From NCBI GenBank assembly GCA_900105225.1, contig LT629764.1, positions 2,140,501 to 2,204,500 of the forward strand: a DNA stretch of 64,000 nucleotides, given 5' to 3'. The DNA is from Paenibacillaceae bacterium GAS479 (GTDB taxonomy: Bacteria > Bacillota > Bacilli > Paenibacillales > Paenibacillaceae). The notes beneath the pieces are model-generated. The model was given only the letters and a program-made list of their open reading frames with translations, searched no databases and had not been told where the DNA came from. Positions 1 to 64,000 of the stretch are shown piece by piece; position 1 is the stretch's first letter; each line of letters begins with the position of its first letter. A program made the position numbers and the translations under genes.

Positions 1-432
1 TCATATCATAGTTTGGTTCTTAACGGTCTCAGTGATTTTAACTTCAGTGGAATCACGGTTGTCGCTAAAACAATTCATACAGATTTGATTCGAGTTGAAG
101 TCACTAAAGATAAACATAAATTAATTTTTTCATTGGAGGTTCTGCCGGAGACTTTTTTGAGAAGCAACGGAATTTTGAGCCAGTTTAAAGTCCCCAATAT
201 TTTACGATATACACGGTTTAAAGTAATGGATGACAAGTTAAGCTCAGTCGAATTACTGGACGCAGCGTTGACCATTACAGGCGCTTATTTTTGGATCGTT
301 TTAATCGAGAGCGATTATTTAATAAATAAGTTTAACGATATTCCGAGCGGACTAGCTGTGTTTAGTCACCGAACTATAGAATTACTCGATAGTGATCTTT
401 CGGCGTATGGCTGTTATTGGTTAGTGTTTTAA
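1..432 (+). CDS. hypothetical protein, 5' end outside window
   Basis: The reading frame is open from the left edge to a TAA at 430-432, so the true start may lie outside the window; the first in-window start-like codon is a TTG at 13, with no convincing ribosome binding site. The visible product is about 140 residues, soluble-looking and rich in hydrophobic beta-type segments, with no signal peptide and no motif I recognise. Its size and its position in an accessory region would fit a small immunity-type protein, but nothing in the sequence proves that. Downstream comes a hairpin and the remains of a Doc toxin gene. Confidence 0.5.
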   Translation, partial: SYHSLVLNGLSDFNFSGITVVAKTIHTDLIRVEVTKDKHKLIFSLEVLPETFLRSNGILSQFKVPNILRYTRFKVMDDKLSSVELLDAALTITGAYFWIVLIESDYLINKFNDIPSGLAVFSHRTIELLDSDLSAYGCYWLVF

Positions 433-486
433 TTAGTTCTGAACTTGAATTATCTTGATTGTGGCCAAAAGCACTGCTTAGACAAT

Positions 487-523
487 AAAAAGTTGACTTC
501 TGACATCACAGAGGTCAACTTTT
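487..523. terminator. bidirectional hairpin terminator
   Basis: An inverted repeat (AAAAGTTGAC ... GTCAACTTTT) is flanked by A and T runs, so it could end transcripts from both sides. The hairpin followed by the text TTTACTGTCC and a GGTACCG stretch also occurs at 6234-6290 behind the intact Doc toxin gene, which links this site to the toxin remnant next to it. Confidence 0.7.
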
Positions 524-575
524 TTACTGTCCGCTGGTACCGCTGAAGCCTTATCGAATATAGTTGCGTAAGCAG
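524..575 (-). pseudogene. remnant of a Doc-type toxin gene
   Basis: Read on the minus strand, this short stretch encodes AYATIFDKA followed closely by SAVPADSKK. The intact Doc-like toxin at 6259-6666 contains AYATIFDKAAAL in its middle and SVPVDSKRR at its C terminus. The two ends of the toxin gene are therefore joined here with the central part, including the catalytic HxxxNGNKR motif, deleted. The following hairpin also matches the one behind the intact gene. This is a degraded second copy, not a functional gene. Confidence 0.6.
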
Positions 576-683
576 GAAATCCACAACTGTACCACGTTCG
601 GCTATTGGGAACTAGATACGGTTGTCTATAGCCGAGGAAAGAGCATGACTTCGCTTCCGATACAGATGAACATCTCGCCACAT

Positions 684-1331
684 CTAGGGTAAGCGAAGGG
701 CTTGTCTTCTCATCCACATCGTGGCAACCCACTTTTCTCCTTTGATCACTGGTGTACCTGCGTGTAGAGTAAAATCGTTTAATTCTTGATTGTTGTAAAA
801 ATATTCAAAGTAAACAGCCGTGCCTTTATTAGGAATAACGGAGATATTAAGCATGGGGAATGTCGTTTTCCCGCCTTCCTCTACATCATTCAAGTACATC
901 ACGAGCGTACTAATTCGATTGTTAGCACTTGCTCGACTCGTTTCTGCAAAGAAATCATGATGAGGTTGATACTCTTGACCAGGGGTATACATCAGAACTT
1001 GCAAGCCGTCGCCATGCTCGATTGGAATATTCATAATTTGAGAGAATCGCTTCTCGATTCTTGCCACCGTCTCATTCTGATCACAGAAAACCCCACTGCT
1101 CGTTCTAATCGGATTGACTGCATGATCTCCACCTATTTTTGAACGTTGCAATTGTTCCCTAGAATGTTTTATTAGCTCATCGCATTCCTCATCGCTAAGC
1201 ACATTTCCTAGTACGACAACCAATGGCGCCTCATACTTGGCAAGAATACGAATCTCTCGATCTTCTGTCTTGATTGAATTCCCAGTATGATCAAATATCG
1301 TCCGCTCTTTTTCTGTGGTATCCCCTATCAT
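684..1331 (-). CDS. 2OG-Fe(II) oxygenase, prolyl 4-hydroxylase-like
   Basis: The product (215 aa) matches the bacterial prolyl 4-hydroxylase alpha-subunit-like dioxygenases, which use 2-oxoglutarate, Fe(II) and O2 to hydroxylate proline residues. The iron ligands are visible as HHDFF (the HxD-type pair) and the distal His in TLHAGTP, followed by the Lys of KGEKW that would bind 2-oxoglutarate. The segment ISTLVMYLNDVEEGG is typical of the family core. I chose the ATG at 1331 because a GGGG-rich ribosome site lies about ten bases upstream; an in-frame ATG at 1376 lacks one. There is no signal peptide, so it is probably cytoplasmic. The native substrate is unknown. It ends facing the Doc remnant. 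Confidence 0.85.
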   Translation of the reverse strand: MIGDTTEKERTIFDHTGNSIKTEDREIRILAKYEAPLVVVLGNVLSDEECDELIKHSREQLQRSKIGGDHAVNPIRTSSGVFCDQNETVARIEKRFSQIMNIPIEHGDGLQVLMYTPGQEYQPHHDFFAETSRASANNRISTLVMYLNDVEEGGKTTFPMLNISVIPNKGTAVYFEYFYNNQELNDFTLHAGTPVIKGEKWVATMWMRRQALRLP

Positions 1332-1454
1332 TTTTATGCAGCCCCTATAGTTATGACATTCACCAAGGAATACCATAGCATAAACTGGAACTATTCACCC
1401 TTTTGAATTCAGAAAAATCCAAATAATCAAACTGTCTGCACTTCCATACAACAC

Positions 1455-1484
1455 AAAACCCAGTCCGTATGCGGACTGGGTTTT
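1455..1484. terminator. hairpin terminator between oxygenase and permease genes
   Basis: A perfect stem (ACCCAGTCCG ... CGGACTGGGT) is flanked by A-rich and T-rich sides. It lies directly behind the stop of the purine permease gene on the minus strand and upstream of the oxygenase, so it should end the permease transcript. Confidence 0.8.
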
Positions 1485-1497
1485 GTCATTCAAACTT

Positions 1498-2799
1498 TTA
1501 ATGAGCGAAAAACACAAGCTGAACAAAGAACAACACGGCGAACAAGTAGAAAATCGGATGAACCTCACGCCATTTGCCCTTCACAGCTTTTAAGATCGGA
1601 TACGCAATGAAACCAACGCCGATCCCCGTAGCGATGCTGTAAGTCAAAGGCATAAGCACGATAATCAAGAACGCTGGGAATACAACCTCGAAGTCGCTCC
1701 AGTCAATTTTGGATACGACGCTAATCATGAGAAATCCGACTATGATTAACGAAGGCGCTGTAATGGCTGGAACAGCAGCGAGCACCGCAACAATGGGCGA
1801 GAAAAATAGCGTTAGCCCAAGAAGAACACTTACCGTTACTGCTGTCAGCCCGGTTCTGCCGCCTACTGCAACACCGGCACTGGACTCAATATACGCAGAG
1901 GTTGGACTTGTTCCGAGAACTGCACCTGCTGTCGTCCCTACAGCATCCGCTAGTAACGCTCCACGCGAACGAGGGAACTTTCCATCCTTGGTGGTCAATC
2001 CCGCTTGCTCAGCAACTCCAAGCATGGTCCCCGTCGTATCGAACAACGTAATGAGCAGGAAAGTAAAGATTACGGCATAAAGACCATTTGAGAAAACACC
2101 GCCAATATCCATTTGAAAAGCAGTCGCCGAGAGCCCAGTTGGCATTGACATGAACTTGTCGGGAAAATTAAGCAATCCCATGAATGCTGCAATGACCGCT
2201 GTTACCAGCATCCCTATGAATAGGTAGCCCTTTACCCGATAGGACATGAGCACAAGCGACACAATCAGTCCGATGATGGTGAGCAGCGTCATAGGTGCAG
2301 AAAGCGAACCTAACGTAAGCAATGTGGCAGGAGAGTCCACGATAATTCCGGAGCTCTGCAGTCCAATAAATGTGATGAACAATCCAATCCCAACCGTAAT
2401 TGCATGCTTCAAGCTTGAAGGGATTGCATCCAACAGCATATATCGAAATGAAGTTAAAGATAATAATACGAATATTACTCCTGCAACGAAAACGGCTCCG
2501 AGTGCCGTCTGCCACGTAATCCCTTCTCCGCCTACAACACTAAAAGCAAAGTAAGCATTAAGCCCCATTCCAGGAGCTATCGCTATCGGATAATTCGAAG
2601 CGAGCCCCATAATTAGTGTAGCAACCATACTTGCTAATACCGTCGCTACAAACACACCGTTAAAATCCATTCCAGCTTCGCTAAGTACACCAGGATTCAC
2701 AATGACGATATATACCATCGTAAAAAACGTAGTAATGCCAGCCAGAATTTCCGTTCTAATTGTAGTGTTTCTTTCTTTGAGTTTGAATAATGTTTCCAT
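1498..2799 (-). CDS. pbuG: NCS2-family purine permease (PbuG/AzgA type)
   Basis: The 433-residue protein has the AzgA-like NCS2 family layout of about 12-14 membrane segments. Recognisable blocks are the N-terminal TEILAGITTFFTMVYI, the APGMGLNAYFAF substrate-site segment and the TLFDTTGTMLGVAEQAG segment. Members import hypoxanthine, guanine or adenine by proton symport in the cytoplasmic membrane. The ATG at 2799 follows CGGAGGATG at good spacing. Upstream lie a strong promoter and a purine-riboswitch-like leader whose specificity position reads C, the guanine/hypoxanthine-type base, which supports a PbuG-like role. It appears to be a single-gene transcript with its own terminator. The symbol rests on family and leader, not on assay. 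Confidence 0.88.
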   Translation of the reverse strand: METLFKLKERNTTIRTEILAGITTFFTMVYIVIVNPGVLSEAGMDFNGVFVATVLASMVATLIMGLASNYPIAIAPGMGLNAYFAFSVVGGEGITWQTALGAVFVAGVIFVLLSLTSFRYMLLDAIPSSLKHAITVGIGLFITFIGLQSSGIIVDSPATLLTLGSLSAPMTLLTIIGLIVSLVLMSYRVKGYLFIGMLVTAVIAAFMGLLNFPDKFMSMPTGLSATAFQMDIGGVFSNGLYAVIFTFLLITLFDTTGTMLGVAEQAGLTTKDGKFPRSRGALLADAVGTTAGAVLGTSPTSAYIESSAGVAVGGRTGLTAVTVSVLLGLTLFFSPIVAVLAAVPAITAPSLIIVGFLMISVVSKIDWSDFEVVFPAFLIIVLMPLTYSIATGIGVGFIAYPILKAVKGKWREVHPIFYLFAVLFFVQLVFFAH

Positions 2800-2825
2800 T
2801 CGCTACATCCTCCGAAAATAAAATA

Positions 2826-2846
2826 ATCCTAAACATAGTATAGGAT
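2826..2846 (-). terminator. possible riboswitch expression-platform terminator
   Basis: On the minus strand, AUCCUA and UAGGAU can pair around a nine-base loop just before a U-rich stretch. It sits between the purine aptamer and the ribosome site of the permease gene, where an attenuator would be expected. The stem is short and AU-rich, and a GC-rich alternative (GCGCGUGCUUUAGCGC) lies next to it, so the exact switching fold is uncertain. Confidence 0.4.
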
Positions 2847-2867
2847 GCGCTAAAGCACGCGCGCCCA

Positions 2868-2935
2868 TACTCATAGCTAGGATTGTTAGGCTCCTACTAG
2901 AGACCCTCAACCAGATTGTTAAGGATATATGAGAT
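2868..2935 (-). ncRNA. purine riboswitch-like aptamer (divergent)
   Basis: The minus-strand leader of the permease gene folds as a three-way junction like the purine riboswitch. P1 is AUCUCAUA with UAUGAGUAU. P2 is CCUUAA with UUGAGG, closing a loop ending in UGG. J2/3 reads GUCUCUAG where the consensus is GUUUCUAC. P3 is UAGGA with UCCUA, closing a loop containing CCUAAC. The 3' junction reads GCU before UAUGAG, giving a C at the ligand-pairing position, as in guanine-type switches. The loop-loop G-G/C-C contacts are kept. Differences from consensus are J2/3 ending in G and a G in place of A before the specificity C. Confidence 0.7.
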
Positions 2936-2951
2936 GTTCGTTTCCTTGGTT

Positions 2952-2980
2952 AGAATACTCAATTCCGGATGGGATGTCAA
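2952..2980 (-). promoter_or_regulatory. sigma-A type promoter of the purine permease gene
   Basis: On the minus strand a perfect -35 (TTGACA, 2980-2975) is followed by a 17-base spacer and TATTCT (2957-2952). Transcription would start just upstream of the purine aptamer, so the aptamer sits in the leader RNA. Confidence 0.75.
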
Positions 2981-3149
2981 CGAATTTACGTGATTTTTAA
3001 TTAAAATTACGAACTATTTGAGATTTTTCTAATATAATATTCGTAAAAAAAAGAACATTATAGCATTCGCTATTACATATGGAAAAGCAGAAGAACCTAA
3101 TCGATTCACACCTCTGTTGACTCCAGCGGTTGCTACTATTCCAAAAAAC

Positions 3150-3183
3150 AAAAACCCACAACCGGAATCAGTTGTGAGTTTTC
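3150..3183 (-). terminator. terminator of the membrane-protein gene
   Basis: The stem is formed by ACAACTG and CGGTTGT-type arms and is followed on the minus strand by a long T-rich tract. It lies downstream of the gene at 3334-4659. The core (CACAACCGGAATC.GTTGTG) is nearly identical to the terminator at 18754-18785. Confidence 0.7.
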
Positions 3184-3191
3184 AAAATGAA

Positions 3192-3223
3192 GGCGAAACC
3201 GTGGCTGTGAAAATCCACAGTTT
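3192..3223. repeat. dispersed palindromic repeat, copy A
   Basis: The segment begins GGCGAAACCGTGGCTGTG and continues with a CCAC arm and TTTG. It is a degenerate version of the palindrome best seen at 22777-22834 and, like the other copies, sits directly beside a terminator hairpin. Confidence 0.45.
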
Positions 3224-3333
3224 GAGGAGGTCGCTTAATGCCCTGAAAAGGAACCAGTCGCTCCTGTTCCAAACCACAGCAATTTATCCCTTGATCACGG
3301 AGGCCGATTATTGTTTCAAAATCGATTTAGAAG

Positions 3334-4659
3334 TTACTTTCTCAACCAATTATATGCTCGTAAAAGACCACCTAGTATACATACAATCACTAATCCACAT
3401 GCAACTAATTTTGACGCGAACTCAATTGCTATATTAATGAATTCCCATTGCATAAAATCTTTATTAATCATCGTTAACAAAATCAACACCATAGCCACTA
3501 AAAAACAAGCTCCGATGCACTTCAAAGCTAAGTTTAGTTGGTTATAATTCTTCCAAAAATTATAAGTAAAATACGTCTCGACTCCAAGGAACACTAATAT
3601 TGGCATCAACTTATGTATGTAATTTAGTTGTTCATAGCTTAAATTATTCCTAATCCATACTTCTGGATTATTCCTAGTAAACAAATTAAGATCGCCAATC
3701 TTTGAGAATAAAAACCATATTGGAAGAAAGAAAACTATTGGCATTATTATACGAAAAATTAATTCAAACTTATTTCCGTTATTCCAAATCAACCTAATTG
3801 AAGAATCTAGAATTTTGTATCTTGAAACAAAAACAGTAATTGAATTCTCTTTGTAGTAACTGCGCCATAACACTCTAATTTCTTTAGAATACTGTTTTGC
3901 TAGCTTCGATAATAAATCTTCACCTTTATCAAGAACCCCTGTAAAGGTGAAAATTAGCCCACCGAGTAAGAGTACCATCTCTATTTGTAATTGCTGGTTA
4001 AATGGTTGTGTAAGCTTTTCAGAAATTTGAATAGCAGTTAAACAAACTATACCAAACAAAAGAATAGACCATGCAACAAATTTTCTGTAAAGCCTAAGGA
4101 CAGGACTTTTACCACCGTAACTGTAAAGAATAACAGTAAAAATCAAGGAAAACGTTGCAGTATAGTATAACGCATTAATTATACTTTTTTCTGTTTTAAG
4201 TGATGGACTCAAGAATACAATAACAATGGTTGAAGAAATAATGAAAAGTACTAAAAAAGCTGACAGCAGGAATGCAAAAGCTTTTAAATAATATCTTCTT
4301 GGATTCGACATAAGAAATGTTACAAAGAATACATAGACAATTCGCGGCAAGCTAAATGAACGCTCATTGATATTTATTATGGAAATTAACATCATGCAGA
4401 CGAATATGAAGGAAGGGATTAGAAATAATGTTGTAGATGAGCTTACTATATCTTGATCAATGTATTTCGAAAAAATCAATGTTGCAAATATAGTCGAAAA
4501 AAAGCCTGTTACTACTGAAAAAACAATACTATACAGCAAATTAACCAAGAACTTAAATATGTAATGGGCATTTCGTGGCTTTGAAAATCTTGTTAACAAA
4601 CTGTGAGTCAAAGTTGAAAGTTTCAAAAACACCTTAAAAAATTCGTAACGAATTGACAC
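3334..4659 (-). CDS. multi-pass membrane protein of unknown function
   Basis: I do not recognise this 441-residue protein. It is strongly AT-rich compared with the core genes and has roughly ten hydrophobic stretches (for example around residues 36-66, 72-92, 125-150, 160-180 and 190-215), with a basic soluble loop near residues 240-290. A GTG start at 4659 is preceded by GAGGAG eight bases away. There is no enzyme motif, so channel, transporter or phage-immunity membrane component are all open. It stands alone with its own terminator. The base composition suggests recent acquisition. Confidence 0.75.
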   Translation of the reverse strand: MSIRYEFFKVFLKLSTLTHSLLTRFSKPRNAHYIFKFLVNLLYSIVFSVVTGFFSTIFATLIFSKYIDQDIVSSSTTLFLIPSFIFVCMMLISIININERSFSLPRIVYVFFVTFLMSNPRRYYLKAFAFLLSAFLVLFIISSTIVIVFLSPSLKTEKSIINALYYTATFSLIFTVILYSYGGKSPVLRLYRKFVAWSILLFGIVCLTAIQISEKLTQPFNQQLQIEMVLLLGGLIFTFTGVLDKGEDLLSKLAKQYSKEIRVLWRSYYKENSITVFVSRYKILDSSIRLIWNNGNKFELIFRIIMPIVFFLPIWFLFSKIGDLNLFTRNNPEVWIRNNLSYEQLNYIHKLMPILVFLGVETYFTYNFWKNYNQLNLALKCIGACFLVAMVLILLTMINKDFMQWEFINIAIEFASKLVACGLVIVCILGGLLRAYNWLRK

Positions 4660-5185
4660 ATATAATTCTCCTCAAAAAATTTTAGTTAACAACTATACAA
4701 TATAAATTTAGAGATTAATGATAGCTCCTCCTCATATGGTGATTAACGACAAATAACTGTAGTGATGTAATATTGAGTTAACATAAAACTAGATAAAATA
4801 TATTTAAGTAGAAATACTGTCTGCTTGGCAGGGTCTCTAATTATTCCTATGCACCAATCGTTTAACATTGGTCTACCTTTTACAGACATTAAAAATCCAG
4901 TCCTTATACCGACTGGATTCTCATATGGAGGCAAACCTTGGCTACACAAGACCAACAATTGACCGCAGTGTGATGATTGGGATGTTTGGGGCAGTGGCAT
5001 AACATCTCCTTATTCGAGAGTGTCAATTAAAAGGTGTGACTTTTGAAACCAGAATCTAGAAACTGTGGAGCCACGGTTTGACCTGGAGCCTCGCTGGGCC
5101 GGTCTTCTCGCGAAGCGCGACGTGGCCTCAGAGCCTGGGTCCCTCCAGCCGACAGATTTCCAGCCCCGCCCCTCCAACTCAATGT
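4660..5185. other. gene-poor stretch with terminator-like hairpin and IS256-type remains
   Basis: No convincing gene is present. A hairpin (AATCCAGTC/GACTGGATT) lies at about 4889-4913 and a copy of the dispersed palindrome at 4922-4965. From about 5045 to 5215 the sequence turns distinctly GC-rich, unlike its AT-rich neighbours. This GC-rich part continues into the transposase scrap at 5186-5445 and is probably its 3' flank. Confidence 0.5.
4922..4965. repeat. dispersed palindromic repeat, copy B
   Basis: The text CATATGGAGGCAAACCTTGG is followed by a CCAA arm, AATTGACCGC and GTGATG. It aligns with copy D (22777-22834) with several substitutions, some of them paired so that the stem is kept (TTGG with CCAA in place of GTGG with CCAC). 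It follows a hairpin at 4889-4913. Confidence 0.5.
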
Positions 5186-5445
5186 TTATCGCACCTGTGC
5201 GCGGGCCGGATAACATATGGTCAACTGCAGCAGGATTTGACCCCAATTCTGTATGCGTCCGGTCCATTTGCGTACCACATTCATCGTGGTTAAATAGAGC
5301 ATTTTGAGCAGGGAATCATCGGTCAGAAAGATGTTTTTTTCCTTTCGCCACTTTACGCAGCTGACGGTGGTGGTAGCCTTCAATCAAGTGAGTTGGATAG
5401 ATCAGTTTACGCAGCTTTGCCGAGTACATAACGAAGGTGGACAGT
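5186..5445 (-). pseudogene. C-terminal remnant of an IS256 (mutator) family transposase
   Basis: Two overlapping minus-strand frames give WNELSTF.., LIEGYHHRQLRKVAKGKK and then, after a shift in the A run near 5336-5342, NIFLTDDSLLKMLYLTTMN followed by KWTGRIQNWGQILLQL. This order is characteristic of the C terminus of IS256-family transposases. The DDE catalytic N-terminal and central parts are absent and the frame is broken, so it is inactive. The upstream edge abuts a truncated dehydrogenase gene, suggesting that this insertion or a later deletion removed most of both. Confidence 0.75.
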
Positions 5446-5456
5446 TCGTTCCAATT

Positions 5457-5690
5457 CTATCGCCACGACTTTACGATTAGCGGATATTTTTGGCCCCATT
5501 CCTCTTCAAACCGATCCAGGTCCAGATATGCTGTTTTGGCATTCCCAAGCTCATTAGCAAGCGCGCTGCCCCGCTTCGGGTTCCGTCCTGCAAGTATAAT
5601 TTCTACATCCTTGTTGATTTTGCGAACATGCTGAGCGATGGCGCTGCCGACAATACCGTATCCTCCGGCGATCAATAAGCGTTGTGTCAT
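5457..5690 (-). pseudogene. truncated saccharopine dehydrogenase-like NAD(P)-binding protein
   Basis: The ATG at 5690 follows GGAGGG at good spacing and begins MTQRLLIAGGYGIVGSAIAQ, a Rossmann fold with the GGxGxxG dinucleotide motif, then AGRNPKRGSALANELG. This resembles the N terminus of saccharopine dehydrogenase-like proteins, usually well over 300 residues. Only about 77 residues remain before the frame runs into the IS256 scrap. It is divergent from an HxlR-type regulator gene, a common pairing for small oxidoreductases, but that regulator is also broken. Confidence 0.7.
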
Positions 5691-5862
5691 TTTGTTTCCC
5701 TCCACGATTTAAGTTTGAATTACTGGTATGTAGAGATTATGTTCCATATAATAACATTAGGGAAGAACTCACTTTATTGTGCTATTAGCACCGAATGGTG
5801 ATATAGGTACCAAAAAGTACCTGTTTTTTTGTAAGACTTCGTCCATCGACAGGAGGTTGATT

Positions 5863-6201
5863 CATGGAACTGCAACCAAAGAGCAGATACCATCCCTGCG
5901 GAAGCTACGCTAGACGTCCTCGGAGGAAAGTGGAAAACACTAATCTTATGTCACTTGGCCTACGGGCCACAGCGAACTAATGAGCTAAAAAAAAGCAATG
6001 CCCGGTATTACGCAAAAAGTGTTGACGCAGCAGCTTCGTGAATTGGAAGACGACGGCATTATCTTCAGAACCCTCTACAATGAAGTTCCGCCGAAAGTCG
6101 TTTATGAAATGACTGAAATTGGAGAGTCGCTTAAAACGATCCTAGATCAACTGTGCCAGTGGGGAGAAAAATTCATTAGCGGTCAACTTCATCGGGGTTA
6201 A
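5863..6201 (+). pseudogene. frameshifted HxlR-family transcriptional regulator
   Basis: The region encodes pieces of an HxlR winged-helix regulator in different frames: MELQPKSRYHPC, then EATLDVLGGKWKTLILCHL and GPQRTNELKKS, then PGITQKVLTQQLRELEDDG to the end. The last shift falls at the A run near 5989-5997, where one extra base separates the two parts of the recognition region; an earlier disruption sits near 5897-5900. A functional protein would be about 112 residues. It is divergent from the truncated dehydrogenase gene, its likely former target. A sequencing error at the homopolymer is possible for one of the two shifts. Confidence 0.75.
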
Positions 6202-6233
6202 ACTTAAAGGCGGGTCTGGCTTAAACAAATAAA

Positions 6234-6265
6234 AGATGACTTCCTGAATTCATAGGAGTCATCTT
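6234..6265. terminator. bidirectional terminator between HxlR remnant and doc
   Basis: The inverted repeat AGATGACTTCCT ... AGGAGTCATCT is flanked by A and T runs. It touches the 3' end of the toxin gene on the minus strand and follows the regulator remnant on the plus strand. Confidence 0.75.
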
Positions 6266-6666
6266 CTTTTACTGTCCACGGGTACCGAATGTTCTTTTAG
6301 AATATGCACGATCGCTTCAAACGAATGCACTCCTACTGCAATGTCTACGACAAACTCAACTGCATATTCACGTTCCATGCGCAGATGATATCCGTTTAAA
6401 ATTAAAAAGGACTTAGAAACGAGATACGCCGTTCGCTTATTGCCATTGTGAATACAATGGTTTTTCACCAGAGATTCCAGCAATGCTGCGGCCTTATCAA
6501 ATATGGTTGCGTAAGCATCTTCTCCGAAGATATTTTGCTGGGGCCTATGAACAGCAGATTCCAGCAAGCCGTGATCTTTGATTCCGGACTGCTTCACGTC
6601 ATTCATTTTTTTCATCATGAAATAGTGGGCTGAGACGACTTCCTCTTTAGTCAAAAAGAGCGTCAT
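6259..6666 (-). CDS. doc: Doc/Fic-family toxin (death-on-curing type)
   Basis: This 135-residue protein carries HCIHNGNKRTA, the Fic/Doc active-site motif (HxxxNGNKR), at about residues 69-79. Its short all-helical layout and the GLLESAVHRPQQ segment are typical of Doc. Doc proteins phosphorylate elongation factor Tu and stop translation. It follows the AbrB-type antitoxin gene with a single base between the antitoxin stop (6668-6670) and the toxin ATG at 6666, so the two are co-translated. It ends at a hairpin terminator. A deleted copy of the same toxin is present at 524-575. All catalytic residues are present, so it should be active. Confidence 0.88.
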   Translation of the reverse strand: MTLFLTKEEVVSAHYFMMKKMNDVKQSGIKDHGLLESAVHRPQQNIFGEDAYATIFDKAAALLESLVKNHCIHNGNKRTAYLVSKSFLILNGYHLRMEREYAVEFVVDIAVGVHSFEAIVHILKEHSVPVDSKRR

Positions 6667-6667
6667 C

Positions 6668-6961
6668 TCATCGGTTCCTCAGGTCTTCAAGAATCCCTTC
6701 ATCCTCTTCAAATACATCAAAAAAAGCTTCCAGAACTTCAGGACGAACATGATCAGGAAGTTTGTTTTGCCGAGCTTTCTTTACGATTACTTCCCCACGG
6801 TCATTTTCTATAAATTCAATTTCATCACCTTGCGAAATATCGAGCTTGGTAGCCAAGCCTTTGGGCAGGCTGACTCCCAAACTATTGCCCATTCTCCCTA
6901 CTTTCCGGGAATATCGGGTCACATTCGGTTTTTCATTTGTCACTTTAATCACACCATTCAT
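6668..6961 (-). CDS. AbrB/SpoVT-type antitoxin of the Doc toxin
   Basis: The 97-residue product contains a swapped-hairpin AbrB/MazE-type DNA-binding domain at residues 17-60 (KVGRMGNSLGVSLPKGLA, then LDISQGDEIEFIE) and a C-terminal acidic tail from about residue 70 that would bind the toxin. The ATG at 6961 follows AGGAGG. It lies directly upstream of doc in one operon, so it should neutralise Doc and repress the operon by binding its own promoter. Doc is more often paired with Phd; the AbrB-type partner is a known alternative arrangement. Confidence 0.85.
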   Translation of the reverse strand: MNGVIKVTNEKPNVTRYSRKVGRMGNSLGVSLPKGLATKLDISQGDEIEFIENDRGEVIVKKARQNKLPDHVRPEVLEAFFDVFEEDEGILEDLRNR

Positions 6962-7176
6962 TTGAGGTTCCTCCTATAGTATGATCGTCACGAATAAAGT
7001 AATACCTTATTACAGTAATAACTTTATAATGTATGTACATCTTATCAGAATTGAGCGGTACTTTAAAGCCAGTCATAACCAATCTGCGTCTATCACCGCA
7101 CCGCATTCCAAGCCAGTAAAAAAAGCGACCCTAAGGTGAACAAGTCCCAATCGGGACAAAAATAAACAAATTTCCG

Positions 7177-7226
7177 TTGACATCATTGGCTATTCCGATA
7201 GAATTTAATTATTAATTCCGATAAGA
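7177..7226 (+). promoter_or_regulatory. promoter with paired ATTCCGATA repeats ahead of the sulfur cassette
   Basis: A perfect -35 (TTGACA, 7177-7182) and TAGAAT (7199-7204, 16-base spacer) form a promoter. Overlapping the -10 and just downstream are two direct repeats, ATTCCGATAGA (7192-7202) and ATTCCGATAAGA (7215-7226), 23 bp apart. The position suits a repressor operator. CymR, the cysteine-metabolism repressor of Firmicutes, binds AT-rich sites with TCGGAAT/TTGGAAT-like cores, so CymR is the first candidate, by inference only. Confidence 0.5.
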
Positions 7227-7278
7227 TAAATAGAGATTATATTCGTTTGATAATTGACATTGAACAGCAGGGGGTGCC

Positions 7279-8121
7279 GTGTTGATAGAAATCCGGAACG
7301 TCACGAAACAATTCCAATCCCGGGGCCAGAGCGAGCTGTTTACGGCCTTGGACGATGTCAGTTTAACAATCGGCAAAGGCGAATTCGTGTCTTTGCTTGG
7401 CCCTTCGGGGTGCGGAAAGTCCACCCTGATGAACCTAGTCGCGGGACTCGAAACAGCGACGGGTTCTGTCGAGGTTGCAGGAAAGCAGGTAACGGGACCC
7501 GGACCTGACCGCGTTGTCGTATTTCAGGAGCATGCTCTTTTCCCATGGCTGACCGTTCTGGAGAACGTCGCCTTTGGACTTAAGCAGAAAGGCATCGGCA
7601 AAAAGGAGCGGACGGAACTCGCGATGGAGCAAATCAGATCCGTACACCTTAGCAAGTTCGTCGATCGTTATCCCCATGAGTTGTCCGGCGGCATGCGTCA
7701 ACGTGCGGCCATCGCACGTGCGCTGGCAATGGATCCGGACATTCTGCTGATGGATGAGCCCTTCGCTGCTCTGGACGAACAGACCCGGCTGATTTTGCAC
7801 CGCGAGCTTGAGGACATCTGGCTACGCACGAAAAAGACCATTCTGTTCGTTACTCATAACATCCGCGAAGCGGTTATGCTCTCCGATCGCGTCGTCGTCA
7901 TGTCGACCCGCCCGGGAGCGATCAAAAAGGAATTCAAGGTACAGGCCGCAAGGCCCCGTCACAAGGCGGACTCCTTGTTACATCACGTAGAGAATAGCAT
8001 CATGGAGTGCCTGCGGGACGAACTCGATAAAGTCATCAAGGAGGAAATGGGCGATGAGTACAGCCTTAAGAAGGACGCTGTTCCTGGCGATTCTGATCTT
8101 GGCATGGGAAGCGGCATATAG
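7279..8121 (+). CDS. ssuB: ABC transporter ATP-binding protein, SsuB/TauB type
   Basis: The 280-residue ATPase shows Walker A (GPSGCGKST, about residues 42-50), Q-loop, signature LSGGMRQR, Walker B ILLMDEP, D-loop and the H-loop in VTHN. It belongs to the nitrate/sulfonate/taurine import group. GTG at 7279 or TTG at 7282 may start it; both follow CAGGGGG. Its last 68 bases overlap the permease gene, indicating coupled translation. With the permease, lipoprotein and cysteine synthase downstream, the likely substrate is an organosulfur compound such as an alkanesulfonate, used as sulfur source. The exact substrate cannot be read from sequence, and no desulfonating monooxygenase gene is in the window. 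Confidence 0.85.
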   Translation: MLIEIRNVTKQFQSRGQSELFTALDDVSLTIGKGEFVSLLGPSGCGKSTLMNLVAGLETATGSVEVAGKQVTGPGPDRVVVFQEHALFPWLTVLENVAFGLKQKGIGKKERTELAMEQIRSVHLSKFVDRYPHELSGGMRQRAAIARALAMDPDILLMDEPFAALDEQTRLILHRELEDIWLRTKKTILFVTHNIREAVMLSDRVVVMSTRPGAIKKEFKVQAARPRHKADSLLHHVENSIMECLRDELDKVIKEEMGDEYSLKKDAVPGDSDLGMGSGI

Positions 8122-8821
8122 ACTGATCGGCTGGCCGTCCTGGAAGTTTCCTTCGGCGCTTCAGACTTTTGAGACGCTGTACAATGGATTCGTTGATGGG
8201 AACCTGCTTGAAGCGACCTACCAAAGCATGAAGCGGCTGCTAACCGCGTTTGTCATTTCGATATCCATCGGCACAGTGCTCGGCTTCTTGTTCGCCCGCT
8301 ATCGGTGGCTGGACGAAACGCTCGGTTTCCTCGTCGTCGCCTTGCAGACGGTGCCAAGCATCGCTTGGCTCCCGTTCGCGATCATCTGGTTCGGCCTCAG
8401 CGATACATCGGTTATTTTCATTACCGCGCTAGGAGCTACCTGGACGATGGCCATGTCAAGCCGAACAGGCATCATCAACATCCCTCCTATTTATACAAAA
8501 GCAGCTCAGACGCTCGGAACTGGCACGGGATTTCGCATGTTTTTTCAAATCATGGTTCCCGCTTCATTCCCTCATCTGATCACCGGGGTACGGGTGGCGT
8601 GGGCGTTCGCTTGGCGCGCGCTGGTCGCCGGCGAGCTGATTGCCAGAGGTGTCGGGCTTGGCCAGAACCTGCAGGCCGGCCGCGATCTTGGCGATACGGC
8701 GCTCATCTTGTCAGTCGTTTTCATCATCGGCATTCTCGGAACGATCTCCGACCACTTCTGCTTCAAGAAGCTTGAGGAGAAAATTCTTGTCCGTTATGGC
8801 TTAGCCGGCGTCAAAAAATAA
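8054..8821 (+). CDS. ssuC: ABC transporter permease, SsuC/TauC type
   Basis: The 255-residue inner-membrane protein has about six transmembrane segments and the binding-protein-dependent permease signature around residues 160-190 (TLGTGTGFRMFFQIMVPASF), where the EAA loop contacts the ATPase. The ATG at 8054 is preceded by GAGGAA and lies inside the end of the ATPase gene. It forms the channel with the ATPase at 7279-8121 and the lipoprotein at 8849-9898. Confidence 0.85.
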   Translation: MSTALRRTLFLAILILAWEAAYRLIGWPSWKFPSALQTFETLYNGFVDGNLLEATYQSMKRLLTAFVISISIGTVLGFLFARYRWLDETLGFLVVALQTVPSIAWLPFAIIWFGLSDTSVIFITALGATWTMAMSSRTGIINIPPIYTKAAQTLGTGTGFRMFFQIMVPASFPHLITGVRVAWAFAWRALVAGELIARGVGLGQNLQAGRDLGDTALILSVVFIIGILGTISDHFCFKKLEEKILVRYGLAGVKK

Positions 8822-8848
8822 ATTCAACATACGAAAGAGGTATAGTAG

Positions 8849-9898
8849 ATGAAAAAGCTGATCACCACTCTTGTATCCGTGGTCCTGGCCATGACGGTAC
8901 TGACCGCCTGCGGCGGTAAAAACAGTGAGGCTCCGAGCGGTTCCGAAGGCTCGTCCAAAGATGCGATCACCGTCCGTCTCGGTGTGTTCAAAAACATTAC
9001 GCATGCACCGAGTTATGTCGCGCTTGATAAAGGCTACTTCCAGAAAGAGTTTGGAGACAACGTAAAAATCGAAGTTCTTTCGTTTGATAATGGCTCCGAA
9101 TTTTCCACCGCATTAGCTACAGGCGAAATCGATATCGGCACGGTTGGCCCCGGTCCGTCCACGAACCAATACGTGAAATCGAAAAACTTCCGCGTCGTCT
9201 CCGGCTCCAATAACGGCGGCGCCGTGCTCGTTGTAGGCAAGGATTCGGGAATCACCGATGTGAAAGAACTCGTTGGCAAAACGGTCGCGATTCCAACCAA
9301 GGGAAGCACAAACGAAATCTCCCTGCGCTTGCTGCTCCAGCAGGCCGGCCTTAAAGTAACGGACGATTCCACGGGCGTACAGATCATCGCTCGCGCGCCT
9401 GCCGACACGCTTATTGCGATGCGCCAGAAGGAGATCGACGCGACTCTTATTCCAGAGCCGTGGGGGACTCAAATGGAGCAAGAGGGCATTGGCTCCATTC
9501 TCGTCGACTGGAACAAGATTCCGCCAAACAACGGCGACTATCCGCTGTCGATCATGGTTGCGAGCGATAAATTTATTAAAGAGCATCGCGATCTTGTCAA
9601 AGCCGCGATTAAGGCTAACCTTCAAGCCATCGACTTCATCGAGAAATCTCCAGACGAAGCCTATGCCTCGATCAACAACCAGCTCAAAGAGCTAACGGGC
9701 AAAGCGATGGACGTAGAGCTGATCAAGGCTGCTCTGGCCCGCTGCCACATCACTTCCGATGTCAGCAAGGAAGCAATCGAAGAAATGGCGAAGGTGTCCA
9801 TCGAAGCCGGTTATATTAAAGATATTACGGTCGACACCCTCGACCTGAGCGAATTCGTCGACTTGTCGATGCTTGAAGAAGTTAAGACAGAGAAATAG
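8849..9898 (+). CDS. ssuA: substrate-binding lipoprotein, SsuA/NitT/TauT type
   Basis: The 349-residue protein has a lipoprotein signal peptide ending at LTAC-GG (Cys21), a serine/glycine-rich linker, then a periplasmic-binding-protein-like fold beginning TVRLGVFKNITHAPSYVALD, as in sulfonate, nitrate and taurine binding proteins. After lipidation it would sit on the outer face of the membrane and deliver substrate to the permease. The start follows GAAAGAGG. The gap to cysK is only 15 bases, so import is transcriptionally tied to cysteine synthesis. Confidence 0.87.
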   Translation: MKKLITTLVSVVLAMTVLTACGGKNSEAPSGSEGSSKDAITVRLGVFKNITHAPSYVALDKGYFQKEFGDNVKIEVLSFDNGSEFSTALATGEIDIGTVGPGPSTNQYVKSKNFRVVSGSNNGGAVLVVGKDSGITDVKELVGKTVAIPTKGSTNEISLRLLLQQAGLKVTDDSTGVQIIARAPADTLIAMRQKEIDATLIPEPWGTQMEQEGIGSILVDWNKIPPNNGDYPLSIMVASDKFIKEHRDLVKAAIKANLQAIDFIEKSPDEAYASINNQLKELTGKAMDVELIKAALARCHITSDVSKEAIEEMAKVSIEAGYIKDITVDTLDLSEFVDLSMLEEVKTEK

Positions 9899-9913
9899 GG
9901 AGCACCCAATGCA

Positions 9914-10837
9914 ATGAGCAAAAAAATCGTGAACAGCGTAGTTGAACTGATTGGCGACACCCCGGCAGTCCGCATTAATCGTCTCGTGGGCCCGAACGAT
10001 GCCGAGGTGTACATTAAGCTTGAAATGCTAAACCCGAGCGGCAGTGTGAAGGATCGTGCCGCTTACAACCTGATCGCCCAGGCCGAGCTGGATGGTCGGT
10101 TGCAGCCAGGCGCAACGATCATCGAGCCCACAAGCGGCAATACCGGCATAGGCCTCGCGATGAATGCGGCAGCCAAAGGTTATAAGGCAATTCTAATCAT
10201 GCCGGACAACATGACCAAAGAGCGTATTAACCTGTTGAAGGCTTACGGCGCGGAAGTGGTACTGACACCAGCAGCGGAACGCATGCCTGGCGCGATTCGC
10301 AAAGCGCAGGAGCTAAACGCGCAAATTCCGAATAGCTTCATCCCGCAGCAATTCGAGAACAAGGCGAACCCGGACATTCATCGCACGACGACAGCTCTCG
10401 AGATTATCGAGCAGATGGAAGGCCGTCTCGACGCCTTTGTCGCTTCCTCGGGAACGGGCGGAACGATTACCGGCACTGGCGAAGTACTGAAGGAGAAGCT
10501 GCCGGGCATCCGCATTCTCGTCGTCGAGCCGAAGGGCTCGCCAGTTCTCTCCGGCGGAGAGCCTGGCCCCCACAAGCTCGTCGGCACCAGCCCCGGCTTC
10601 GTGCCCGCGATTCTGAACACGAACGTGTACGATGAGATCGTACAGGTTGACGACGAAGATGCGGTGCAGACGACGCGCGATCTCGCTTCCCGCGAAGGCA
10701 TCCTAGTCGGCCCGTCCGCCGGCGCTACCGTCTGGGCGGCGCTTCAGGAAGCCCGCCGTCTCGGCCCGGGCAAACGGGTGCTGTGCATCGCCGCGGATAC
10801 GGGCGAACGCTACTTGAGCATGGGGATCTTTTTCTAG
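9914..10837 (+). CDS. cysK: cysteine synthase A (O-acetylserine sulfhydrylase)
   Basis: The 307-residue PLP enzyme converts O-acetylserine and sulfide to cysteine. Visible signatures are the PLP lysine in NPSGSVKDRA, the TSGNTGIG loop that binds the substrate carboxylate, and SSGTGGTITGTGEVL, which holds the PLP phosphate. Its length is normal for CysK. It is the last gene of the ABC-transporter cassette, a layout that places reduced sulfur from an imported organosulfur compound directly into cysteine. A terminator hairpin follows at 10945-10982. Another cysK elsewhere in the genome is likely, so this may be the copy dedicated to the cassette. Confidence 0.9.
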   Translation: MSKKIVNSVVELIGDTPAVRINRLVGPNDAEVYIKLEMLNPSGSVKDRAAYNLIAQAELDGRLQPGATIIEPTSGNTGIGLAMNAAAKGYKAILIMPDNMTKERINLLKAYGAEVVLTPAAERMPGAIRKAQELNAQIPNSFIPQQFENKANPDIHRTTTALEIIEQMEGRLDAFVASSGTGGTITGTGEVLKEKLPGIRILVVEPKGSPVLSGGEPGPHKLVGTSPGFVPAILNTNVYDEIVQVDDEDAVQTTRDLASREGILVGPSAGATVWAALQEARRLGPGKRVLCIAADTGERYLSMGIFF

Positions 10838-10944
10838 ACATTTGGTGAGACAGATTATGCAAGTTGTACACTAAGAGGAAAAAGTGAGCATACAGAACGA
10901 CTGCAGCCGTGCAGATAATGAAGAAGATGGCGTTTCTCCTCCAG

Positions 10945-10982
10945 AAGAGGGCTAAAGAGGAATAATCCTCCTTAGCCCTCTT
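10945..10982 (+). terminator. terminator of the sulfur cassette
   Basis: A long stem (AGAGGGCTAA.GAGGA ... TCCTC.TTAGCCCTCT) closes a four-base loop and is followed by TCATTTT. It lies about 105 bases behind cysK. Confidence 0.75.
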
Positions 10983-11003
10983 CATTTTGGTCTGAATAAA
11001 AAG

Positions 11004-11041
11004 AGAAACCCTACCGTCTTAAAAAAAGACGCGGGTTTCTC
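11004..11041 (-). terminator. terminator of the SLH-protein gene
   Basis: The stem pairs GAGAAACCC with GGGTTTCTC and CGTCTT with AAGACG around an A/T loop. On the minus strand it is followed by TTTTTATTC. It lies about 90 bases downstream of the SLH protein stop. Confidence 0.7.
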
Positions 11042-11088
11042 GGCACTCTGGTCCGCTTACAGAGCGAACGGACTTTAGGTAGTATAGA

Positions 11089-11125
11089 GGCGAACCGTGA
11101 CTATTAAAAGCCACAGCTCGCTGCC
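11089..11125. repeat. dispersed palindromic repeat, copy C
   Basis: The text GGCGAACCGTGACTATTAAA, followed by AGCCACAGCTCGCTGCC, matches the palindrome family (best copy at 22777-22834). It lies between the terminator at 11004-11041 and the SLH gene. Confidence 0.5.
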
Positions 11126-11129
11126 ACTA

Positions 11130-14100
11130 CTATTCCTTCCAATTTTCAATTCCAGTTTCAAGATGCTCGAAAGAATGCGGAATCGAAGCTTCCATGATGT
11201 CTAAATAATTGCTGTGATCTTCCGGAATATCGGTCCATTCCGGTCCAACCTTGATATCCCAAGGTTTACGATCCAGCAGCCCATTAAGGATTCTAATAAC
11301 CTCTAATCTCGTAATGGATTGATTCGGATTGAAGTTCTTCTCCGTAAAATGCACCAGCACACCTTGCTTCTCGGCCGTTGCGATGGCTTTTTCAGCCCAG
11401 TGTCCTGCTACGTCCGTATATGTGCTTTCCTGTGCGGTGTCCCATTGGTACACATTCATGAGGATCTGCGCGAATTCCGCCCGAGTGATTTGTTTCTTCG
11501 GTTTGAAAGTCTTGTCGCTGAATCCGACCATCCATTCATTATTGGATGCAGCCGTGATCGCATTCGCAGCCCAATGTTTTGCACTGACATCTGAATACGA
11601 TGCTTTGTTAGAGCCCGCTGCAGATGTATACAAACGGGACAAGATCGCAGCCATCTCCGACCGGATAATTCCTCGATCCGCTTGGAAAGTATCATCTGGA
11701 TATCCAACCATGTAAGCACTATGATCGCCTGTTGACTTTACTTTCGGCTTTGTAGAGAAACTGAATTCCACAATCGTGTCTCCGACATGGATGAGGCCGT
11801 CCTTAATATAGCTGTCATCCCCAAAACGCTCTTCACGCTTATCGGAACGACTGTCAAAAATGATGTAGCCATTCTTCTCACCTGTAAAGTAGTAATCACC
11901 ATCTGCGTAAACCATCCAGCCATATTGGCCGCTGGTTGAGCTTATCTGTGGGTTGTGATTTTTGTTCGGCGCAAAATCCGGAAGCTCAGGAAGTTGAACA
12001 AGCGTTCCCGGCACTCTGCCTTTGGAACGATTCAGTTCCGTATCCGCCCAATACAATTGCATATTCACTCCTGCAACAGGCTGATTTGTCACCGTATCGA
12101 GAATCGTACCATATGGATCGACCAGATCAACCGCCAACTTGGCATTTCCATTGCTATCCACAGTTAGCTTACCGGCAGGACCCGCCAGCTTCTCTCCGTT
12201 AGGCGCAAACACGTTCAGCGACAAAGTATATTCGCCGGATGGGAGTTGCGGAAGCGTAAAGCTGCCGTCTTGGCTCATCACAATATTGGGCAGATTCAGC
12301 TTTTGGCCGTTTGCTGATATTATTTCGCCGGTTACTTTCAAGTTGTTTCCGACGAGCTTCGTAATGATCTCCTGAACAACTTTGCCACCGTTCGCTTGGT
12401 CCGAAACAATGACTTCCGGTTTCATTGTAGGTGCAGGCTGTTGTACACCATCCGTATTTCCTGCAGGCGGAACTTCTACAGGTGGAATTTCTACAGGTGG
12501 GATTTCAACAGGCGCGTTTGGTTTGATAGTAACCACATTAGACATACCTGCATATGGACCCGATTCCACGTTTAATCGGAAATAGTAAGTTTCGTTACTC
12601 GATAAACCCGCTAACGTTGCACTTGTTGCAACAGCATCCAGCGTCTCCAATGGGCTAACCGGTCTAAAGGTAGTTCCGTCTGTAGATTGTTCTACAACAA
12701 TGTTCGTTGCCCCCGTTAAAGCAGGGAATTTCAATGTCACTTGTTCAATGCCTGCAACGGCCGACAAAGTGGTGATTGGTTCCGAAGGCGAGGCATCGAC
12801 CACATTGGACACGCCTGCATATGAACCAGATCCGACGTTTAATCGGAAAGAGTAGGTTTCTCCGTTCGTTAATCCGGTTAAGGTTGCACTTGTTGAAGCA
12901 GCATCCAGCGTCTCCACCGGGCTAACCGGAGTAAAGTTTGTTCCATCGGTAGACTGTTCAACAACGATGCTCGTTGCCCCTGTTAAAGCAGGGAAATTCA
13001 ATGTCACTTGCTGGTTGCCTGCAACGGCCGACAAAGTGGTCAACGATTTTGAAGGCGAGGCATCGACCACATTGGACACGCCTGCATATGGGCCCGATCC
13101 GACGTTCAGTCGGAAATAGTAGGTTTCGCCGTTCGTTAATCCGATTACGGTTGCACTAGTTGAAGCAGTATCCAGCGTCTCCACCGGGCTCACTGGAGTA
13201 AAGTTTGTTCCATCGGTAGACTGTTCAACAACGATGCTCGTTGCCCCCGTTAGAGCAGGGAAATTCAATGTCACTTGCCCATTGCCTGCAACAGCCGACA
13301 AATCGCCTAAAGGAGCTGGATCAGCCGCAATCACATAAACCGTAAATGTCTTCTCGCTAGTAAGCCCGTCTTTGGTGATGGTTGCCGTCAAGGTCACGTA
13401 AGTTCCCGATTGAGCGATTACCGGCCTTTTCACGGTTCCATCTGGCGCGATGACCGACGGCTGGTCAGAGGACCAGACGGTGGTTACGCCATCGTCTTGT
13501 TGCAGTGTAAGATTGTTTTTCACCGAGTTTTTCGTTTCTCCGAGTTTATACCCGATATCGGTTTTGTCCTCTGCCTTTTCAATGGCCAGAATACCATCTT
13601 TATAATCCGAAATGAGTTGGTTCGCGATTCGATCAGCTATTTCTTCAATGATATCAGCACTGGACTTATCGGAATTGACATGCTGACCGCCGTTTGTAAT
13701 GCCGTCGATAAACGTTTGGTCGATAACCTCATACGTGGCGCTGGTTACTCCAACATATTGTGCGCCGCTGTTATTGAATGACTCCGTCAGTTTAGATTGA
13801 TTCGTTCCCCCGTCTAATTCTCCGCGAGGGTCATCGTTAATGTTCACGATATAACGCAGCGGGGACGTTCCCCAATTGATTTTATCCGCGGCTACATCCA
13901 ATGGCTTGCTCGAAGTCGAAAACAACTTCATATTATCAAATGCAAAAATCGAAATAATCCCGCAGCCATGGCCTACATGGCTAACGATCGGACCAAATTC
14001 ATCTCCGTAAACATTTGGGAGAGTTAAATTCCTAATGATTTGGTCACCATTATCCCACATGTTCAACGTCGTATCCGTTGCTACGACTTTAATGCTGTGG

Positions 14101-14801
14101 TGAGTGGATGCCCCTTTCACGAAACTTCCGATTTGGGTAACGCCTGGCATGGAACTCAAAGCTCTGCTCTTCTCATTATGTAGTGCGGTTGCGTCCACAC
14201 CATTGATTTTGTATACTCTGACAGCACCTTGAACATATAAAATCGAATAACCGCTTAATTTTCCGTTGCTGTCTATCTCCGTATTAAATAGAAAACCGCC
14301 GCCTTCCATGCTGTGATAATCCACTTTGGATTCATCCATATCGAAGGTGATGATTTTTTTGCCTGAAGGGCTTCCTTGCGTCAGCATGAAATCCTTATAA
14401 GCAGGTGAGGTATAACCATAGAAGGTTAACGTGTTGCCTCCATTGGAAATTTGAACATGATTGTAATCAGGGGTTTCAACCATCGGAGTGATAGCTGAAG
14501 GTTTAATATACCAGCTGTCATAACCGTTATGCACATAAGTCGTATCCGATACCGTTGTCCGGTCTGCACTCGCGTCCATGATCGACACATACTTAGGATT
14601 TACGCCTCCAGCTATCAGCTTAGCTTTAACAGCATCATTCAATTGGCTCTCAAAATTACTAGAATCATAAACACTCGTTCCGGAGTTATAGTAAACCTCT
14701 GCTACCGGCGAAAGCGCATATGCCATTGGCATATTCGTAATAATTAATAGCGTTGCCACTATCATCGAGATTATCGTTTTTGTTTTTTTCAACTGTTTCA
14801 C
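11130..14801 (-). CDS. SLH-domain surface protein with FN3-like repeats
   Basis: From the GTG at 14801 the product is 1223 residues. It starts with a signal peptide (KQLKKTKT, a hydrophobic stretch, then MAYA), followed by a large unrecognised N-terminal region. Next come an Ig-like segment (TVWSSDQPSVIAPDGTV), three near-identical 89-residue FN3-like repeats, a short proline-rich PPVEIPPVE linker, a carboxypeptidase-regulatory-like beta domain, and three C-terminal SLH motifs that bind pyruvylated secondary cell-wall polymer. It is therefore secreted and anchored in the S-layer. An upstream in-frame ATG (14957) would place the signal peptide internally, so I prefer the GTG. Its ligand or enzymatic role is unknown. 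Confidence 0.85.
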   Translation of the reverse strand: MKQLKKTKTIISMIVATLLIITNMPMAYALSPVAEVYYNSGTSVYDSSNFESQLNDAVKAKLIAGGVNPKYVSIMDASADRTTVSDTTYVHNGYDSWYIKPSAITPMVETPDYNHVQISNGGNTLTFYGYTSPAYKDFMLTQGSPSGKKIITFDMDESKVDYHSMEGGGFLFNTEIDSNGKLSGYSILYVQGAVRVYKINGVDATALHNEKSRALSSMPGVTQIGSFVKGASTHHSIKVVATDTTLNMWDNGDQIIRNLTLPNVYGDEFGPIVSHVGHGCGIISIFAFDNMKLFSTSSKPLDVAADKINWGTSPLRYIVNINDDPRGELDGGTNQSKLTESFNNSGAQYVGVTSATYEVIDQTFIDGITNGGQHVNSDKSSADIIEEIADRIANQLISDYKDGILAIEKAEDKTDIGYKLGETKNSVKNNLTLQQDDGVTTVWSSDQPSVIAPDGTVKRPVIAQSGTYVTLTATITKDGLTSEKTFTVYVIAADPAPLGDLSAVAGNGQVTLNFPALTGATSIVVEQSTDGTNFTPVSPVETLDTASTSATVIGLTNGETYYFRLNVGSGPYAGVSNVVDASPSKSLTTLSAVAGNQQVTLNFPALTGATSIVVEQSTDGTNFTPVSPVETLDAASTSATLTGLTNGETYSFRLNVGSGSYAGVSNVVDASPSEPITTLSAVAGIEQVTLKFPALTGATNIVVEQSTDGTTFRPVSPLETLDAVATSATLAGLSSNETYYFRLNVESGPYAGMSNVVTIKPNAPVEIPPVEIPPVEVPPAGNTDGVQQPAPTMKPEVIVSDQANGGKVVQEIITKLVGNNLKVTGEIISANGQKLNLPNIVMSQDGSFTLPQLPSGEYTLSLNVFAPNGEKLAGPAGKLTVDSNGNAKLAVDLVDPYGTILDTVTNQPVAGVNMQLYWADTELNRSKGRVPGTLVQLPELPDFAPNKNHNPQISSTSGQYGWMVYADGDYYFTGEKNGYIIFDSRSDKREERFGDDSYIKDGLIHVGDTIVEFSFSTKPKVKSTGDHSAYMVGYPDDTFQADRGIIRSEMAAILSRLYTSAAGSNKASYSDVSAKHWAANAITAASNNEWMVGFSDKTFKPKKQITRAEFAQILMNVYQWDTAQESTYTDVAGHWAEKAIATAEKQGVLVHFTEKNFNPNQSITRLEVIRILNGLLDRKPWDIKVGPEWTDIPEDHSNYLDIMEASIPHSFEHLETGIENWKE
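12530..13330 (-). repeat. three tandem 267-bp repeats coding FN3-like domains
   Basis: The SLH gene contains three in-frame DNA repeats with a period of exactly 267 bp: the motif GTTARAGCAGGGAAWTTCAA begins at about 12715, 12982 and 13249. The units are highly alike at DNA level, so unequal recombination could change their number between strains. Confidence 0.85.
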
Positions 14802-15043
14802 CCATCCTGTAAGTTTAGTAACCTTGTGAAATCCTACACTGACACTGACCAGTGACCCCTTATCCCCATTAATGAATAAATAAACTGTGCTGCAACACCC
14901 TCCAACAAAGCATATTGTAAAAATTGTTAATTCCAACATATCAGAAGCATCTCTCAAATATCTCTCAAATTCGACAACTGTCGACAGGTAGATTTTTGAG
15001 AGATCATTACCCTATGATAGTATCCATAGGGGTGTGACTACAG

Positions 15044-17980
15044 ATGAAGAAACTAATTGGTTATCTGGGTGTAATATGCGCCTTAATCGCCATTCTCTAT
15101 ATCATTTTTAGCGACCAGGACACAGGCGCCGTCAAAATCAAAGCCGTAGACGGCGTACTTAACTTGCGAGAGCTCAAGGATTCACCGTTTGTATCGTTAG
15201 CTGGCGATTGGAAATTCACCGCCGAAGCTTTTGTATCCCCGACTGACTTTAATAACAAAGCCGAAAATCTGCCCGTACCCGGTGCCTGGGCATCGGATGT
15301 CGAGTGGGGCTCCTATCAGTTAATGGTATACCTGCCCGATCACTGGTCAGATGAGCTTGGTCTCCGCGTTCGAAATATTTGGTCCGCCCACACCATTTAC
15401 GTCGATGGTATACCTCTCTCAAAAATAGGAACAGTGGCAGCAACCAAACAAGCGACAACCCCGGATAATCCTTCCTATGAAGCCTATTTTAAACCGGGCA
15501 GCCAACAGCTCCTTATTACCATTCATGCATCCAATTTCTATAACACGAGAGGCGGCATCGTACTGCCGATCGATTTCGGCGACGCCGAGCAGATGAAGGA
15601 AGATGTGCAGCGAGATCTTTCCCTGGAGTGGACGGCTACCTTATGGTTGCTGCTGTTCAGCATGTTCCATATGACGATCTACTTGCTGCGAACGAAGGAC
15701 GAAGCCTTCTTGTACAGTGGACTGCACTTTCTGCTGTTGGCGTTGGTCATCGTCCTGCGAGGAGAGCGGCTATTCATTCGGGAGTTCCCATCGTTTCCCT
15801 TTGAACTCTATTTTCGCCTGCAGGATACCGTTACCTTCCTGGCCGCCATCTTGCTCATTGTTTTTATCGTCAAAATGATTCCTTCTATTATGAGTAGAAA
15901 GACGATGCATCTTCTTTTTCTGCCGATCCTGGTCTATTCATTCTTAAATGCGGTCCTCCCGGCCAGAAAAATATCGGTTACGCAGTATCCGCTCTTTTAT
16001 TACTTCGATGCATTAATCCTAGGCATTATTGTTCGCATCTTCTATTTGACGCTAAAAAAGCGAATTAATATAAGTAGAAATGAAGCCGTCATCCTTTTAT
16101 TGATGCTTCTGTTTTTAGCCGTATTCGCCATAAGCGCTTCATCGGACAGTTTATTTTTTACAGGGCGAAACTACATGAATCGTATTGGATTTATTGGATT
16201 TCTCGTGATGATGAATGTTTTTCTTGGCATACGTCTGATGAACCGGGCTGAGGAGTCAGAGCAACTTAGTACCAGACTGCAGAAAGCAAACGATGCTAAG
16301 GATGCTTTCTTGAAAGTTACGACTCAGGATTTGCAAAGGCCTCTGCATGATGCCGTCCATCTAGTGGGGGCGATTGCCCGGGAGCCCAGTCGCGAGAAGC
16401 AAGCGGAGCAATTGTACTTGGCTGAGCAGCTGATGGGGAACATGGTGTATTTGCTGAGAGATCTGCATGATTTTACCCGCATTCGATTTGATGATTACGC
16501 GATTCAGCTTAAATCCACCAATCTTCGGATGGTCATCCTCCATGTCATTCAGCTGATGCAGTTTACCTTCACGAAGAAGAAGATCGTAATCAACGAACAA
16601 ATTCCGAAACAGCTTTACGTATGGGCAGATGAGCAGCGCTTGACGCAGGTATTTATCCGAATTATGACAGAAATCTCTCACGATACCGCAGAAGACCGAC
16701 TGACCATTGAATCTATGCAGGTCGGCACGGATGTCCTGCTTCGAGTGACTTCTGCCGGTGAATCTTCAGCGAATCGGGATCGCCCGCATTCTTCGGGGCT
16801 GATGATGACGGAAGAACTCATTCAACAGATGAACGGAAGCATCACATATGAACATTTGCAAGGCGAACTTCGCTTTACGGTCACACTAGCGTTTAGCGAA
16901 TTTAAAGATCCAGTTACAGTAACGGAGCATGAATATAACCTACAATCTGTGGTGCATGTGGAAGATCGGGCGTTAGGAACGCTCTTGATTGTCGATGATG
17001 ACGCGATGCATGCGGAAGTCATGAGAGACATGCTGGGGGATACCTACACGGTGCGAATCGCTTATACGGCTCAAGAAGCGCTTGAGTATTATAGCAATCA
17101 TCCGGAAGTCGCGATGATGATCGTAGATGATATCATTCCTGGGGACATGAATAGTTTGGAATTGCTTCGGCAAATCCGTAACCAGGCATCCTTAATGGAC
17201 CTGCCGATCTTAATGATGATTTCTTCCGAATATCCCAGACATATTGAGATGATTTTCGCTGCTGGCGCTAATGATTATTTACTGAAGCCTTTTCCCAAAG
17301 AGACCTTGATGGCTCGCTTGAATGCCACAGAACAAACGAAGCAGTCTATGCTGAAAGCGATTGAGTATGAAATGGCCTTTCTGCAAACCCAAATCAAACC
17401 GCATTTTCTCTATAACGCACTTAGCAACATTATTGCCTTTTGCTATACGGATGGAGAGCGTGCAGCTCATCTGCTAACGATGCTCAGTTCTTTCTTGCGT
17501 TATATATTCGAGACGAGCCGGGACGGACAATTCTCTACCCTCCAGAAGGAAATGGAAATTATCGAGGCCTATGTAGAGGTGGAAAAGGCTAGATTTGGCG
17601 AGCGGTTAACCTTTGCTAGTGACATCGATCCGTCCATTGCCGTGGAGCAGGTTCTGATTCCTAGCCTGCTCCTGCAGCCTTTAGTCGAGAATGCGATTCG
17701 CCACGGCCTATTCGACAAGGAAGGTCCAGGTCATGTTCAGGTCACTGTTTCCTTGCGCGAATCCTTTTTAAACATATCCGTCGCCGATGATGGCGTAGGC
17801 ATGTCTGCCATGCAGTGCGCTCAATTAATGAGGGGAGCGAATGCCAAGGCCGGAATCGGCTTTACGAATGTTCGTCGGCGCGTCCATGATCTCACCCAAG
17901 GAAGCCTGGAGATTAACTCGTCGCCGGGCAATGGAACAACCATTCAAATCATGATTCCCATGAAGGAGGGACAAGAGTAA
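15044..17980 (+). CDS. hybrid sensor kinase: 7TM sensor, degenerate kinase, REC, LytS-like kinase
   Basis: The 978-residue membrane protein has, in order, an N-terminal TM, an extracellular jelly-roll-like domain (GDWKF ... GSYQLMVYLPDHW, residues 50-190), about seven TM segments (195-395), a HisKA-like helix and HATPase-like region (410-615), a REC domain (645-755) and a LytS-like His_kinase/HATPase (770-975). The first kinase looks dead: the phospho-histidine position reads Gln (TTQDLQRPLH, Q428) and its N-box is lost. REC keeps Asp695 and Lys748. The C-terminal kinase keeps H787 (QIKPHFLYN), LVENAIRHG, DDGVGM and GIGFTN. Its stop overlaps the ATG of the response regulator by one base. Confidence 0.88.
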   Translation: MKKLIGYLGVICALIAILYIIFSDQDTGAVKIKAVDGVLNLRELKDSPFVSLAGDWKFTAEAFVSPTDFNNKAENLPVPGAWASDVEWGSYQLMVYLPDHWSDELGLRVRNIWSAHTIYVDGIPLSKIGTVAATKQATTPDNPSYEAYFKPGSQQLLITIHASNFYNTRGGIVLPIDFGDAEQMKEDVQRDLSLEWTATLWLLLFSMFHMTIYLLRTKDEAFLYSGLHFLLLALVIVLRGERLFIREFPSFPFELYFRLQDTVTFLAAILLIVFIVKMIPSIMSRKTMHLLFLPILVYSFLNAVLPARKISVTQYPLFYYFDALILGIIVRIFYLTLKKRINISRNEAVILLLMLLFLAVFAISASSDSLFFTGRNYMNRIGFIGFLVMMNVFLGIRLMNRAEESEQLSTRLQKANDAKDAFLKVTTQDLQRPLHDAVHLVGAIAREPSREKQAEQLYLAEQLMGNMVYLLRDLHDFTRIRFDDYAIQLKSTNLRMVILHVIQLMQFTFTKKKIVINEQIPKQLYVWADEQRLTQVFIRIMTEISHDTAEDRLTIESMQVGTDVLLRVTSAGESSANRDRPHSSGLMMTEELIQQMNGSITYEHLQGELRFTVTLAFSEFKDPVTVTEHEYNLQSVVHVEDRALGTLLIVDDDAMHAEVMRDMLGDTYTVRIAYTAQEALEYYSNHPEVAMMIVDDIIPGDMNSLELLRQIRNQASLMDLPILMMISSEYPRHIEMIFAAGANDYLLKPFPKETLMARLNATEQTKQSMLKAIEYEMAFLQTQIKPHFLYNALSNIIAFCYTDGERAAHLLTMLSSFLRYIFETSRDGQFSTLQKEMEIIEAYVEVEKARFGERLTFASDIDPSIAVEQVLIPSLLLQPLVENAIRHGLFDKEGPGHVQVTVSLRESFLNISVADDGVGMSAMQCAQLMRGANAKAGIGFTNVRRRVHDLTQGSLEINSSPGNGTTIQIMIPMKEGQE

Positions 17981-18750
17981 TGTGGAAGATCATCATCGTG
18001 GAGGATGAAAAACCAATTCTAGGCCTGCATGCCAGATTGCTTGAAACGTATGGCCCCTTTCAAGTTGTAGGCTGCTTCGAATCGCCGTTTGATGCGCTGC
18101 AGGAAATACCGAAGCTGGAATTGGATGCACTCGTGCTCGACATTGAAATGCCAAGAATGACGGGGCTTCAGCTTGCTCAGAACTTAGTGGAGAACGGTAT
18201 TGATGTACCTGTAATTTTCACGACCGCTCACCAACAATATGCCGTACAAGCCTTTCGCGTGCAAGCCCTGGATTATCTCTTGAAACCGTTGACCATAAAT
18301 ATAGTGAAGCAGCTTGATGAACGCCTCCAGAAGTATTATGGACAGAAACCAAAGCTGGCCCATAAGAAGGAACTCGATGTTCAGTTATATGGAGAAGCAT
18401 CCGTTATGAAAGGAGAGCAGCTTGTGAAATGGCCTACCCGCATAACGGAGGAGTTGTTTTACTATTTGCTCCTCCATGAAAATAAATTATGTCAAAAGTG
18501 GAGAATTATCGATGACCTCTGGGCAAACGTGGATGAAAAACGAGCGCTTTCTAATTTGTATAATACAATTTATCGGATGCGTCAGCTGTTTATGGAGCTT
18601 GATATTCCCATTGTCATCGAACGAATGAATGATGGTTATATTATGAATACGAACAGCAGCATCGTAATGAAACCGAAAGAGAGGCCGGATGCCCCTCTGC
18701 TGGGATCTAAAGGATATCTTTGGGCTTATGGTTGGGAATTTGGATGGTAA
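17980..18750 (+). CDS. response regulator with REC and C-terminal wHTH-like domain
   Basis: The 256-residue partner of the upstream hybrid kinase has a REC domain (residues 1-120) with acidic EDE, phospho-acceptor Asp in LVLDIEMP, Thr in FTTAHQQY and Lys in LLKPL. A C-terminal segment (about 150-235) looks like a winged-helix DNA-binding domain (ITEELFYYLLLHENKLCQKW, then NLYNTIYRMRQLF). It resembles the SARP/OmpR-type outputs of Paenibacillus regulators rather than LytTR. Translational overlap (TAATG) shows coupling to the kinase. The target may include the divergent SLH gene, by position only. Confidence 0.82.
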   Translation: MWKIIIVEDEKPILGLHARLLETYGPFQVVGCFESPFDALQEIPKLELDALVLDIEMPRMTGLQLAQNLVENGIDVPVIFTTAHQQYAVQAFRVQALDYLLKPLTINIVKQLDERLQKYYGQKPKLAHKKELDVQLYGEASVMKGEQLVKWPTRITEELFYYLLLHENKLCQKWRIIDDLWANVDEKRALSNLYNTIYRMRQLFMELDIPIVIERMNDGYIMNTNSSIVMKPKERPDAPLLGSKGYLWAYGWEFGW

Positions 18751-18753
18751 AGC

Positions 18754-18785
18754 AAAAAACCACAACCGGAATCGGTTGTGGTTTT
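18754..18785 (+). terminator. terminator of the kinase/regulator operon
   Basis: A perfect hairpin, AAAAACCACAACCG/CGGTTGTGGTTTTT around a three-base loop, begins six bases behind the stop codon and has T runs on both strands, so it can act bidirectionally. Confidence 0.85.
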
Positions 18786-18828
18786 TCATACGATGCCTCA
18801 TATGAAAGGAAGTTAGGGGAGATTTCAG

Positions 18829-19212
18829 CTACGATCCGGATTCATCATCCTCATCGAAGAAATCTCCGTATTGATCAGGCGCTTTTCCTTTCGAATCTAG
18901 GAGAGCAGGGAGCTTCATTCCTCTCAAGTCCCCATCTTCTAAATATTGAACGATGAATCTCCACTCATCACCATAGTCGAATAACAGCAACATCTTCTGT
19001 TTGGGTGTATGGAATACCTTACTAACCTTCGCGTTCTTCACACCTGGGAAATTCATCTTTTCGCCCATATCGGCAAATAGCTCGTATCCTTCCTCCGACC
19101 GGGTCCAGTTTTTTAGTTCAATCCTTCCGCGGCGCGACGTCAGCCGCCTTGTTCTTGGGCGGTCTGCCTCTGCGCGGCTTAATTGCCGCATCGGCAGTAC
19201 TACTGCCTGCAC
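18829..19212 (-). CDS. pRiA4b ORF-3-like (TnpR passenger-type) domain protein
   Basis: The C-terminal 75 residues (from LKNWTRSEEGYELFADMG through MLLLFDYGDEWRFIVQYLED) resemble the pRiA4b ORF-3-like fold, a small domain with the conserved FDYGDxW motif. The frame opens inside the 3' end of the SWIM gene, overlapping it by 95 bases in another frame; the first 40 residues are the shadow of that overlap and are arginine-rich low complexity. I see no good ribosome site, so either translation re-initiates by coupling or this was once fused to the SWIM protein and a frameshift separated them. Function unknown. Confidence 0.6.
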   Translation of the reverse strand: MQAVVLPMRQLSRAEADRPRTRRLTSRRGRIELKNWTRSEEGYELFADMGEKMNFPGVKNAKVSKVFHTPKQKMLLLFDYGDEWRFIVQYLEDGDLRGMKLPALLDSKGKAPDQYGDFFDEDDESGS

Positions 19213-19969
19213 GAGTTCTCGTCGGTTCCTTGTCCATGTCCAGATTCAAATCAATGCCGAATGTGCCCGCCAAGTCGCCATCCTCCATCACTCTGCGGCC
19301 GCGCCGTCCGTCTTTGCCCAGCATCGTTTTCGATTGCTCGGCAAGTGAGGCCGTAATCAGCTCGTCCATCTTGACCATGCGCAACTCAAAGAACAATGCA
19401 GCATTATCGTCGAATCTTGCGCCAATCCCATACAGCACAGCGGCTACATGTTTACACATCACTGCATAGTCAGGACAACTGCACGAGAATTGAATGTCCT
19501 TGGGTGAAGGAAACAAACCTGAACTTTTCATTATGAATAGATCAGATAAGCCCTTCGGAAACTTGCCAGCAGCCAGTTCTTGCAGCGAGTTGATTTTACC
19601 TGAGCACTCCTTCACTATACTGTTCCACATCTCATTCGAAAGCGGAGTTACCTTGACCTCAATTTTATAAGGTTTCGACGAGCTGCCTTGCACAAGCGCC
19701 GCTACCTTGCCTTGTGCAACTTGAAGATCAAGCACCGCACCATGCCTGACATAGCTGCGCCCCCGATCAATCCGATTGCTGTAATCCGCATAGCTTTCCA
19801 GATTCGAGCACCATGCCTTGCCCCACCAGGTTGCCGCAATCGTGCGTCCAGAAATAACGATCGGCCAAACCTTGTTATCTTTTTTTTTCAGCTTTTCTAC
19901 CGCAGCTGCCGCCCGACGTTTCTTCTCCGCCACTGGAACATACTCTGGAAAGTCATTGTAGAACGCCAT
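19118..19969 (-). CDS. SWIM zinc-finger protein
   Basis: The 283-residue protein has a SWIM zinc finger (CSCPDYAVMCKHVAAVLYGIG, CxCxnCxH) around residues 163-185 and an N-terminal segment (GRTIAATWWGKAWCSNLE) seen in SWIM proteins encoded next to bacterial SNF2 helicases. The tail is a basic AT-hook-like GRPPKNK. It lies 15 bases behind the SNF2 gene and should act with it, probably binding DNA or a protein partner. The C terminus may be truncated by a frameshift: a further recognisable domain continues in the next frame. Confidence 0.82.
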   Translation of the reverse strand: MAFYNDFPEYVPVAEKKRRAAAAVEKLKKKDNKVWPIVISGRTIAATWWGKAWCSNLESYADYSNRIDRGRSYVRHGAVLDLQVAQGKVAALVQGSSSKPYKIEVKVTPLSNEMWNSIVKECSGKINSLQELAAGKFPKGLSDLFIMKSSGLFPSPKDIQFSCSCPDYAVMCKHVAAVLYGIGARFDDNAALFFELRMVKMDELITASLAEQSKTMLGKDGRRGRRVMEDGDLAGTFGIDLNLDMDKEPTRTRAGSSTADAAIKPRRGRPPKNKAADVAPRKD

Positions 19970-19984
19970 CGTCCCACCTCCCTG

Positions 19985-22681
19985 TTACGATAGTCGCATC
20001 AGATCCAGCAACTGTCCGTTATCCATCTCCGTTATCCAGCTCTCCTGAATGTCGGGTACAATCTCATTGGACAATCGAAGCTTATCCGTAATGATTTGGT
20101 CGATCTTTTCCTCCACAGTGCCTTGCGTAATAAATTTGTGGACGATTACATTCTTCTGTTGGCCGATGCGGAAAGCGCGATCCGTCGCCTGATTTTCCAC
20201 TGCGGGATTCCACCATCTGTCAAAATGTATAACATGATTGGCCGCTGTCAAATTCAGTCCCACGCCGCCCGCTTTAATAGAAAGCACCATAAACGGCACA
20301 TAGTCCGTGCCCTGAAAAACGTCCACAAGCTCTTTCCGTTTGCTCACCTGCGTCTCGCCATGCAGAACGAGCCCTTTATGCTGAAAAATCGGCTCCAAAA
20401 ACGCTCGCAGCGATTCCGTAATCTCCTTGAATTGTGTAAAAATAAGCACACGTTCCCGCTTCTCATAAATCGTTTCGCATATTTCACGCAGACGCGCATA
20501 CTTCCCGCTATCCTGTTCGGCATAAACCTGCTGCCCCAAATACTGATCCGGGTGATTGCAGATTTGCTTGAATTTCATGAGCGCCGCCAGCACCAGTCCC
20601 TTGCGCCCAATGCCGTCCTCTGTCGATTCCAGCTTTGCTTGTAATTCCTTGACCAGCTTATTATAAAGCACCACTTGCTTCTTCGTAAGCGTGGCATACG
20701 TTTTCATCTCGATTTTGTCCGGCAGGTCCGTGATGATCGCACGATCGGTCTTCAGACGCCTTAAAATAAACGGACTAACCACCTGCCGCAGTCGCATGTA
20801 GCCCTCCACCGATTCACGCAGTTTACGCGTAAAGGAGGTAAACTCCTTCGCCGTGCCAAGCAGCCCCTTGTTCAGAAAATCGAACAATGACCACAAATCG
20901 CCCAGCCTGTTTTCGATCGGCGTGCCGGTCATCGCTACTTTGAAGGAGGCATTCATTTGCTTCACCAGCTTTGTCTGCTTCGTTCCCGGATTTTTAATAG
21001 CCTGAGCTTCATCAAGAATGAGGGAATCCCAATGGTGCTGCTGCAGCCATTCATATTTGGCAAGCATCCCATAGGTCGTAATGACGAGCCTAATATCCTC
21101 TGCAAGCGCGTCCGCCTCCTGAATATTTTTATTTACGGATGGGTGACAAACATAATAGTGCAGCGACGGCGCAAACTTGTTCAGCTCGCTCATCCAGTTG
21201 CCGATTAGTGAAGCCGGCACAACGAGCAGCGCGCTCTCCTTATTTTGCATACGGATGTGGTTGAGCAACGCAATAATTTGTACCGTTTTGCCCAGACCCA
21301 TATCGTCAGCGAGACAAGCGCCAAGGCCCAGCGTCTTCATCAAATGAAGCCAACTGACACCCCTTGTCTGATAAGTACGGAGATCGGCTCGAAAATCGTC
21401 TCCAGCTAACACCAGCGCCTCAATCCGTTCAGGCTGACGCAGCTCACTCATGACCGATTCCAGCCATTCCCCGTTCGTCACCTCAACCTCTACCTCTACC
21501 TTATCTGGATCAACCTGTAACGTACGCTCCGATTGCAAATGAAGCTGCATCGCCTCCACAATGCTGATCCCAGAACCTCCGGCTGCTTTGGAGGCTTGCT
21601 CGTAAGCATCGAGCGCCTGCTGCAACCGTTTGTGGTTAACCTCTACCCACTTCCCCTTAATGAGAGCCAGCCCTTCTTGCTCTGCAAGTAATTGCCTGAG
21701 CTCATCCGTCGTAAGAACTTCGCCGCCGAGCCACAGCTCGGCTTGAAAGCTGAGCAACGCCTCCGTATTCAAGCGGGAAGGCTCGCGATCACCCACACTG
21801 ACGTTCAGCTTGAGCGAGTTCGACTTGCTTCGCCACCATTTGGGAATCCGGCACATGATGCCAGCTTCCTCATATTGAATCACTTCACGCAGAAACATAT
21901 ACGCTTCCTCGGCTGTTAGACCAATCGGATAAAATAAATCGCCTGAATCGACCAATTCACGGATCAAATCACTGCTTTCCGCCGCGTAATGAACGGTAGA
22001 CAGCAGTTCGAGAAGCTTGCTGCTATTCTCGCCATATTCCACAAGCGCCTGTTTCAGCGGCAAATGGCGCGTCTTGCCCTCCGCCTGTTCCTCCGAGGCA
22101 TACGTGGATAGAAATGAAAAGGGATATTCACTCCCCTCCTTGCTCTCTACCAGATGAAAATAAACACGGCCAGTTGGCTGCACATCAGGACAGTTCGTCG
22201 CAAACCACTGGGACACAGTACCGCTATATTGATTCAGACTTGATGCCAGCCCGCGATGCAAGCCGTTCCAAATCTCTTCAATAAATCCCCTGTTTAAGTA
22301 TTCGCCTCCGACAAAAAACGGCGCTCCTGTCAGCCATCGTTCTACATCCTCATCCTCTAGCGGAATCGTCGCATCTAACCGTAAGCGCTCAATTTCGGGA
22401 TACCGCGCAACTCCCTTAATGAATGCCGCCCCAATACGCCGCAAAAAACGAAGCGATTCAGATCGTTGATCCGAAAGCTGCGTCAAGGCAAGCTCCAGTA
22501 AAAAATCATCCGGGCGTTGGCGGTACAGCTTATACAGAGAATTCTGAAGCATCAATTCAGCGGTATCTGCCTCCGTCTGTAAATCTCCGCCCTCCCAATC
22601 CAACTCGTATCGCTGATCCGGCAACAGAACAACAATAAGCTGGCGCTGATTGACACTTGCTATATTCGGTTGTTGAAGCAT
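19985..22681 (-). CDS. SNF2-family DEAD/DEAH-type helicase
   Basis: The 898-residue protein has an N-terminal SNF2-associated region (1-400) and a SWI2/SNF2 ATPase core. Motif I is DDMGLGKTVQ, motif II DEAQ, motif III MTGTPIENR, motif IV-like VLIFTQF, motif V KAGGVGLNLT and motif VI QATDRAFRIGQ. Such proteins translocate on double-stranded DNA and remodel protein-DNA complexes. The ATG at 22681 follows GGAGGGGG. It forms an operon with the SWIM protein. Similar pairs occur in core genomes and in defence islands, so its role here (repair, transcription recycling or defence) is undecided. Confidence 0.9.
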   Translation of the reverse strand: MLQQPNIASVNQRQLIVVLLPDQRYELDWEGGDLQTEADTAELMLQNSLYKLYRQRPDDFLLELALTQLSDQRSESLRFLRRIGAAFIKGVARYPEIERLRLDATIPLEDEDVERWLTGAPFFVGGEYLNRGFIEEIWNGLHRGLASSLNQYSGTVSQWFATNCPDVQPTGRVYFHLVESKEGSEYPFSFLSTYASEEQAEGKTRHLPLKQALVEYGENSSKLLELLSTVHYAAESSDLIRELVDSGDLFYPIGLTAEEAYMFLREVIQYEEAGIMCRIPKWWRSKSNSLKLNVSVGDREPSRLNTEALLSFQAELWLGGEVLTTDELRQLLAEQEGLALIKGKWVEVNHKRLQQALDAYEQASKAAGGSGISIVEAMQLHLQSERTLQVDPDKVEVEVEVTNGEWLESVMSELRQPERIEALVLAGDDFRADLRTYQTRGVSWLHLMKTLGLGACLADDMGLGKTVQIIALLNHIRMQNKESALLVVPASLIGNWMSELNKFAPSLHYYVCHPSVNKNIQEADALAEDIRLVITTYGMLAKYEWLQQHHWDSLILDEAQAIKNPGTKQTKLVKQMNASFKVAMTGTPIENRLGDLWSLFDFLNKGLLGTAKEFTSFTRKLRESVEGYMRLRQVVSPFILRRLKTDRAIITDLPDKIEMKTYATLTKKQVVLYNKLVKELQAKLESTEDGIGRKGLVLAALMKFKQICNHPDQYLGQQVYAEQDSGKYARLREICETIYEKRERVLIFTQFKEITESLRAFLEPIFQHKGLVLHGETQVSKRKELVDVFQGTDYVPFMVLSIKAGGVGLNLTAANHVIHFDRWWNPAVENQATDRAFRIGQQKNVIVHKFITQGTVEEKIDQIITDKLRLSNEIVPDIQESWITEMDNGQLLDLMRLS

Positions 22682-22693
22682 ATTGCAATTGCC

Positions 22694-22753
22694 CCCTCCA
22701 ACTCGTCATTTATGGACATTATATCATAATCAAAAGAGCCACCAACCAGATAA
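22694..22753. repeat. duplicated promoter segment, copy at the SNF2 gene
   Basis: This 60-bp stretch upstream of the SNF2 gene is repeated at 28029-28089 upstream of the zeta antitoxin gene with only about four differences. On the minus strand it holds half of a hairpin, a -10-like TATAAT in TGATATAATGTCC, and the ribosome site AGTTGGAGGG. Here the hairpin is complete. Confidence 0.85.
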
Positions 22754-22771
22754 CTGGATGATGGCTCTTTT
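22732..22771. terminator. hairpin upstream of the SNF2 gene
   Basis: The inverted repeat AAAAGAGCCA ... TGGCTCTTTT encloses a second pair (CCAG/CTGG). It ends the small zinc-ribbon gene on the minus strand and lies immediately upstream of the SNF2 promoter. Confidence 0.75.
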
Positions 22772-22776
22772 GATTA

Positions 22777-22834
22777 CATATGGAGGCGAACCGTGGCTGT
22801 TCAAAACCACAATTCGCCGCTGCGTGATGCTCAG
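22777..22834. repeat. dispersed palindromic repeat, copy D (best copy)
   Basis: The text CATATGGAGGCGAACCGTGG is followed by a loop, CCACAATTCGCCGC and TGCGTGATGCTCAG. GGCGAA pairs with TTCGCC and GTGG with CCAC, giving a stable stem. Related copies occur at 3192, 4922, 11089 and 24718. The opening CATATGGAGGCGA also matches the sequence at the tmRNA 3' end (35561-35573). Confidence 0.6.
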
Positions 22835-22868
22835 AATGTTCTGGGAATTATCTTAGGTTTAGCATATT

Positions 22869-23045
22869 TCACTTTGATGGACACTCCGAATTTGGACAAT
22901 AAATCTCAGTTTCATATTCAGTCTTTGAACGTATTACTTTTTTATGCGATAACTCAACTTTATATCTTTCTATCATCCCTTGTCCACATGCACATTTTGA
23001 ACTTGAAATAAGTTCTGTACTATCAATTTCCCAACTGCTCCCCAT
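22869..23045 (-). CDS. small zinc-ribbon-like protein
   Basis: The ATG at 23045 lies eight bases after CAGGAG, a good ribosome site, and the 58-residue product has CACGQG in the middle and CPNSEC near the end, i.e. a CxC...CxxxxC arrangement that could bind zinc. I do not recognise a family. It ends just before the dispersed repeat and the hairpin at 22732-22771. Small zinc-ribbon proteins of this kind are often regulators or accessory factors, but no role can be given here. Confidence 0.6.
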   Translation of the reverse strand: MGSSWEIDSTELISSSKCACGQGMIERYKVELSHKKVIRSKTEYETEIYCPNSECPSK

Positions 23046-23345
23046 TTTTATCACTCCTGTTTATAAATTATGATACTTTTGCATACTCCTTTAGACCTAT
23101 ATTGATCAACTTACCTCATGGTGACTGCAGAATTATCAAAACGCGATCAATGTGAGCCATTGCTTTAATTGACCAATGATTCCTCCAAACAAGAATTCAA
23201 ATCCTCAAAGTAGGCCCTGTTCATATAGTTATGGCTTTATAAGGACAAGGGCTCATGTTTCCGATTATTGAATCCACAATTTTCTATTTTGTGATACTGC
23301 GGTTGTTTGGTGAGGTTGCTTGAGACTTGAAATGGTGTAGTGCTG
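23046..23345. other. intergenic region, possible gene remnant
   Basis: No gene is supported. Near 23255-23323 a plus-strand stretch reads MFPIIESTIFYFVILRLFGE before a stop, which looks like the start of a membrane protein, but nothing follows it. The rest shows no recognisable feature. Confidence 0.35.
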
Positions 23346-24545
23346 CTAAAATAATTTATCCATAGGAAAGTCCTTAGAATAATAATCTTGATGAATTACT
23401 AAGTGATCATCAGGTATACCAAATTCGAATGAGAATTTTTCCTTTATTCTGTGCGGATTGGGATCAACAATCGTAATTCGAGGTACAGTTTTCCTTTTCA
23501 TAAAAGCATTTTTAAACAAATGATTGCTTTGAATATCCGTGACTGGAAAGGAATATCCAATAATAATAATCTCACTCGCTTCAGTCAAACAAAGTTCTGC
23601 TTCTCTCCATAACTCCTTAAACAAGTCGCCATACATGTCGTAGGTTTTATGCTTAACAGGTGGGATAATTAAAGGCATTGAAGTAAGTCCAGACTTCCCA
23701 GCAGTGCCTTCAGGCATATGAGGAAATCTTGGGGTTAATCTAACGAACACTTGATCTTCTGGAGCTGGCTTTCCTGGGTCCGGTATATTCGGTGGGTAAT
23801 ATCCATAGGAGTACGGTTCGTAATTACTCATATATCTACCATTATGTGTATCGTAAGGATCAATAGTAGATTCAAAAATATAAAAAGTTTCAGGGCCAGC
23901 TGACTGAGTCATTGTTATCTTCTCATTTTCAATCGTAGTTGCACTACTTAGCCAGTTGGTAGAACCGTGTAGTTTAATAAGCTTAGGATAGTCAGTTTTT
24001 TGTGGGATTGAAGCAGGTTCCCATGCATTTCTATAGATCATTTTAGGCGTTACAAAATACCCAGCATCCGGAGTCCATTCCGTAGTTTCTGCTAATGCTC
24101 GATCCATAAGTGTATCCCAATTGAAAGTAACAATAACATCATCCTTTTTCAAAAGCTTAGCTAAATTTATGTGTGGTTCAGACACAGGCCCATTTTGTAT
24201 TTCATTAATAACAGAAGTAAATAGAAACACCAATTGATTATAAGACTTAAAGGATTCCCTAAGGCTGACAAAGTCTTGTGAATCATTAAAAGCATGAAGT
24301 AACTTTTCCTCAATCTCAGAATGTAAAACTTCAATGTCTGTACTATAATTCACAAAATCTTCTGGTTTCATCTTGTGGTGTTGGTTCAAGTAATTAATAA
24401 TCTCTCCTACCAAAACCCATGGATTTTGACTTATTTCTAACTTGTTGTAAGTTTTAAAAAAATCAATTGCAACGGGCATTCTAATCTTTGTTGGGGAACC
24501 ATCATAAGCTTTTGATGCGCCAGCTCCCAGAATGATAGCTTTCAT
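23346..24545 (-). CDS. SIR2-like domain protein (putative defence NADase)
   Basis: The 399-residue protein has a SIR2-like fold: N-terminal GAGASKAYDG (NAD-binding loop), TFNWDTLMDRAL with the Asn/Asp of the NAD site, KLHGSTNW with the catalytic-type His, and C-terminal IIIIGYSFPVTD. Such SIR2-like proteins, without zinc fingers, occur in anti-phage systems (for example Thoeris ThsA, DSR, SIR2-pAgo) where they deplete NAD+. It begins MKAIILGAG after AAAGGAG. Its neighbours to the right are AbiH and Nudix-wHTH genes, supporting a defence context. An AbiH-like or housekeeping deacetylase role is less likely but not excluded. Confidence 0.82.
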   Translation of the reverse strand: MKAIILGAGASKAYDGSPTKIRMPVAIDFFKTYNKLEISQNPWVLVGEIINYLNQHHKMKPEDFVNYSTDIEVLHSEIEEKLLHAFNDSQDFVSLRESFKSYNQLVFLFTSVINEIQNGPVSEPHINLAKLLKKDDVIVTFNWDTLMDRALAETTEWTPDAGYFVTPKMIYRNAWEPASIPQKTDYPKLIKLHGSTNWLSSATTIENEKITMTQSAGPETFYIFESTIDPYDTHNGRYMSNYEPYSYGYYPPNIPDPGKPAPEDQVFVRLTPRFPHMPEGTAGKSGLTSMPLIIPPVKHKTYDMYGDLFKELWREAELCLTEASEIIIIGYSFPVTDIQSNHLFKNAFMKRKTVPRITIVDPNPHRIKEKFSFEFGIPDDHLVIHQDYYSKDFPMDKLF

Positions 24546-24796
24546 TCTTCCAATTCTCCTTTGGTCTAGTTTTAGCTCTAAGATACGAATATGCTACTCT
24601 CACTCCAATGCTATTCTCACCCAATCTGATTGGAAGCATGATGAAACCATGTCCAACAATACTGGTCCTGGTTTATATGAACAAGGGTTGGATTTACAGA
24701 GCCATGGCTCTGTAAATCCATAATTCGCCGCCGCGTGATGCTGAGGGTTTTTGAGAAGGTGTCTTAATAAACATCTTCCATTGGATGTGTTAACCT
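24546..24796. other. intergenic region between SIR2-like and AbiH genes
   Basis: The region holds the SIR2 ribosome site, a hairpin at about 24691-24720 (GGATTTACAGAGCC/GGCTCTGTAAATCC) and a partial copy of the dispersed repeat. I see no gene. Confidence 0.6.
24718..24746. repeat. dispersed palindromic repeat, copy E (right half)
   Basis: TAATTCGCCGCCGCGTGATG then CTGAG matches the right half of copy D (22809-22834) with two differences. The left half is replaced by an unrelated hairpin. Confidence 0.5.
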
Positions 24797-25717
24797 CTAG
24801 GAAACGTGATAAGTATCAAACACACCATTAAACCCACAAGATTTAATAATACTTTCGTATTGCTTACGTAGTGCAATATCATCAAAGTCATTTAGATACC
24901 AAGTAACGTTTGCATTCGATAACCTGCGACAAATCTCCGTTATGTATATTTTATCAACCTCCGAGAAAGAAAATCCAAAAGAATATACTCTATCAACAGA
25001 TATTGTTCCAATACTATTAAAGAAATCCTGGTTCCCTTTAATAGCTTCGGTTGTGTTCTTTCTTAATTTTTCTAGCATATCCTGTAGTGCATTCTCAGAA
25101 CCAACATGGCGACCCATATATTCTTCTGTATAATCAGTATCGTTTCCATGCCCGAACAATAATTTGCCCCCTTGCTTCCCGTGAATGTGACAAACATTCT
25201 TTGCTTCGTATAGCGCCTCTAAAGTAGCAGTGTAATTGAAAGTTAGGAAAAGATCTTTACTATTATCAATCAGCTTTTCAAAATCACCCTTGGGAGATAC
25301 TTCATCAATATCAATTGTATTAATCCATTCAGCAAAATAATCGGTAATCTCCAATACTGCTCCAACGAGATTGTTTGATAGGTCTTCATTTCTGTAAACT
25401 GTGTGCCACTCGTTATCATCATCGTCGTCATAGTTATCGAGGTATTCATTTAAATCTAAATAACCAAGTGATGTTTCGAGATCGGACCATTTTTCACCTT
25501 CCGGCTCGGCATTGGTAACGACCGCTATCAAGAAACCTACTACATCAATATCACCATAACTCATATCACCATCGGGCATCATTTGAGCTTCGGGTACACA
25601 TCCATCGAATAAAGCATCAGGATACTCCTCCTTAAGATATTGATGGAAGTCTTCATAAGATGTTTGCATACCATGAGCTAAATCAAATCCATTACCAATA
25701 ATATATAAATTCGCCAT
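24797..25717 (-). CDS. AbiH-family abortive infection protein
   Basis: From the ATG at 25717 (ribosome site AAAGGGGTG) the product is 306 residues. It begins LYIIGNGFDLAHGMQTSYED, the hallmark of the AbiH family, and has the FLTFNYTATLEALYE and CHIHG motifs of the related SIR2-like fold. AbiH of Lactococcus confers phage resistance by abortive infection; the mechanism is not established. A stretch of acidic residues (DNYDDDDDNE) interrupts the domain near residue 100. Its promoter lies inside a 59-bp near-perfect palindrome and shares a motif with the Nudix gene promoter upstream, so regulation by that Nudix protein is likely. Confidence 0.87.
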   Translation of the reverse strand: MANLYIIGNGFDLAHGMQTSYEDFHQYLKEEYPDALFDGCVPEAQMMPDGDMSYGDIDVVGFLIAVVTNAEPEGEKWSDLETSLGYLDLNEYLDNYDDDDDNEWHTVYRNEDLSNNLVGAVLEITDYFAEWINTIDIDEVSPKGDFEKLIDNSKDLFLTFNYTATLEALYEAKNVCHIHGKQGGKLLFGHGNDTDYTEEYMGRHVGSENALQDMLEKLRKNTTEAIKGNQDFFNSIGTISVDRVYSFGFSFSEVDKIYITEICRRLSNANVTWYLNDFDDIALRKQYESIIKSCGFNGVFDTYHVS

Positions 25718-25737
25718 TTGAATCACCCCTTTACCCA

Positions 25738-25796
25738 ATTATACAAAACACAATTAACTAAGTCAATATAACTTAGTTAATTGTGTTTTGTATAAT
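25738..25796 (-). promoter_or_regulatory. 26+26 bp perfect palindrome containing the AbiH promoter
   Basis: Positions 25738-25763 and 25771-25796 are exact reverse complements separated by seven bases. On the minus strand the palindrome contains TTGACT (25766-25761), a 17-base spacer and TATAAT (25743-25738), a near-consensus promoter for the AbiH gene. The text TTAACTAAGTCAATATA (25754-25770) recurs with one change at 26866-26882 in the Nudix gene promoter. The palindrome starts four bases beyond the Nudix stop, so it could also act as a transcript-end hairpin. Confidence 0.8.
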
Positions 25797-25801
25797 CCAA
25801 T

Positions 25802-26833
25802 TTAAAATGAGTTGTAAATGGATAGACTGAGTTCGAGTTCCTCGTCTCTAAATTGATAGAGTTGCGTTTTGGGTCCGGCATACCTTTGTTCCTTCTTATT
25901 AAGAACCTCTAAAAGACCCTGTCTTCCCTTAGTTGAAAGAAGTTTTTTGGAGAAGTTTGTTTCGTCAACCTGAAATTCAGGCACAGTATCCCTCAATAGT
26001 CGATGTAACTCTCGGAGAGTAAATCCTGTTTCATCTAAAAAATGCCTTGCTATTGTCTTTGTTAATAATTCAGTATGCATTCGTTTAATAGCGCAACGGA
26101 GTATATCCTCATGGTCAAATGCTAATCCTAATTCAAGTGCTTCATCTAAGGTAAAAAGTTTTGCTTCCATAGCATCTGTACTCGCTTCTAGATCCTTAAA
26201 TACTACCTCCCTAAACACATCAGTCCCGTTTTGAACAGTTACAAAAACTTCTGGTCTTACTAATGCAAAATATGCAACAGATGGTATCCATCCCCTTGGG
26301 TCTCTACCTTCGTAGTAGAATGTCTTTAGCTGATCGAGTTTAAAGTCCTTGACAATACCGGTCTCCTCTTTTAACTCCCTTTCTGCCGCTGCATCTAAAG
26401 TTTCATCTACCTTAGAAAATCCTCCCGGTAATGCCCACCTTCCCTCGTATGTTTCTTCCTTCCGACGAATTAGCAAAATATACGGCTTGAAAGTCGGCAT
26501 ATGTGGGCGTTTTTTGTGCTCAAACATAGGAATTACCGTAAAAACACAAATATCTACCGGTAACCCATCAGGTGTCTGAAAAGCCCCAACAGATTCTTCA
26601 GCTCCTGGCAATAAACGTATTTCACCATTGGAGTAGTGGGCGTAAACTGAAATGTTATTCTGAGATCCAACAACTAATTCACTAACAACACAAGAAGTTT
26701 CATCAGAGTTCAATCTCTTATAAAACTGTCCATTTAGGTGAACCTCATATGCTAAAGCTTGTGGATCAGCTAAATCAGTCCAATTTACTCGTATGGGCTT
26801 TGTTAAAAGTTGCTCTATATTCAGCTTACTCAA
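25802..26833 (-). CDS. Nudix protein with N-terminal FN3-like and C-terminal wHTH-like domains
   Basis: A TTG at 26833 follows AAGGGGTG; the ATG at 26851 would overlap the -10 hexamer, so I prefer the TTG (343 residues). Residues about 10-80 look FN3-like (VNWTDLADPQALAYEVHLNG). A Nudix domain follows with an intact box: GGFSKVDETLDAAAERELKE, then ETGI. The last 110 residues resemble the winged-helix tail of NrtR-type regulators (LDETGFTLRELHRLL, then FSKKLLS). NrtR proteins bind ADP-ribose-type ligands and repress NAD genes; an intact Nudix box suggests hydrolase activity may be retained. It probably represses itself and the AbiH gene. Confidence 0.82.
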   Translation of the reverse strand: MSKLNIEQLLTKPIRVNWTDLADPQALAYEVHLNGQFYKRLNSDETSCVVSELVVGSQNNISVYAHYSNGEIRLLPGAEESVGAFQTPDGLPVDICVFTVIPMFEHKKRPHMPTFKPYILLIRRKEETYEGRWALPGGFSKVDETLDAAAERELKEETGIVKDFKLDQLKTFYYEGRDPRGWIPSVAYFALVRPEVFVTVQNGTDVFREVVFKDLEASTDAMEAKLFTLDEALELGLAFDHEDILRCAIKRMHTELLTKTIARHFLDETGFTLRELHRLLRDTVPEFQVDETNFSKKLLSTKGRQGLLEVLNKKEQRYAGPKTQLYQFRDEELELSLSIYNSF

Positions 26834-26851
26834 CAATCTACACCCCTTCAT

Positions 26852-26882
26852 ATTATAAAGTTATTTTAACTAAGTCATTATA
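26852..26882 (-). promoter_or_regulatory. promoter and candidate operator of the Nudix gene
   Basis: On the minus strand TATAAT (26857-26852) lies just upstream of the ribosome site. The -35 region overlaps TTAACTAAGTCATTATA (26866-26882 plus strand), which matches 16 of 17 bases of the AbiH palindrome core. A small palindrome AGTTA-TTT-TAACT overlaps it. Confidence 0.65.
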
Positions 26883-27177
26883 TCATATAATTAGAAACAC
26901 TGTTCTCCCAAAATGACTACCGGACTTTCTAAACCAGCAACTCAAATCGACTGCCCATACATTTTCTTGTCATCTCAGTAACCAATCTAAAGCCATAAGA
27001 AATGTGCCCAACATCTTCAATAACAGGCAAAGCTACTGAAGTACAAGAAAAGTACCGCCAAAAGCGTCACCTAGACGAAATTGGCGGTACCTCTAAAAAA
27101 TGTTTTAACCACAAGCGGACTGAAACCTTGCCCAACATTAACAATGGTGGTTTTGCATGAACAATGGTTCCGATAAA
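26883..27177. other. degraded intergenic region with a hairpin
   Basis: A hairpin (GTACCGCCAA/TTGGCGGTAC) lies at about 27052-27090. On the minus strand, around 26930-27010, a short open stretch reads VGHISYGFRLVTEMTRKCMG and ends in a stop; it looks like the end of a decayed gene of unknown family. Nothing else is supported. Confidence 0.45.
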
Positions 27178-27255
27178 CGAGGGGATTTGAACCCCTGTCC
27201 GAAGGCAACGGCACACAGGCATCTACGGGTGTAATCGTGGTTTTAATGTCACCTG
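27178..27255 (-). repeat. partial tmRNA 3'-end copy (candidate att site)
   Basis: The first 56 bases (27178-27233) are identical to 35571-35626, the T-arm and flanking part of ssrA, and the next 22 are partly similar (TAATGTCACCTG against TGATGTCACCTG). The outermost acceptor-stem bases differ, so it cannot be a working tmRNA end. Fragments of this kind mark the distal end of elements integrated into ssrA. Confidence 0.85.
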
Positions 27256-27256
27256 A

Positions 27257-27832
27257 TCATATATAAGCAATCAGAGCGTTTCTTGACCAGGCAGGTAATG
27301 ACTCCATACAATAGGTCAGCTTTCCCTCCATGATTTCAGCCACAATGGAAGGCACGAATGTATTATCAATGATAACGACATGATCCGCGATAGATAGAGC
27401 AGGATTAAGGTTTTTTAAAGATTGACCATAACGAAAACGAATATCCTTTTCTGCAATCCAATGTCCACCCTGCTCGACCCGAGAAGCTACACGGTCTATA
27501 TGCATTTGGACATCTTGGAGGCCGATGTAGTACATGGCAATCTGATATCCGGTTTCTTTTGCAAGTTGCATATGCTTCAGAACAAAAGTGCCTGATAAGG
27601 TCGTCTCAACGGCAAAATGTTCGCCTCTTTTAATGAGAGAACGGATTCTTTTTACCGCTTCCCTTCCCGCAGATAGATCAGCACTGCGTGGGTCATCCGG
27701 TTTTAGTTCCCGTGCAATCTGGTCAGGATCAACCAATTCACCGAGCCAATTCCTCATTTGCAAGCTGATCGTGCTCTTGCCAGCCCCGTTAGTACCTGCA
27801 AAAACCGTCATAATAGGTCGGGTATTATTCAC
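27257..27832 (-). CDS. zeta-toxin-like P-loop kinase
   Basis: The 191-residue protein has Walker A GTNGAGKST near residue 13, VDPDQIARELKP, and ETTLSG around residue 75, the pattern of zeta toxin/UDP-N-acetylglucosamine kinase-like proteins. Members phosphorylate peptidoglycan precursors or other small molecules. The GTG start overlaps the last eight bases of the upstream small gene, a typical toxin-antitoxin layout. It is the first gene inside the ssrA-bounded island. A metabolic kinase role cannot be ruled out, since YbfB/zeta-like P-loop kinases vary. Confidence 0.82.
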   Translation of the reverse strand: MNNTRPIMTVFAGTNGAGKSTISLQMRNWLGELVDPDQIARELKPDDPRSADLSAGREAVKRIRSLIKRGEHFAVETTLSGTFVLKHMQLAKETGYQIAMYYIGLQDVQMHIDRVASRVEQGGHWIAEKDIRFRYGQSLKNLNPALSIADHVVIIDNTFVPSIVAEIMEGKLTYCMESLPAWSRNALIAYI

Positions 27833-28022
27833 TATATTCTAACTCCCGCCGATTGCCGGTTGCATCAAAAAAGATCTCAAATTTGTTCCCATCTGCATCT
27901 TCCCGGATACGTTTATTGTTTTTTATATAGTAAATGGAAGCACCTGATGCTTTGGCTTGCAGACGGGCATATTGATTTGCTTTATTCAATATTTCCTGGA
28001 GCTGTTCTCGATTGGACAACAT
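27825..28022 (-). CDS. putative antitoxin of the zeta-like toxin
   Basis: From the ATG at 28022 (ribosome site TTGGAGGG) the product is 65 residues: a helical N terminus (MLSNREQLQEILNKANQYAR) and a beta-rich basic middle (ASIYYIKNNKRIREDADGN). Its end overlaps the toxin start by eight bases. Small proteins of this type are seen directly upstream of zeta-like toxins, although this one does not resemble classical epsilon antitoxin in any motif I can name. An upstream in-frame start (28115) would read through the promoter region and is less likely. Confidence 0.7.
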   Translation of the reverse strand: MLSNREQLQEILNKANQYARLQAKASGASIYYIKNNKRIREDADGNKFEIFFDATGNRRELEYSE

Positions 28023-28028
28023 CTTGAT

Positions 28029-28089
28029 CCCTCCAACTGCGTCATATACGGACATTATATCATAATCAAAAGAGCCACCAACCAGATAA
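28029..28089. repeat. duplicated promoter segment, copy at the zeta TA locus
   Basis: This 61-bp stretch matches 22694-22753 with one inserted base and about three substitutions. On the minus strand it supplies a -10-like TATAAT and the ribosome site of the antitoxin gene. The hairpin that is complete at the SNF2 copy is cut after its first half here, so this copy looks derived. Confidence 0.85.
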
Positions 28090-28200
28090 TAAACTGTGAC
28101 CCGTAAGATGGACACTTTGAAAAACAGCGGCCTTCTTGCCGGTCGCAGTTCAGCCGTCGGGGGTTCAGGTCTCTTACGGCTTTATTTTCATGAACAAACA

Positions 28201-29496
28201 TTAAATAGTCTTACTGATTTCATTAATGGGCGGCAGACTATTTAAACGATCGATCAGTTGCCTAAGGCTTGTTATGTTTGCAGCATACTGCCGGACATCC
28301 TCACCAAGCAGTTTGTCGACCTGTTCTCTTGTGAACGTAAAGCTATACGTTGCGCTTTCATATTGACCTGTGTTGTCATCCATCGAGGTGGTAATGCTAT
28401 CGACATTATCAATCAGGCTTAAGAGCAGAATGGAATTACGCAAAAAAAATTCACCACTTATTGCACCGTCTTTTTTCACATAAGTAGAGTCATTCATTAT
28501 ATAGTTGATGGTCAATCCATAAGGCTGAGCCTTCGTTTGGAGTTCAATCCCTTTACCTTCAAAACCTATTGGCTTGGGCATTGCACGGATAAGACCGTCT
28601 ACCTTTGCTGGGTTACCCACATAAAGTGTTTTGTTCTCCATAAGCTTATCCATATTAAATCCGGAATAGGATGGCTGCGATAATTGCTGTAAAGGCTTAG
28701 GATTGGCTGTACACCCTACAACCAAGGCTGCAATAACGAGCATAGAGCCTGCGACTATCCAAGTAGGAGGTTGACGATAAGAGAGAATATTTTTAATTCT
28801 TGCCTTAATATTACTCTCTCCAAAGGCAAGTGGACTACCGGTTAATAACCCGCTTCTGCTTACTGAAAGAGAAAGCAAGGAGTTTGAATAGCTTCCTTTA
28901 ATCTGGTGGCCCATCTTGCTCACGACACGCTCATCGCAGGACATTTCCATATCTTTACTCACGAGCGCATAAGACAGCCACATAAGCGGATTAAACCAAT
29001 GGACGATAAGTATCATAAACGCAAAAGGTTTTATCAGATGATCTCGTCTCATGATATGCGTTTGCTCATGCAGTAAAATGTAAGACAGCTCATGCTCACT
29101 TATGCTGGTCGGAATGTATATTTTCGGCTTCAAAAAACCGCAAACAAAGGGTGTGGCTATCTGGTCAGTCTCAAAGATATTATCTTTGACGAGGGTTGCC
29201 GTTCGGACACTAGCCAGTATTTTTAAGTACGAAATGACGCTGTAAAGAAAGAGAATGGCTGCGCCTGTTATCCAGATTATACTTCCGATCCACATGATGT
29301 TTTGCATAGGATTTGCGCTTGCCATCGGGTTAGCAGCTGGAAGTGATGAATTTACCAAACGGCTTATCCCACTAATTCCATGTCCATAACAGGATTTAGC
29401 TGCATCCCAATATCCTGTGGCACAAATTCCATGAAACCTGTGCCAGCTTTGGCCTGGGGCTGCACCAGTCGTAATATACTGAAGCTTGAAGTCAGG
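28201..29496 (-). pseudogene. M56 (BlaR1-type) metallopeptidase, frameshifted and IS-truncated
   Basis: The C-terminal frame (28201 to about 29372) encodes a BlaR1/MecR1-like M56 peptidase with the zinc motif HEQTH, the downstream Glu region CDERVV, a TM segment (WIVAGSMLVIAALVVGC) and a DUF4825-like end (TLYVGNPAKVDGLIRAMP, then YGLTINYIMND). Upstream another frame continues the protein (GFMEFVPQDIGMQLNPVMDM), shifted by one base near 29371. The N-terminal membrane segments are missing because the IS4-family element begins at 29497. Such peptidases normally cleave a BlaI-type repressor in response to wall stress; no blaI is visible here. Confidence 0.8.
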
Positions 29497-30722
29497 CCTG
29501 TTGATTAACCACTAAATGGTAGAAAAAAAGTCGCCAACTCGGTAAAATGTTTGTACCCCTACAAACAACCGAAAGGTGGCGACTCCATGAAAAAGTCTAC
29601 CATGATTCCATCTATCCTTCAAACTGTATTGACCCCCGATGAAGTCGAGCTTGTGGTCCAAGCTGTCGGCTATGTGGACAACGCCCGGAAATTCACGGTC
29701 TATGATTTGTTCTTGTATTGGAGTGTTGCCGCCAGTGAAGAATGGCCCAGCTATCGTTTCGGAGCGGATCATGCGGCCAGCAGCGGTTTGCGCCCCGTGC
29801 ACTACTCTTCTTTTTCCGGCACAGCAGCTGATGTACCGTTTGCGGTATTTAAGGAAATTTTTCATCTCATCGTCCGCAAATGCAACCGAGAAACACGGCG
29901 GAAACTGGCCTTCCCTAAAGAATTGCTGCTGATCGACTCTACGACCATGACGGTGGGAAAAACACGCTTGCCATGGGCGCCTTACCACGGAGAACGTGCT
30001 GCGGTAAAGTTGCATGTAGCCTTGCAGGCTCAAACGATGCAACCCCTTCAAGTGACCGAGACGGTTGGCTCTAAGCACGATGGGCCGGTGTGCGAATCGC
30101 TAGAAAACACAGCCTTTATTATGGTTATGGATCGAGCTTATGGGAAATTGGAGCGTTTGGATCGCTATAAACAAGAGGGGCAATCCTTCGTGATTCGATT
30201 GCGCGACAATGTTCATGTGGAAAAGCCCCGTGCACTACGACGTGAAGCTGCCGATGGTTCTTCTGTCATTCGCGACATCACCTGTCAACTAGGTACGCCT
30301 CAATGTCGTACGGAGAACCGTCATCGTGTGGTTATCTTTCGTGATTTTGAGGGAAGAGAAATCCGCGTTGTGACCGATTTGATGACCGTAACGGCTGAAC
30401 AAATCGCGTTGATGTACAAAGCTCGTTGGCAGATTGAGGTTTTCTTTCGCTGGATCAAACAGCATTTGAACATTCCGACTCTATTTGGTACGACAGAAAA
30501 CGTCGTCTATGGCCAGCTGTTCTGCGCGCTGATCGTCTTTGTACTGCTCAAATGGTTGTTCGACGGTGCAACGCAAACGCTGCCTCGACATGCGAGGCTT
30601 TCTTTTGTCCGTTTCACTCGCTTGCTCCTTTTAAATGCTTTGCCGGTTGAATGGACGATACGCCTGCGCCGATTGATAGACGGGGGCCTTATTTTAGATA
30701 CATATTCTGGTTAATCAACAGG
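29497..30722 (+). mobile_element. IS4-family insertion sequence
   Basis: The element is bounded by imperfect-free terminal repeats CCTGTTGATTAACCA (left, 29497) and TGGTTAATCAACAGG (right, ending 30722) and contains one transposase gene. It interrupts the M56 gene on its left and the end of the S8 peptidase gene on its right, so flanking DNA on the two sides is not from one original gene and no target duplication can be recognised. Confidence 0.85.
29587..30714 (+). CDS. IS4-family DDE transposase
   Basis: From the ATG at 29587 (ribosome site AAAGGTGG) the protein has 375 residues. The DDE-type core shows LLLIDSTTM (first Asp), VMDRAYGK (second Asp) and the IS4 signature YKARWQIEVFFRWIKQHL (Y-R-E-K) that carries the final Glu. 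Length and motifs are intact, so the element may still be mobile. It lies within terminal repeats at 29497 and 30722. Confidence 0.9.
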   Translation: MKKSTMIPSILQTVLTPDEVELVVQAVGYVDNARKFTVYDLFLYWSVAASEEWPSYRFGADHAASSGLRPVHYSSFSGTAADVPFAVFKEIFHLIVRKCNRETRRKLAFPKELLLIDSTTMTVGKTRLPWAPYHGERAAVKLHVALQAQTMQPLQVTETVGSKHDGPVCESLENTAFIMVMDRAYGKLERLDRYKQEGQSFVIRLRDNVHVEKPRALRREAADGSSVIRDITCQLGTPQCRTENRHRVVIFRDFEGREIRVVTDLMTVTAEQIALMYKARWQIEVFFRWIKQHLNIPTLFGTTENVVYGQLFCALIVFVLLKWLFDGATQTLPRHARLSFVRFTRLLLLNALPVEWTIRLRRLIDGGLILDTYSG

Positions 30723-31490
30723 TCTGCTGCAAACTAATTTTATTATATAAATCCAGTTCAGTATCTTCAGTTTTAACTGAAACTACTACTGAAAAAGATA
30801 CTGTTTGATTCGGATTTTCTGTAGCTCCCCACCAACCACCTGTTGGATAAACAGCTAGTTTTTTTCTGGACGCTAACTCAACTGCTAGCCCACTCCAACC
30901 ATCCGATTGAACAGTTCCTCGACTACGTGCCTGTTTCCCAATCTTCCAGTATTTTGAAGATTCAAACCTACTTTCTCCTTCTTCTCTCTCAGCGTGATTG
31001 ATTCTCTTAATAAACTGTTCAGTCGTTTCATCTGCACGTTGTAAATCCCATTCAAGTCCCATTCCTTCATAAGCTCTAAGCACATTTTTGGGATTAGGCT
31101 CTGAAAAATTAGAAAGAGAAACACGTAGTTCAACTGGAAGTTCACCCAGTTGGTTTAAATCGTCTTCAGGCCACGGTAGATCAAAGAGAATAATATCCCT
31201 CTTCCACTCACTCCACTTCATTCTACCACGCTTACCCATAATACGTTCTCTATAATATGGTCGTAGACTACCTTCCGATATTAATGTAACAGCAAATTTT
31301 GCACTTCTGCAAGCAGCATATACATTAGGAGTTCCGTATCCGCACGCCCGAAAAAGATCTTTTTTATTCGGAAATTGGGCCTTCATTGCATCTGTCCAAT
31401 CCGCTGAATGAATCAATAGTGCTCTAACAGTCGTCGGTTTTAGTTCAGGATTAGCTTCCCATATCTGAGCGAGGATTCTAGAAGCTTCCT
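30723..31490 (-). pseudogene. C-terminal remnant of an S8 (subtilisin-like) peptidase
   Basis: The minus-strand frame reads SRILAQIWEANPELKPTTVR then ALLIHSADWTDAMK, the helix after the catalytic Ser in S8 peptidases, and continues with LPWPEDDLNQLGELPVELRV and NFSEPNPKNVLRAYEGMGLE. This C-terminal layout is that of subtilisin-like proteases encoded beside AAA ATPases in defence-associated loci. The Asp, His and Ser catalytic segments are missing: the IS3-family element cuts the gene just downstream of where the Ser motif would be, and the IS4-family element clips its last residues. No ATPase partner gene remains. Confidence 0.7.
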
Positions 31491-31570
31491 ATTAAGCCCC
31501 CTAATCGTATTTGAGTCTAGCACATCAAAAGGTATATGCTAGAAACAGAAGCGATGGAGGGGATTTTTTT

Positions 31571-31903
31571 ATGCAACGCAGACGATTCACTATTGAGATG
31601 AAGAATCAGATTATCAAGGAGGCTAAAGAGGTCGGAAACGCGTCCCAAGTAGCCCGTCGACATAGCATTGACCCCAAGGTGTTGTACCGGTGGATGAAGG
31701 CTGCGGAGCACACGGACTGGAAACAGACAGATCCGACGACCAAAGTAGTTGCAGCCTATACGCCTTCTCCAAAGGAGTTCCGGTCGATGGAGGGGGAGAA
31801 TCGTCAGCTGAAGGAACTGCTAGGCGAAAAGGACCTTGAAATTGCAGTTTTGCGAGACTTACAAAAAAAGCATGACCCAGCTTATCGGACAAGATTGAGA
31901 TAG
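31571..31903 (+). CDS. IS3-family OrfA (HTH protein)
   Basis: The 110-residue product starts at the ATG at 31571 behind GGAGGGG. It has an HTH (IIKEAKEVGNASQVARRHSI, then DPKVLYRWMKAAE) and a leucine-zipper-like C terminus (ENRQLKELLGEKDLEIAVLR). This is the DNA-binding component; the catalytic domain is in OrfB, normally made by -1 frameshifting near the end of orfA. Confidence 0.85.
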   Translation: MQRRRFTIEMKNQIIKEAKEVGNASQVARRHSIDPKVLYRWMKAAEHTDWKQTDPTTKVVAAYTPSPKEFRSMEGENRQLKELLGEKDLEIAVLRDLQKKHDPAYRTRLR

Positions 31904-32848
31904 CCGACAAGTGGATACAGCTGGGATACGCGGTTAGCCGCATTCTTAAGATTGTCGGTGTAAGCGAACAGATCTACTACCACCGCAAGAAGCGTGCCGT
32001 ACAAGCGCAGATGCAGGAAGAGACCATCGTGAAGAAGGCAGCTGCAGGGCGCCCAGTACCTGGTCAGTCAAAGACCGCGACAGGTGTGCTCATTAGCGAT
32101 GAGCAGATCTCAGAGTGGCTCTCTGAGGCGGTGAGCGACGAGGAGAACCGCGTATACGGCTACAGAAAGCTCACGCTCTTGTTGCGAAAAACCTATCAAT
32201 TAGTGATCAACAAGAAGAAAGTGTACCGATTGTTGAAGGCCATGGATCTGCTGCATCCACAGCGACGTAAGCAAGCTTCTTTCCCGCGCAAAATTGCGTG
32301 CAACCGAACGATTACCGCATCGAATGAACTTTGGGAAATGGACATCAAATATGGTTATATCGCGGGGGAGCAGCGCTTTTTCTTCCTCCTGTGCGTCCTT
32401 GACGTGCTCGACCGCGGGGTTATCGATTATCATTTCGGGCTGTCCTGTGAAGGCAAGCATGCGGCGGCGCTCATCGGGCGTGCTCTGTGGAAAAGAAAAC
32501 TCTTAAGCAAAGAAAATCGACCTGTGATTCGAACGGATAACGGTCCACAATTTATAAGCAAGGTGTTCGGCGAAGCCTGTTAGACACATCGTACGGTCCA
32601 TGAGCGGATTCCGCCGAAGACTCCGAATAAAAACGCGCACATTGAGTCGTTTCACAGTGTGTTGGAGGCAGAGTGTCTGCGGTCCCACGAGTTCATGAGC
32701 TATCAAGACGCGCATGAAGAAGTGACGAAATACATCAAATTCTATAACGAACGTCGGATGCATGGCAGCCTCTATGATCTGGCACCGGAGCAATACCGTG
32801 TAGCAGCGGCAGCTGGTGAAGTGAAGGCATTGGTCGTGAAGGTCTGAG
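31876..32848 (+). pseudogene. IS3-family OrfB transposase with internal stop
   Basis: The frame encodes the IS3 integrase-like core: an HTH region (VYGYRKLTLLL), ELWEMDIKYGYI (first Asp), RTDNGPQF (second Asp), and HERIPPKTPNKNAHIESFHS (final Glu). A TAG at 32581-32583, between FGEAC and THRTVHERIPP, interrupts it before the last catalytic residue. A single base change would restore the frame. Unless suppressed, the transposase is inactive. Confidence 0.85.
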
Positions 32849-32901
32849 CAAAATCAAGCAATACGGAGAAGCGCGTAGGTTTAGTGTGCTAGACTCAAGA
32901 A

Positions 32902-33096
32902 TTGAGGGGTTTTCCCGCTTTAATATTGAAGATCATCGGGGCCATTATTCAAGTTACTAGCATCGTCTACACGATCACAGCCATTGCCAAGAAAAGAAGA
33001 GTTCACATCTGGATCGGCATTGCTTTGTTCGTTGTCGCATTCCTGTTGCTAAATCAGGCAACACAAATGGAAGATCGGCTTCGCGGTGGATATTAA
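32902..33096 (+). CDS. small membrane protein, possibly truncated by the IS
   Basis: The 64-residue product has two hydrophobic segments (ILKIIGAIIQVTSIVYTITA and WIGIALFVVAFLLL) separated by KKRRVH. It begins at a TTG only four bases from the right end of the IS3-family element, without a ribosome site, so the original start was probably removed by the insertion. Family unknown. Confidence 0.4.
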   Translation: MRGFPALILKIIGAIIQVTSIVYTITAIAKKRRVHIWIGIALFVVAFLLLNQATQMEDRLRGGY

Positions 33097-33162
33097 ACCT
33101 GAGGGTTCGAAATACATTAAATCCACTCGATAATAAGAGCTGAGTTGGAGGTGATTATTACA

Positions 33163-33811
33163 ATGAAGATGCAAAGAATATGTACGATTGGACTCTTAAT
33201 GCTATGTTTAATTGCTTTGACAGGATGCTCAGTTGTAGAGCGTGTGCTGACTTCTCAGCAGTCCAGCGGGACAAGAGTAGATGGCATATTTACTGAATTG
33301 AATGCCGCAATCAGGGAGGGCGATCTGAATGAGGTACAACGATTACTGAATGAAGGAGCTTCGCCAAATATCGCGGCCGATTATGGTCTAGGTGCAGATG
33401 AAATTGCTGTAGGCAACTTGTCGCTGGCTGTGAAATTTCAATAATGACACAACACCAATGGTGAAGTTATTGCTGGAAGCAGGGGCCGACCCCAAAGAAG
33501 ATTTTCTAGCCATGCATGATGCAATCGAGAAGGGCGATCTGAACGTAGTAGAGTTACTTGCTCAATACGGTGCAGATGTAGATAGCGGTCTGCAATCAGC
33601 CGTGATGTTCAATCAGGTTGATATTATACTTCTACTACTGAATTATGGTGCTGACCCAAATAGCGGTGTGACGCTGGCTAGAACAACTTACAATGCAGAT
33701 ATACTAAAACTGCTTGAAGACGCCGGAGCTACAATAGAAAGCAGACCAAGACATGAGACGCATCCTGAGGACTACAAGACGGAGAACGGCGTGAGGGTGC
33801 GGATACATTGA
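33163..33811 (+). pseudogene. ankyrin-repeat lipoprotein, single frameshift
   Basis: The ATG at 33163 follows GGAGGTG and starts a lipoprotein signal ending LTGC. Ankyrin-type repeats follow: REGDLNEVQRLLNEGASPNI, then, in the next frame, NFNNDTTPMVKLLLEAGADP, EKGDLNVVELLAQYGADVD and NQVDIILLLLNYGADPN. The frame changes in the run GAAATTT at about 33432-33438; removing one A rejoins AV-NFNNDTTP. The repeats on both sides are well kept, so the shift is recent or a sequencing error. Ankyrin lipoproteins mediate protein binding at the cell surface; the partner is unknown. Confidence 0.75.
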
Positions 33812-34101
33812 TGCAGATGAACAACACGAACAGCGAAGGGGATACAATTGTCCTTTCCGCTGTTCGCTGTTTATCGACCTTCGCCGTGAGGTTGGATATT
33901 TGAATAAGTGAAAATCCCTGATGGTAGGTTACAAAATCGCTATTTTAAGAATAAATAGAATAGTAGACTAGAATTTGATAACTGTATCATCTCAACTTCA
34001 ACCTCTAAAGTAGCTGAAATCATGGATATAAAGGCACTTTTTATAGGTGCATCGGGAAAATCAGACCAATTATCAAATGAACTCCCAATATCTTTAAATC
34101 T
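33812..34101 (-). other. read-through extension of the DUF3800 gene
   Basis: Beyond the stop of the DUF3800 protein (34102-34104) the same minus-strand frame stays open to a TAG at 33940-33942, reading RFKDIGSSFDNWSDFPDAPI and then KSAFISMISATLEVEVEM. It looks like genuine protein, so it is probably the lost C terminus. Between 33812 and 33939 only a weak inverted repeat near 33815-33870 is visible. Confidence 0.55.
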
Positions 34102-35049
34102 TTATTGAAACAATAAATAATTCCTGCCCCTGCCCTCAACTTCGTCTTTATACCCCAGCAACATACGTGTCAACGTGTTAGGATACTCCATTAGGTTACG
34201 GTATTCCTTTGCAAGTAGACCAGGATTCTTCAGCATGATCGCCTGAAGCTTCGCTATTTCAGAAACATCATAGCGAGCCTTGTACACCATGAATTGAGAT
34301 ATGTAATTGCCCACAGACAGTTCTGACAAATTCTCATTGCCGTTCCATGAATACAGCTTGATTTGTTTTATAAACCGTTCTACGTTACCTCCTTCAGATA
34401 AAAAGCGATACACCAAATCACTCTTAATCAGAGTTGTGTTTGAATCTGCCATATAGCTTTGTTCCATCAGAAACACTACAATTCCCATAAATGTATCAAT
34501 GATTTGCAGAGGGATGGACTCATGGGATTCTTCCGATACAACGGAAGCGATTTTGTACCTTTTGCTTCGGTATACAGAATGAGCATTCATCTGCTCTTTG
34601 ATTTTTGAATGCAGTCCAAGTGCATCGTATTCATCGTTGCGATCAATTTGGATGTTAACATCCAACTGACCGTGCAAGTGACGTGTTACTCCGTAGAACA
34701 ATCTTTCTGGAATTTTGATATAGAAAAGATTTCGTAACTCCATCATTGTCAGGTTTAGCTGTTCAGCAATACTGTGAGCTTCTGTATTATTGACAATAAG
34801 TATGTTAATATTAACATCTTGATTTATGATGTAATGAAGAACCTTGAAGTATTTCTTCAAGTGCTGGTCATGATTATACTCCCTGAAATGTAATTCACTC
34901 TTGGTTCCCAGTTCCTCATACATGCGTTGTATCGTCTGCGTTATGTCAGTCATTGTCTGTTCACTGCCGCCATAAGCACCGTAATAGGAATTCGCTTTTC
35001 CCGGCTGGTCAATTTTATTCGCTTCATCGAAATAGATATTATAGATCAT
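34102..35049 (-). CDS. DUF3800-domain protein, C terminus cut by a stop
   Basis: The protein (315 residues from the ATG at 35049) has the DUF3800 features: an N-terminal YFDEAN acidic strand, SYYGAYGG, a mid-protein RNDEYDALGLH acidic segment, and SIPLQIIDTFMGIVVFLMEQ matching the LQ.AD region. DUF3800 proteins have an RNase H-like fold with predicted nuclease residues and are frequent in mobile and defence islands. A TAA truncates the frame, while 53 further codons remain open (see 33812-34101), so this copy may be a recent pseudogene or still partly functional. An ATG three codons upstream (35058) is an alternative start. Confidence 0.75.
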   Translation of the reverse strand: MIYNIYFDEANKIDQPGKANSYYGAYGGSEQTMTDITQTIQRMYEELGTKSELHFREYNHDQHLKKYFKVLHYIINQDVNINILIVNNTEAHSIAEQLNLTMMELRNLFYIKIPERLFYGVTRHLHGQLDVNIQIDRNDEYDALGLHSKIKEQMNAHSVYRSKRYKIASVVSEESHESIPLQIIDTFMGIVVFLMEQSYMADSNTTLIKSDLVYRFLSEGGNVERFIKQIKLYSWNGNENLSELSVGNYISQFMVYKARYDVSEIAKLQAIMLKNPGLLAKEYRNLMEYPNTLTRMLLGYKDEVEGRGRNYLLFQ

Positions 35050-35564
35050 TGTACACATCCCAAATAACCAAAATGATAACGTACGACTTGACTTTCATCC
35101 ACATACATAATATCATAATTATACAGAAATAATACGGATGAGTGTAGTCTTCTCCGCTTCGTTAGCTAGAGCTGACTATACTCAATTAAAGCCCTTCTCC
35201 GCTTCGTTAGCAGAGTTGGGTTTTTTTCATTTTATACGATACATGTGTTTATGTTAATGACAATGCGGTTTGTCTTCCACCTATACCCTTCTGGCCGCTT
35301 TAGTGGGATACGCTGTTTCATCCTCGCCTGTTGTGGCGAACAGAAGAAGACAAGCAGTCTGGCCTAGGGGAAGCCGATTACGGGGCGTTGCTAGAGTGAC
35401 ATCAAAACTGCTACGTACAGAGGTACCGCCATGTACATCATCAGAAATATGTCGTATTCGACGTCAGAGTAGCCCGAAGCCCTAGAGCCGAAGCGGTTTA
35501 CCCCCCTTCGAGTACGAGCAAGCAAAAACGGCCACCGAATGGTGGCCGTCATTGGTACTGCATA
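35050..35564. other. gene-poor junction between island and ssrA
   Basis: No gene is supported. CTTCTCCGCTTCGTTAGC occurs twice (35149-35166, 35194-35211), the second within a plus-strand terminator-like CCCTTCTC/GAGTTGGG stem with a T run. The segment 35260-35500 is GC-rich with no recognisable product. A hairpin ACGGCCACCG/CGGTGGCCGT-type (35528-35549) is the tmRNA terminator. No integrase gene is present. Confidence 0.55.
35528..35549 (-). terminator. ssrA terminator
   Basis: The perfect stem ACGGCCACC/GGTGGCCGT around four bases is followed on the minus strand by GCTTTTTG-like sequence (TTTTTGCT). It lies 15 bases behind the tmRNA 3' end. Confidence 0.85.
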
Positions 35565-35925
35565 TGGAGGCGAGGGGATTTGAACCCCTGTCCGAAGGCA
35601 ACGGCACACAGGCATCTACGGGTGTAGTCACAGATTTGATGTCACCTGCAAGAGCGCCCCGTAACCGGCTATCCTACAGGTCAGCCTGATTGTCTTCTTC
35701 AGCACACCCCAGGCGGAGATGCGACAGCGTAGCCTACTAAGAGTGAGCCCCTACATCCGGCACATAGGCGATGCTGGAGAGAAGCTTAGCATACAGTTTC
35801 TTAGGCTGCTGCTAAAGTTGTACGTTGGTTGCCATTTAATAGGCTTTAGCGTTGATAAAGCGGACGCGTCCCCACTACCCGCAACCCATGCTCGAACTAC
35901 CCCCGTCGAATCCATAAACGCCCCC
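35565..35925 (-). ncRNA. ssrA: tmRNA (ssrA)
   Basis: The acceptor stem pairs GGGGGCG (35925-35919) with CGCCUCC before the terminal A (35565). The 5' part begins GGGGGCGTTTATGGATTCGA, typical of tmRNA, and the 3' part contains the T-arm GGGGTTCAAATCCCC. CCA is not encoded. The resume codon is GGC at 35833 and the tag reads GNQRTTLAAA then TAA (35803-35801). tmRNA with SmpB (gene at 36166) rescues stalled ribosomes and tags the protein for proteolysis. A -10-like TATACT lies at 36065-36060. The 3' part is duplicated at 27178-27255, indicating use as an integration site. Confidence 0.96.
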
Positions 35926-36165
35926 AGACAGATCCGTCCTGCCGGTGCATGCACCTAAGCTGCAGCAGCCGCGCGGCGGTTCCAAAGCGCAAGGACTGTG
36001 ACGAGCAATTCCACACAGCATTGCAATAATCAAAGCCAACGTAACGAGTTAATAAACTTAGTATACCACAACAACAACTCACCCCGCAATTGCGAAGCAA
36101 TGAATGGGAGACCTGAAGTACTTTGGCGATAAAGGCAATGTAACACAAGGTGATGTTAAGTAATA

Positions 36166-36651
36166 CTAGCGTATAACCTTCTGTTTCTCACGAAGCACAC
36201 GTTGAATATCACGCTGAGCATCTCTTTTTGCAGCCGTTTCGCGTTTGTCGTATTCTTTTTTACCTTTGCCCAAGCCGATTAAAATCTTGGCGAAGCCATT
36301 GCGTACATAAATCTTGAGTGGCACGATGGAAAAGCCCTCTTGCTTTGATTGGCCGAAAAGCTTGGCGATTTGCGGCTTATGCAATAACAGCTTGCGCGCT
36401 CGTGTCGGATCGGTTGGATTATGACGATTGCCTTGCTCGAACGGGCTGATATGCAGGTTGTGCAGGAAAATCTCGCCGTTGCGGATCGTAGCAAAGGAAT
36501 CATTCAAGTTCGCTTTTCCCGTGCGAAGAGACTTGATCTCGGTACCCATCAGCACGATTCCCGCTTCATAGGTTTCCTCAATGAAATAGTCATGCGACGC
36601 TTTTTTGTTCTGGGCGAGCGGTTTTTGGGACTGGTCTTTATTTTTGGCCAT
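36166..36651 (-). CDS. smpB: SsrA-binding protein SmpB
   Basis: The 161-residue protein has the SmpB OB-fold blocks ([20 protein letters not shown], then [14 protein letters not shown]) and the basic C-terminal tail [19 protein letters not shown] that enters the ribosomal decoding centre. It binds tmRNA and delivers it to stalled ribosomes. The ATG at 36651 follows AAAGGGGCGG. It is encoded directly upstream of ssrA and downstream of rnr, the common Firmicutes order. Confidence 0.96.
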
Positions 36652-36775
36652 GAAAGCCGCCCCTTTCTATTAATAAAGGTTCGTGTTCCTAACGCTATTG
36701 TAAAGGATGGAGAGCTACCAAGTAAAATTTGGTGCTTAACGAAATGAGGATTCACCACAATAAGGGTAGAAAATA

Positions 36776-36799
36776 GGGGACTGCCCGCTGGCAATCCCC
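36776..36799 (-). terminator. possible rnr terminator
   Basis: The stem GGGGATTGCC/GGGCAGTCCCC on the minus strand is followed by TATTTTC. It lies between the rnr stop and smpB. Confidence 0.65.
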
Positions 36800-36865
36800 A
36801 TGATTTATATCTGAATCTCTAGCGGAGTTACTCGTTAAAGTAGGTCCTCCACTCTGTTGAAAAAG

Positions 36866-39800
36866 TTACTCTGCTCCGTTTCCACCTTGACCGCCGTTTT
36901 GCGGAGCGTTGTTCGTGGCATCAGCATTGTTCATGCCTGTGTTACTTCTGGCGCCAGCGCTGTTGTTCACGCCTGCATCATTGTTCACACCTGCATCGCC
37001 GCCACTCACTGGCGGAGCACCTGCGCCGCCTTTGTTCTTCTTGCGACGGGAGCGGCTACGTTTGGACGAGCCGCCACCCTCTGGAGCTTCTGCTGGCGCG
37101 ACGGAAGCGCGAGCTTCGGCGTCCATATCGCGGAACAGATCGGCAATGTCAGCCCGCGTCACTTCGCGAATGGAAGGCGCCGTGCTGCTGCCTTTGCGGC
37201 GCTTGCGCTTAGCCTTAGCACCGCTGGAGGTTTGCTCCTGACCAGTAGGCGCTGCTCCTGCAACTGGGTTTGCGTTGTCCGTGACTGCTGCGCCGCTGAT
37301 GGATGGTCCACGACCACCCTTCGGACGCATGCCGCCGCGTGATGCATTATCCGGAGCTGCTCCTCCGCGACTACGGCTGCGGTCGCCAGATGGTACGCCT
37401 GGACGTGCAGTGCGATTGCCCATGCTGGATGGAGGAACTGGAAGTCCCCACATGTCGGTACGCTTCGAGCTCTCGATCTTGCCTCCCTCGCGCACGCTCC
37501 ATGGATTGTCATCCCGTACATTCGGGATGTCCTCCGGCATGCTGCCCCGCCAACCGTTGGGGCCAAACCCGCTGTCGCGGCGGCCTCTTCCGCCGCCGCC
37601 TCCACGCTGGCCGCGCCCGGCTGCGCCTGGGCCACGCCCGCCGGCTTCGCCGACTACACGCCCGGCTGCGCCTGGGCCACGCCCACCGGCTTCGCCGGCT
37701 CCGCGTCCGCGCTGCTGCGCAGCGCTCGGACGCGCGCCGCTCGCCGGCGCTGCCGCCGGCCCGCCGCTCGGCGCGGCGGCCTTGCCGTCTACGCCGGCGC
37801 GCCCGGCGGCTGCGCCGCCTTGCGGGCTGCCGCCGTTCCGGCCGGCAGCCGCATCCTTGCCGCGGCGCCCTTTGGCTCCGCGGCTTCCCCGGTTCCCGCG
37901 CGCTCCGCCCCTTTGGGCGGCTCCGCGTGAACCTCCTTCGACCATCGCGAAATCAATCTGATGGTCATTCATATCTACCCGCTCCACGCGTACTTTCACC
38001 TCGTCTCCGATGCGATACATGTTGGAGGTGCGTTCACCGATGAGGATCATCTGTTGATCGTCAAAGTGGTAGTAGTCATCGCTCATATTACTAAGTCGAA
38101 TAAGACCTTCTACCGTGTTCGGCAGCTCCACAAAAATTCCGAAGCCGGTCACGCTGCTGATGATGCCCGTGAACTCTTCTCCTACTTTATCGAGCATAAA
38201 CTCGCATTTCTTAAGCTGATCCGTATCCCGCTCGGCGTCAACCGCAACACGCTCACGCTCCGAAGATTGCTGCGCAATATCCGGCATACGAGCGGCAAGC
38301 GCCTCCTGTCTGGACTCGGACAGCGCGCCACCATTCTCCAGCACCTCCCGGATAACCCGGTGGATGACCAGGTCCGGATAACGCCGGATTGGCGATGTGA
38401 AGTGGCTGTAATACTCTGCCGCCAGACCATAGTGGCCAAGGCTCTCGGCGTCGTAGCGCGCCTGCTTCATCGAACGAAGCATCATGGTGGAAAGCACCGT
38501 CTGCTCCTTCGTGCCCTTGATCTCCTCAAGCAGCGATTGCAGCGCCTTCGGATGGATCGTGTTGTTTTTGCCCCGAACGGAATAACCGAAATTCGAAGCA
38601 ATCTGAATGAAAGTCATCAGCTTTTCGCTATCCGGATTCTCGTGAACCCGATACAGGAAAGGCACCTTCAGCCAGTAAAAATGCTCGCCGATCGTCTCGT
38701 TGGCCGCCAGCATGAACTCTTCAATGATCATTTCCGCGACCGAGCGTTCACGCTTGATGATCGCGGTTGGCTTGCCTTCATCGTCGACGAGAATTTTGGA
38801 CTCCTGGAAGTCAAAATCAATCGCGCCGCGCTTGATACGCTGACGACGAAGCTTCATCGCAAACTCTTCCATGAGCTGGAAGGTTGGGACAAGCTCCGCG
38901 TAACGCTCCAGCAGCTCGGCCTTCTCTGCCCGGCGTTCTGCACGAGCTTGACGCTCTGCCGCCTCACGGGCAGCACGCTCCTCTGCTGACTCTGTCGGTT
39001 TAACGACATTAGCATCCGTTGCGAAAGCATCCAGCTGTTCAAAATCTTCCGGCCGAGTGCGAACCTTCTCGCCTTTGCCGCCACGCTTGTTGTTGATGAC
39101 AGGTTGAGCTTCCTGAGCCAGCCAAGGATTTGGCGGACCGGAGCGGCTTGGACCACCGACGCCGGCTCCACGAACCGGATTCAGAACGCTGTTTTTCCCA
39201 GCTTGACCTGCAGATCCGCTCGATACCGGTCCCTCGGCTATTTCTCCCTCATCATCCGACGCGAATTCTTCATCAGTGTTTTCACCAGGGCTGCCAGCGT
39301 CTCCGCCGGGAATGATCAGCCCCATATCGGAAGGGCTTTGCAATCGCTCAGGCCGGGTTACCATGCCGTCTTCCAGCGTCTCATCCTCGTCATTCGCCAG
39401 AAGGGGATCTTCTTCATCCGTCAAATGCCGAGGAACGCCGCCATCATCATCAGCGGTGATCGTACCCATGCCGCCTGGAGGGAGCTTTTCGGCCCGGACG
39501 CTCAAGCTCGGATCGAACTCGTTCTCATCCGAATGACCGGGCTGCTTCGAGCTGGTAGATTGCATTTGAACTCCAGCATTACCATCAGCAACGCTTGCAC
39601 CTTGAAGCTCATCCGTTTCCTCCAGCTCGTCCGGAGCTAGAATTTTACGAACATTGGTGTAAGACATCCGTTCCTTAGAGCGAATGACACTTGTAAAAAT
39701 GTCATGACGCACACGCTTCAACGTGTGAGCGTCGAACTCCATCTCACAGCTCATCGTCAAACGATCAACCTTTGGATGAAGGGAACAAATTCCGTTCGAC

Positions 39801-40777
39801 AAGCGATGCGGAAGCATCGGAATGACTCGATCCGTCAAGTAAACGCTTGTCCCGCGGCGATAAGCTTCCTGATCCAGCTCAGAACGTTCACGGACGTAAT
39901 AACTGACATCCGCGATATGGACGCCAAGCAGGTAATTGCCGTTTGGCAGCCGCTCGACGTTGACCGCATCATCAAGATCTTTGGCATCTTCGCCATCAAT
40001 CGTAATAATTGTCTTACCGCGCAGGTCGCGCCGTCCTTGGCTGACGATTTCTTCCTCCGTGATGGAGTCAGGAGCCGCTTCTGCCTCCGTAACGACCTCG
40101 TCCGGGAAGCTCTCCGGCAATTGATGCTTGCGGATGATGGATAAAATATCAACACCGGGATCATTTTTGTGGCCGAGCACTTCAATGATCTCGCCTTGAG
40201 CAGCAGCCTTGCCTTCCGGATAATGCGTAATCGTGGCCACAACTTTCATGCCCGTGACAGCACCACCGAATGAACCTTGCGGAATAAAAATATCCCGATT
40301 GATGCGTTTGTCATCTGGAGATACAAAGCCAAAGCTTTCATGACTTTCGAATGTGCCGACCAGTTGTTTAACGGCGCGTTCAACGACACGCACAACTTGG
40401 CCTTCCATGCGTCCGCCGCCGGGACCGCGCGTCGTAACACGCACCAGAACCGTGTCGCCGTTCATACCCGTGTTGAGCTCATTAGCCCCAACATAAACGT
40501 CTGGATGAGTCTTGTCCTCAGGCAATAGGAAAGCAAAGCCCTTGGCATGAACCTGCAACCGACCTTTGAGCAGGTCCATATGTTGCGGGAGGCCGTAAGT
40601 GCCGGACTCGCTGCGGAGAATGGTCCCTTTTTCCTCCAGTTCAGTCAACAGCTTCAAAAAAGCCTTGAACTCGGATGCATTGTCAATGCGAAGCTGCTTT
40701 TCCAACTCTTGATACGTCATCGGCTTGTACGCCGGCTGGTTCATCAAGTCGAGCAGTGATTGTTGTTCGATGGTCAT
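36866..40777 (-). CDS. rnr: ribonuclease R with large insertion and RGG-rich tail
   Basis: The protein has 1303 residues; RNase R is usually 700-850. It has an N-terminal winged helix, cold-shock domains (about 70-205), an RNB catalytic domain starting DGEDAKDLDDAV (Asp cluster at residues 261-270), an S1 domain (865-945), and the FTSPIRRYPDL motif near 793-803. An acidic, glycine-rich low-complexity block of about 230 residues (385-615) splits the RNB domain between SYTNVRKIL and RYAELVPTFQ. After S1 a tail of about 350 residues is rich in RGG, GGRG and RKRR. All catalytic Asp are present. It degrades structured RNA and acts with tmRNA and SmpB on mRNAs of stalled ribosomes. Confidence 0.93.
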   Translation of the reverse strand: MTIEQQSLLDLMNQPAYKPMTYQELEKQLRIDNASEFKAFLKLLTELEEKGTILRSESGTYGLPQHMDLLKGRLQVHAKGFAFLLPEDKTHPDVYVGANELNTGMNGDTVLVRVTTRGPGGGRMEGQVVRVVERAVKQLVGTFESHESFGFVSPDDKRINRDIFIPQGSFGGAVTGMKVVATITHYPEGKAAAQGEIIEVLGHKNDPGVDILSIIRKHQLPESFPDEVVTEAEAAPDSITEEEIVSQGRRDLRGKTIITIDGEDAKDLDDAVNVERLPNGNYLLGVHIADVSYYVRERSELDQEAYRRGTSVYLTDRVIPMLPHRLSNGICSLHPKVDRLTMSCEMEFDAHTLKRVRHDIFTSVIRSKERMSYTNVRKILAPDELEETDELQGASVADGNAGVQMQSTSSKQPGHSDENEFDPSLSVRAEKLPPGGMGTITADDDGGVPRHLTDEEDPLLANDEDETLEDGMVTRPERLQSPSDMGLIIPGGDAGSPGENTDEEFASDDEGEIAEGPVSSGSAGQAGKNSVLNPVRGAGVGGPSRSGPPNPWLAQEAQPVINNKRGGKGEKVRTRPEDFEQLDAFATDANVVKPTESAEERAAREAAERQARAERRAEKAELLERYAELVPTFQLMEEFAMKLRRQRIKRGAIDFDFQESKILVDDEGKPTAIIKRERSVAEMIIEEFMLAANETIGEHFYWLKVPFLYRVHENPDSEKLMTFIQIASNFGYSVRGKNNTIHPKALQSLLEEIKGTKEQTVLSTMMLRSMKQARYDAESLGHYGLAAEYYSHFTSPIRRYPDLVIHRVIREVLENGGALSESRQEALAARMPDIAQQSSERERVAVDAERDTDQLKKCEFMLDKVGEEFTGIISSVTGFGIFVELPNTVEGLIRLSNMSDDYYHFDDQQMILIGERTSNMYRIGDEVKVRVERVDMNDHQIDFAMVEGGSRGAAQRGGARGNRGSRGAKGRRGKDAAAGRNGGSPQGGAAAGRAGVDGKAAAPSGGPAAAPASGARPSAAQQRGRGAGEAGGRGPGAAGRVVGEAGGRGPGAAGRGQRGGGGGRGRRDSGFGPNGWRGSMPEDIPNVRDDNPWSVREGGKIESSKRTDMWGLPVPPSSMGNRTARPGVPSGDRSRSRGGAAPDNASRGGMRPKGGRGPSISGAAVTDNANPVAGAAPTGQEQTSSGAKAKRKRRKGSSTAPSIREVTRADIADLFRDMDAEARASVAPAEAPEGGGSSKRSRSRRKKNKGGAGAPPVSGGDAGVNNDAGVNNSAGARSNTGMNNADATNNAPQNGGQGGNGAE

Positions 40778-40902
40778 GTTCTCCTTCTCACCTCGTGCCT
40801 TTGGACCGTCCTTAACTGGTAGATCCAGCCACTTCTATCTCCCTAGTAGTATACACGAAATCCGGCATCATCAACCGCTGTCCTTCCAGAATAAAAAGAA
40901 AA

Positions 40903-40920
40903 AGCGGGGATGCCCCCGCT
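40903..40920 (-). terminator. secG terminator
   Basis: The stem AGCGGGG/CCCCGCT is followed on the minus strand by TTTTTCTTTTTATT. It lies 22 bases behind secG. Confidence 0.85.
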
Positions 40921-40941
40921 TCATCAATGCTTTATTCTGTG

Positions 40942-41172
40942 CTATTTCAGGTAAGCTACCAGGAGAGCCACAATGAAAAATCCGGAAGCCAGTCCGATAG
41001 TCAGACGCTGCAGGAACAGGTCCAGGCCGCGGGCTTTCTGCTTGCCGAACAAATGCTCTGCTCCACCGGAGATCGCTCCGGAGAGGCCTGCGCTCTTACC
41101 CTTTTGCAGCAGAACAACCGCAATCAGTCCGAGGGAAAAAATCACGAGCAGAATCTTAAAGAAAATATCCAT
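40942..41172 (-). CDS. secG: preprotein translocase subunit SecG
   Basis: The 76-residue protein has two membrane segments flanking the conserved [20 protein letters not shown] loop with the [14 protein letters not shown] block, diagnostic of SecG. It associates with SecYE and aids SecA-driven export. The ATG at 41172 follows GGGAGGTAA; a longer frame to 41289 lacks a ribosome site. The position upstream of rnr is typical in Firmicutes. Confidence 0.95.
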
Positions 41173-41357
41173 GCGTAGGTTACCTCCCAGCCTTCGTACA
41201 GCCTCCCGGCTGCCTGCCGCTATGAGTTTTGCACATGCATGCCGTCTCCTGCAGCCAGCAAGCGGCATGCATGGGCAAAACAGAATCATAAACAGCTTCT
41301 TCTATTGTACCATAAGCTCCGCGCCAGAAACAAGCGTGGGCTTTTCCGTATGAAGGG

Positions 41358-41385
41358 TAAGGGACCGAATTATCCGGCCCCTTAC
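41358..41385 (-). terminator. terminator-like hairpin behind the epimerase gene
   Basis: AAGGGGCCGG/CCGGTCCCTT-like arms (minus strand) around AATTAT form a stem with one mismatch, followed by a weak T-rich stretch. It lies 18 bases behind the epimerase stop. Confidence 0.5.
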
Positions 41386-41402
41386 ATGGTGACTTTGTTC
41401 GA

Positions 41403-42167
41403 TTAGAATCCTTTACCACGCAAGTAATCGAGGCTTAGCTTAGCGCTCTCAAGCGAAGAATTGGCGAACTCTTCTTGCTCTACAAAGAAGTATTCGATTC
41501 CGGCTTTTTCTGCAATCGTAAACACTGACTCGAAGTCGACAGAGCCGCTGCCAACCTCGGTATCGCGCCGACCATCGCCGAAGTCCTTCAGATGCGCAAT
41601 TGGCGTTCTGCCGGCGTAAGTTTTCAAGTAGTCCGCAGGGGAATGGCCAGCCATATGAATCCAGCCCACATCGAATTCCATAATCATCAGATCAGCTGGC
41701 AGACGCTTCAACAGTCGGTCGATGAACGGTTGGCCGTCTACTTTCTTGAACTCGAAATCATGGTTGTGATAACCGTAGATCAGGCCGGCATCCTGCACCT
41801 GACGAGCGGCCTTCTCCAGCGTTGCAGCAAGGCTCTCCACATCGGACAGCTCCGGGTTTTCCGGCAAAGGAGCCCACGGCGTCACAAGATATTTTAGACC
41901 AATCGCCTTCGCATATTCAATCTGTACGGCAAGATCAGCCTGCATTTTTTGAGGATCATTGAAGTCAAGCCCTACATGCGCAGAAATGGCCTCAATACCT
42001 GTCTCCTTCAGCACCTTGTTGAGATCTTCTGAGCTCGTATTAAAATATCCTGCGAATTCAACATATTGGTAGCCCATGTCGGCTACTTTCCGGATTGTAC
42101 CGAGAAAGTCTTGTTCTGTTTGGTCGCGAAGTGTATATAACTGCAAGCCAATTTTAGGTTTTGCCAT
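41403..42167 (-). CDS. sugar phosphate isomerase/epimerase (TIM barrel)
   Basis: The 254-residue protein belongs to the xylose-isomerase-like TIM-barrel family (AP endonuclease 2 fold). Motifs are IGLQLYTLRD at the N terminus, SAHVGLDF, YHNHDFEF with the His-His metal site, MEFDVGWIHMAG and the HLKDF segment with a metal-binding His. Such enzymes isomerise or epimerise sugars or inositol derivatives; the substrate cannot be deduced. The ATG at 42167 has AGGCGGTG upstream. Its neighbours are secG and the glycolytic operon, with no sugar transporter nearby. Confidence 0.85.
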   Translation of the reverse strand: MAKPKIGLQLYTLRDQTEQDFLGTIRKVADMGYQYVEFAGYFNTSSEDLNKVLKETGIEAISAHVGLDFNDPQKMQADLAVQIEYAKAIGLKYLVTPWAPLPENPELSDVESLAATLEKAARQVQDAGLIYGYHNHDFEFKKVDGQPFIDRLLKRLPADLMIMEFDVGWIHMAGHSPADYLKTYAGRTPIAHLKDFGDGRRDTEVGSGSVDFESVFTIAEKAGIEYFFVEQEEFANSSLESAKLSLDYLRGKGF

Positions 42168-42422
42168 GCTTGAACACCGCCTATTCGGTAGGGTTTGTCT
42201 ATCTTGTCTAAGTATAGCGCTTTCATAGTGGCGCTTGCTATGCCGGTTTTTGCGGCGTTTGTTTGTGATTTTGGCATTACAAAAAAATCCTGTCCGCAAA
42301 ATGCGGACAGGATAGGTTTTTGCGCACCGTATGACGACAGCAACGCAACTATACATAAGTCCCGCGCACCGTATGACGACAGCAACGCTAAGGACTCAGT
42401 GCCGGATTACTCCGGCAAAGGC
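42168..42422. other. intergenic region with eno terminator and 25-bp direct repeat
   Basis: Besides the eno terminator it holds two exact 25-bp direct repeats (42322-42346 and 42364-42388), 42 bp apart, containing CCGTATGACGACAGCAACGC. No gene is supported. Confidence 0.7.
42287..42314 (-). terminator. eno terminator
   Basis: The stem ATCCTGTCCGC/GCGGACAGGAT around AAAAT-type loop is followed on the minus strand by TTTTTTT. It ends the glycolytic operon about 110 bases behind eno. Confidence 0.88.
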
Positions 42423-43808
<1,386 letters not shown>

Positions 43809-43877
43809 CTAGTACGAGCCCTGCGGATCGTGAGCAGACGCACCATATGACAAAATGGTGGCTTCCTACGCGCTTAT

Positions 43878-45416
43878 TTACGCTTTGTTGATGAGCGAAG
43901 TTCCAGTCATCTCGGCTGGTTTAGGCAGCTCCATCAGACCAAGCAGCGTTGGAGCGATGTCGGCAAGAATGCCGCCATCGCGCAGAGTAACTCCTTTTTG
44001 AGTCACAATCAAAGGAACCGGGTTCGTCGTATGCGCCGTGAACGGGCGACCGTCCGGTCCGATAACCATGTCGGCGTTGCCGTGGTCAGCCGTAATGAGG
44101 ACAACTCCGCCTTTGGCGAGCACAGCGTCAACGACGCGGCCCATGCACTCATCCGTTGCTTCAACCGCCTTGATCGTTGGCTCCAGCATGCCGGAGTGTC
44201 CAACCATGTCAGGGTTGGCGAAGTTCAGAATGATCGCGTCATGCTTGTCGGAGTTGATCTCACGAACAGCGGCATCAGCCACCTCGTAAGCACTCATCTC
44301 AGGCTGCAGATCGTAAGTCGCAACCTTAGGCGAGTTGATCAACACGCGCGTCTCTCCTGGCAGTTCTTGATCGCGGCCGCCGCTGAAGAAGAACGTTACG
44401 TGAGGATACTTCTCCGTCTCGGCGATGCGCAGCTGCGTTTTGCCCTGCTGCACGAGCACCTCGCCAAAAGTGTTGTCCAGGTTTTTCGGTTTGTAGGCGA
44501 CGAAGCCGCCAACCGTTTCGCTGAACAGCGTCAGGCAAACGAAGTAAAGATCCTTAGGCGCATTCTCGCCACGGTCGAAGCCGCGGAAGTCGTCGTTCAT
44601 AAACACTTGGGACAGCTGGATGGCACGATCCGGACGGAAGTTGAAAAATACAACCGCGTCCTGCGATTCCACGAGTGCGACCGGCTGGCCGTCCGCTTCC
44701 GTGATGACAGTCGGCATGACGAACTCGTCGTATACCGATTTCTCATAGGATTCGCGTACGGCAAGCAGCGGATCGGTGTAACGCGGTCCATCGCCATATA
44801 CCATAGCGCGATAAGATTTCTCCACACGCTCCCAGCGCTTGTCGCGGTCCATCGCATAATAACGGCCTTGCACCGTCGCGATGCGGCCGATGCCGAGCTC
44901 CTCGATTTTGGCTTGCAGCTGCGTCAAATAGTTGACTGCACTGTCAGGCGCAACGTCGCGGCCGTCCAGGAAAGCATGGATATAAACCTGCTCCAGCCCT
45001 TCCTTTTTGGCCAGCTCAAGCAGCGCGAACAGATGCGCGATATGGCTATGCACGCCGCCATCGCTGACGAGTCCGTACAGATGCAGCTTTTTGCTGTTCA
45101 GCTTGGCATGCCGCACAGCGCCGATCAGCGTATCGTTATCGTAAAATTCTCCATCGCGGATCGACTTCGTGATCCGGGTCAGATCCTGATATACGATGCG
45201 TCCCGCGCCAATGTTCAAGTGGCCAACTTCGGAGTTGCCCATTTGACCCTCCGGAAGTCCAACCGCTTCACCACAAGCTGTCAGCATCGTATTGGGATAT
45301 TCCGCCATGAAGCGGTCATAGTTCGGCTTACGCGCCTGAGCGACCGCGTTGCCGACGATATCACTGCGGAGGCCGAAGCCGTCCATGATAATGAGTGCAA
45401 CCGGTTTGGGAGCCAT
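43878..45416 (-). CDS. gpmI: 2,3-bisphosphoglycerate-independent phosphoglycerate mutase
   Basis: The 512-residue manganese enzyme interconverts 3- and 2-phosphoglycerate. It has the alkaline-phosphatase-like [22 protein letters not shown] with the catalytic Ser, [20 protein letters not shown] and the metal motif ITADHGNAD. The ATG at 45416 lies two bases after the tpiA stop, with GAGGGGGCGAAG in the end of tpiA as ribosome site. Translational coupling with tpiA is likely. Confidence 0.96.
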
Positions 45417-45417
45417 C

Positions 45418-46173
45418 TTACTTCGCCCCCTCGACGAGTGCGATGTAGGAAGCCGGCTCCAGACTTGCGCCGCCCACAAGAGCACCGTCGATATTCGCTT
45501 GACCCATGTACTCTTGAACGTTGGTTGGTTTCACGCTGCCGCCGTACTGGATGCGCACAGCATCTGCCGTCGCTTGATCATACAGGCTCGCAACAACCTC
45601 GCGGATGTACGCGATTACGTCCTCAGCGTCTGCTGCTGTGGAAGATTTGCCCGTACCGATAGCCCAGATAGGCTCGTAGGCGATAACCGTTGCTGCGGCT
45701 TGCTCCGCGCTCAAACCTTTAAGACCGCCTTCGGTTTGCACTTTGCATACGTTTTTAGTTTCACCAGCTTCACGCTCTTCGAGCTTTTCGCCTACGCAGA
45801 GAATCGGAGTAAGGCCATGCTTGAATGCCGCAACGACCTTTTTGTTCACGATTTCGTCTGTTTCACCAAAGTAAGCACGACGCTCGGAGTGACCAACGAT
45901 AACGTATTTCACGCCGAGATCAGCCAGCATAACGCCGGAGATTTCGCCGGTGTAAGCGCCATTGTCCTCGAAGTGCAGGTTTTGTGCGCCGATAGCGATT
46001 TTTGTGCCTTTAGCCGCTTCGACAAGGGCTGGCAGGTTCGTGAATGGAGCGCAGATCACGCTCTCCACGCCGTCTACTTCTGCTCCGCCTTTAACTTCGT
46101 TGAAGAAAGAAACGGCTTCGGAAACGGTTTTGAACATTTTCCAGTTGCCTGCAATAATTGGTGTTCTTGCCAC
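45418..46173 (-). CDS. tpiA: triosephosphate isomerase
   Basis: The 251-residue TIM-barrel enzyme interconverts dihydroxyacetone phosphate and glyceraldehyde 3-phosphate. It shows the active-site Lys in AGNWKMFK, His in IVGHSERR, Glu in [12 protein letters not shown] (loop 6) and QYGGSVKP. I use the GTG at 46173, with AGAGGAG upstream; an upstream frame to 46203 has no ribosome site. It lies second-last but one in the glycolytic operon, between pgk and gpmI. Confidence 0.96.
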
Positions 46174-46400
46174 GATGATCAATCTCCTCTCTTGGTTAAG
46201 CACGAGTCAGTTGCAAGCAAGGGGATACCGTAGAGAAGCTGCTCATAGGGCTCATTCTTCCGATCCGCTCTTGAACCCGGATTGCTTCATTATGTTGAAC
46301 AAGATGAGGTTGCAATCCGGCTTTAAATGCGACCACTTCGTTTCTCCAGAATGACCCTATGCTCGCTTACGGCTAACCCTAAACTTACAACCCTCGTAGC
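46174..46400. other. pgk-tpiA intergenic region
   Basis: This 227-bp gap inside the glycolytic operon is longer than the other gaps. Inverted segments AACCCGGATTG and CAATCCGG-like are visible around 46274-46322. I see no gene; a processing site or internal promoter is possible but not demonstrated. Confidence 0.4.
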
Positions 46401-47582
46401 TTACTTATCGTTAAGAGCTACAACGCCCGGAAGGGCTTTGCCTTCCATGAACTCCAGGGAAGCTCCGCCGCCCGTAGAGATATGGTTCATTTTGTCGGCG
46501 AGGTGGAACTTCTCTGCTGCCGCAGCGGAGTCGCCGCCGCCGATGACTGTGTAACCAGCCGTATCCGCGCAAGCTTGAGCTACAGCACGAGTGCCGTGGG
46601 AGAAAGGCTCGATTTCGAATACGCCCATAGGTCCGTTCCAAACAACCAGCTTGGAGTCCTTAATAACATTGGCGTACAGTTCACGAGTTTTCGGTCCGAT
46701 GTCAATGCCTTCCCAGTCAGCAGGAATTCCGTCAACGTCGACGATTTTCGTGTTGGCGTCTTTGCTGAAGTCGTCCGTTACGACGATGTCAACTGGAAGC
46801 AGGAAGTTCTTGCCAAGCTTTTTAGCTTTCTCGATGAACTCGAGCGCAAGATCAAGCTTGGAGTTGTCACATAGAGATTTCCCGATTTCATGGCCTTGAG
46901 CCTTGAAGAAGGTGTAGGACAAGCCGCCGCCGATAACGATGTTGTCAGCGATCTCGATCATTTTGTTGATGACTTCGATTTTGTCCTTAACTTTGGAGCC
47001 GCCGACAATCGCCGTGAACGGGCGCTCTGGGTTGTTCAGAGCTTTGCCGAGTACGTCCAGTTCCTTCTCCATCAACAGGCCGGATACGGCCGGGATCAGA
47101 TGAGCGATGCCTTCCGTGGAAGCATGCGCGCGGTGAGCAGCGCCGAAAGCGTCATTCACGAACAGATCAGCCAAGGAAGCCAGCTGTTTCGCGAACTCGG
47201 GATCGTTCTTTTCCTCGCCAGCATTGAAGCGCGTATTCTCAAGCAGCAGTACATCCCCGTCTTGCAGCGCTGCGGCTTTGGCTGCAGCATCAGGACCAGC
47301 CGTATCGTCGGCTTTAGCAACTGGCTTGCCGATCAGCTCGGCCAGACGAGCCGCTACTGGAGTCAAACGCAGCTCTTCCTTCACTTCGCCGCCTGGGCGA
47401 CCGAAGTGGGCAGCCATAATAACGCGGGCTCCCTTTTCGATGAGGTATTGAATCGTTGGCAACGTCTCGCGAATACGAGTATCGTCGGTAATCGCTCCGT
47501 CTTCCATCGGCACGTTGAAGTCCACGCGAACGAATACGCGCTTTCCTGTTACTTCCACATCACGAACACTTTTCTTGTTCAT
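46401..47582 (-). CDS. pgk: phosphoglycerate kinase
   Basis: The 393-residue enzyme transfers phosphate from 1,3-bisphosphoglycerate to ADP. N-terminal substrate residues lie in [14 protein letters not shown] and AAHFGRPGG, with [35 protein letters not shown] and the C-terminal nucleotide-site GPMGVFE and [11 protein letters not shown]. The start at 47582 follows GGGAGGGCGAGC. It lies between gapA and tpiA in the operon. Confidence 0.97.
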
Positions 47583-47700
47583 AGCTGCTCGCCCTCCCGG
47601 TGTATAAGTTTATCTATGGGTTAAACATCGTTAAAGAGGAGAACGAACGCTCGCCTCTCCCCTTTAACAGTAACGCTGTATATGCAGTTAAGCGTTGAAC

Positions 47701-48867
<1,167 letters not shown>

Positions 48868-49893
48868 CTATTCCGTCAGCGCCACAATTTCGAGTGCTGC
48901 GGCCTCGTCGGTGACGAGCACGTCCTGGTGGCCAAAGCGGAGTACAGCAGCAATCGCCTCCGCTTTGGAGCGTCCGCCAGCAACTCCGATGACAACCTCT
49001 GTCGTCATAATTTCCTCTAGCCGGATGCCTGCAGTTGGCATCTTGTGCACAACGGCTCCACTTCGGTCAAAATAGTAGCCCCAAGCTTCGGCCAATGCTC
49101 CCTCTGCCTTCAGTGCCTCAACGACTTCGGCGTCTACTCGCCGTCTGCGAGCCATCAGCATCGCATCCCCTATGCCGTGGATGACAATGCGGGCGCTGCG
49201 GATGACGCCGACAATCTCCTTCACGCCCGGTTCATGCATGAGGCTCGTATAGGCCTCCTCGCTGAGCTGATCCGGTACATGCAGCATCCGGTACTGAGCC
49301 CCCGTACGCTTGGCCATTGCGGAAACAATCGTGCTGGCCTGATATTCCAGACTCTCGCCTAGGCCTCCCCGCGCCGGTACGAACAGATTGCTCGGATGTG
49401 CAACTGGCGATGTAAGATGAACAGCAACCTGAGCCAGCGTTGAGCCGCCGGTAACCGCCACCACATCCCCTTCTCGAAGATGCTGCTGCAGAACTGTCGC
49501 TCCGGCTCGTCCAAGCTCTTGCTTCGTACTGCTGGACGTATCGGAGTCACCCGGCACGATGACCACCTTGCTCAAGCCGAATCGGCCCCGCAGCTGCTCC
49601 TCGAGATTGGACAGTCCGAGCAGTCCGCTCAATACCGGCTCCATCTCTTCTAAGAGGCGACGGCCGCTCTGACTGACGCGCATTCCGGAGGCATTGATTT
49701 CAAGAAAGCCCTGCTCCTTGAGAAAATCAGTCTCCGCTCGCAGTACCCGCTCTGTCATGCCGAGCGAGGCAGCCAGTGATCTTCGGCCGATCATATCCGC
49801 GATCAGCACCTGATGGAGAATGGAATAGCGCAGGCGTACCGTCTCTAGTAAATCTGGTACGAGCTGACGCTGCAAATCAATTATGCTGCGCAT
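48868..49893 (-). CDS. cggR: central glycolytic gene regulator CggR
   Basis: The 341-residue SorC-family repressor has an N-terminal HTH (LIADMIGRRSLAASLGMTER) and a C-terminal sugar-phosphate binding domain with VTGGSTLAQVA, FVPARGGLGES and GIGDAM. Fructose 1,6-bisphosphate relieves repression in B. subtilis. It is the first gene of cggR-gapA-pgk-tpiA-gpmI-eno and has matching operator half-sites upstream at 49926-49966. The ATG at 49893 has TTGGAG upstream. Confidence 0.94.
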   Translation of the reverse strand: MRSIIDLQRQLVPDLLETVRLRYSILHQVLIADMIGRRSLAASLGMTERVLRAETDFLKEQGFLEINASGMRVSQSGRRLLEEMEPVLSGLLGLSNLEEQLRGRFGLSKVVIVPGDSDTSSSTKQELGRAGATVLQQHLREGDVVAVTGGSTLAQVAVHLTSPVAHPSNLFVPARGGLGESLEYQASTIVSAMAKRTGAQYRMLHVPDQLSEEAYTSLMHEPGVKEIVGVIRSARIVIHGIGDAMLMARRRRVDAEVVEALKAEGALAEAWGYYFDRSGAVVHKMPTAGIRLEEIMTTEVVIGVAGGRSKAEAIAAVLRFGHQDVLVTDEAAALEIVALTE

Positions 49894-49925
49894 GAGCGCT
49901 CCAACTCCACTCGTAAGCTCTCCAT

Positions 49926-49966
49926 ATCGGGACGATTATCGTCCCAGCTATTCAATAAAAGTCCCA
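49926..49966 (-). promoter_or_regulatory. CggR operator
   Basis: On the minus strand GGGAC occurs at 49965-49961 and 49945-49941, i.e. with a 20-bp period, and the second copy begins a palindrome GGGACGATAATCGTCCC. As I recall, the B. subtilis CggR site is a tandem of CGGGAC...TGTC units with the same 20-bp period. It lies 30-75 bp upstream of cggR, consistent with autoregulation of the operon. Confidence 0.7.
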
Positions 49967-50122
49967 CAACCTCATTGTACTCCTTCTACTTTAGGGCTGC
50001 AAGTAAGGTTTAACCGATGAAAACGGTTCCCTACACCCAATTTTTATTAAAGTTTATTAAAGATGCATAAGTGTTGCTTTTTCCCATTGCCTGTTATACA
50101 ATCTTAGACGTTACGCTTTTAA

Positions 50123-50197
50123 GCGCCCGTGGTCCAATGGATATGACGTAGGCCTCCGGAGCCTGAGATCTAGGTTCGATTCCTAGCGGGCGCGCCA
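50123..50197 (+). tRNA. tRNA-Arg (anticodon CCG)
   Basis: The acceptor stem pairs GCGCCCG with CGGGCGC, discriminator G, and CCA is encoded (50195-50197). The anticodon arm is TAGGC-CTCCGGA-GCCTG, giving CCG, read as arginine (CGG). The T-arm contains GGTTCGATTCC. A terminator follows at 50236. Confidence 0.95.
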
Positions 50198-50235
50198 TTT
50201 AAACTTTCAATAAACAACCTCTATATAATGAACAA

Positions 50236-50270
50236 GATCGCGCCACCCTATTAAGGGAAATGGCGCGATC
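50236..50270 (+). terminator. tRNA-Arg terminator
   Basis: The perfect stem GATCGCGCCA/TGGCGCGATC is followed by TTTTTTT. Confidence 0.92.
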
Positions 50271-50446
50271 TTTTTTTATCTCGTTTAAAGGCGCCCAATG
50301 CCGGTTAAAATGGGCTATTACGAAGCTTTTCCCGTTACTCCAAGCCCTCTTTGACCAAATTTGACTTTAAAAACGGATTCCTTTAAAATGAAAACCAACA
50401 CCCCGCTATACCTACCTAAATGAAGGATATAAGGAGGGACTTGCAG

Positions 50447-51034
50447 TTGAACATGAACTATGTACCTATGGTCATCGAGCAAAGCAATCGCGGCGAACGT
50501 GCCTATGACATTTACTCGAGGCTGCTGAAGGATCGCATTATTTTCCTCGGTACTGGCATCAATGATGTCGTAGCGAACTCCGTCATCGCCCAGCTGCTGT
50601 TCCTCGCGGCGGATGATCCGGAGAAAGACATTTCCATCTATATCAACAGCCCCGGCGGCTCGATTACGGCCGGGATGGCGATTTATGACACGATGCAATT
50701 CATCAAGCCTGATGTATCCACTATTTGCGTTGGCATGGCCGCCTCAATGGGAGCTTTCCTGCTGACAGCAGGCACGAAGGGCAAGCGCTACTCGCTGCCG
50801 AACAGTGAAGTGATGATTCATCAGCCACTCGGCGGAGCCGAAGGCCAAGCGAGCGACATCGAGATCCGTGCACGCCGCATCCTCAAGATGCGCGACAAGC
50901 TGAACCATATTCTTGCCGAGCGTTCCGGCCAGCCGCTGGAGCGAATCGAGAAGGATACCGACCGCGACTACTTCATGAGCGCCGAAGAAGCCCGTGAATA
51001 TGGTCTTGTCGACAAAGTCATCGAGAAGCTGTAA
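50447..51034 (+). CDS. clpP: ATP-dependent Clp protease proteolytic subunit
   Basis: The 195-residue serine protease has the catalytic Ser in [11 protein letters not shown], His in [10 protein letters not shown] and Asp in [10 protein letters not shown]. It forms a 14-mer that degrades proteins fed by ClpX or ClpC, including SsrA-tagged products. AAGGAGG lies nine bases before a TTG at 50447 and fifteen before the ATG at 50453, so I prefer the TTG, although the ATG gives the usual family start MNYVPMV. It is on the plus strand, divergent from the surrounding operons. No CtsR-type heptad repeat is obvious upstream. Confidence 0.95.
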
Positions 51035-51051
51035 ATAGAACCATTAAAAGC

Positions 51052-51093
51052 GGCCGCCCCAATAGTCATCTAATGATGACTATTGGGGCGGCC
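51052..51093 (+). terminator. clpP terminator
   Basis: A very stable stem, GGCCGCCCCAATAGTCATC paired with its complement around TAAT, is followed by TTAATTTTT. Confidence 0.92.
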
Positions 51094-51098
51094 CTTAA

Positions 51099-51483
51099 TT
51101 TTTAGCAAGACCAGTATATTATATGTTGATGGAACTGAATCGTTTTCAAATTTGAGGCGCTTTGAGTTTCACTCATGCACGAATTAATGCATCTCCATGT
51201 GTAACGGAACTGAAAAGCCTTATTCCAGCAAAATGGAGGAGATTCAAAGCGTAACAGAACTCACAGACGCTAACTGAGGAAATTTCACGGTAGAATCATT
51301 ATTTTGACCCAAATAACGCTTCTCAGTTCCGTTAGCATGCGCTTTGAGTTTCGCTGTTGACTGGAGAAGACTGCGCTTGGCTTGGTCCCCTCCAGTCTTT
51401 CTATTACAAGACACTATACCAAAATTCGTAAACACAGCAGACGGCAGCTTAATTACGTATCGATTTGGAGTGTTATCCCAAGC
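51099..51483. repeat. repeat-rich intergenic region behind clpP
   Basis: GCGCTTTGAGTTTC occurs at 51157-51170 and 51339-51352, and TAACGGAACTGA (51202-51213) is inverted as TCAGTTCCGTTA at 51323-51334. Further variants of AACGGAACTG occur at 51130 and 51252. No gene is supported. The arrangement resembles a mobile non-coding repeat. Confidence 0.5.
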
Positions 51484-52269
51484 CTACTTCAGCTGGAACA
51501 CAACGGTCAGCTGCGCCTGCACGTCTACCTCGCCTGCTTCGACAGAAGTGTTTGCATTATCTGCCGTAGACTTTTGCATCATCTCATTGCGGAAAACCGG
51601 CTGCACCTGTGCACCGTTCTCCGTAATGTTGATGACCGGGCCGAGCGTCCGGCCCGACGCTGCTGCCAGCGCTTCCGCTTTAGAGCGGGCATTCTCAAGC
51701 CCTTTTTTGAGAGCGTCATTCTCGTATTGATCCTTTTTCTCCGTGTCGAACGTCACGCCGCCGATCTGGTTCGCTCCGGCAGCGCCAAGGCTGTCGAGCA
51801 GCGTACCTGTTTTGTCGATGCTGCGCCAGGAAATACGAATCTCATGCACGGCCGTATAACCGGTCAGCACCTGGCCTTCCTTTTCCGTATAGGTGTACTG
51901 AGGCTGTACATAGTAACCCGTCGTTTTTAAATCTTTATCCGCCAGTCCATATCCGTCCTTCAGTACTTTGCGTACCGCTTCATAGCGCTTGGCTGCTCCG
52001 GCCTGGGCCTCTTTGGCCGTCTTCGCCTTAACATTCACACCCGCGTTAATATAGGCAATATCTGGAGTTACCGACAACTTGCCTGTCCCTTGAACTGCAA
52101 TTGTATTCTCCATGGCCGCTCCTTGCTCTGCCGCATAAACCGGTGCTGCTCCCTGATTGCCTCCGCTAAGACCGTTCCACGCCAGCAATGAACCTGCAGT
52201 CAAACTTACAGCCAACAGCACCACTTTGCCTTGGTCGATCAGCTTGCGCCTGCCCTTTTGCTCACTCAT
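51484..52269 (-). CDS. SIMPL-domain (DUF541) protein
   Basis: From the ATG at 52269 (GGGAGGCGAAGG upstream) the product has 261 residues: a basic N terminus (KGRRKLIDQGK), a signal-anchor or signal peptide (VVLLAVSLTAGSLLAWNGL ending near VYAAEQ), then the SIMPL/DUF541 domain (IAVQGTGKLSVTPDIAYINA, TTGYYVQPQYTYTEKEG, ITENGAQVQP). It is probably exported or membrane-attached. Family members are linked to oxidative stress in some bacteria; the biochemical function is unknown. Confidence 0.85.
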   Translation of the reverse strand: MSEQKGRRKLIDQGKVVLLAVSLTAGSLLAWNGLSGGNQGAAPVYAAEQGAAMENTIAVQGTGKLSVTPDIAYINAGVNVKAKTAKEAQAGAAKRYEAVRKVLKDGYGLADKDLKTTGYYVQPQYTYTEKEGQVLTGYTAVHEIRISWRSIDKTGTLLDSLGAAGANQIGGVTFDTEKKDQYENDALKKGLENARSKAEALAAASGRTLGPVINITENGAQVQPVFRNEMMQKSTADNANTSVEAGEVDVQAQLTVVFQLK

Positions 52270-52403
52270 CCCTTCGCCTCCCGATTCGGTTTGACCTTTG
52301 AAACGCTGCCAAGCATAAAAAGGTTGCAATTGCCACCCATTGTTCCCTCATAACAATTGCTTATACCACGAGCAGCGCACCACTCCATACAGTTTAGAAC
52401 GAC

Positions 52404-52428
52404 AAAAAGCTCCCGGTAGGGGAGCTTT
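52404..52428 (-). terminator. terminator of the rapZ-yvcK-whiA-HPr operon
   Basis: The stem AAAGCTCCCC/GGGAGCTTT is followed on the minus strand by TTTTTGTCG, about 25 bases behind the HPr-like gene. Confidence 0.85.
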
Positions 52429-52452
52429 GAACATACGGATGAATAAACTTTT

Positions 52453-52722
52453 TTACTGGTTTTCCAGCTCTTCCTTGCTAACAAGGGAGACTAAAGCGTT
52501 TACAGCCTGCTCTGAGTCCGAACCCTCCGCGCTGATGTAAACCTCAGTGCCAGAGCTGATTGCCAAGCTCATAATGCCCATGATCGACTTGGCATTCACT
52601 TTTTTCTCGTCCTTCTCGACAAAAATTTCAGAGGAGAATTTATTCGCTTCCTGGACGAAGAGCGCGGCCGGCCTTGCGTGAAGCCCTGTTTTCAGCTTCA
52701 CGACTACGGGTTGTCTTGTCAT
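52453..52722 (-). CDS. HPr-family phosphocarrier protein
   Basis: The 89-residue protein has the HPr signature GLHARPAALFVQEA with the phosphorylatable His15, and the regulatory Ser in NAKSIMGIMSLA (Ser46). In B. subtilis the equivalent place behind whiA is occupied by Crh, which has Gln15. Here His15 is present, so the protein could take part in PTS phosphotransfer as well as Ser46-dependent CcpA control. It therefore looks like HPr at the crh position. The ATG follows a GGGGGT ribosome site. Confidence 0.9.
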   Translation of the reverse strand: MTRQPVVVKLKTGLHARPAALFVQEANKFSSEIFVEKDEKKVNAKSIMGIMSLAISSGTEVYISAEGSDSEQAVNALVSLVSKEELENQ

Positions 52723-52861
52723 GAAATGGTTAACCCCCTAACGTATATTCTTTCAAGCATCGCGCTTAATCTAACTTTATGGGCTTTGCGAACTACGCAA
52801 TTTGCCCTTCCTTTAGTCAAGACTGGTTTTATTATACCATCGCCAATCTCAAGATAAAAGT

Positions 52862-53794
52862 TTAGCTACCCCGTATTTTTTCAGCCAATTCGTCAATTTT
52901 GCGAAGCCGATGGTTAACACCTGACTTGCTAACAGAGCCTTTGAGCATCTCTCCGACTTCTTTGAGGTTCATGTCGGGATGCTGCAACCGGATCTCCGCC
53001 ACCTCGCGAAGCTTCTCGGGCAAGCTTTCCAGACCGATCTGCCTCTGCAAAAGCCGGATGTTATCGATTTGCCGCACCGCCGCACCAATCGTTTTGTTGA
53101 GGTTCGCCGTCTCACAGTTGACGATTCGATTCACTGAATTGCGCATGTCGCGCATAATGCGTACATCCTCGAACTTGAACAACGCTTGATGCGCGCCGAT
53201 GATGTTCAGCAGCTCAATGATCTTCTCGCCCTCTTTGATATAAAAGACAAAGCCCTTCTTACGCTCGATGCAACGGGCGTTGAGACCGAACTTATTGGCC
53301 AAGGTAACGAGCGCACCGCAATGCTCCTCATACATACAAGCAATCTCCAGATGGTAGGAGGAGCCCTCCGGATTGTTCACCGATCCGCCGGCAAGGAATG
53401 CTCCGCGCAAATAAGCTCTTTTGCAGCAGGGCTTGCGAATCATTTCCTTATCAATGCCTTGGTTGAACATAAAACCCTCAGAGACGATATGCAGCTCTTT
53501 TAGAATCTCCTGTACACGCGCTGGAATACGCACGATATAGACATTGTTCTTCTTGAGGCGCATCTTTTTGCGAACGAGCAGCTCGGTATGCACATCGAAC
53601 TGCTTTTTGATGAGGGTGTAGATCCGTCTTGCAATCGCCGCATTCTCGGTGGAGATGTCGAGGATGACCTTGCGGCTGGACAAGTGGACAGAACCGTTCA
53701 TTCGGATCAGGGAGGACAGCTCAGCCTGCTCACAGCAGGCGTCCTGATTCTCCACGAGGGTTAATTCTTTCTTTGTTTGAGCAGCAAAGGACAT
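52862..53794 (-). CDS. whiA: DNA-binding protein WhiA
   Basis: The 310-residue WhiA has an N-terminal LAGLIDADG-like domain ([34 protein letters not shown]) and a C-terminal HTH ([20 protein letters not shown]). It is a conserved Gram-positive protein affecting cell division and chromosome segregation. The start at 53794 follows AGAGGTGA. The order rapZ-yvcK-whiA is conserved in Firmicutes. Confidence 0.95.
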
Positions 53795-53804
53795 CCTCTT
53801 TCTC

Positions 53805-54794
53805 TCACCTCTTTCGGTCCATCCAGCTGTCGACCAGCTGGTAAATATGATGGCTGAGCCTTACGGCGTCATGCCTTAAATAAGTGCGGAATAACACCAG
53901 ACGATCGGCGATCACCTTGTAACCCCGGCGTGTAACCTCGTCCAAATCAAGATGCACGGCTTTAGCACCCATTTCGGCATATCGGTCTTGCACCTGAGGT
54001 GGGATTTCTCCATCGTTGACGATAATATAGTCGAACAGCTGCTGGCCGATATGGCGATGAATCGCCTCTAGATGATCGCTGACTGCGTAATCATCCGTCT
54101 CGCCAGGCTGAGTCATGACATTACATACAAAAATCTTGATCGCATTGGACTGCACGATGCTGTCAGCCAACTTAGGTACGAGCAGGTTGGGAATAATGCT
54201 CGTATATAGACTGCCCGGACCGATCAGGATGGCATCCGCCTCTTGGATCGCTTGGCAAGCTTCCTGGAGCGGCTCTACATCCGCAGGTTCGATGAATACC
54301 CGCTTGATAGGCTGGCCGGACAGCGGAATATTGGACTCACCCTCCACAATCGTTCCGTCCATCAGCTCTGCCTTCAGCACGATCGACTGATCGGAAGCGG
54401 GCAGCACCGTGCCCCTTACGGCTAACACGCGGCTGAGCTCACGAATTCCGGTAACAAAGTCGCCGGAAATATCCGTCATCGCCGCGAGCATGAGGTTGCC
54501 GAGACTGTGACCAGCCAGCCCGGTGCCGTTTGTGAAGCGGTACTGTAACATCTCCGACAGAAGCGGCTCCACATCCGCCAGCGCAATAAGCACATTGCGA
54601 ATGTCGCCAGGCGGCGGCATTTGCAGCTCGTTGCGCAGCACACCTGAGCTGCCGCCGTCATCAGCTACAGTGACGATCGCCGTAATGTCGAGCGGCTTTT
54701 CTTTCAATCCCCGCAGCATGACGGACAGCCCGGTGCCGCCGCCAATGACGACTATTTTGGGGTTTTTCGGGTCCGTTGACCTTTTTCTTGCCAT
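53805..54794 (-). CDS. yvcK: gluconeogenesis factor YvcK (CofD-like)
   Basis: The 329-residue protein begins with a Rossmann-like [18 protein letters not shown], then [13 protein letters not shown], and carries the conserved [15 protein letters not shown] of the CofD/YvcK superfamily. YvcK binds UDP-GlcNAc-type sugars and is needed for growth on gluconeogenic carbon and for normal wall synthesis in B. subtilis. I use the second ATG (54794), which has better ribosome spacing from AAGGCGGG than the ATG at 54800. Confidence 0.94.
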
Positions 54795-54806
54795 TGCCAT
54801 CCCGCC

Positions 54807-55688
54807 TTAAGGGCGGTCACGGTCAGCATCGCGATGGCTGACCCGGACAGTCTCCGTCTCGCTGCTGCCGAGCATGCGCCCGAGATATTCCGCTATGGCC
54901 ACGGAGCGATGCTTGCCTCCCGTGCAACCGATGCCAATGACGACCTGGCTTTTGCCTTCTTTATGATAGAGGGGAATCAGGAATTGTAGCATATCCAGGA
55001 GCTTGGTCAAGAACGTCTGGGTATCCGGCCACTTCATAACATAATCATATACATCCGGGTCTTGGCCTGTGCGTGGACGCAGAGTGTCTACATAATGCGG
55101 GTTCGGCAGAAAACGCACATCATAAATCAGGTCAGCATCGATCGGGATGCCGTATTTGAAGCCGAAAGAAGTCACATTAATCGAAAACTGCGCTTGCTTC
55201 GCGTTCGTAAATCGAGAAATAATCGCTTCCTTGAGCTGCGCCGGCTTGAGGTTGCTCGTCTCGATGATCTGCGTAGCCGAATCCTTCAGCTCCTCAAGCA
55301 AGCGGCGCTCCATGGCGATGCCGTCCAGCGGCAAACCCTCCGGCGCGAGCGGATGACGGCGGCGGCTTTCCTTGTAGCGGCGCACCAGCACGCTGTCCGT
55401 AGCATCAAGGAATAGAATCTCATATGGAATTGTAAAATGAGTCCGAATATGCTCCAGCGATTCCGATAGAGCGGTGAAAAACTCACGGCCGCGCAAGTCG
55501 ATGACGAGCGCGACTTTAGCGATTTTGCCGCTTGAGCCGTCGATCAGCTCCGCGAACTTCGGAATGAGTACCGGCGGCAAGTTGTCCACGCAAAAGAAGC
55601 CGAGATCCTCGAGGCTTTGCACTGCGATTGTTTTGCCTGCTCCGGACATGCCGGTAATAATGACGAGCTGTGGTGTATTGATTTCCAT
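54807..55688 (-). CDS. rapZ: RapZ-like nucleotide-binding protein YvcJ
   Basis: The 293-residue protein has a P-loop ([19 protein letters not shown]), FFCVDNLPP, a second nucleotide-binding segment, and the C-terminal [14 protein letters not shown] motif. This is the RapZ/YvcJ family. In E. coli RapZ binds small RNAs controlling glmS; in Bacillus YvcJ hydrolyses GTP/ATP and affects competence. It heads the conserved rapZ-yvcK-whiA-HPr operon, with a 12-base gap to yvcK. Confidence 0.94.
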
Positions 55689-55742
55689 CGGGATTCCCCT
55701 TCCTGGACTGAGCTCTTCCCCCGAATCACTCCTTGGAAGTCA

Positions 55743-56693
55743 CTAGGAACGCAGAATCAAGCCAGCCGCACCGACAACACCGGCGTTATTGCCAAGCGTT
55801 GCAGCGACGATTTCTACGCCTTCTTTTGCTTGCTCTTGCGTATATTTAGCAAATACTTCACGGATCTGGTCGAACAAGAAATCGCCAGCTTTGGCTACTC
55901 CGCCGCCAATGATGAAACGCTGCGGGTTCAAGATGACTGCCGTTGCTGCCATCGAACGACCCAAATAGTACGCCGCCCGGTTAACGATGCGAGCTGCCAC
56001 CTCATCGCCAGCTTTCGCTGCGTCGATAACTTCCTTCGCCATGATGTCCGGCACGAGAGAAAGACTCGTTTTGTCGCCGCGCTCAACTGCGTCCTTAGCC
56101 ATACGAATAATACCAGTCGCCGAGGAGACCGTCTCCAGGCAGCCCGTCATGCCGCAAGTACACTGGATCGCTTCCAGGTCAGGCACGATCGCCATATGAC
56201 CAAGCTCGCCAGCCATGCCGCCGAAGCCTTCATAAATACGGCCGTTGACGATAACGCCGCCGCCAACTCCAGTACCGAGTGTATAACAAACGCAGTTTGC
56301 GATGCCGCGGCCAGCTCCGGCCCATGCTTCTCCTAGTGCGGCAACGTTTGCGTCATTGTTGACCTTGACGGTCACGCCGAGTTTCTCCCCCAATTGCTGC
56401 TTCAGAGGGACATTGCGAATATTCAAATTGTTGGAGAACTTCACAATGCCATTCGGAATGTCTAGGAATCCGGCAATACCGACTCCGACGCCGCCCACCT
56501 GCTCCCAGGCATATCCGCTCGTCTCTACAACATGGTGAACGTACTTCACGATATTGTCGACAATGCGGTCCGCTCCTTGGCTCGCCTCGGTCGGGCCTTC
56601 ATACGTTTGGAGCAAATCGCCCACCGCGCTGCATACTCCAACTTTAATGGTGGTGCCGCCAATATCTGCTCCAACGTAGATCGTCTCTGACAT
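55743..56693 (-). CDS. glcK: ROK-family glucokinase
   Basis: The 316-residue kinase has the N-terminal ATP site GADIGGTTIKVGV, the ROK signature region GTGVGGGVIVNGRIYEG with GELGHM, and the CTCGMTGCLE cysteine cluster that binds zinc. It phosphorylates glucose to glucose 6-phosphate. The ATG at 56693 has GAGGTGG upstream. It sits between trxB and the rapZ operon. Confidence 0.92.
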   Translation of the reverse strand: MSETIYVGADIGGTTIKVGVCSAVGDLLQTYEGPTEASQGADRIVDNIVKYVHHVVETSGYAWEQVGGVGVGIAGFLDIPNGIVKFSNNLNIRNVPLKQQLGEKLGVTVKVNNDANVAALGEAWAGAGRGIANCVCYTLGTGVGGGVIVNGRIYEGFGGMAGELGHMAIVPDLEAIQCTCGMTGCLETVSSATGIIRMAKDAVERGDKTSLSLVPDIMAKEVIDAAKAGDEVAARIVNRAAYYLGRSMAATAVILNPQRFIIGGGVAKAGDFLFDQIREVFAKYTQEQAKEGVEIVAATLGNNAGVVGAAGLILRS

Positions 56694-56869
56694 GTGATAG
56701 CCACCTCAAATGATTAAGTTTAACTTCTTTAGCTACTATAAGCCAAGGTATGTCCGAGGTCAAGGTAACAACGCAGCCCGGTGAACCGCGCCAGAGCCTA
56801 GCTGCAGAGCTAGCAGATGCAGGTTTTTCCCTAATAAATGACCTTCTGTAAGATGCATACAAAAAAGCG

Positions 56870-56898
56870 TTCGCCGTCCAATTAGACGGAGAACGCCC
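56870..56898 (-). terminator. trxB terminator
   Basis: The stem GCGTTC.CCGTC/GACGG.GAACGC is followed on the minus strand by TTTTTTGTATGC. It lies about 20 bases behind trxB. Confidence 0.85.
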
Positions 56899-56919
56899 CA
56901 AACTTAGTTCCGCTGAAAA

Positions 56920-57867
56920 TTAAAGCGATTGGCTCCAGTCATGAACCATCGAGCCCTCGAGGAATTTCTCGCAGTCCAGCGCTGCCTGACAGCCGCTGCC
57001 TGCAGCCGTAATCGCCTGGCGGTACTTCGTATCCTGTACATCGCCGCAAGCGTACACGCCCGGTACATTCGTTTCGGTCGTTCCCGGCTTCACAACGATA
57101 TAACCATGATCATCCGTCTCGATCTGGCCGCCGAGGAACTTCGTGTTAGGCGTGTGGCCGATTGCAACAAAGATGCCGTCCGTCTCAATGAGTTCTTCTT
57201 GGCTTGTCTCGTTGTTACGCACTTTGAGAGCAGTTACGCCCATAGGGCCGGCTACTACTTCAAGCGGCGTGCGGTTAAGCGCCATATTGATTTTTTCGTT
57301 CTCGCGAGCGCGGTCTTGCATGATTTTGGAAGCGCGCATTTCGTCGCGGCGATGAACCAACTCAACATTTGTCGCGAAGCGGGTCAGGAAGTTTGCTTCT
57401 TCCATTGCGGAGTCGCCACCGCCGACCACGATGATCTTTTTGCCACGGAAGAAGAAGCCATCACAAGTTGCACAAGTGCTGACGCCACGACCGACGTTTT
57501 CTTTCTCTCCAGGAATACCAAGGTAACGGGCAGATGCGCCGGTGGAGATGATGAGTGATTCCGCCACAAGCTCTCCTTGGCCTTCTACCTGAATTTTGAA
57601 TGGACGCTCCGAAAGATCAACGCTATTAACCCAGCCCGTACGGAATTCCGCGCCGAAACGCTCCGCCTGCTTACGCATGTTAGCCATGAGGTCTGGACCC
57701 ATGATGCCGTCTGGGAAGCCAGGGAAGTTCTCAACCTCAGTCGTCGTAGTAAGCTGTCCGCCTGGTTCTGGGCCTTCAATAACAAGCGGATTCATGTTGG
57801 CGCGGGCAAGATAAATGGCAGCAGTAAGTCCGGATGGGCCGGTACCGATAATAATGGATTTGTACAT
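56920..57867 (-). CDS. trxB: thioredoxin reductase
   Basis: The 315-residue flavoprotein has IIGTGPSGLTAAIYLARA (FAD site), the redox-active CATCDGFFF (CxxC), GGGDSAMEEANFLT (NADPH site) and the C-terminal GVYACGDVQD. It reduces thioredoxin with NADPH. The ATG at 57867 follows GAGGAGG. Confidence 0.96.
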   Translation of the reverse strand: MYKSIIIGTGPSGLTAAIYLARANMNPLVIEGPEPGGQLTTTTEVENFPGFPDGIMGPDLMANMRKQAERFGAEFRTGWVNSVDLSERPFKIQVEGQGELVAESLIISTGASARYLGIPGEKENVGRGVSTCATCDGFFFRGKKIIVVGGGDSAMEEANFLTRFATNVELVHRRDEMRASKIMQDRARENEKINMALNRTPLEVVAGPMGVTALKVRNNETSQEELIETDGIFVAIGHTPNTKFLGGQIETDDHGYIVVKPGTTETNVPGVYACGDVQDTKYRQAITAAGSGCQAALDCEKFLEGSMVHDWSQSL

Positions 57868-57997
57868 GGTGAAACTCCTCCTCGATTGCCTGCTTGATTA
57901 TAATTATTCTTATTCTAATCCATCGCAGGGCTATCCGTCAAAGTTACCCGCTTTATTTCATGAAACGTTCATCCAGAAGGCTACAGGCACGGAATCA

Positions 57998-59710
57998 CTA
58001 TTCCTTGACTCCACAAATCTCATCAATTCGCTTGGCATGTTTGCTGACCGTCGCCGCAGAAGCTCCGTACCGTTCCGCCACTTCCTGATAGGAGACTGCA
58101 CGTCTATGATGCTTGGCTGTCAGGTATTCCAGGGCTGCGGACCAGCTTTCCGGCTTCGCCAGCTTAGGCACATCGGGATAAACACGTGTTAAATAGTCCA
58201 ACCACAGCTTCATCAAATCATATTGCTGCAGCAAACCGTATTCATTCCCCATGCGCAGAAATGCCGTGTCGAGCACCCGCTGCCAAATTGGCTCCCAATC
58301 CGGCAGTCTGTCGGCTGCGGCGGCAGAGTCGGCTACAGAGCCGACAAGCTTACGCTTGCCTCCCAGAACAGCCGGTACGGGCTCCGACACTCCGATTGAA
58401 CGAAGCACGAACAGCGCCAATCGCTTCAGATCATCATCTTCCTCCGGCTCCAGGAGCAACGCCTTCAGCGCTTCCTGGACTTCGCTGTCGGCGATCAGGC
58501 CGAGCGCCTGAATGACCTGCAGCTTAGTTTTGCGGTCCCCGTGACGAAGCGCCCAGAAGAAAGAGGAGCGGACAAGTGGATTGCTCTTCATTCCATCCGG
58601 CATCGTGTCCGGCAGCCGCTCCCACATCCGGAACTGCTCCTCGAACGGCAGATGGTAATGATAACTTGCCGCCAGCTTCTGGCTGCCCTTTCGCGCTTGA
58701 GCGAGCTGCTCCAAATAGTAGCGAGCCACATCGGACTTCGGATCGCGATGCGCGGCCTGTTGCCATAGCTGCTCCGCTTCGGCGAGCCGATCACAATGGA
58801 CGGCTGCTACAGCGGCATAATGATACAGAGATGCGTCTCTCTCGCCCGAGCCATCCTTCAGCAAGCGACGAAAATGTCTGAGCGCGCACTCATGCTCCCC
58901 TAGAATGCCCATTGTGGTGGCCAATTTAAACACATGTTCCTGATGAAAAGGAACCATCCGCCGCAGTTGATCGGCGAGCGGAGCTAAGTTCTCTTGATCA
59001 TTCGCATGCTGGTAAAAAATGGCCAGATTGCAGAGGGCATGAAGATTACCCTCCTCCTGCTCCAGCGCTTGCTTGATCGCTTCCATTGCATGGTCGAACC
59101 GACCCATATAGTAATACGCGAGCGCAAGATTGTTGCGCGCCGCCATGAATTCTCCATTGCTCTCAACGATAGACTCAAGCAGCTTGACCGCTTGGGCAAA
59201 CTTGCCTTCTTCGAGCATAACGCGAGCTTGATCATGCTCGGCAATCCCTTGACGAGCCTTGATGGTGACGATCTTGGACGGCCGCTTGAGCTCATATTGA
59301 AGCAGCTCCATCATTTCCTCGGCATCGTCCAAGTAGTGCCCTTCCTCATCCTCTTCGAGGTAGCGCAGCAGCGACTGCTCCGCCTTCTCGTACTGTTCCA
59401 TATTGGCGAAGTTGTTGGCCATATAGAAAAAACATTCTGTCATTAGCGGATCCAGCGTCTCTAAAATCTCTACGAGAATCCGGTTGGATTCCTCATATTG
59501 CCCCATCTCCGACAAAATGCCGGCGAGATTGCAATGATTTACTGGATTTTCCGGCTCGTATTCTACTGCACGACGGAAATATTTCAGCGCCTTGTCGTAG
59601 TGATAGCGGTCCATCGAGCGCACCGCGCGCTCGAAAAAGAACGTTGCGTCCCACTGGATCGGTATAATCTTCGCTGCCTGGTCCGCAGCCGCCCTGTTGT
59701 CCTCTTTCAC
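57998..59710 (-). CDS. TPR-repeat protein with C-terminal HTH
   Basis: This protein of about 570 residues has tandem TPR motifs (FFFERAVRSMDRYHYDKALK, YFRRAVEYEPENPVNHCNLA and others to about residue 330), a long middle region and a C-terminal HTH-like end (AVSYQEVAERYGASAATVSK, then HAKRIDEICG). GTG at 59722 or 59710 may start it; AAGGAGG fits 59710 better. The family is conserved in Paenibacillus-like genomes but its function is not established. The combination suggests a protein-binding module linked to a DNA-binding tail. Confidence 0.82.
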   Translation of the reverse strand: MKEDNRAAADQAAKIIPIQWDATFFFERAVRSMDRYHYDKALKYFRRAVEYEPENPVNHCNLAGILSEMGQYEESNRILVEILETLDPLMTECFFYMANNFANMEQYEKAEQSLLRYLEEDEEGHYLDDAEEMMELLQYELKRPSKIVTIKARQGIAEHDQARVMLEEGKFAQAVKLLESIVESNGEFMAARNNLALAYYYMGRFDHAMEAIKQALEQEEGNLHALCNLAIFYQHANDQENLAPLADQLRRMVPFHQEHVFKLATTMGILGEHECALRHFRRLLKDGSGERDASLYHYAAVAAVHCDRLAEAEQLWQQAAHRDPKSDVARYYLEQLAQARKGSQKLAASYHYHLPFEEQFRMWERLPDTMPDGMKSNPLVRSSFFWALRHGDRKTKLQVIQALGLIADSEVQEALKALLLEPEEDDDLKRLALFVLRSIGVSEPVPAVLGGKRKLVGSVADSAAAADRLPDWEPIWQRVLDTAFLRMGNEYGLLQQYDLMKLWLDYLTRVYPDVPKLAKPESWSAALEYLTAKHHRRAVSYQEVAERYGASAATVSKHAKRIDEICGVKE

Positions 59711-59882
59711 CAGACAAGGCACCTCCTTGTTTCATCCTGCTTAAATCGAATGCACATGATTATACCATAACACGCCTTTCCTTACACGGTAGAAAATGCT
59801 CTATAAACAATAGAGCTAGGCCGTTCCTTGGACGGCTTGACTCTACCACCATCTATCTATACCCTGCCAAAAACATAAAAAA

Positions 59883-59908
59883 ACGGAAGGTCGTCGGGAC
59901 CTTCCGTT
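59883..59908 (-). terminator. prs/his operon terminator
   Basis: The stem ACGGAAGGTC/GACCTTCCGT around five bases is followed on the minus strand by a T run (TTTTTTTATG). Confidence 0.9.
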
Positions 59909-59927
59909 CTTCGGAAGTACTGCTGGC

Positions 59928-60878
59928 CTAAACGCCAGCGTTTTTGAACAGGGTGCTAATCGAGCCGCCCTGCATGATGATCTTGGTAGCGTCCGCCAGC
60001 ATCGGAGCGACGGAAAGCACCTTGAATCGATCGGAGCGAATCTCCGGAAGCGCGATGGAGTCGGTCACGACGACCTCTCTGATGAGCGGATGGTCCAGCT
60101 TCTGGAGGGCGTTGCCCGAGAACAACGGATGCGTCGCACAGACGTAAACGTCTTCCGCGCCGCGCTCCTTCAGCCCTTCCACGACATTAACAATCGTTGA
60201 ACCAGTATCAATGAGATCTTCAATGATGATCGGGGTTTGTCCCTCGACATCGCCAATGACATGCGTGATGACGGACTCGTTGTGGGTCGGGCGTTTTTTG
60301 ATCATGATTGCGAAAGGCGAATCCAGGTAATTGGCCAACTTTTCCGCAGTGGAGGCCCGTCCGGCATCAGGGGAAACGACAACGGGATTCTTGATGTTTT
60401 TGCTCTTAAGATGATCGCTGATCAGATCCAGCGCCGTCAGATGATCCACAGGAATGTTGAAGAAACCTTGAATGGCCGGAGCGTGAAGATCAATCGTGAT
60501 GATGCGGGTCGCCCCGACAGTCGTCAGAATATCTGCCAGCATCTTGGCTGAGATCGGTTCGCGCGGCGCGGATTTGCGCTCCTGACGCGCATAACCATAA
60601 TACGGCATGATGATGTTGATCGTCTTGGCCGATGCGCGCTTAGCCGCATCGATCATGACGAGCAGCTCCACCAAGTTCTCGTTGATGGGGTGGGAGAACG
60701 ATTGAACCAGGAACACGTGGCAGTTCCGGATCGTTTCCTCATAGTGGCAATAAACCTCACCGCTTTTGAATCGGGAGATTGTAATAGCTCCCAGCGGCAG
60801 CCCCAGCTCCGAGCTGATTTTTCTCGCCAGTCCCGGGTTCGAAGAACCCGAGAAAATTCGCAACTTGTCGCTAAACAT
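59928..60878 (-). CDS. prs: ribose-phosphate pyrophosphokinase
   Basis: The 316-residue enzyme makes PRPP from ribose 5-phosphate and ATP. Visible are the N-terminal RISRFKSGEV-type segment, PYYGYARQERKSAPREPIS, the metal-binding TIDLHAPAIQGFF, the KKRP loop and IIIEDLIDTGSTI (PRPP loop). PRPP is the entry substrate of histidine synthesis, so its place at the end of the his operon fits. It may be a second prs copy, since Firmicutes normally have one next to gcaD. The start at 60878 follows AGGAGGGTAT. Confidence 0.93.
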   Translation of the reverse strand: MFSDKLRIFSGSSNPGLARKISSELGLPLGAITISRFKSGEVYCHYEETIRNCHVFLVQSFSHPINENLVELLVMIDAAKRASAKTINIIMPYYGYARQERKSAPREPISAKMLADILTTVGATRIITIDLHAPAIQGFFNIPVDHLTALDLISDHLKSKNIKNPVVVSPDAGRASTAEKLANYLDSPFAIMIKKRPTHNESVITHVIGDVEGQTPIIIEDLIDTGSTIVNVVEGLKERGAEDVYVCATHPLFSGNALQKLDHPLIREVVVTDSIALPEIRSDRFKVLSVAPMLADATKIIMQGGSISTLFKNAGV

Positions 60879-60973
60879 GATACCCTCCTGAGCGTTCCAA
60901 CCAAAAATTTGACAGCATCCTGCTAAACCTCTGCATGTTCGACAGATCTATTATACATCTTGCGCGCCAGATT

Positions 60974-61795
60974 TCAAAAAGGAATCATAACCCGTTTGCG
61001 GCGTTGCAAGGTTAACAGCTCCGTAAAGCCAGCATTTTTCAGCGCTTCACGCGCCTCTGGAAGATATTGCTCCAGCCGCTCCGGTTGATGACAGTCGGAA
61101 CCGATAGTCACCGGAATGCCTAATTCACGAGCTTTTTGCAACATCCGAGGGCCTGGAAACATCTCCGCACAGGGCATGCGCAACCCGGAAGCATTCAGCT
61201 CGATTGCCATGCCCGCCGCACTGACCGCCTCTAGCGCCGCATCTTCCAAATGTGTCACATCTTCTTCAGGAATGTAGCCGAAACGCTTGATGACATCGAT
61301 ATGCCCGATATAGTCATAGAAGCCGCTTCTGGCTGCCTTGATGACGGCATCATAGTAGCGCTCGTACACTGCAAGGCGATTTTTGCCCTCCCACCCGGCG
61401 GTTTGCCGATAGTCGGTAATATCCCATGTTCCGAGAAAATGCACCGAGCCGATGACATAATCCCAAGGATAAGCTTCAATGATCGCAGAAATCTGCTCTT
61501 CATAGCCCTCGATATAGTCACCTTCGAGACCAAGGCGGATGTCGATTTGGCCACGGTACTTCTCTCGCAACTGGAGCACCTCCTCCACATAGCGGGGAAG
61601 CTCCTCCATCGGCATAGCCATTTCCGGGTAATACTCTTCCGGCTTCACATGGAGCAGCGGCATATGATCCGACAAGCCGAGCTGTGACAGACCATTGCGA
61701 ATGCCCTGCTGCACATACTCCTCCAGCTTGCCGACAGCATGTCCGCAGCGTTCGTGATGGGTATGATAGTCGATTCGAATCGCCGTTTCGTTCAT
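60974..61795 (-). CDS. hisJ: histidinol-phosphatase, PHP family
   Basis: The 273-residue PHP-family phosphatase shows DYHTHHERCGH (metal site), GLSDHMPLL, HxxG-type IGSVHFLGTWD, DYIGHIDV and TIGSDCHQPE. It removes phosphate from histidinol phosphate. The start at 61795 follows AGGGAGCGCGGCGG. It is placed between hisIE and prs. Confidence 0.9.
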   Translation of the reverse strand: MNETAIRIDYHTHHERCGHAVGKLEEYVQQGIRNGLSQLGLSDHMPLLHVKPEEYYPEMAMPMEELPRYVEEVLQLREKYRGQIDIRLGLEGDYIEGYEEQISAIIEAYPWDYVIGSVHFLGTWDITDYRQTAGWEGKNRLAVYERYYDAVIKAARSGFYDYIGHIDVIKRFGYIPEEDVTHLEDAALEAVSAAGMAIELNASGLRMPCAEMFPGPRMLQKARELGIPVTIGSDCHQPERLEQYLPEAREALKNAGFTELLTLQRRKRVMIPF

Positions 61796-61811
61796 CCGCC
61801 GCGCTCCCTTG

Positions 61812-62555
61812 TTATCGATTCATCTTATTTGAAGTAGGCTTGCCATGGCGTTCCCGCAGCACGGCCATTACCTCGTCCAGACATAAGCCGCGCTCGCGAA
61901 GCAGCACCATCAGATGGAAAATCATGTCGCCAGCCTCAGAGCGAAGCTCCTCGTTGTCGCCGTTTTTGGCGGCGATGACAACCTCCACACTTTCCTCGCC
62001 AAGCTTTTTGAGAATTTTGTCCAAGCCCTTCTCGAACAAATACGTCGTATACGCGCCTTCCGGCCGCTCCGCATAACGCTCGCCGATCGTCCGCTCCAGC
62101 TCGCCGAGCATAGCGAAGCGGTCACCGCTTACCGCATCATGGGCAACCTCTTGTCCACCGCGTACAGGCAGTGGATTGTGGAAGCAGCTGTACGAGCCGG
62201 TATGGCAGGCAGGTCCGATCTGATCCACGCGCACGAGCAGCGTGTCGCCGTCACAATCGTAGTGGATGGAGCGGATGCGCTGCGTATGGCCGCTCGTTGC
62301 CCCTTTATGCCACAGCTCTTGGCGCGAACGGCTCCAATACCAGGTTTCGCCGCTTTCGAGCGACAACTCCAGAGATTCCTCGCTCATGTACGCAAGCATC
62401 AGCACTTCCTTCGTTACCGCATCCTGCACAATTGCCGGTACAAGGCCGCTGCTGTCATACTTGATTGCGCTGAGATCGAGTTCCAGCTCTTGCCCTGATG
62501 CGACCGTACCGACGCTCCCTGTCAGTTCGGTGCTCGCATTGTCGTTCTGGTTCAT
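61812..62555 (-). CDS. hisIE: bifunctional phosphoribosyl-AMP cyclohydrolase / phosphoribosyl-ATP pyrophosphatase
   Basis: The 247-residue fusion has a HisI part ([38 protein letters not shown], with metal-binding [10 protein letters not shown]) and a HisE part ([30 protein letters not shown]). It catalyses steps two and three of histidine synthesis. The ATG at 62555 overlaps the hisF stop (ATGA), so translation is coupled. An N-terminal 25-residue extension is low complexity. Confidence 0.95.
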
Positions 62556-63310
62556 CGCATCTCCACCCCTTCCCGGCGCAGCTCATCCTTCACTTCGCCG
62601 ATCGTCAGCTCCTTATAGTGAAAAATAGTCGCTGCCAGTCCAGCATCGGCGAGTCCTTCCCGGAACACCTCGCCAAAATGCTCCTTACGTCCCGCACCGC
62701 CAGAGGCGATGACCGGGATGCCAACGGATTGTGACACCGCCCGAGTGAGGACGATGTCAAAGCCATCCTTCGTGCCGTCTGCGTCCATGCTCGTCAGCAG
62801 CAGTTCGCCTGCTCCAAGCTGCTCCGCACGGCGCACCCACTCCAAAGCGCGGATGCCGGCAGCTTTGCGGCCGCCATGCGTGTAGACTTCCCATTCTCCC
62901 CATTCCGGGTTGAACTTAGCGTCTACAGCAACGACGATGCACTGCGAGCCAAAACGGCGCGCGCCATCGGAGATCAGCTGCGGATTAAGCACTGCCGCCG
63001 TGTTGATGCCGATCTTGTCCGCTCCCGCGCGCAAAATACGTTTCATATCGTCCGTAGCGGAGATGCCTCCGCCGACCGTGAACGGAATCGTAATTTCGCC
63101 TGCAGTGCGGCGAACGACCTCAATCATCGTGGCCCGACCTTCCACCGAAGCGGAAATGTCCAAGAAAACAAGCTCATCCGCACCTTCGCGGTCATATATG
63201 GAAGCGAGTTCGACCGGATCACCGGCGTCCCGCAGATTGACAAAGTTAACGCCTTTGACGACGCGTCCGTCCTTTACATCCAAGCAAGGTATGATACGTT
63301 TAGCCAGCAT
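62552..63310 (-). CDS. hisF: imidazole glycerol phosphate synthase subunit HisF
   Basis: The 252-residue TIM-barrel cyclase shows [33 protein letters not shown], catalytic Asp in VVAVDAKF and [10 protein letters not shown], and ASGGAG. It uses ammonia from HisH to form imidazole glycerol phosphate and AICAR. The ATG follows AAGAGGTGG. Confidence 0.97.
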
Positions 63311-63335
63311 GGGCCCACCTCTTCTCTACTAGTCC

Positions 63336-64000
63336 CTACTGCTTGGGCTGAAGCTCTTGAACCGCATCCGCAAGCGAGATCGCGCCCGTGTACAACGCTT
63401 TGCCAACGATAGCACCGCTGATGCCCTGCTGCGCATACTGCGACAGTGCGCGCAGATCCTCGATCCGGCTCACGCCGCCAGAAGCAATAACTCCAGCCCC
63501 TGAGTATGCCGCCAAGGAGCGGATTGCCTCCACATTAGGACCTTCCATCATGCCGTCACGGGAAATATCGGTGAAAATAAACGTTCCAGCGCCTTTGCCT
63601 GCCAGTTCCTTGGCCAGTTCCTCCGCTTTAACTTCCGAAGTCTCAAGCCAGCCTCGCGTAGCGACATAACCGTCGCGAGCATCGATGCCGATAGCTACGC
63701 GGTCGCCGTGCTTCGCCAGCACACGCTCAACGAAGTCGCGGTCCTCAATCGCCGCTGTACCGAGAATGACGCGGCTTACGCCGAGCGTTAACAGCAGCTC
63801 TACATCCGCTTCCGTACGCAAACCACCGCCAAGCTGCACCGGCACTTGCACGGAGCGTGCAATCTCAGCGATCAGTTCAGCATTGACCGGATGGCCCGCT
63901 TTGGCTCCATCAAGATCAACGAGATGAATCCAGGAAGCACCTTGCGCCTCCCAGTCGCGCGCCGCTCTGACCGGATTGTCGTTGTAAACCGTCTCTTGGC
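63336..64000 (-). CDS. hisA: HisA isomerase, 5' end outside window
   Basis: The reading frame runs to the right edge without a start; the visible 221 residues begin ETVYNDNPVRAARDWEAQGA and include SWIHLVDLDGAKAGHP, VQLGGGLRTEADVE, GIDARDGYVATRGW, TDISRDGMMEGPN and ASGGVSR. This is phosphoribosylformimino-5-aminoimidazole carboxamide ribotide isomerase, a TIM-barrel paralogue of HisF; about 25 N-terminal residues are missing. It lies 25 bases upstream of hisF in the his operon. Confidence 0.96.
   Translation of the reverse strand, partial: QETVYNDNPVRAARDWEAQGASWIHLVDLDGAKAGHPVNAELIAEIARSVQVPVQLGGGLRTEADVELLLTLGVSRVILGTAAIEDRDFVERVLAKHGDRVAIGIDARDGYVATRGWLETSEVKAEELAKELAGKGAGTFIFTDISRDGMMEGPNVEAIRSLAAYSGAGVIASGGVSRIEDLRALSQYAQQGISGAIVGKALYTGAISLADAVQELQPKQ

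Follow-up and report, generated by a model that had tools for sequence, protein, structure and literature searches.

Within the window, as we call the whole 64,000-nucleotide stretch of DNA analysed here, an NrtR-type regulator and an AbiH-family protein probably form a two-gene cassette, in which the regulator would repress both its own gene and abiH until the repression is lifted, most likely by ADP-ribose, whereupon AbiH would act. AbiH has been known since 1996. Its mechanism is still listed as unknown (PMC12322248), and the presence of a dedicated NrtR-type regulator suggests NAD metabolism as the setting in which AbiH works. If the proposal holds, a regulator of NAD salvage has kept its operator core but changed its target, having been redeployed onto a defence gene predicted to kill the cell.

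A unit of two genes and two operators

The sequence-only reading described three adjoining minus-strand genes, and all three were found: a SIR2_2-domain gene (23346-24545), abiH (24797-25717; 306 amino acids) and a gene for a Nudix-winged-helix (wHTH) regulator (25802-26833). Two starts are corrected here: abiH begins at the ATG at 25717, and the Nudix gene probably begins at a TTG at 26833, after AAGGGGTG; the Nudix gene of Gorillibacterium timonense has a TTG start too.

The arrangement operator-Nudix-operator-abiH recurs in G. timonense, with protein identities of 75% and 63%. The alignment of the two loci (24797-26887, minus strand; 73% DNA identity) defines the extent of the conserved unit; gene order, paired operators and promoter overlap are all kept across two genera, and each promoter pair aligns better than in 1000 of 1000 shuffles. 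In Paenibacillus terrae, both operators are kept around a frameshifted Nudix gene, and abiH is gone. Only two intact examples of the pair were found: among the collected AbiH loci, both genes are present only in the window's own loci and in the Gorillibacterium locus (L002, with its duplicate L162), and neither viral contigs nor the remaining collected loci have a Nudix regulator next to AbiH. AbiH homologs without the Nudix gene also lack the operator. Most AbiH proteins, including one that is 89% identical and belongs to the same genus, are without such a regulator; therefore, AbiH does not need it.

The 17-mer reported earlier as common to the two promoters is indeed present, exactly at 25754-25770 and with one change at 26866-26882; 0.11 matches to it are expected in 64 kb at up to three mismatches, and two copies occurred in none of 100 shuffles. 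The 17-mer makes up half of a longer palindrome. The abiH operator, TTAACTAAGTTATATTGACTTAGTTAA (25754-25780, minus strand), has a GT-N7-AC core, and the Nudix-gene operator, ATGACTTAGTTAAAATAACTTTATAAT, lies at 26852-26878 on the same strand; both are the operators kept in G. timonense and P. terrae. The earlier placement of the motif next to the -35 in both promoters must be modified, since the abiH copy contains the -35 (TTGACT), while the Nudix-gene operator fills the interval between -35 and -10 and overlaps the -10. The abiH promoter, TTGACT-17-TATAAT (25738-25766, minus strand), agrees with the consensus at 11 of 12 positions and is the best in 23000-27200. It is enclosed by a perfect inverted repeat (25738-25796, minus strand) of two 26-bp arms around a 7-nt centre, a feature that had been overlooked and that also takes in the longer palindrome; the abiH motif copy forms an arm of the repeat, which folds as a single strand with z = -10.4. 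An Rfam search of 22000-28500 matched nothing, and an invertible promoter was dropped as an explanation of the repeat, its centre being too small.

In the 5.5-Mb genome, the only non-coding matches to the pattern RACTNNGTYAWAWTRAC are the abiH and Nudix operators; a third match, within coding sequence, was set aside. Both operators share their core with those found at the NAD-salvage nrtR loci of this bacterial family. A matrix was built solely from 26 operators at such loci and run over the window and the collected loci. The Gorillibacterium nudix and abiH promoters rank first and second in 17 kb, at 20.8 and 15.4 bits, where 200 random control sequences gave a best score of 20.2 bits and a best second place of 13.9 bits. 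The window's two operators match more weakly, at 12.9 and 7.5 bits, which alone is not significant in 64 kb; the abiH operator is the window's best match, with a score that by itself could be due to chance in 64 kb.

The gene pairing, the conserved operator pair, the kinship with NrtR and the promoter overlap are supported by sequence. It is very improbable that a stray NAD-salvage nrtR simply came to lie beside abiH, with the common motif arising by coincidence or left behind by a duplicated promoter. The pair is rare, abiH has been lost in P. terrae and no other close NrtR was found in the genome, as such an accident would have it; however, the conservation across two genera, the absence of a nearby NAD gene and the lack of any further intergenic match to the operator pattern all speak against it.

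The regulator and its likely ligand

The regulator matches Pfam NUDIX (PF00293) at 57.7 bits and carries a canonical Nudix box, GFSKVDETLDAAAERELKEETGI, intact by pattern. Its match to NrtR_WHD (22 bits) is under the cut-off of 27, and so is that of an NAD-salvage NrtR (23.9 bits). The top match of its modelled fold is the NrtR of Shewanella oneidensis (SoNrtR; E 4.9e-15), in an NrtR-DNA structure, and the fold also matches AraR; the best NCBIfam match is to the model of an ADPR-responsive repressor, far under its cut-off. Like the NrtRs (Nudix-related transcriptional regulators) of Paenibacillaceae NAD-salvage loci, to which it is 44-47% identical, the protein joins a Nudix domain to a wHTH, is presumed to be autoregulated and has an operator core GTCA-N3-TGAC. 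Several of these relatives adjoin genes of the nicotinate phosphoribosyltransferase family or nicotinamidase-like genes. Unlike them, the regulator has abiH as its predicted target with no NAD gene nearby, its operator wings read TTAACT instead of TTTATA, and it has an extra FN3-like domain at its N terminus (fn3, 19.5 bits, under the cut-off of 25).

An NrtR is characterized by an NrtR winged-helix domain C-terminal to a Nudix domain, by a palindromic operator that lies in the promoter of its own gene and resembles those of close family members, and by control of NAD metabolism genes. The regulator shows the first of these features, and also the second, which is clear-cut in Gorillibacterium and weaker in the window. 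As for the third, there are no NAD genes among the neighbours, and the operator pattern occurs at no NAD gene of this genome; therefore, we file the protein as NrtR-like and not as the NAD regulator NrtR.

ADP-ribose releases the NrtRs of S. oneidensis and Synechocystis (PMC4666351), and likewise that of Mycobacterium smegmatis (PMC6800001). Ligands in the NrtR family differ, being NAD for NdnR and arabinose for AraR (PMC4666351), and it is conceivable, if rather doubtful, that control of the regulator's own gene and of abiH does run through both operators but answers to another nucleotide, to a sugar or to some partner that the FN3-like domain binds. This domain is confined to the regulator's lineage, and the proposed switch offers no role for it. 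Against another signal, in turn, are the intact Nudix box and the closest relatives of the regulator, which sit at NAD-salvage loci and have the operator core in common with it.

AbiH and the proposed switch

The AbiH protein, like that of abortive infection in Lactococcus, has a full-length AbiH domain (PF14253, 209 bits against a cut-off of 30.9; domain positions 1-259 of 260) with the invariant motifs GNGFD, FNYT (N161) and HG (H179); the Asn of FNYT and the His of HG are invariant in 21 sequences. Its best fold match in the PDB is the SIR2 of SIR2-HerA (E 5.2e-3, probability 0.91, TM 0.36), with AVAST5 among the top matches (E 2e-2). A search of PDB sequences with AbiH returned nothing, and a profile comparison with the neighbouring SIR2 protein was too weak to prove AbiH Sir2-like; the apparent Sir2 kinship is weak by sequence and moderate by fold. 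The fold matches and the invariant residues agree with the prediction of Makarova 2012 (PMC3506569) that AbiH belongs to the Sir2 superfamily, and we regard it as a predicted Sir2-superfamily effector. AbiH is active in Streptococcus thermophilus (PMC12322248). Elsewhere it is catalogued as a single-gene system, whereas here it comes with a dedicated regulator and operator.

Earlier it was suggested that the Nudix protein controls both itself and AbiH, which fits the common conserved operator with its NAD-salvage nrtR core. From this point, we infer the sign of regulation, the ligand, the chemistry of AbiH and the role in defence. The Nudix-wHTH protein would bind two palindromic operators of core AGTYAWAWTRAC, one within its own promoter and one covering the abiH -35, and so repress both promoters. 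An NAD-derived ligand, most likely ADP-ribose, would increase, for example after phage infection or the firing of another NADase, and its binding by the Nudix domain would take the repressor off the DNA, so that AbiH would be made and would shut down the cell. As its Nudix box is intact, the regulator may also hydrolyse the ligand and so reset the switch; there would be positive feedback if AbiH were itself an NADase. This suggests a DNA switch, common to two genera, through which a suicide-type defence would be triggered by NAD breakdown products. More tentatively, the cassette might serve as a transcriptional second wave of defence, its repressor reading ADP-ribose released by infection and arming a Sir2-type AbiH, with feedback from the AbiH product and reset by the Nudix domain.

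Two other known systems are close to the proposed switch. In Pseudomonas aeruginosa NatR-NatT, the NrtR targets are derepressed when the toxin NatT, an NADase, breaks down NAD (PMC11535050); there, the genes released serve salvage and rescue the cell, while the predicted target here is an effector that would harm it. The ADP-ribose glycohydrolase (ARG) conflict systems of Iyer et al. (2022, PMC9503650) have Nudix-HTH or WYL regulators; the Nudix-HTH type is predicted to be an ADP-ribose sensor that governs the conflict gene next to it. AbiH is unmentioned in that work. Unlike ARG systems, the present locus has AbiH as effector and no phosphatase or Macro gene, and a Pfam search of the neighbouring genes gave no ARG gene.

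A suicide-type effector preceded by a regulator that represses itself also resembles a toxin-antitoxin operon, and the setting is mobile, adjoining an ssrA integration site. The regulator could then be an antitoxin-like gate that senses no metabolite, its steady repression ending with a collapse of host expression during infection or with loss of the cassette itself. We consider such a gate improbable, since AbiH homologs persist regulator-free, which argues against toxicity of unregulated AbiH, and a sensor domain with a full Nudix box has been retained.

The neighbouring SIR2 gene

The sequence-only reading had treated all three genes as one system. The SIR2 gene is adjacent to abiH on the same strand, its TFNWD and LHG catalytic motifs are intact and it matches SIR2_2 (PF13289) at 24.8 bits, barely above the cut-off of 24.5. 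It is nevertheless most improbable that it is a functional part of the system, and we rejected it as a third member. The gene is absent from the Gorillibacterium unit, where homology ends at 24797, and so lies outside the unit; no operator was found at it, and the 251-bp gap that separates it from abiH holds a palindrome of its own. Its only relative in 400 genomes of the family is a pseudogene, and its relatives have neither Nudix nor AbiH neighbours. As for the co-occurrence that had been proposed as a check, the trio fails, no locus searched linking SIR2 to the others, while the Nudix-abiH pair stands in Gorillibacterium. Direct repeats of 68 bp flank the SIR2 gene, and their core occurs nowhere else in the genome; the copy in the gap towards abiH (24699-24766) and its partner (22788-22855) are 72% identical.

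Operators and extent of the Nudix–abiH unit

Three consecutive genes lie on the minus strand: a Nudix-wHTH gene (25802-26833), followed by abiH (24797-25717) and a SIR2_2 gene (23346-24545). The sequence-only reading had tentatively taken them as one NAD-sensing defence module with a shared operator-like motif. That motif is indeed present at 25754-25770 and, with one change, at 26866-26882; these are the sole matches with three or fewer mismatches in the window, where 0.11 would be expected, and the motif is one half of a longer palindrome. The copy at abiH lies within a perfect inverted repeat with 26-bp arms (25738-25796), which also holds the strongest consensus promoter of the interval 23000-27200, TTGACT-17-TATAAT.

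In gene direction, the abiH operators are TTAACTAAGTTATATTGACTTAGTTAA in the window, TTAACTTAGTCATATTGACACAGTTAA in Gorillibacterium timonense and ATAACTTTGTTATATTGACGTAGTTAA in Paenibacillus terrae, and the Nudix operators, in the same order, are ATGACTTAGTTAAAATAACTTTATAAT, ATGACTTAGTCAAAATGACTTTATAAT and ATAACTCAGTTAAAATAACTTTATAAA. GT-N7-AC and, within it, the core GTYAWAWTRAC are common to all six. The window and Gorillibacterium agree further in that the -35 of the abiH promoter (TTGACT or TTGACA) falls within the operator and is separated by 17 bases from TATAAT or TATATT. Alignments of the promoters of these two loci, with scores of 25 and 32, beat 1000 of 1000 shuffles (maxima of 18 and 19, respectively). 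The genome matches the pattern RACTNNGTYAWAWTRAC three times, the third time within a coding sequence, and its reversed control not at all.

DNA homology between the window and the Gorillibacterium locus extends from the abiH stop codon (24797) to a point slightly past the Nudix operator (26887); both operators, the Nudix gene and abiH are thus included, and the SIR2 gene is left out. The proposed module holds for the Nudix–abiH pair, with its operators, and not for the trio. The P. terrae locus aligns from 25754 to 26913 at 88%; its Nudix gene is frameshifted and its abiH is gone, and both operators are kept. Another genome, from the same genus as the window, carries abiH at 90% DNA identity without the Nudix gene; there the homology stops right where the inverted repeat has its outer edge (25738), and regulator and operator are thus missing together. 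No adjacent Nudix regulator and no visible operator were found at four other AbiH homolog loci (L094, L095, L096 and L110). Judged from sequence, Nudix–abiH is a rare two-gene cassette in which NrtR-type regulation appears to be applied to AbiH, new in this form.

The perfection of the palindrome extends well past the conserved operator, with TATAAT on both strands; its Gorillibacterium counterpart is only 76% palindromic. It may have arisen by template switching. In the same-genus genome, an 89% identical AbiH, without Nudix regulator, lies in an island (L160:9790-15006) with a TIGR04141 protein, an adenine methyltransferase and unknown genes.

Comparison with NAD-salvage operators

Outside the unit, the regulator is most closely related to Paenibacillaceae proteins of about 260 aa (44-47% identity), which lack the FN3-like part; several are encoded next to a gene of the nicotinate phosphoribosyltransferase family or a nicotinamidase-like one. 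Priestia koreensis has a more distant relative at the head of a series of isochorismatase-type (nicotinamidase-like), nicotinate phosphoribosyltransferase and nucleotidyltransferase genes. Genomes of this kind (L061-L074) yielded 26 operators, such as TTTATATAGTCATATTGACAATATAAA, located both before and behind nrtR, and their central 15 columns made up a score matrix in which no site from the unit was used. With this matrix, biased towards GT-N7-AC because its sites were picked by a palindrome search with that core, a scan of 17 kb gives the top two places to the two promoters of Gorillibacterium, with 20.8 and 15.4 bits; among 200 random sequences, the highest score reached 20.2 and the highest runner-up 13.9. 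The window's abiH operator has the best score of the 64 kb (12.9 bits), yet a best score expected by chance, its Nudix operator is tenth, and the P. terrae abiH-side site is only fourth of 17 kb. Given these weak ranks, the window by itself does not carry the claim; Gorillibacterium and conservation do.

Proteins and proposed regulation

The structure model of the regulator (mean pLDDT 76, poor over the N-terminal 85 residues) matches DNA-bound S. oneidensis NrtR first and AraR next. Its Nudix box is canonical, whereas several NAD-salvage relatives differ. The FN3-like N-terminal domain was seen only in this lineage, apart from a weak 29% match in one genome. In AbiH, GNGFD, FNYT and HG are invariant among 21 homologs, and we take them to be what is expected of a Sir2-type NAD site. 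The AbiH model (pLDDT 85) has as top fold matches SIR2 of SIR2-HerA and AVAST5 (E 5e-3 and 2e-2; TM about 0.36-0.39). Makarova and colleagues predicted AbiH to be a Sir2-superfamily enzyme (PMC3506569).

Repressor release is the most likely scheme for the Nudix–abiH pair: the NrtR-type repressor would occupy its own promoter and the abiH -35, and ADP-ribose or a related NAD product would free it from DNA. Here we infer the sign of regulation, the ligand, the chemistry of AbiH and any anti-phage role. ADP-ribose has been shown to release NrtR in other bacteria (PMC4666351, PMC6800001), and NrtR targets become derepressed in vivo through the action of an NADase toxin (PMC11535050). For ADP-ribose conflict systems centred on ARG enzymes, regulators of the Nudix-HTH kind were predicted by Iyer et al. 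(PMC9503650); in the library searched, no paper was found that connects AbiH with NrtR or a Nudix protein.

The SIR2 gene and the ssrA island

Relatives of the SIR2 protein are few: 400 family genomes contain a single one, which is a pseudogene, and viral contigs contain two. Within the stretches compared, no Nudix or AbiH gene adjoins any of them. The gene is flanked by 68-bp imperfect direct repeats (22788-22855 and 24699-24766), whose core has no further copy in the genome; they are possibly a cassette boundary. A perfect 32-bp palindrome (24689-24720) lies at one of them, and related sequence follows abiH in the same-genus genome (L093/L160).

The genome is a single contig of 5.52 Mb, with Paenibacillaceae as nearest relatives, going by named matches. 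The intervals 27178-27255 and 35565-35925 mark an ssrA integration hotspot: 78 bp from the 3′ end of this tmRNA gene are present in copy (92%), and the island between the copies holds IS elements, a zeta-toxin-like P-loop gene, an M56 peptidase gene, an IetS-like fragment and DUF3800. The Nudix–AbiH unit starts 0.3 kb past the ssrA copy; P. terrae has a similar copy (12192-12274 of its locus) 3 kb from its Nudix remnant. The fragment at 30715-31416, adjoining a DDE transposase gene, is similar to the C-terminal region of IetS, a defence protein, and is a putative remnant of another defence system.
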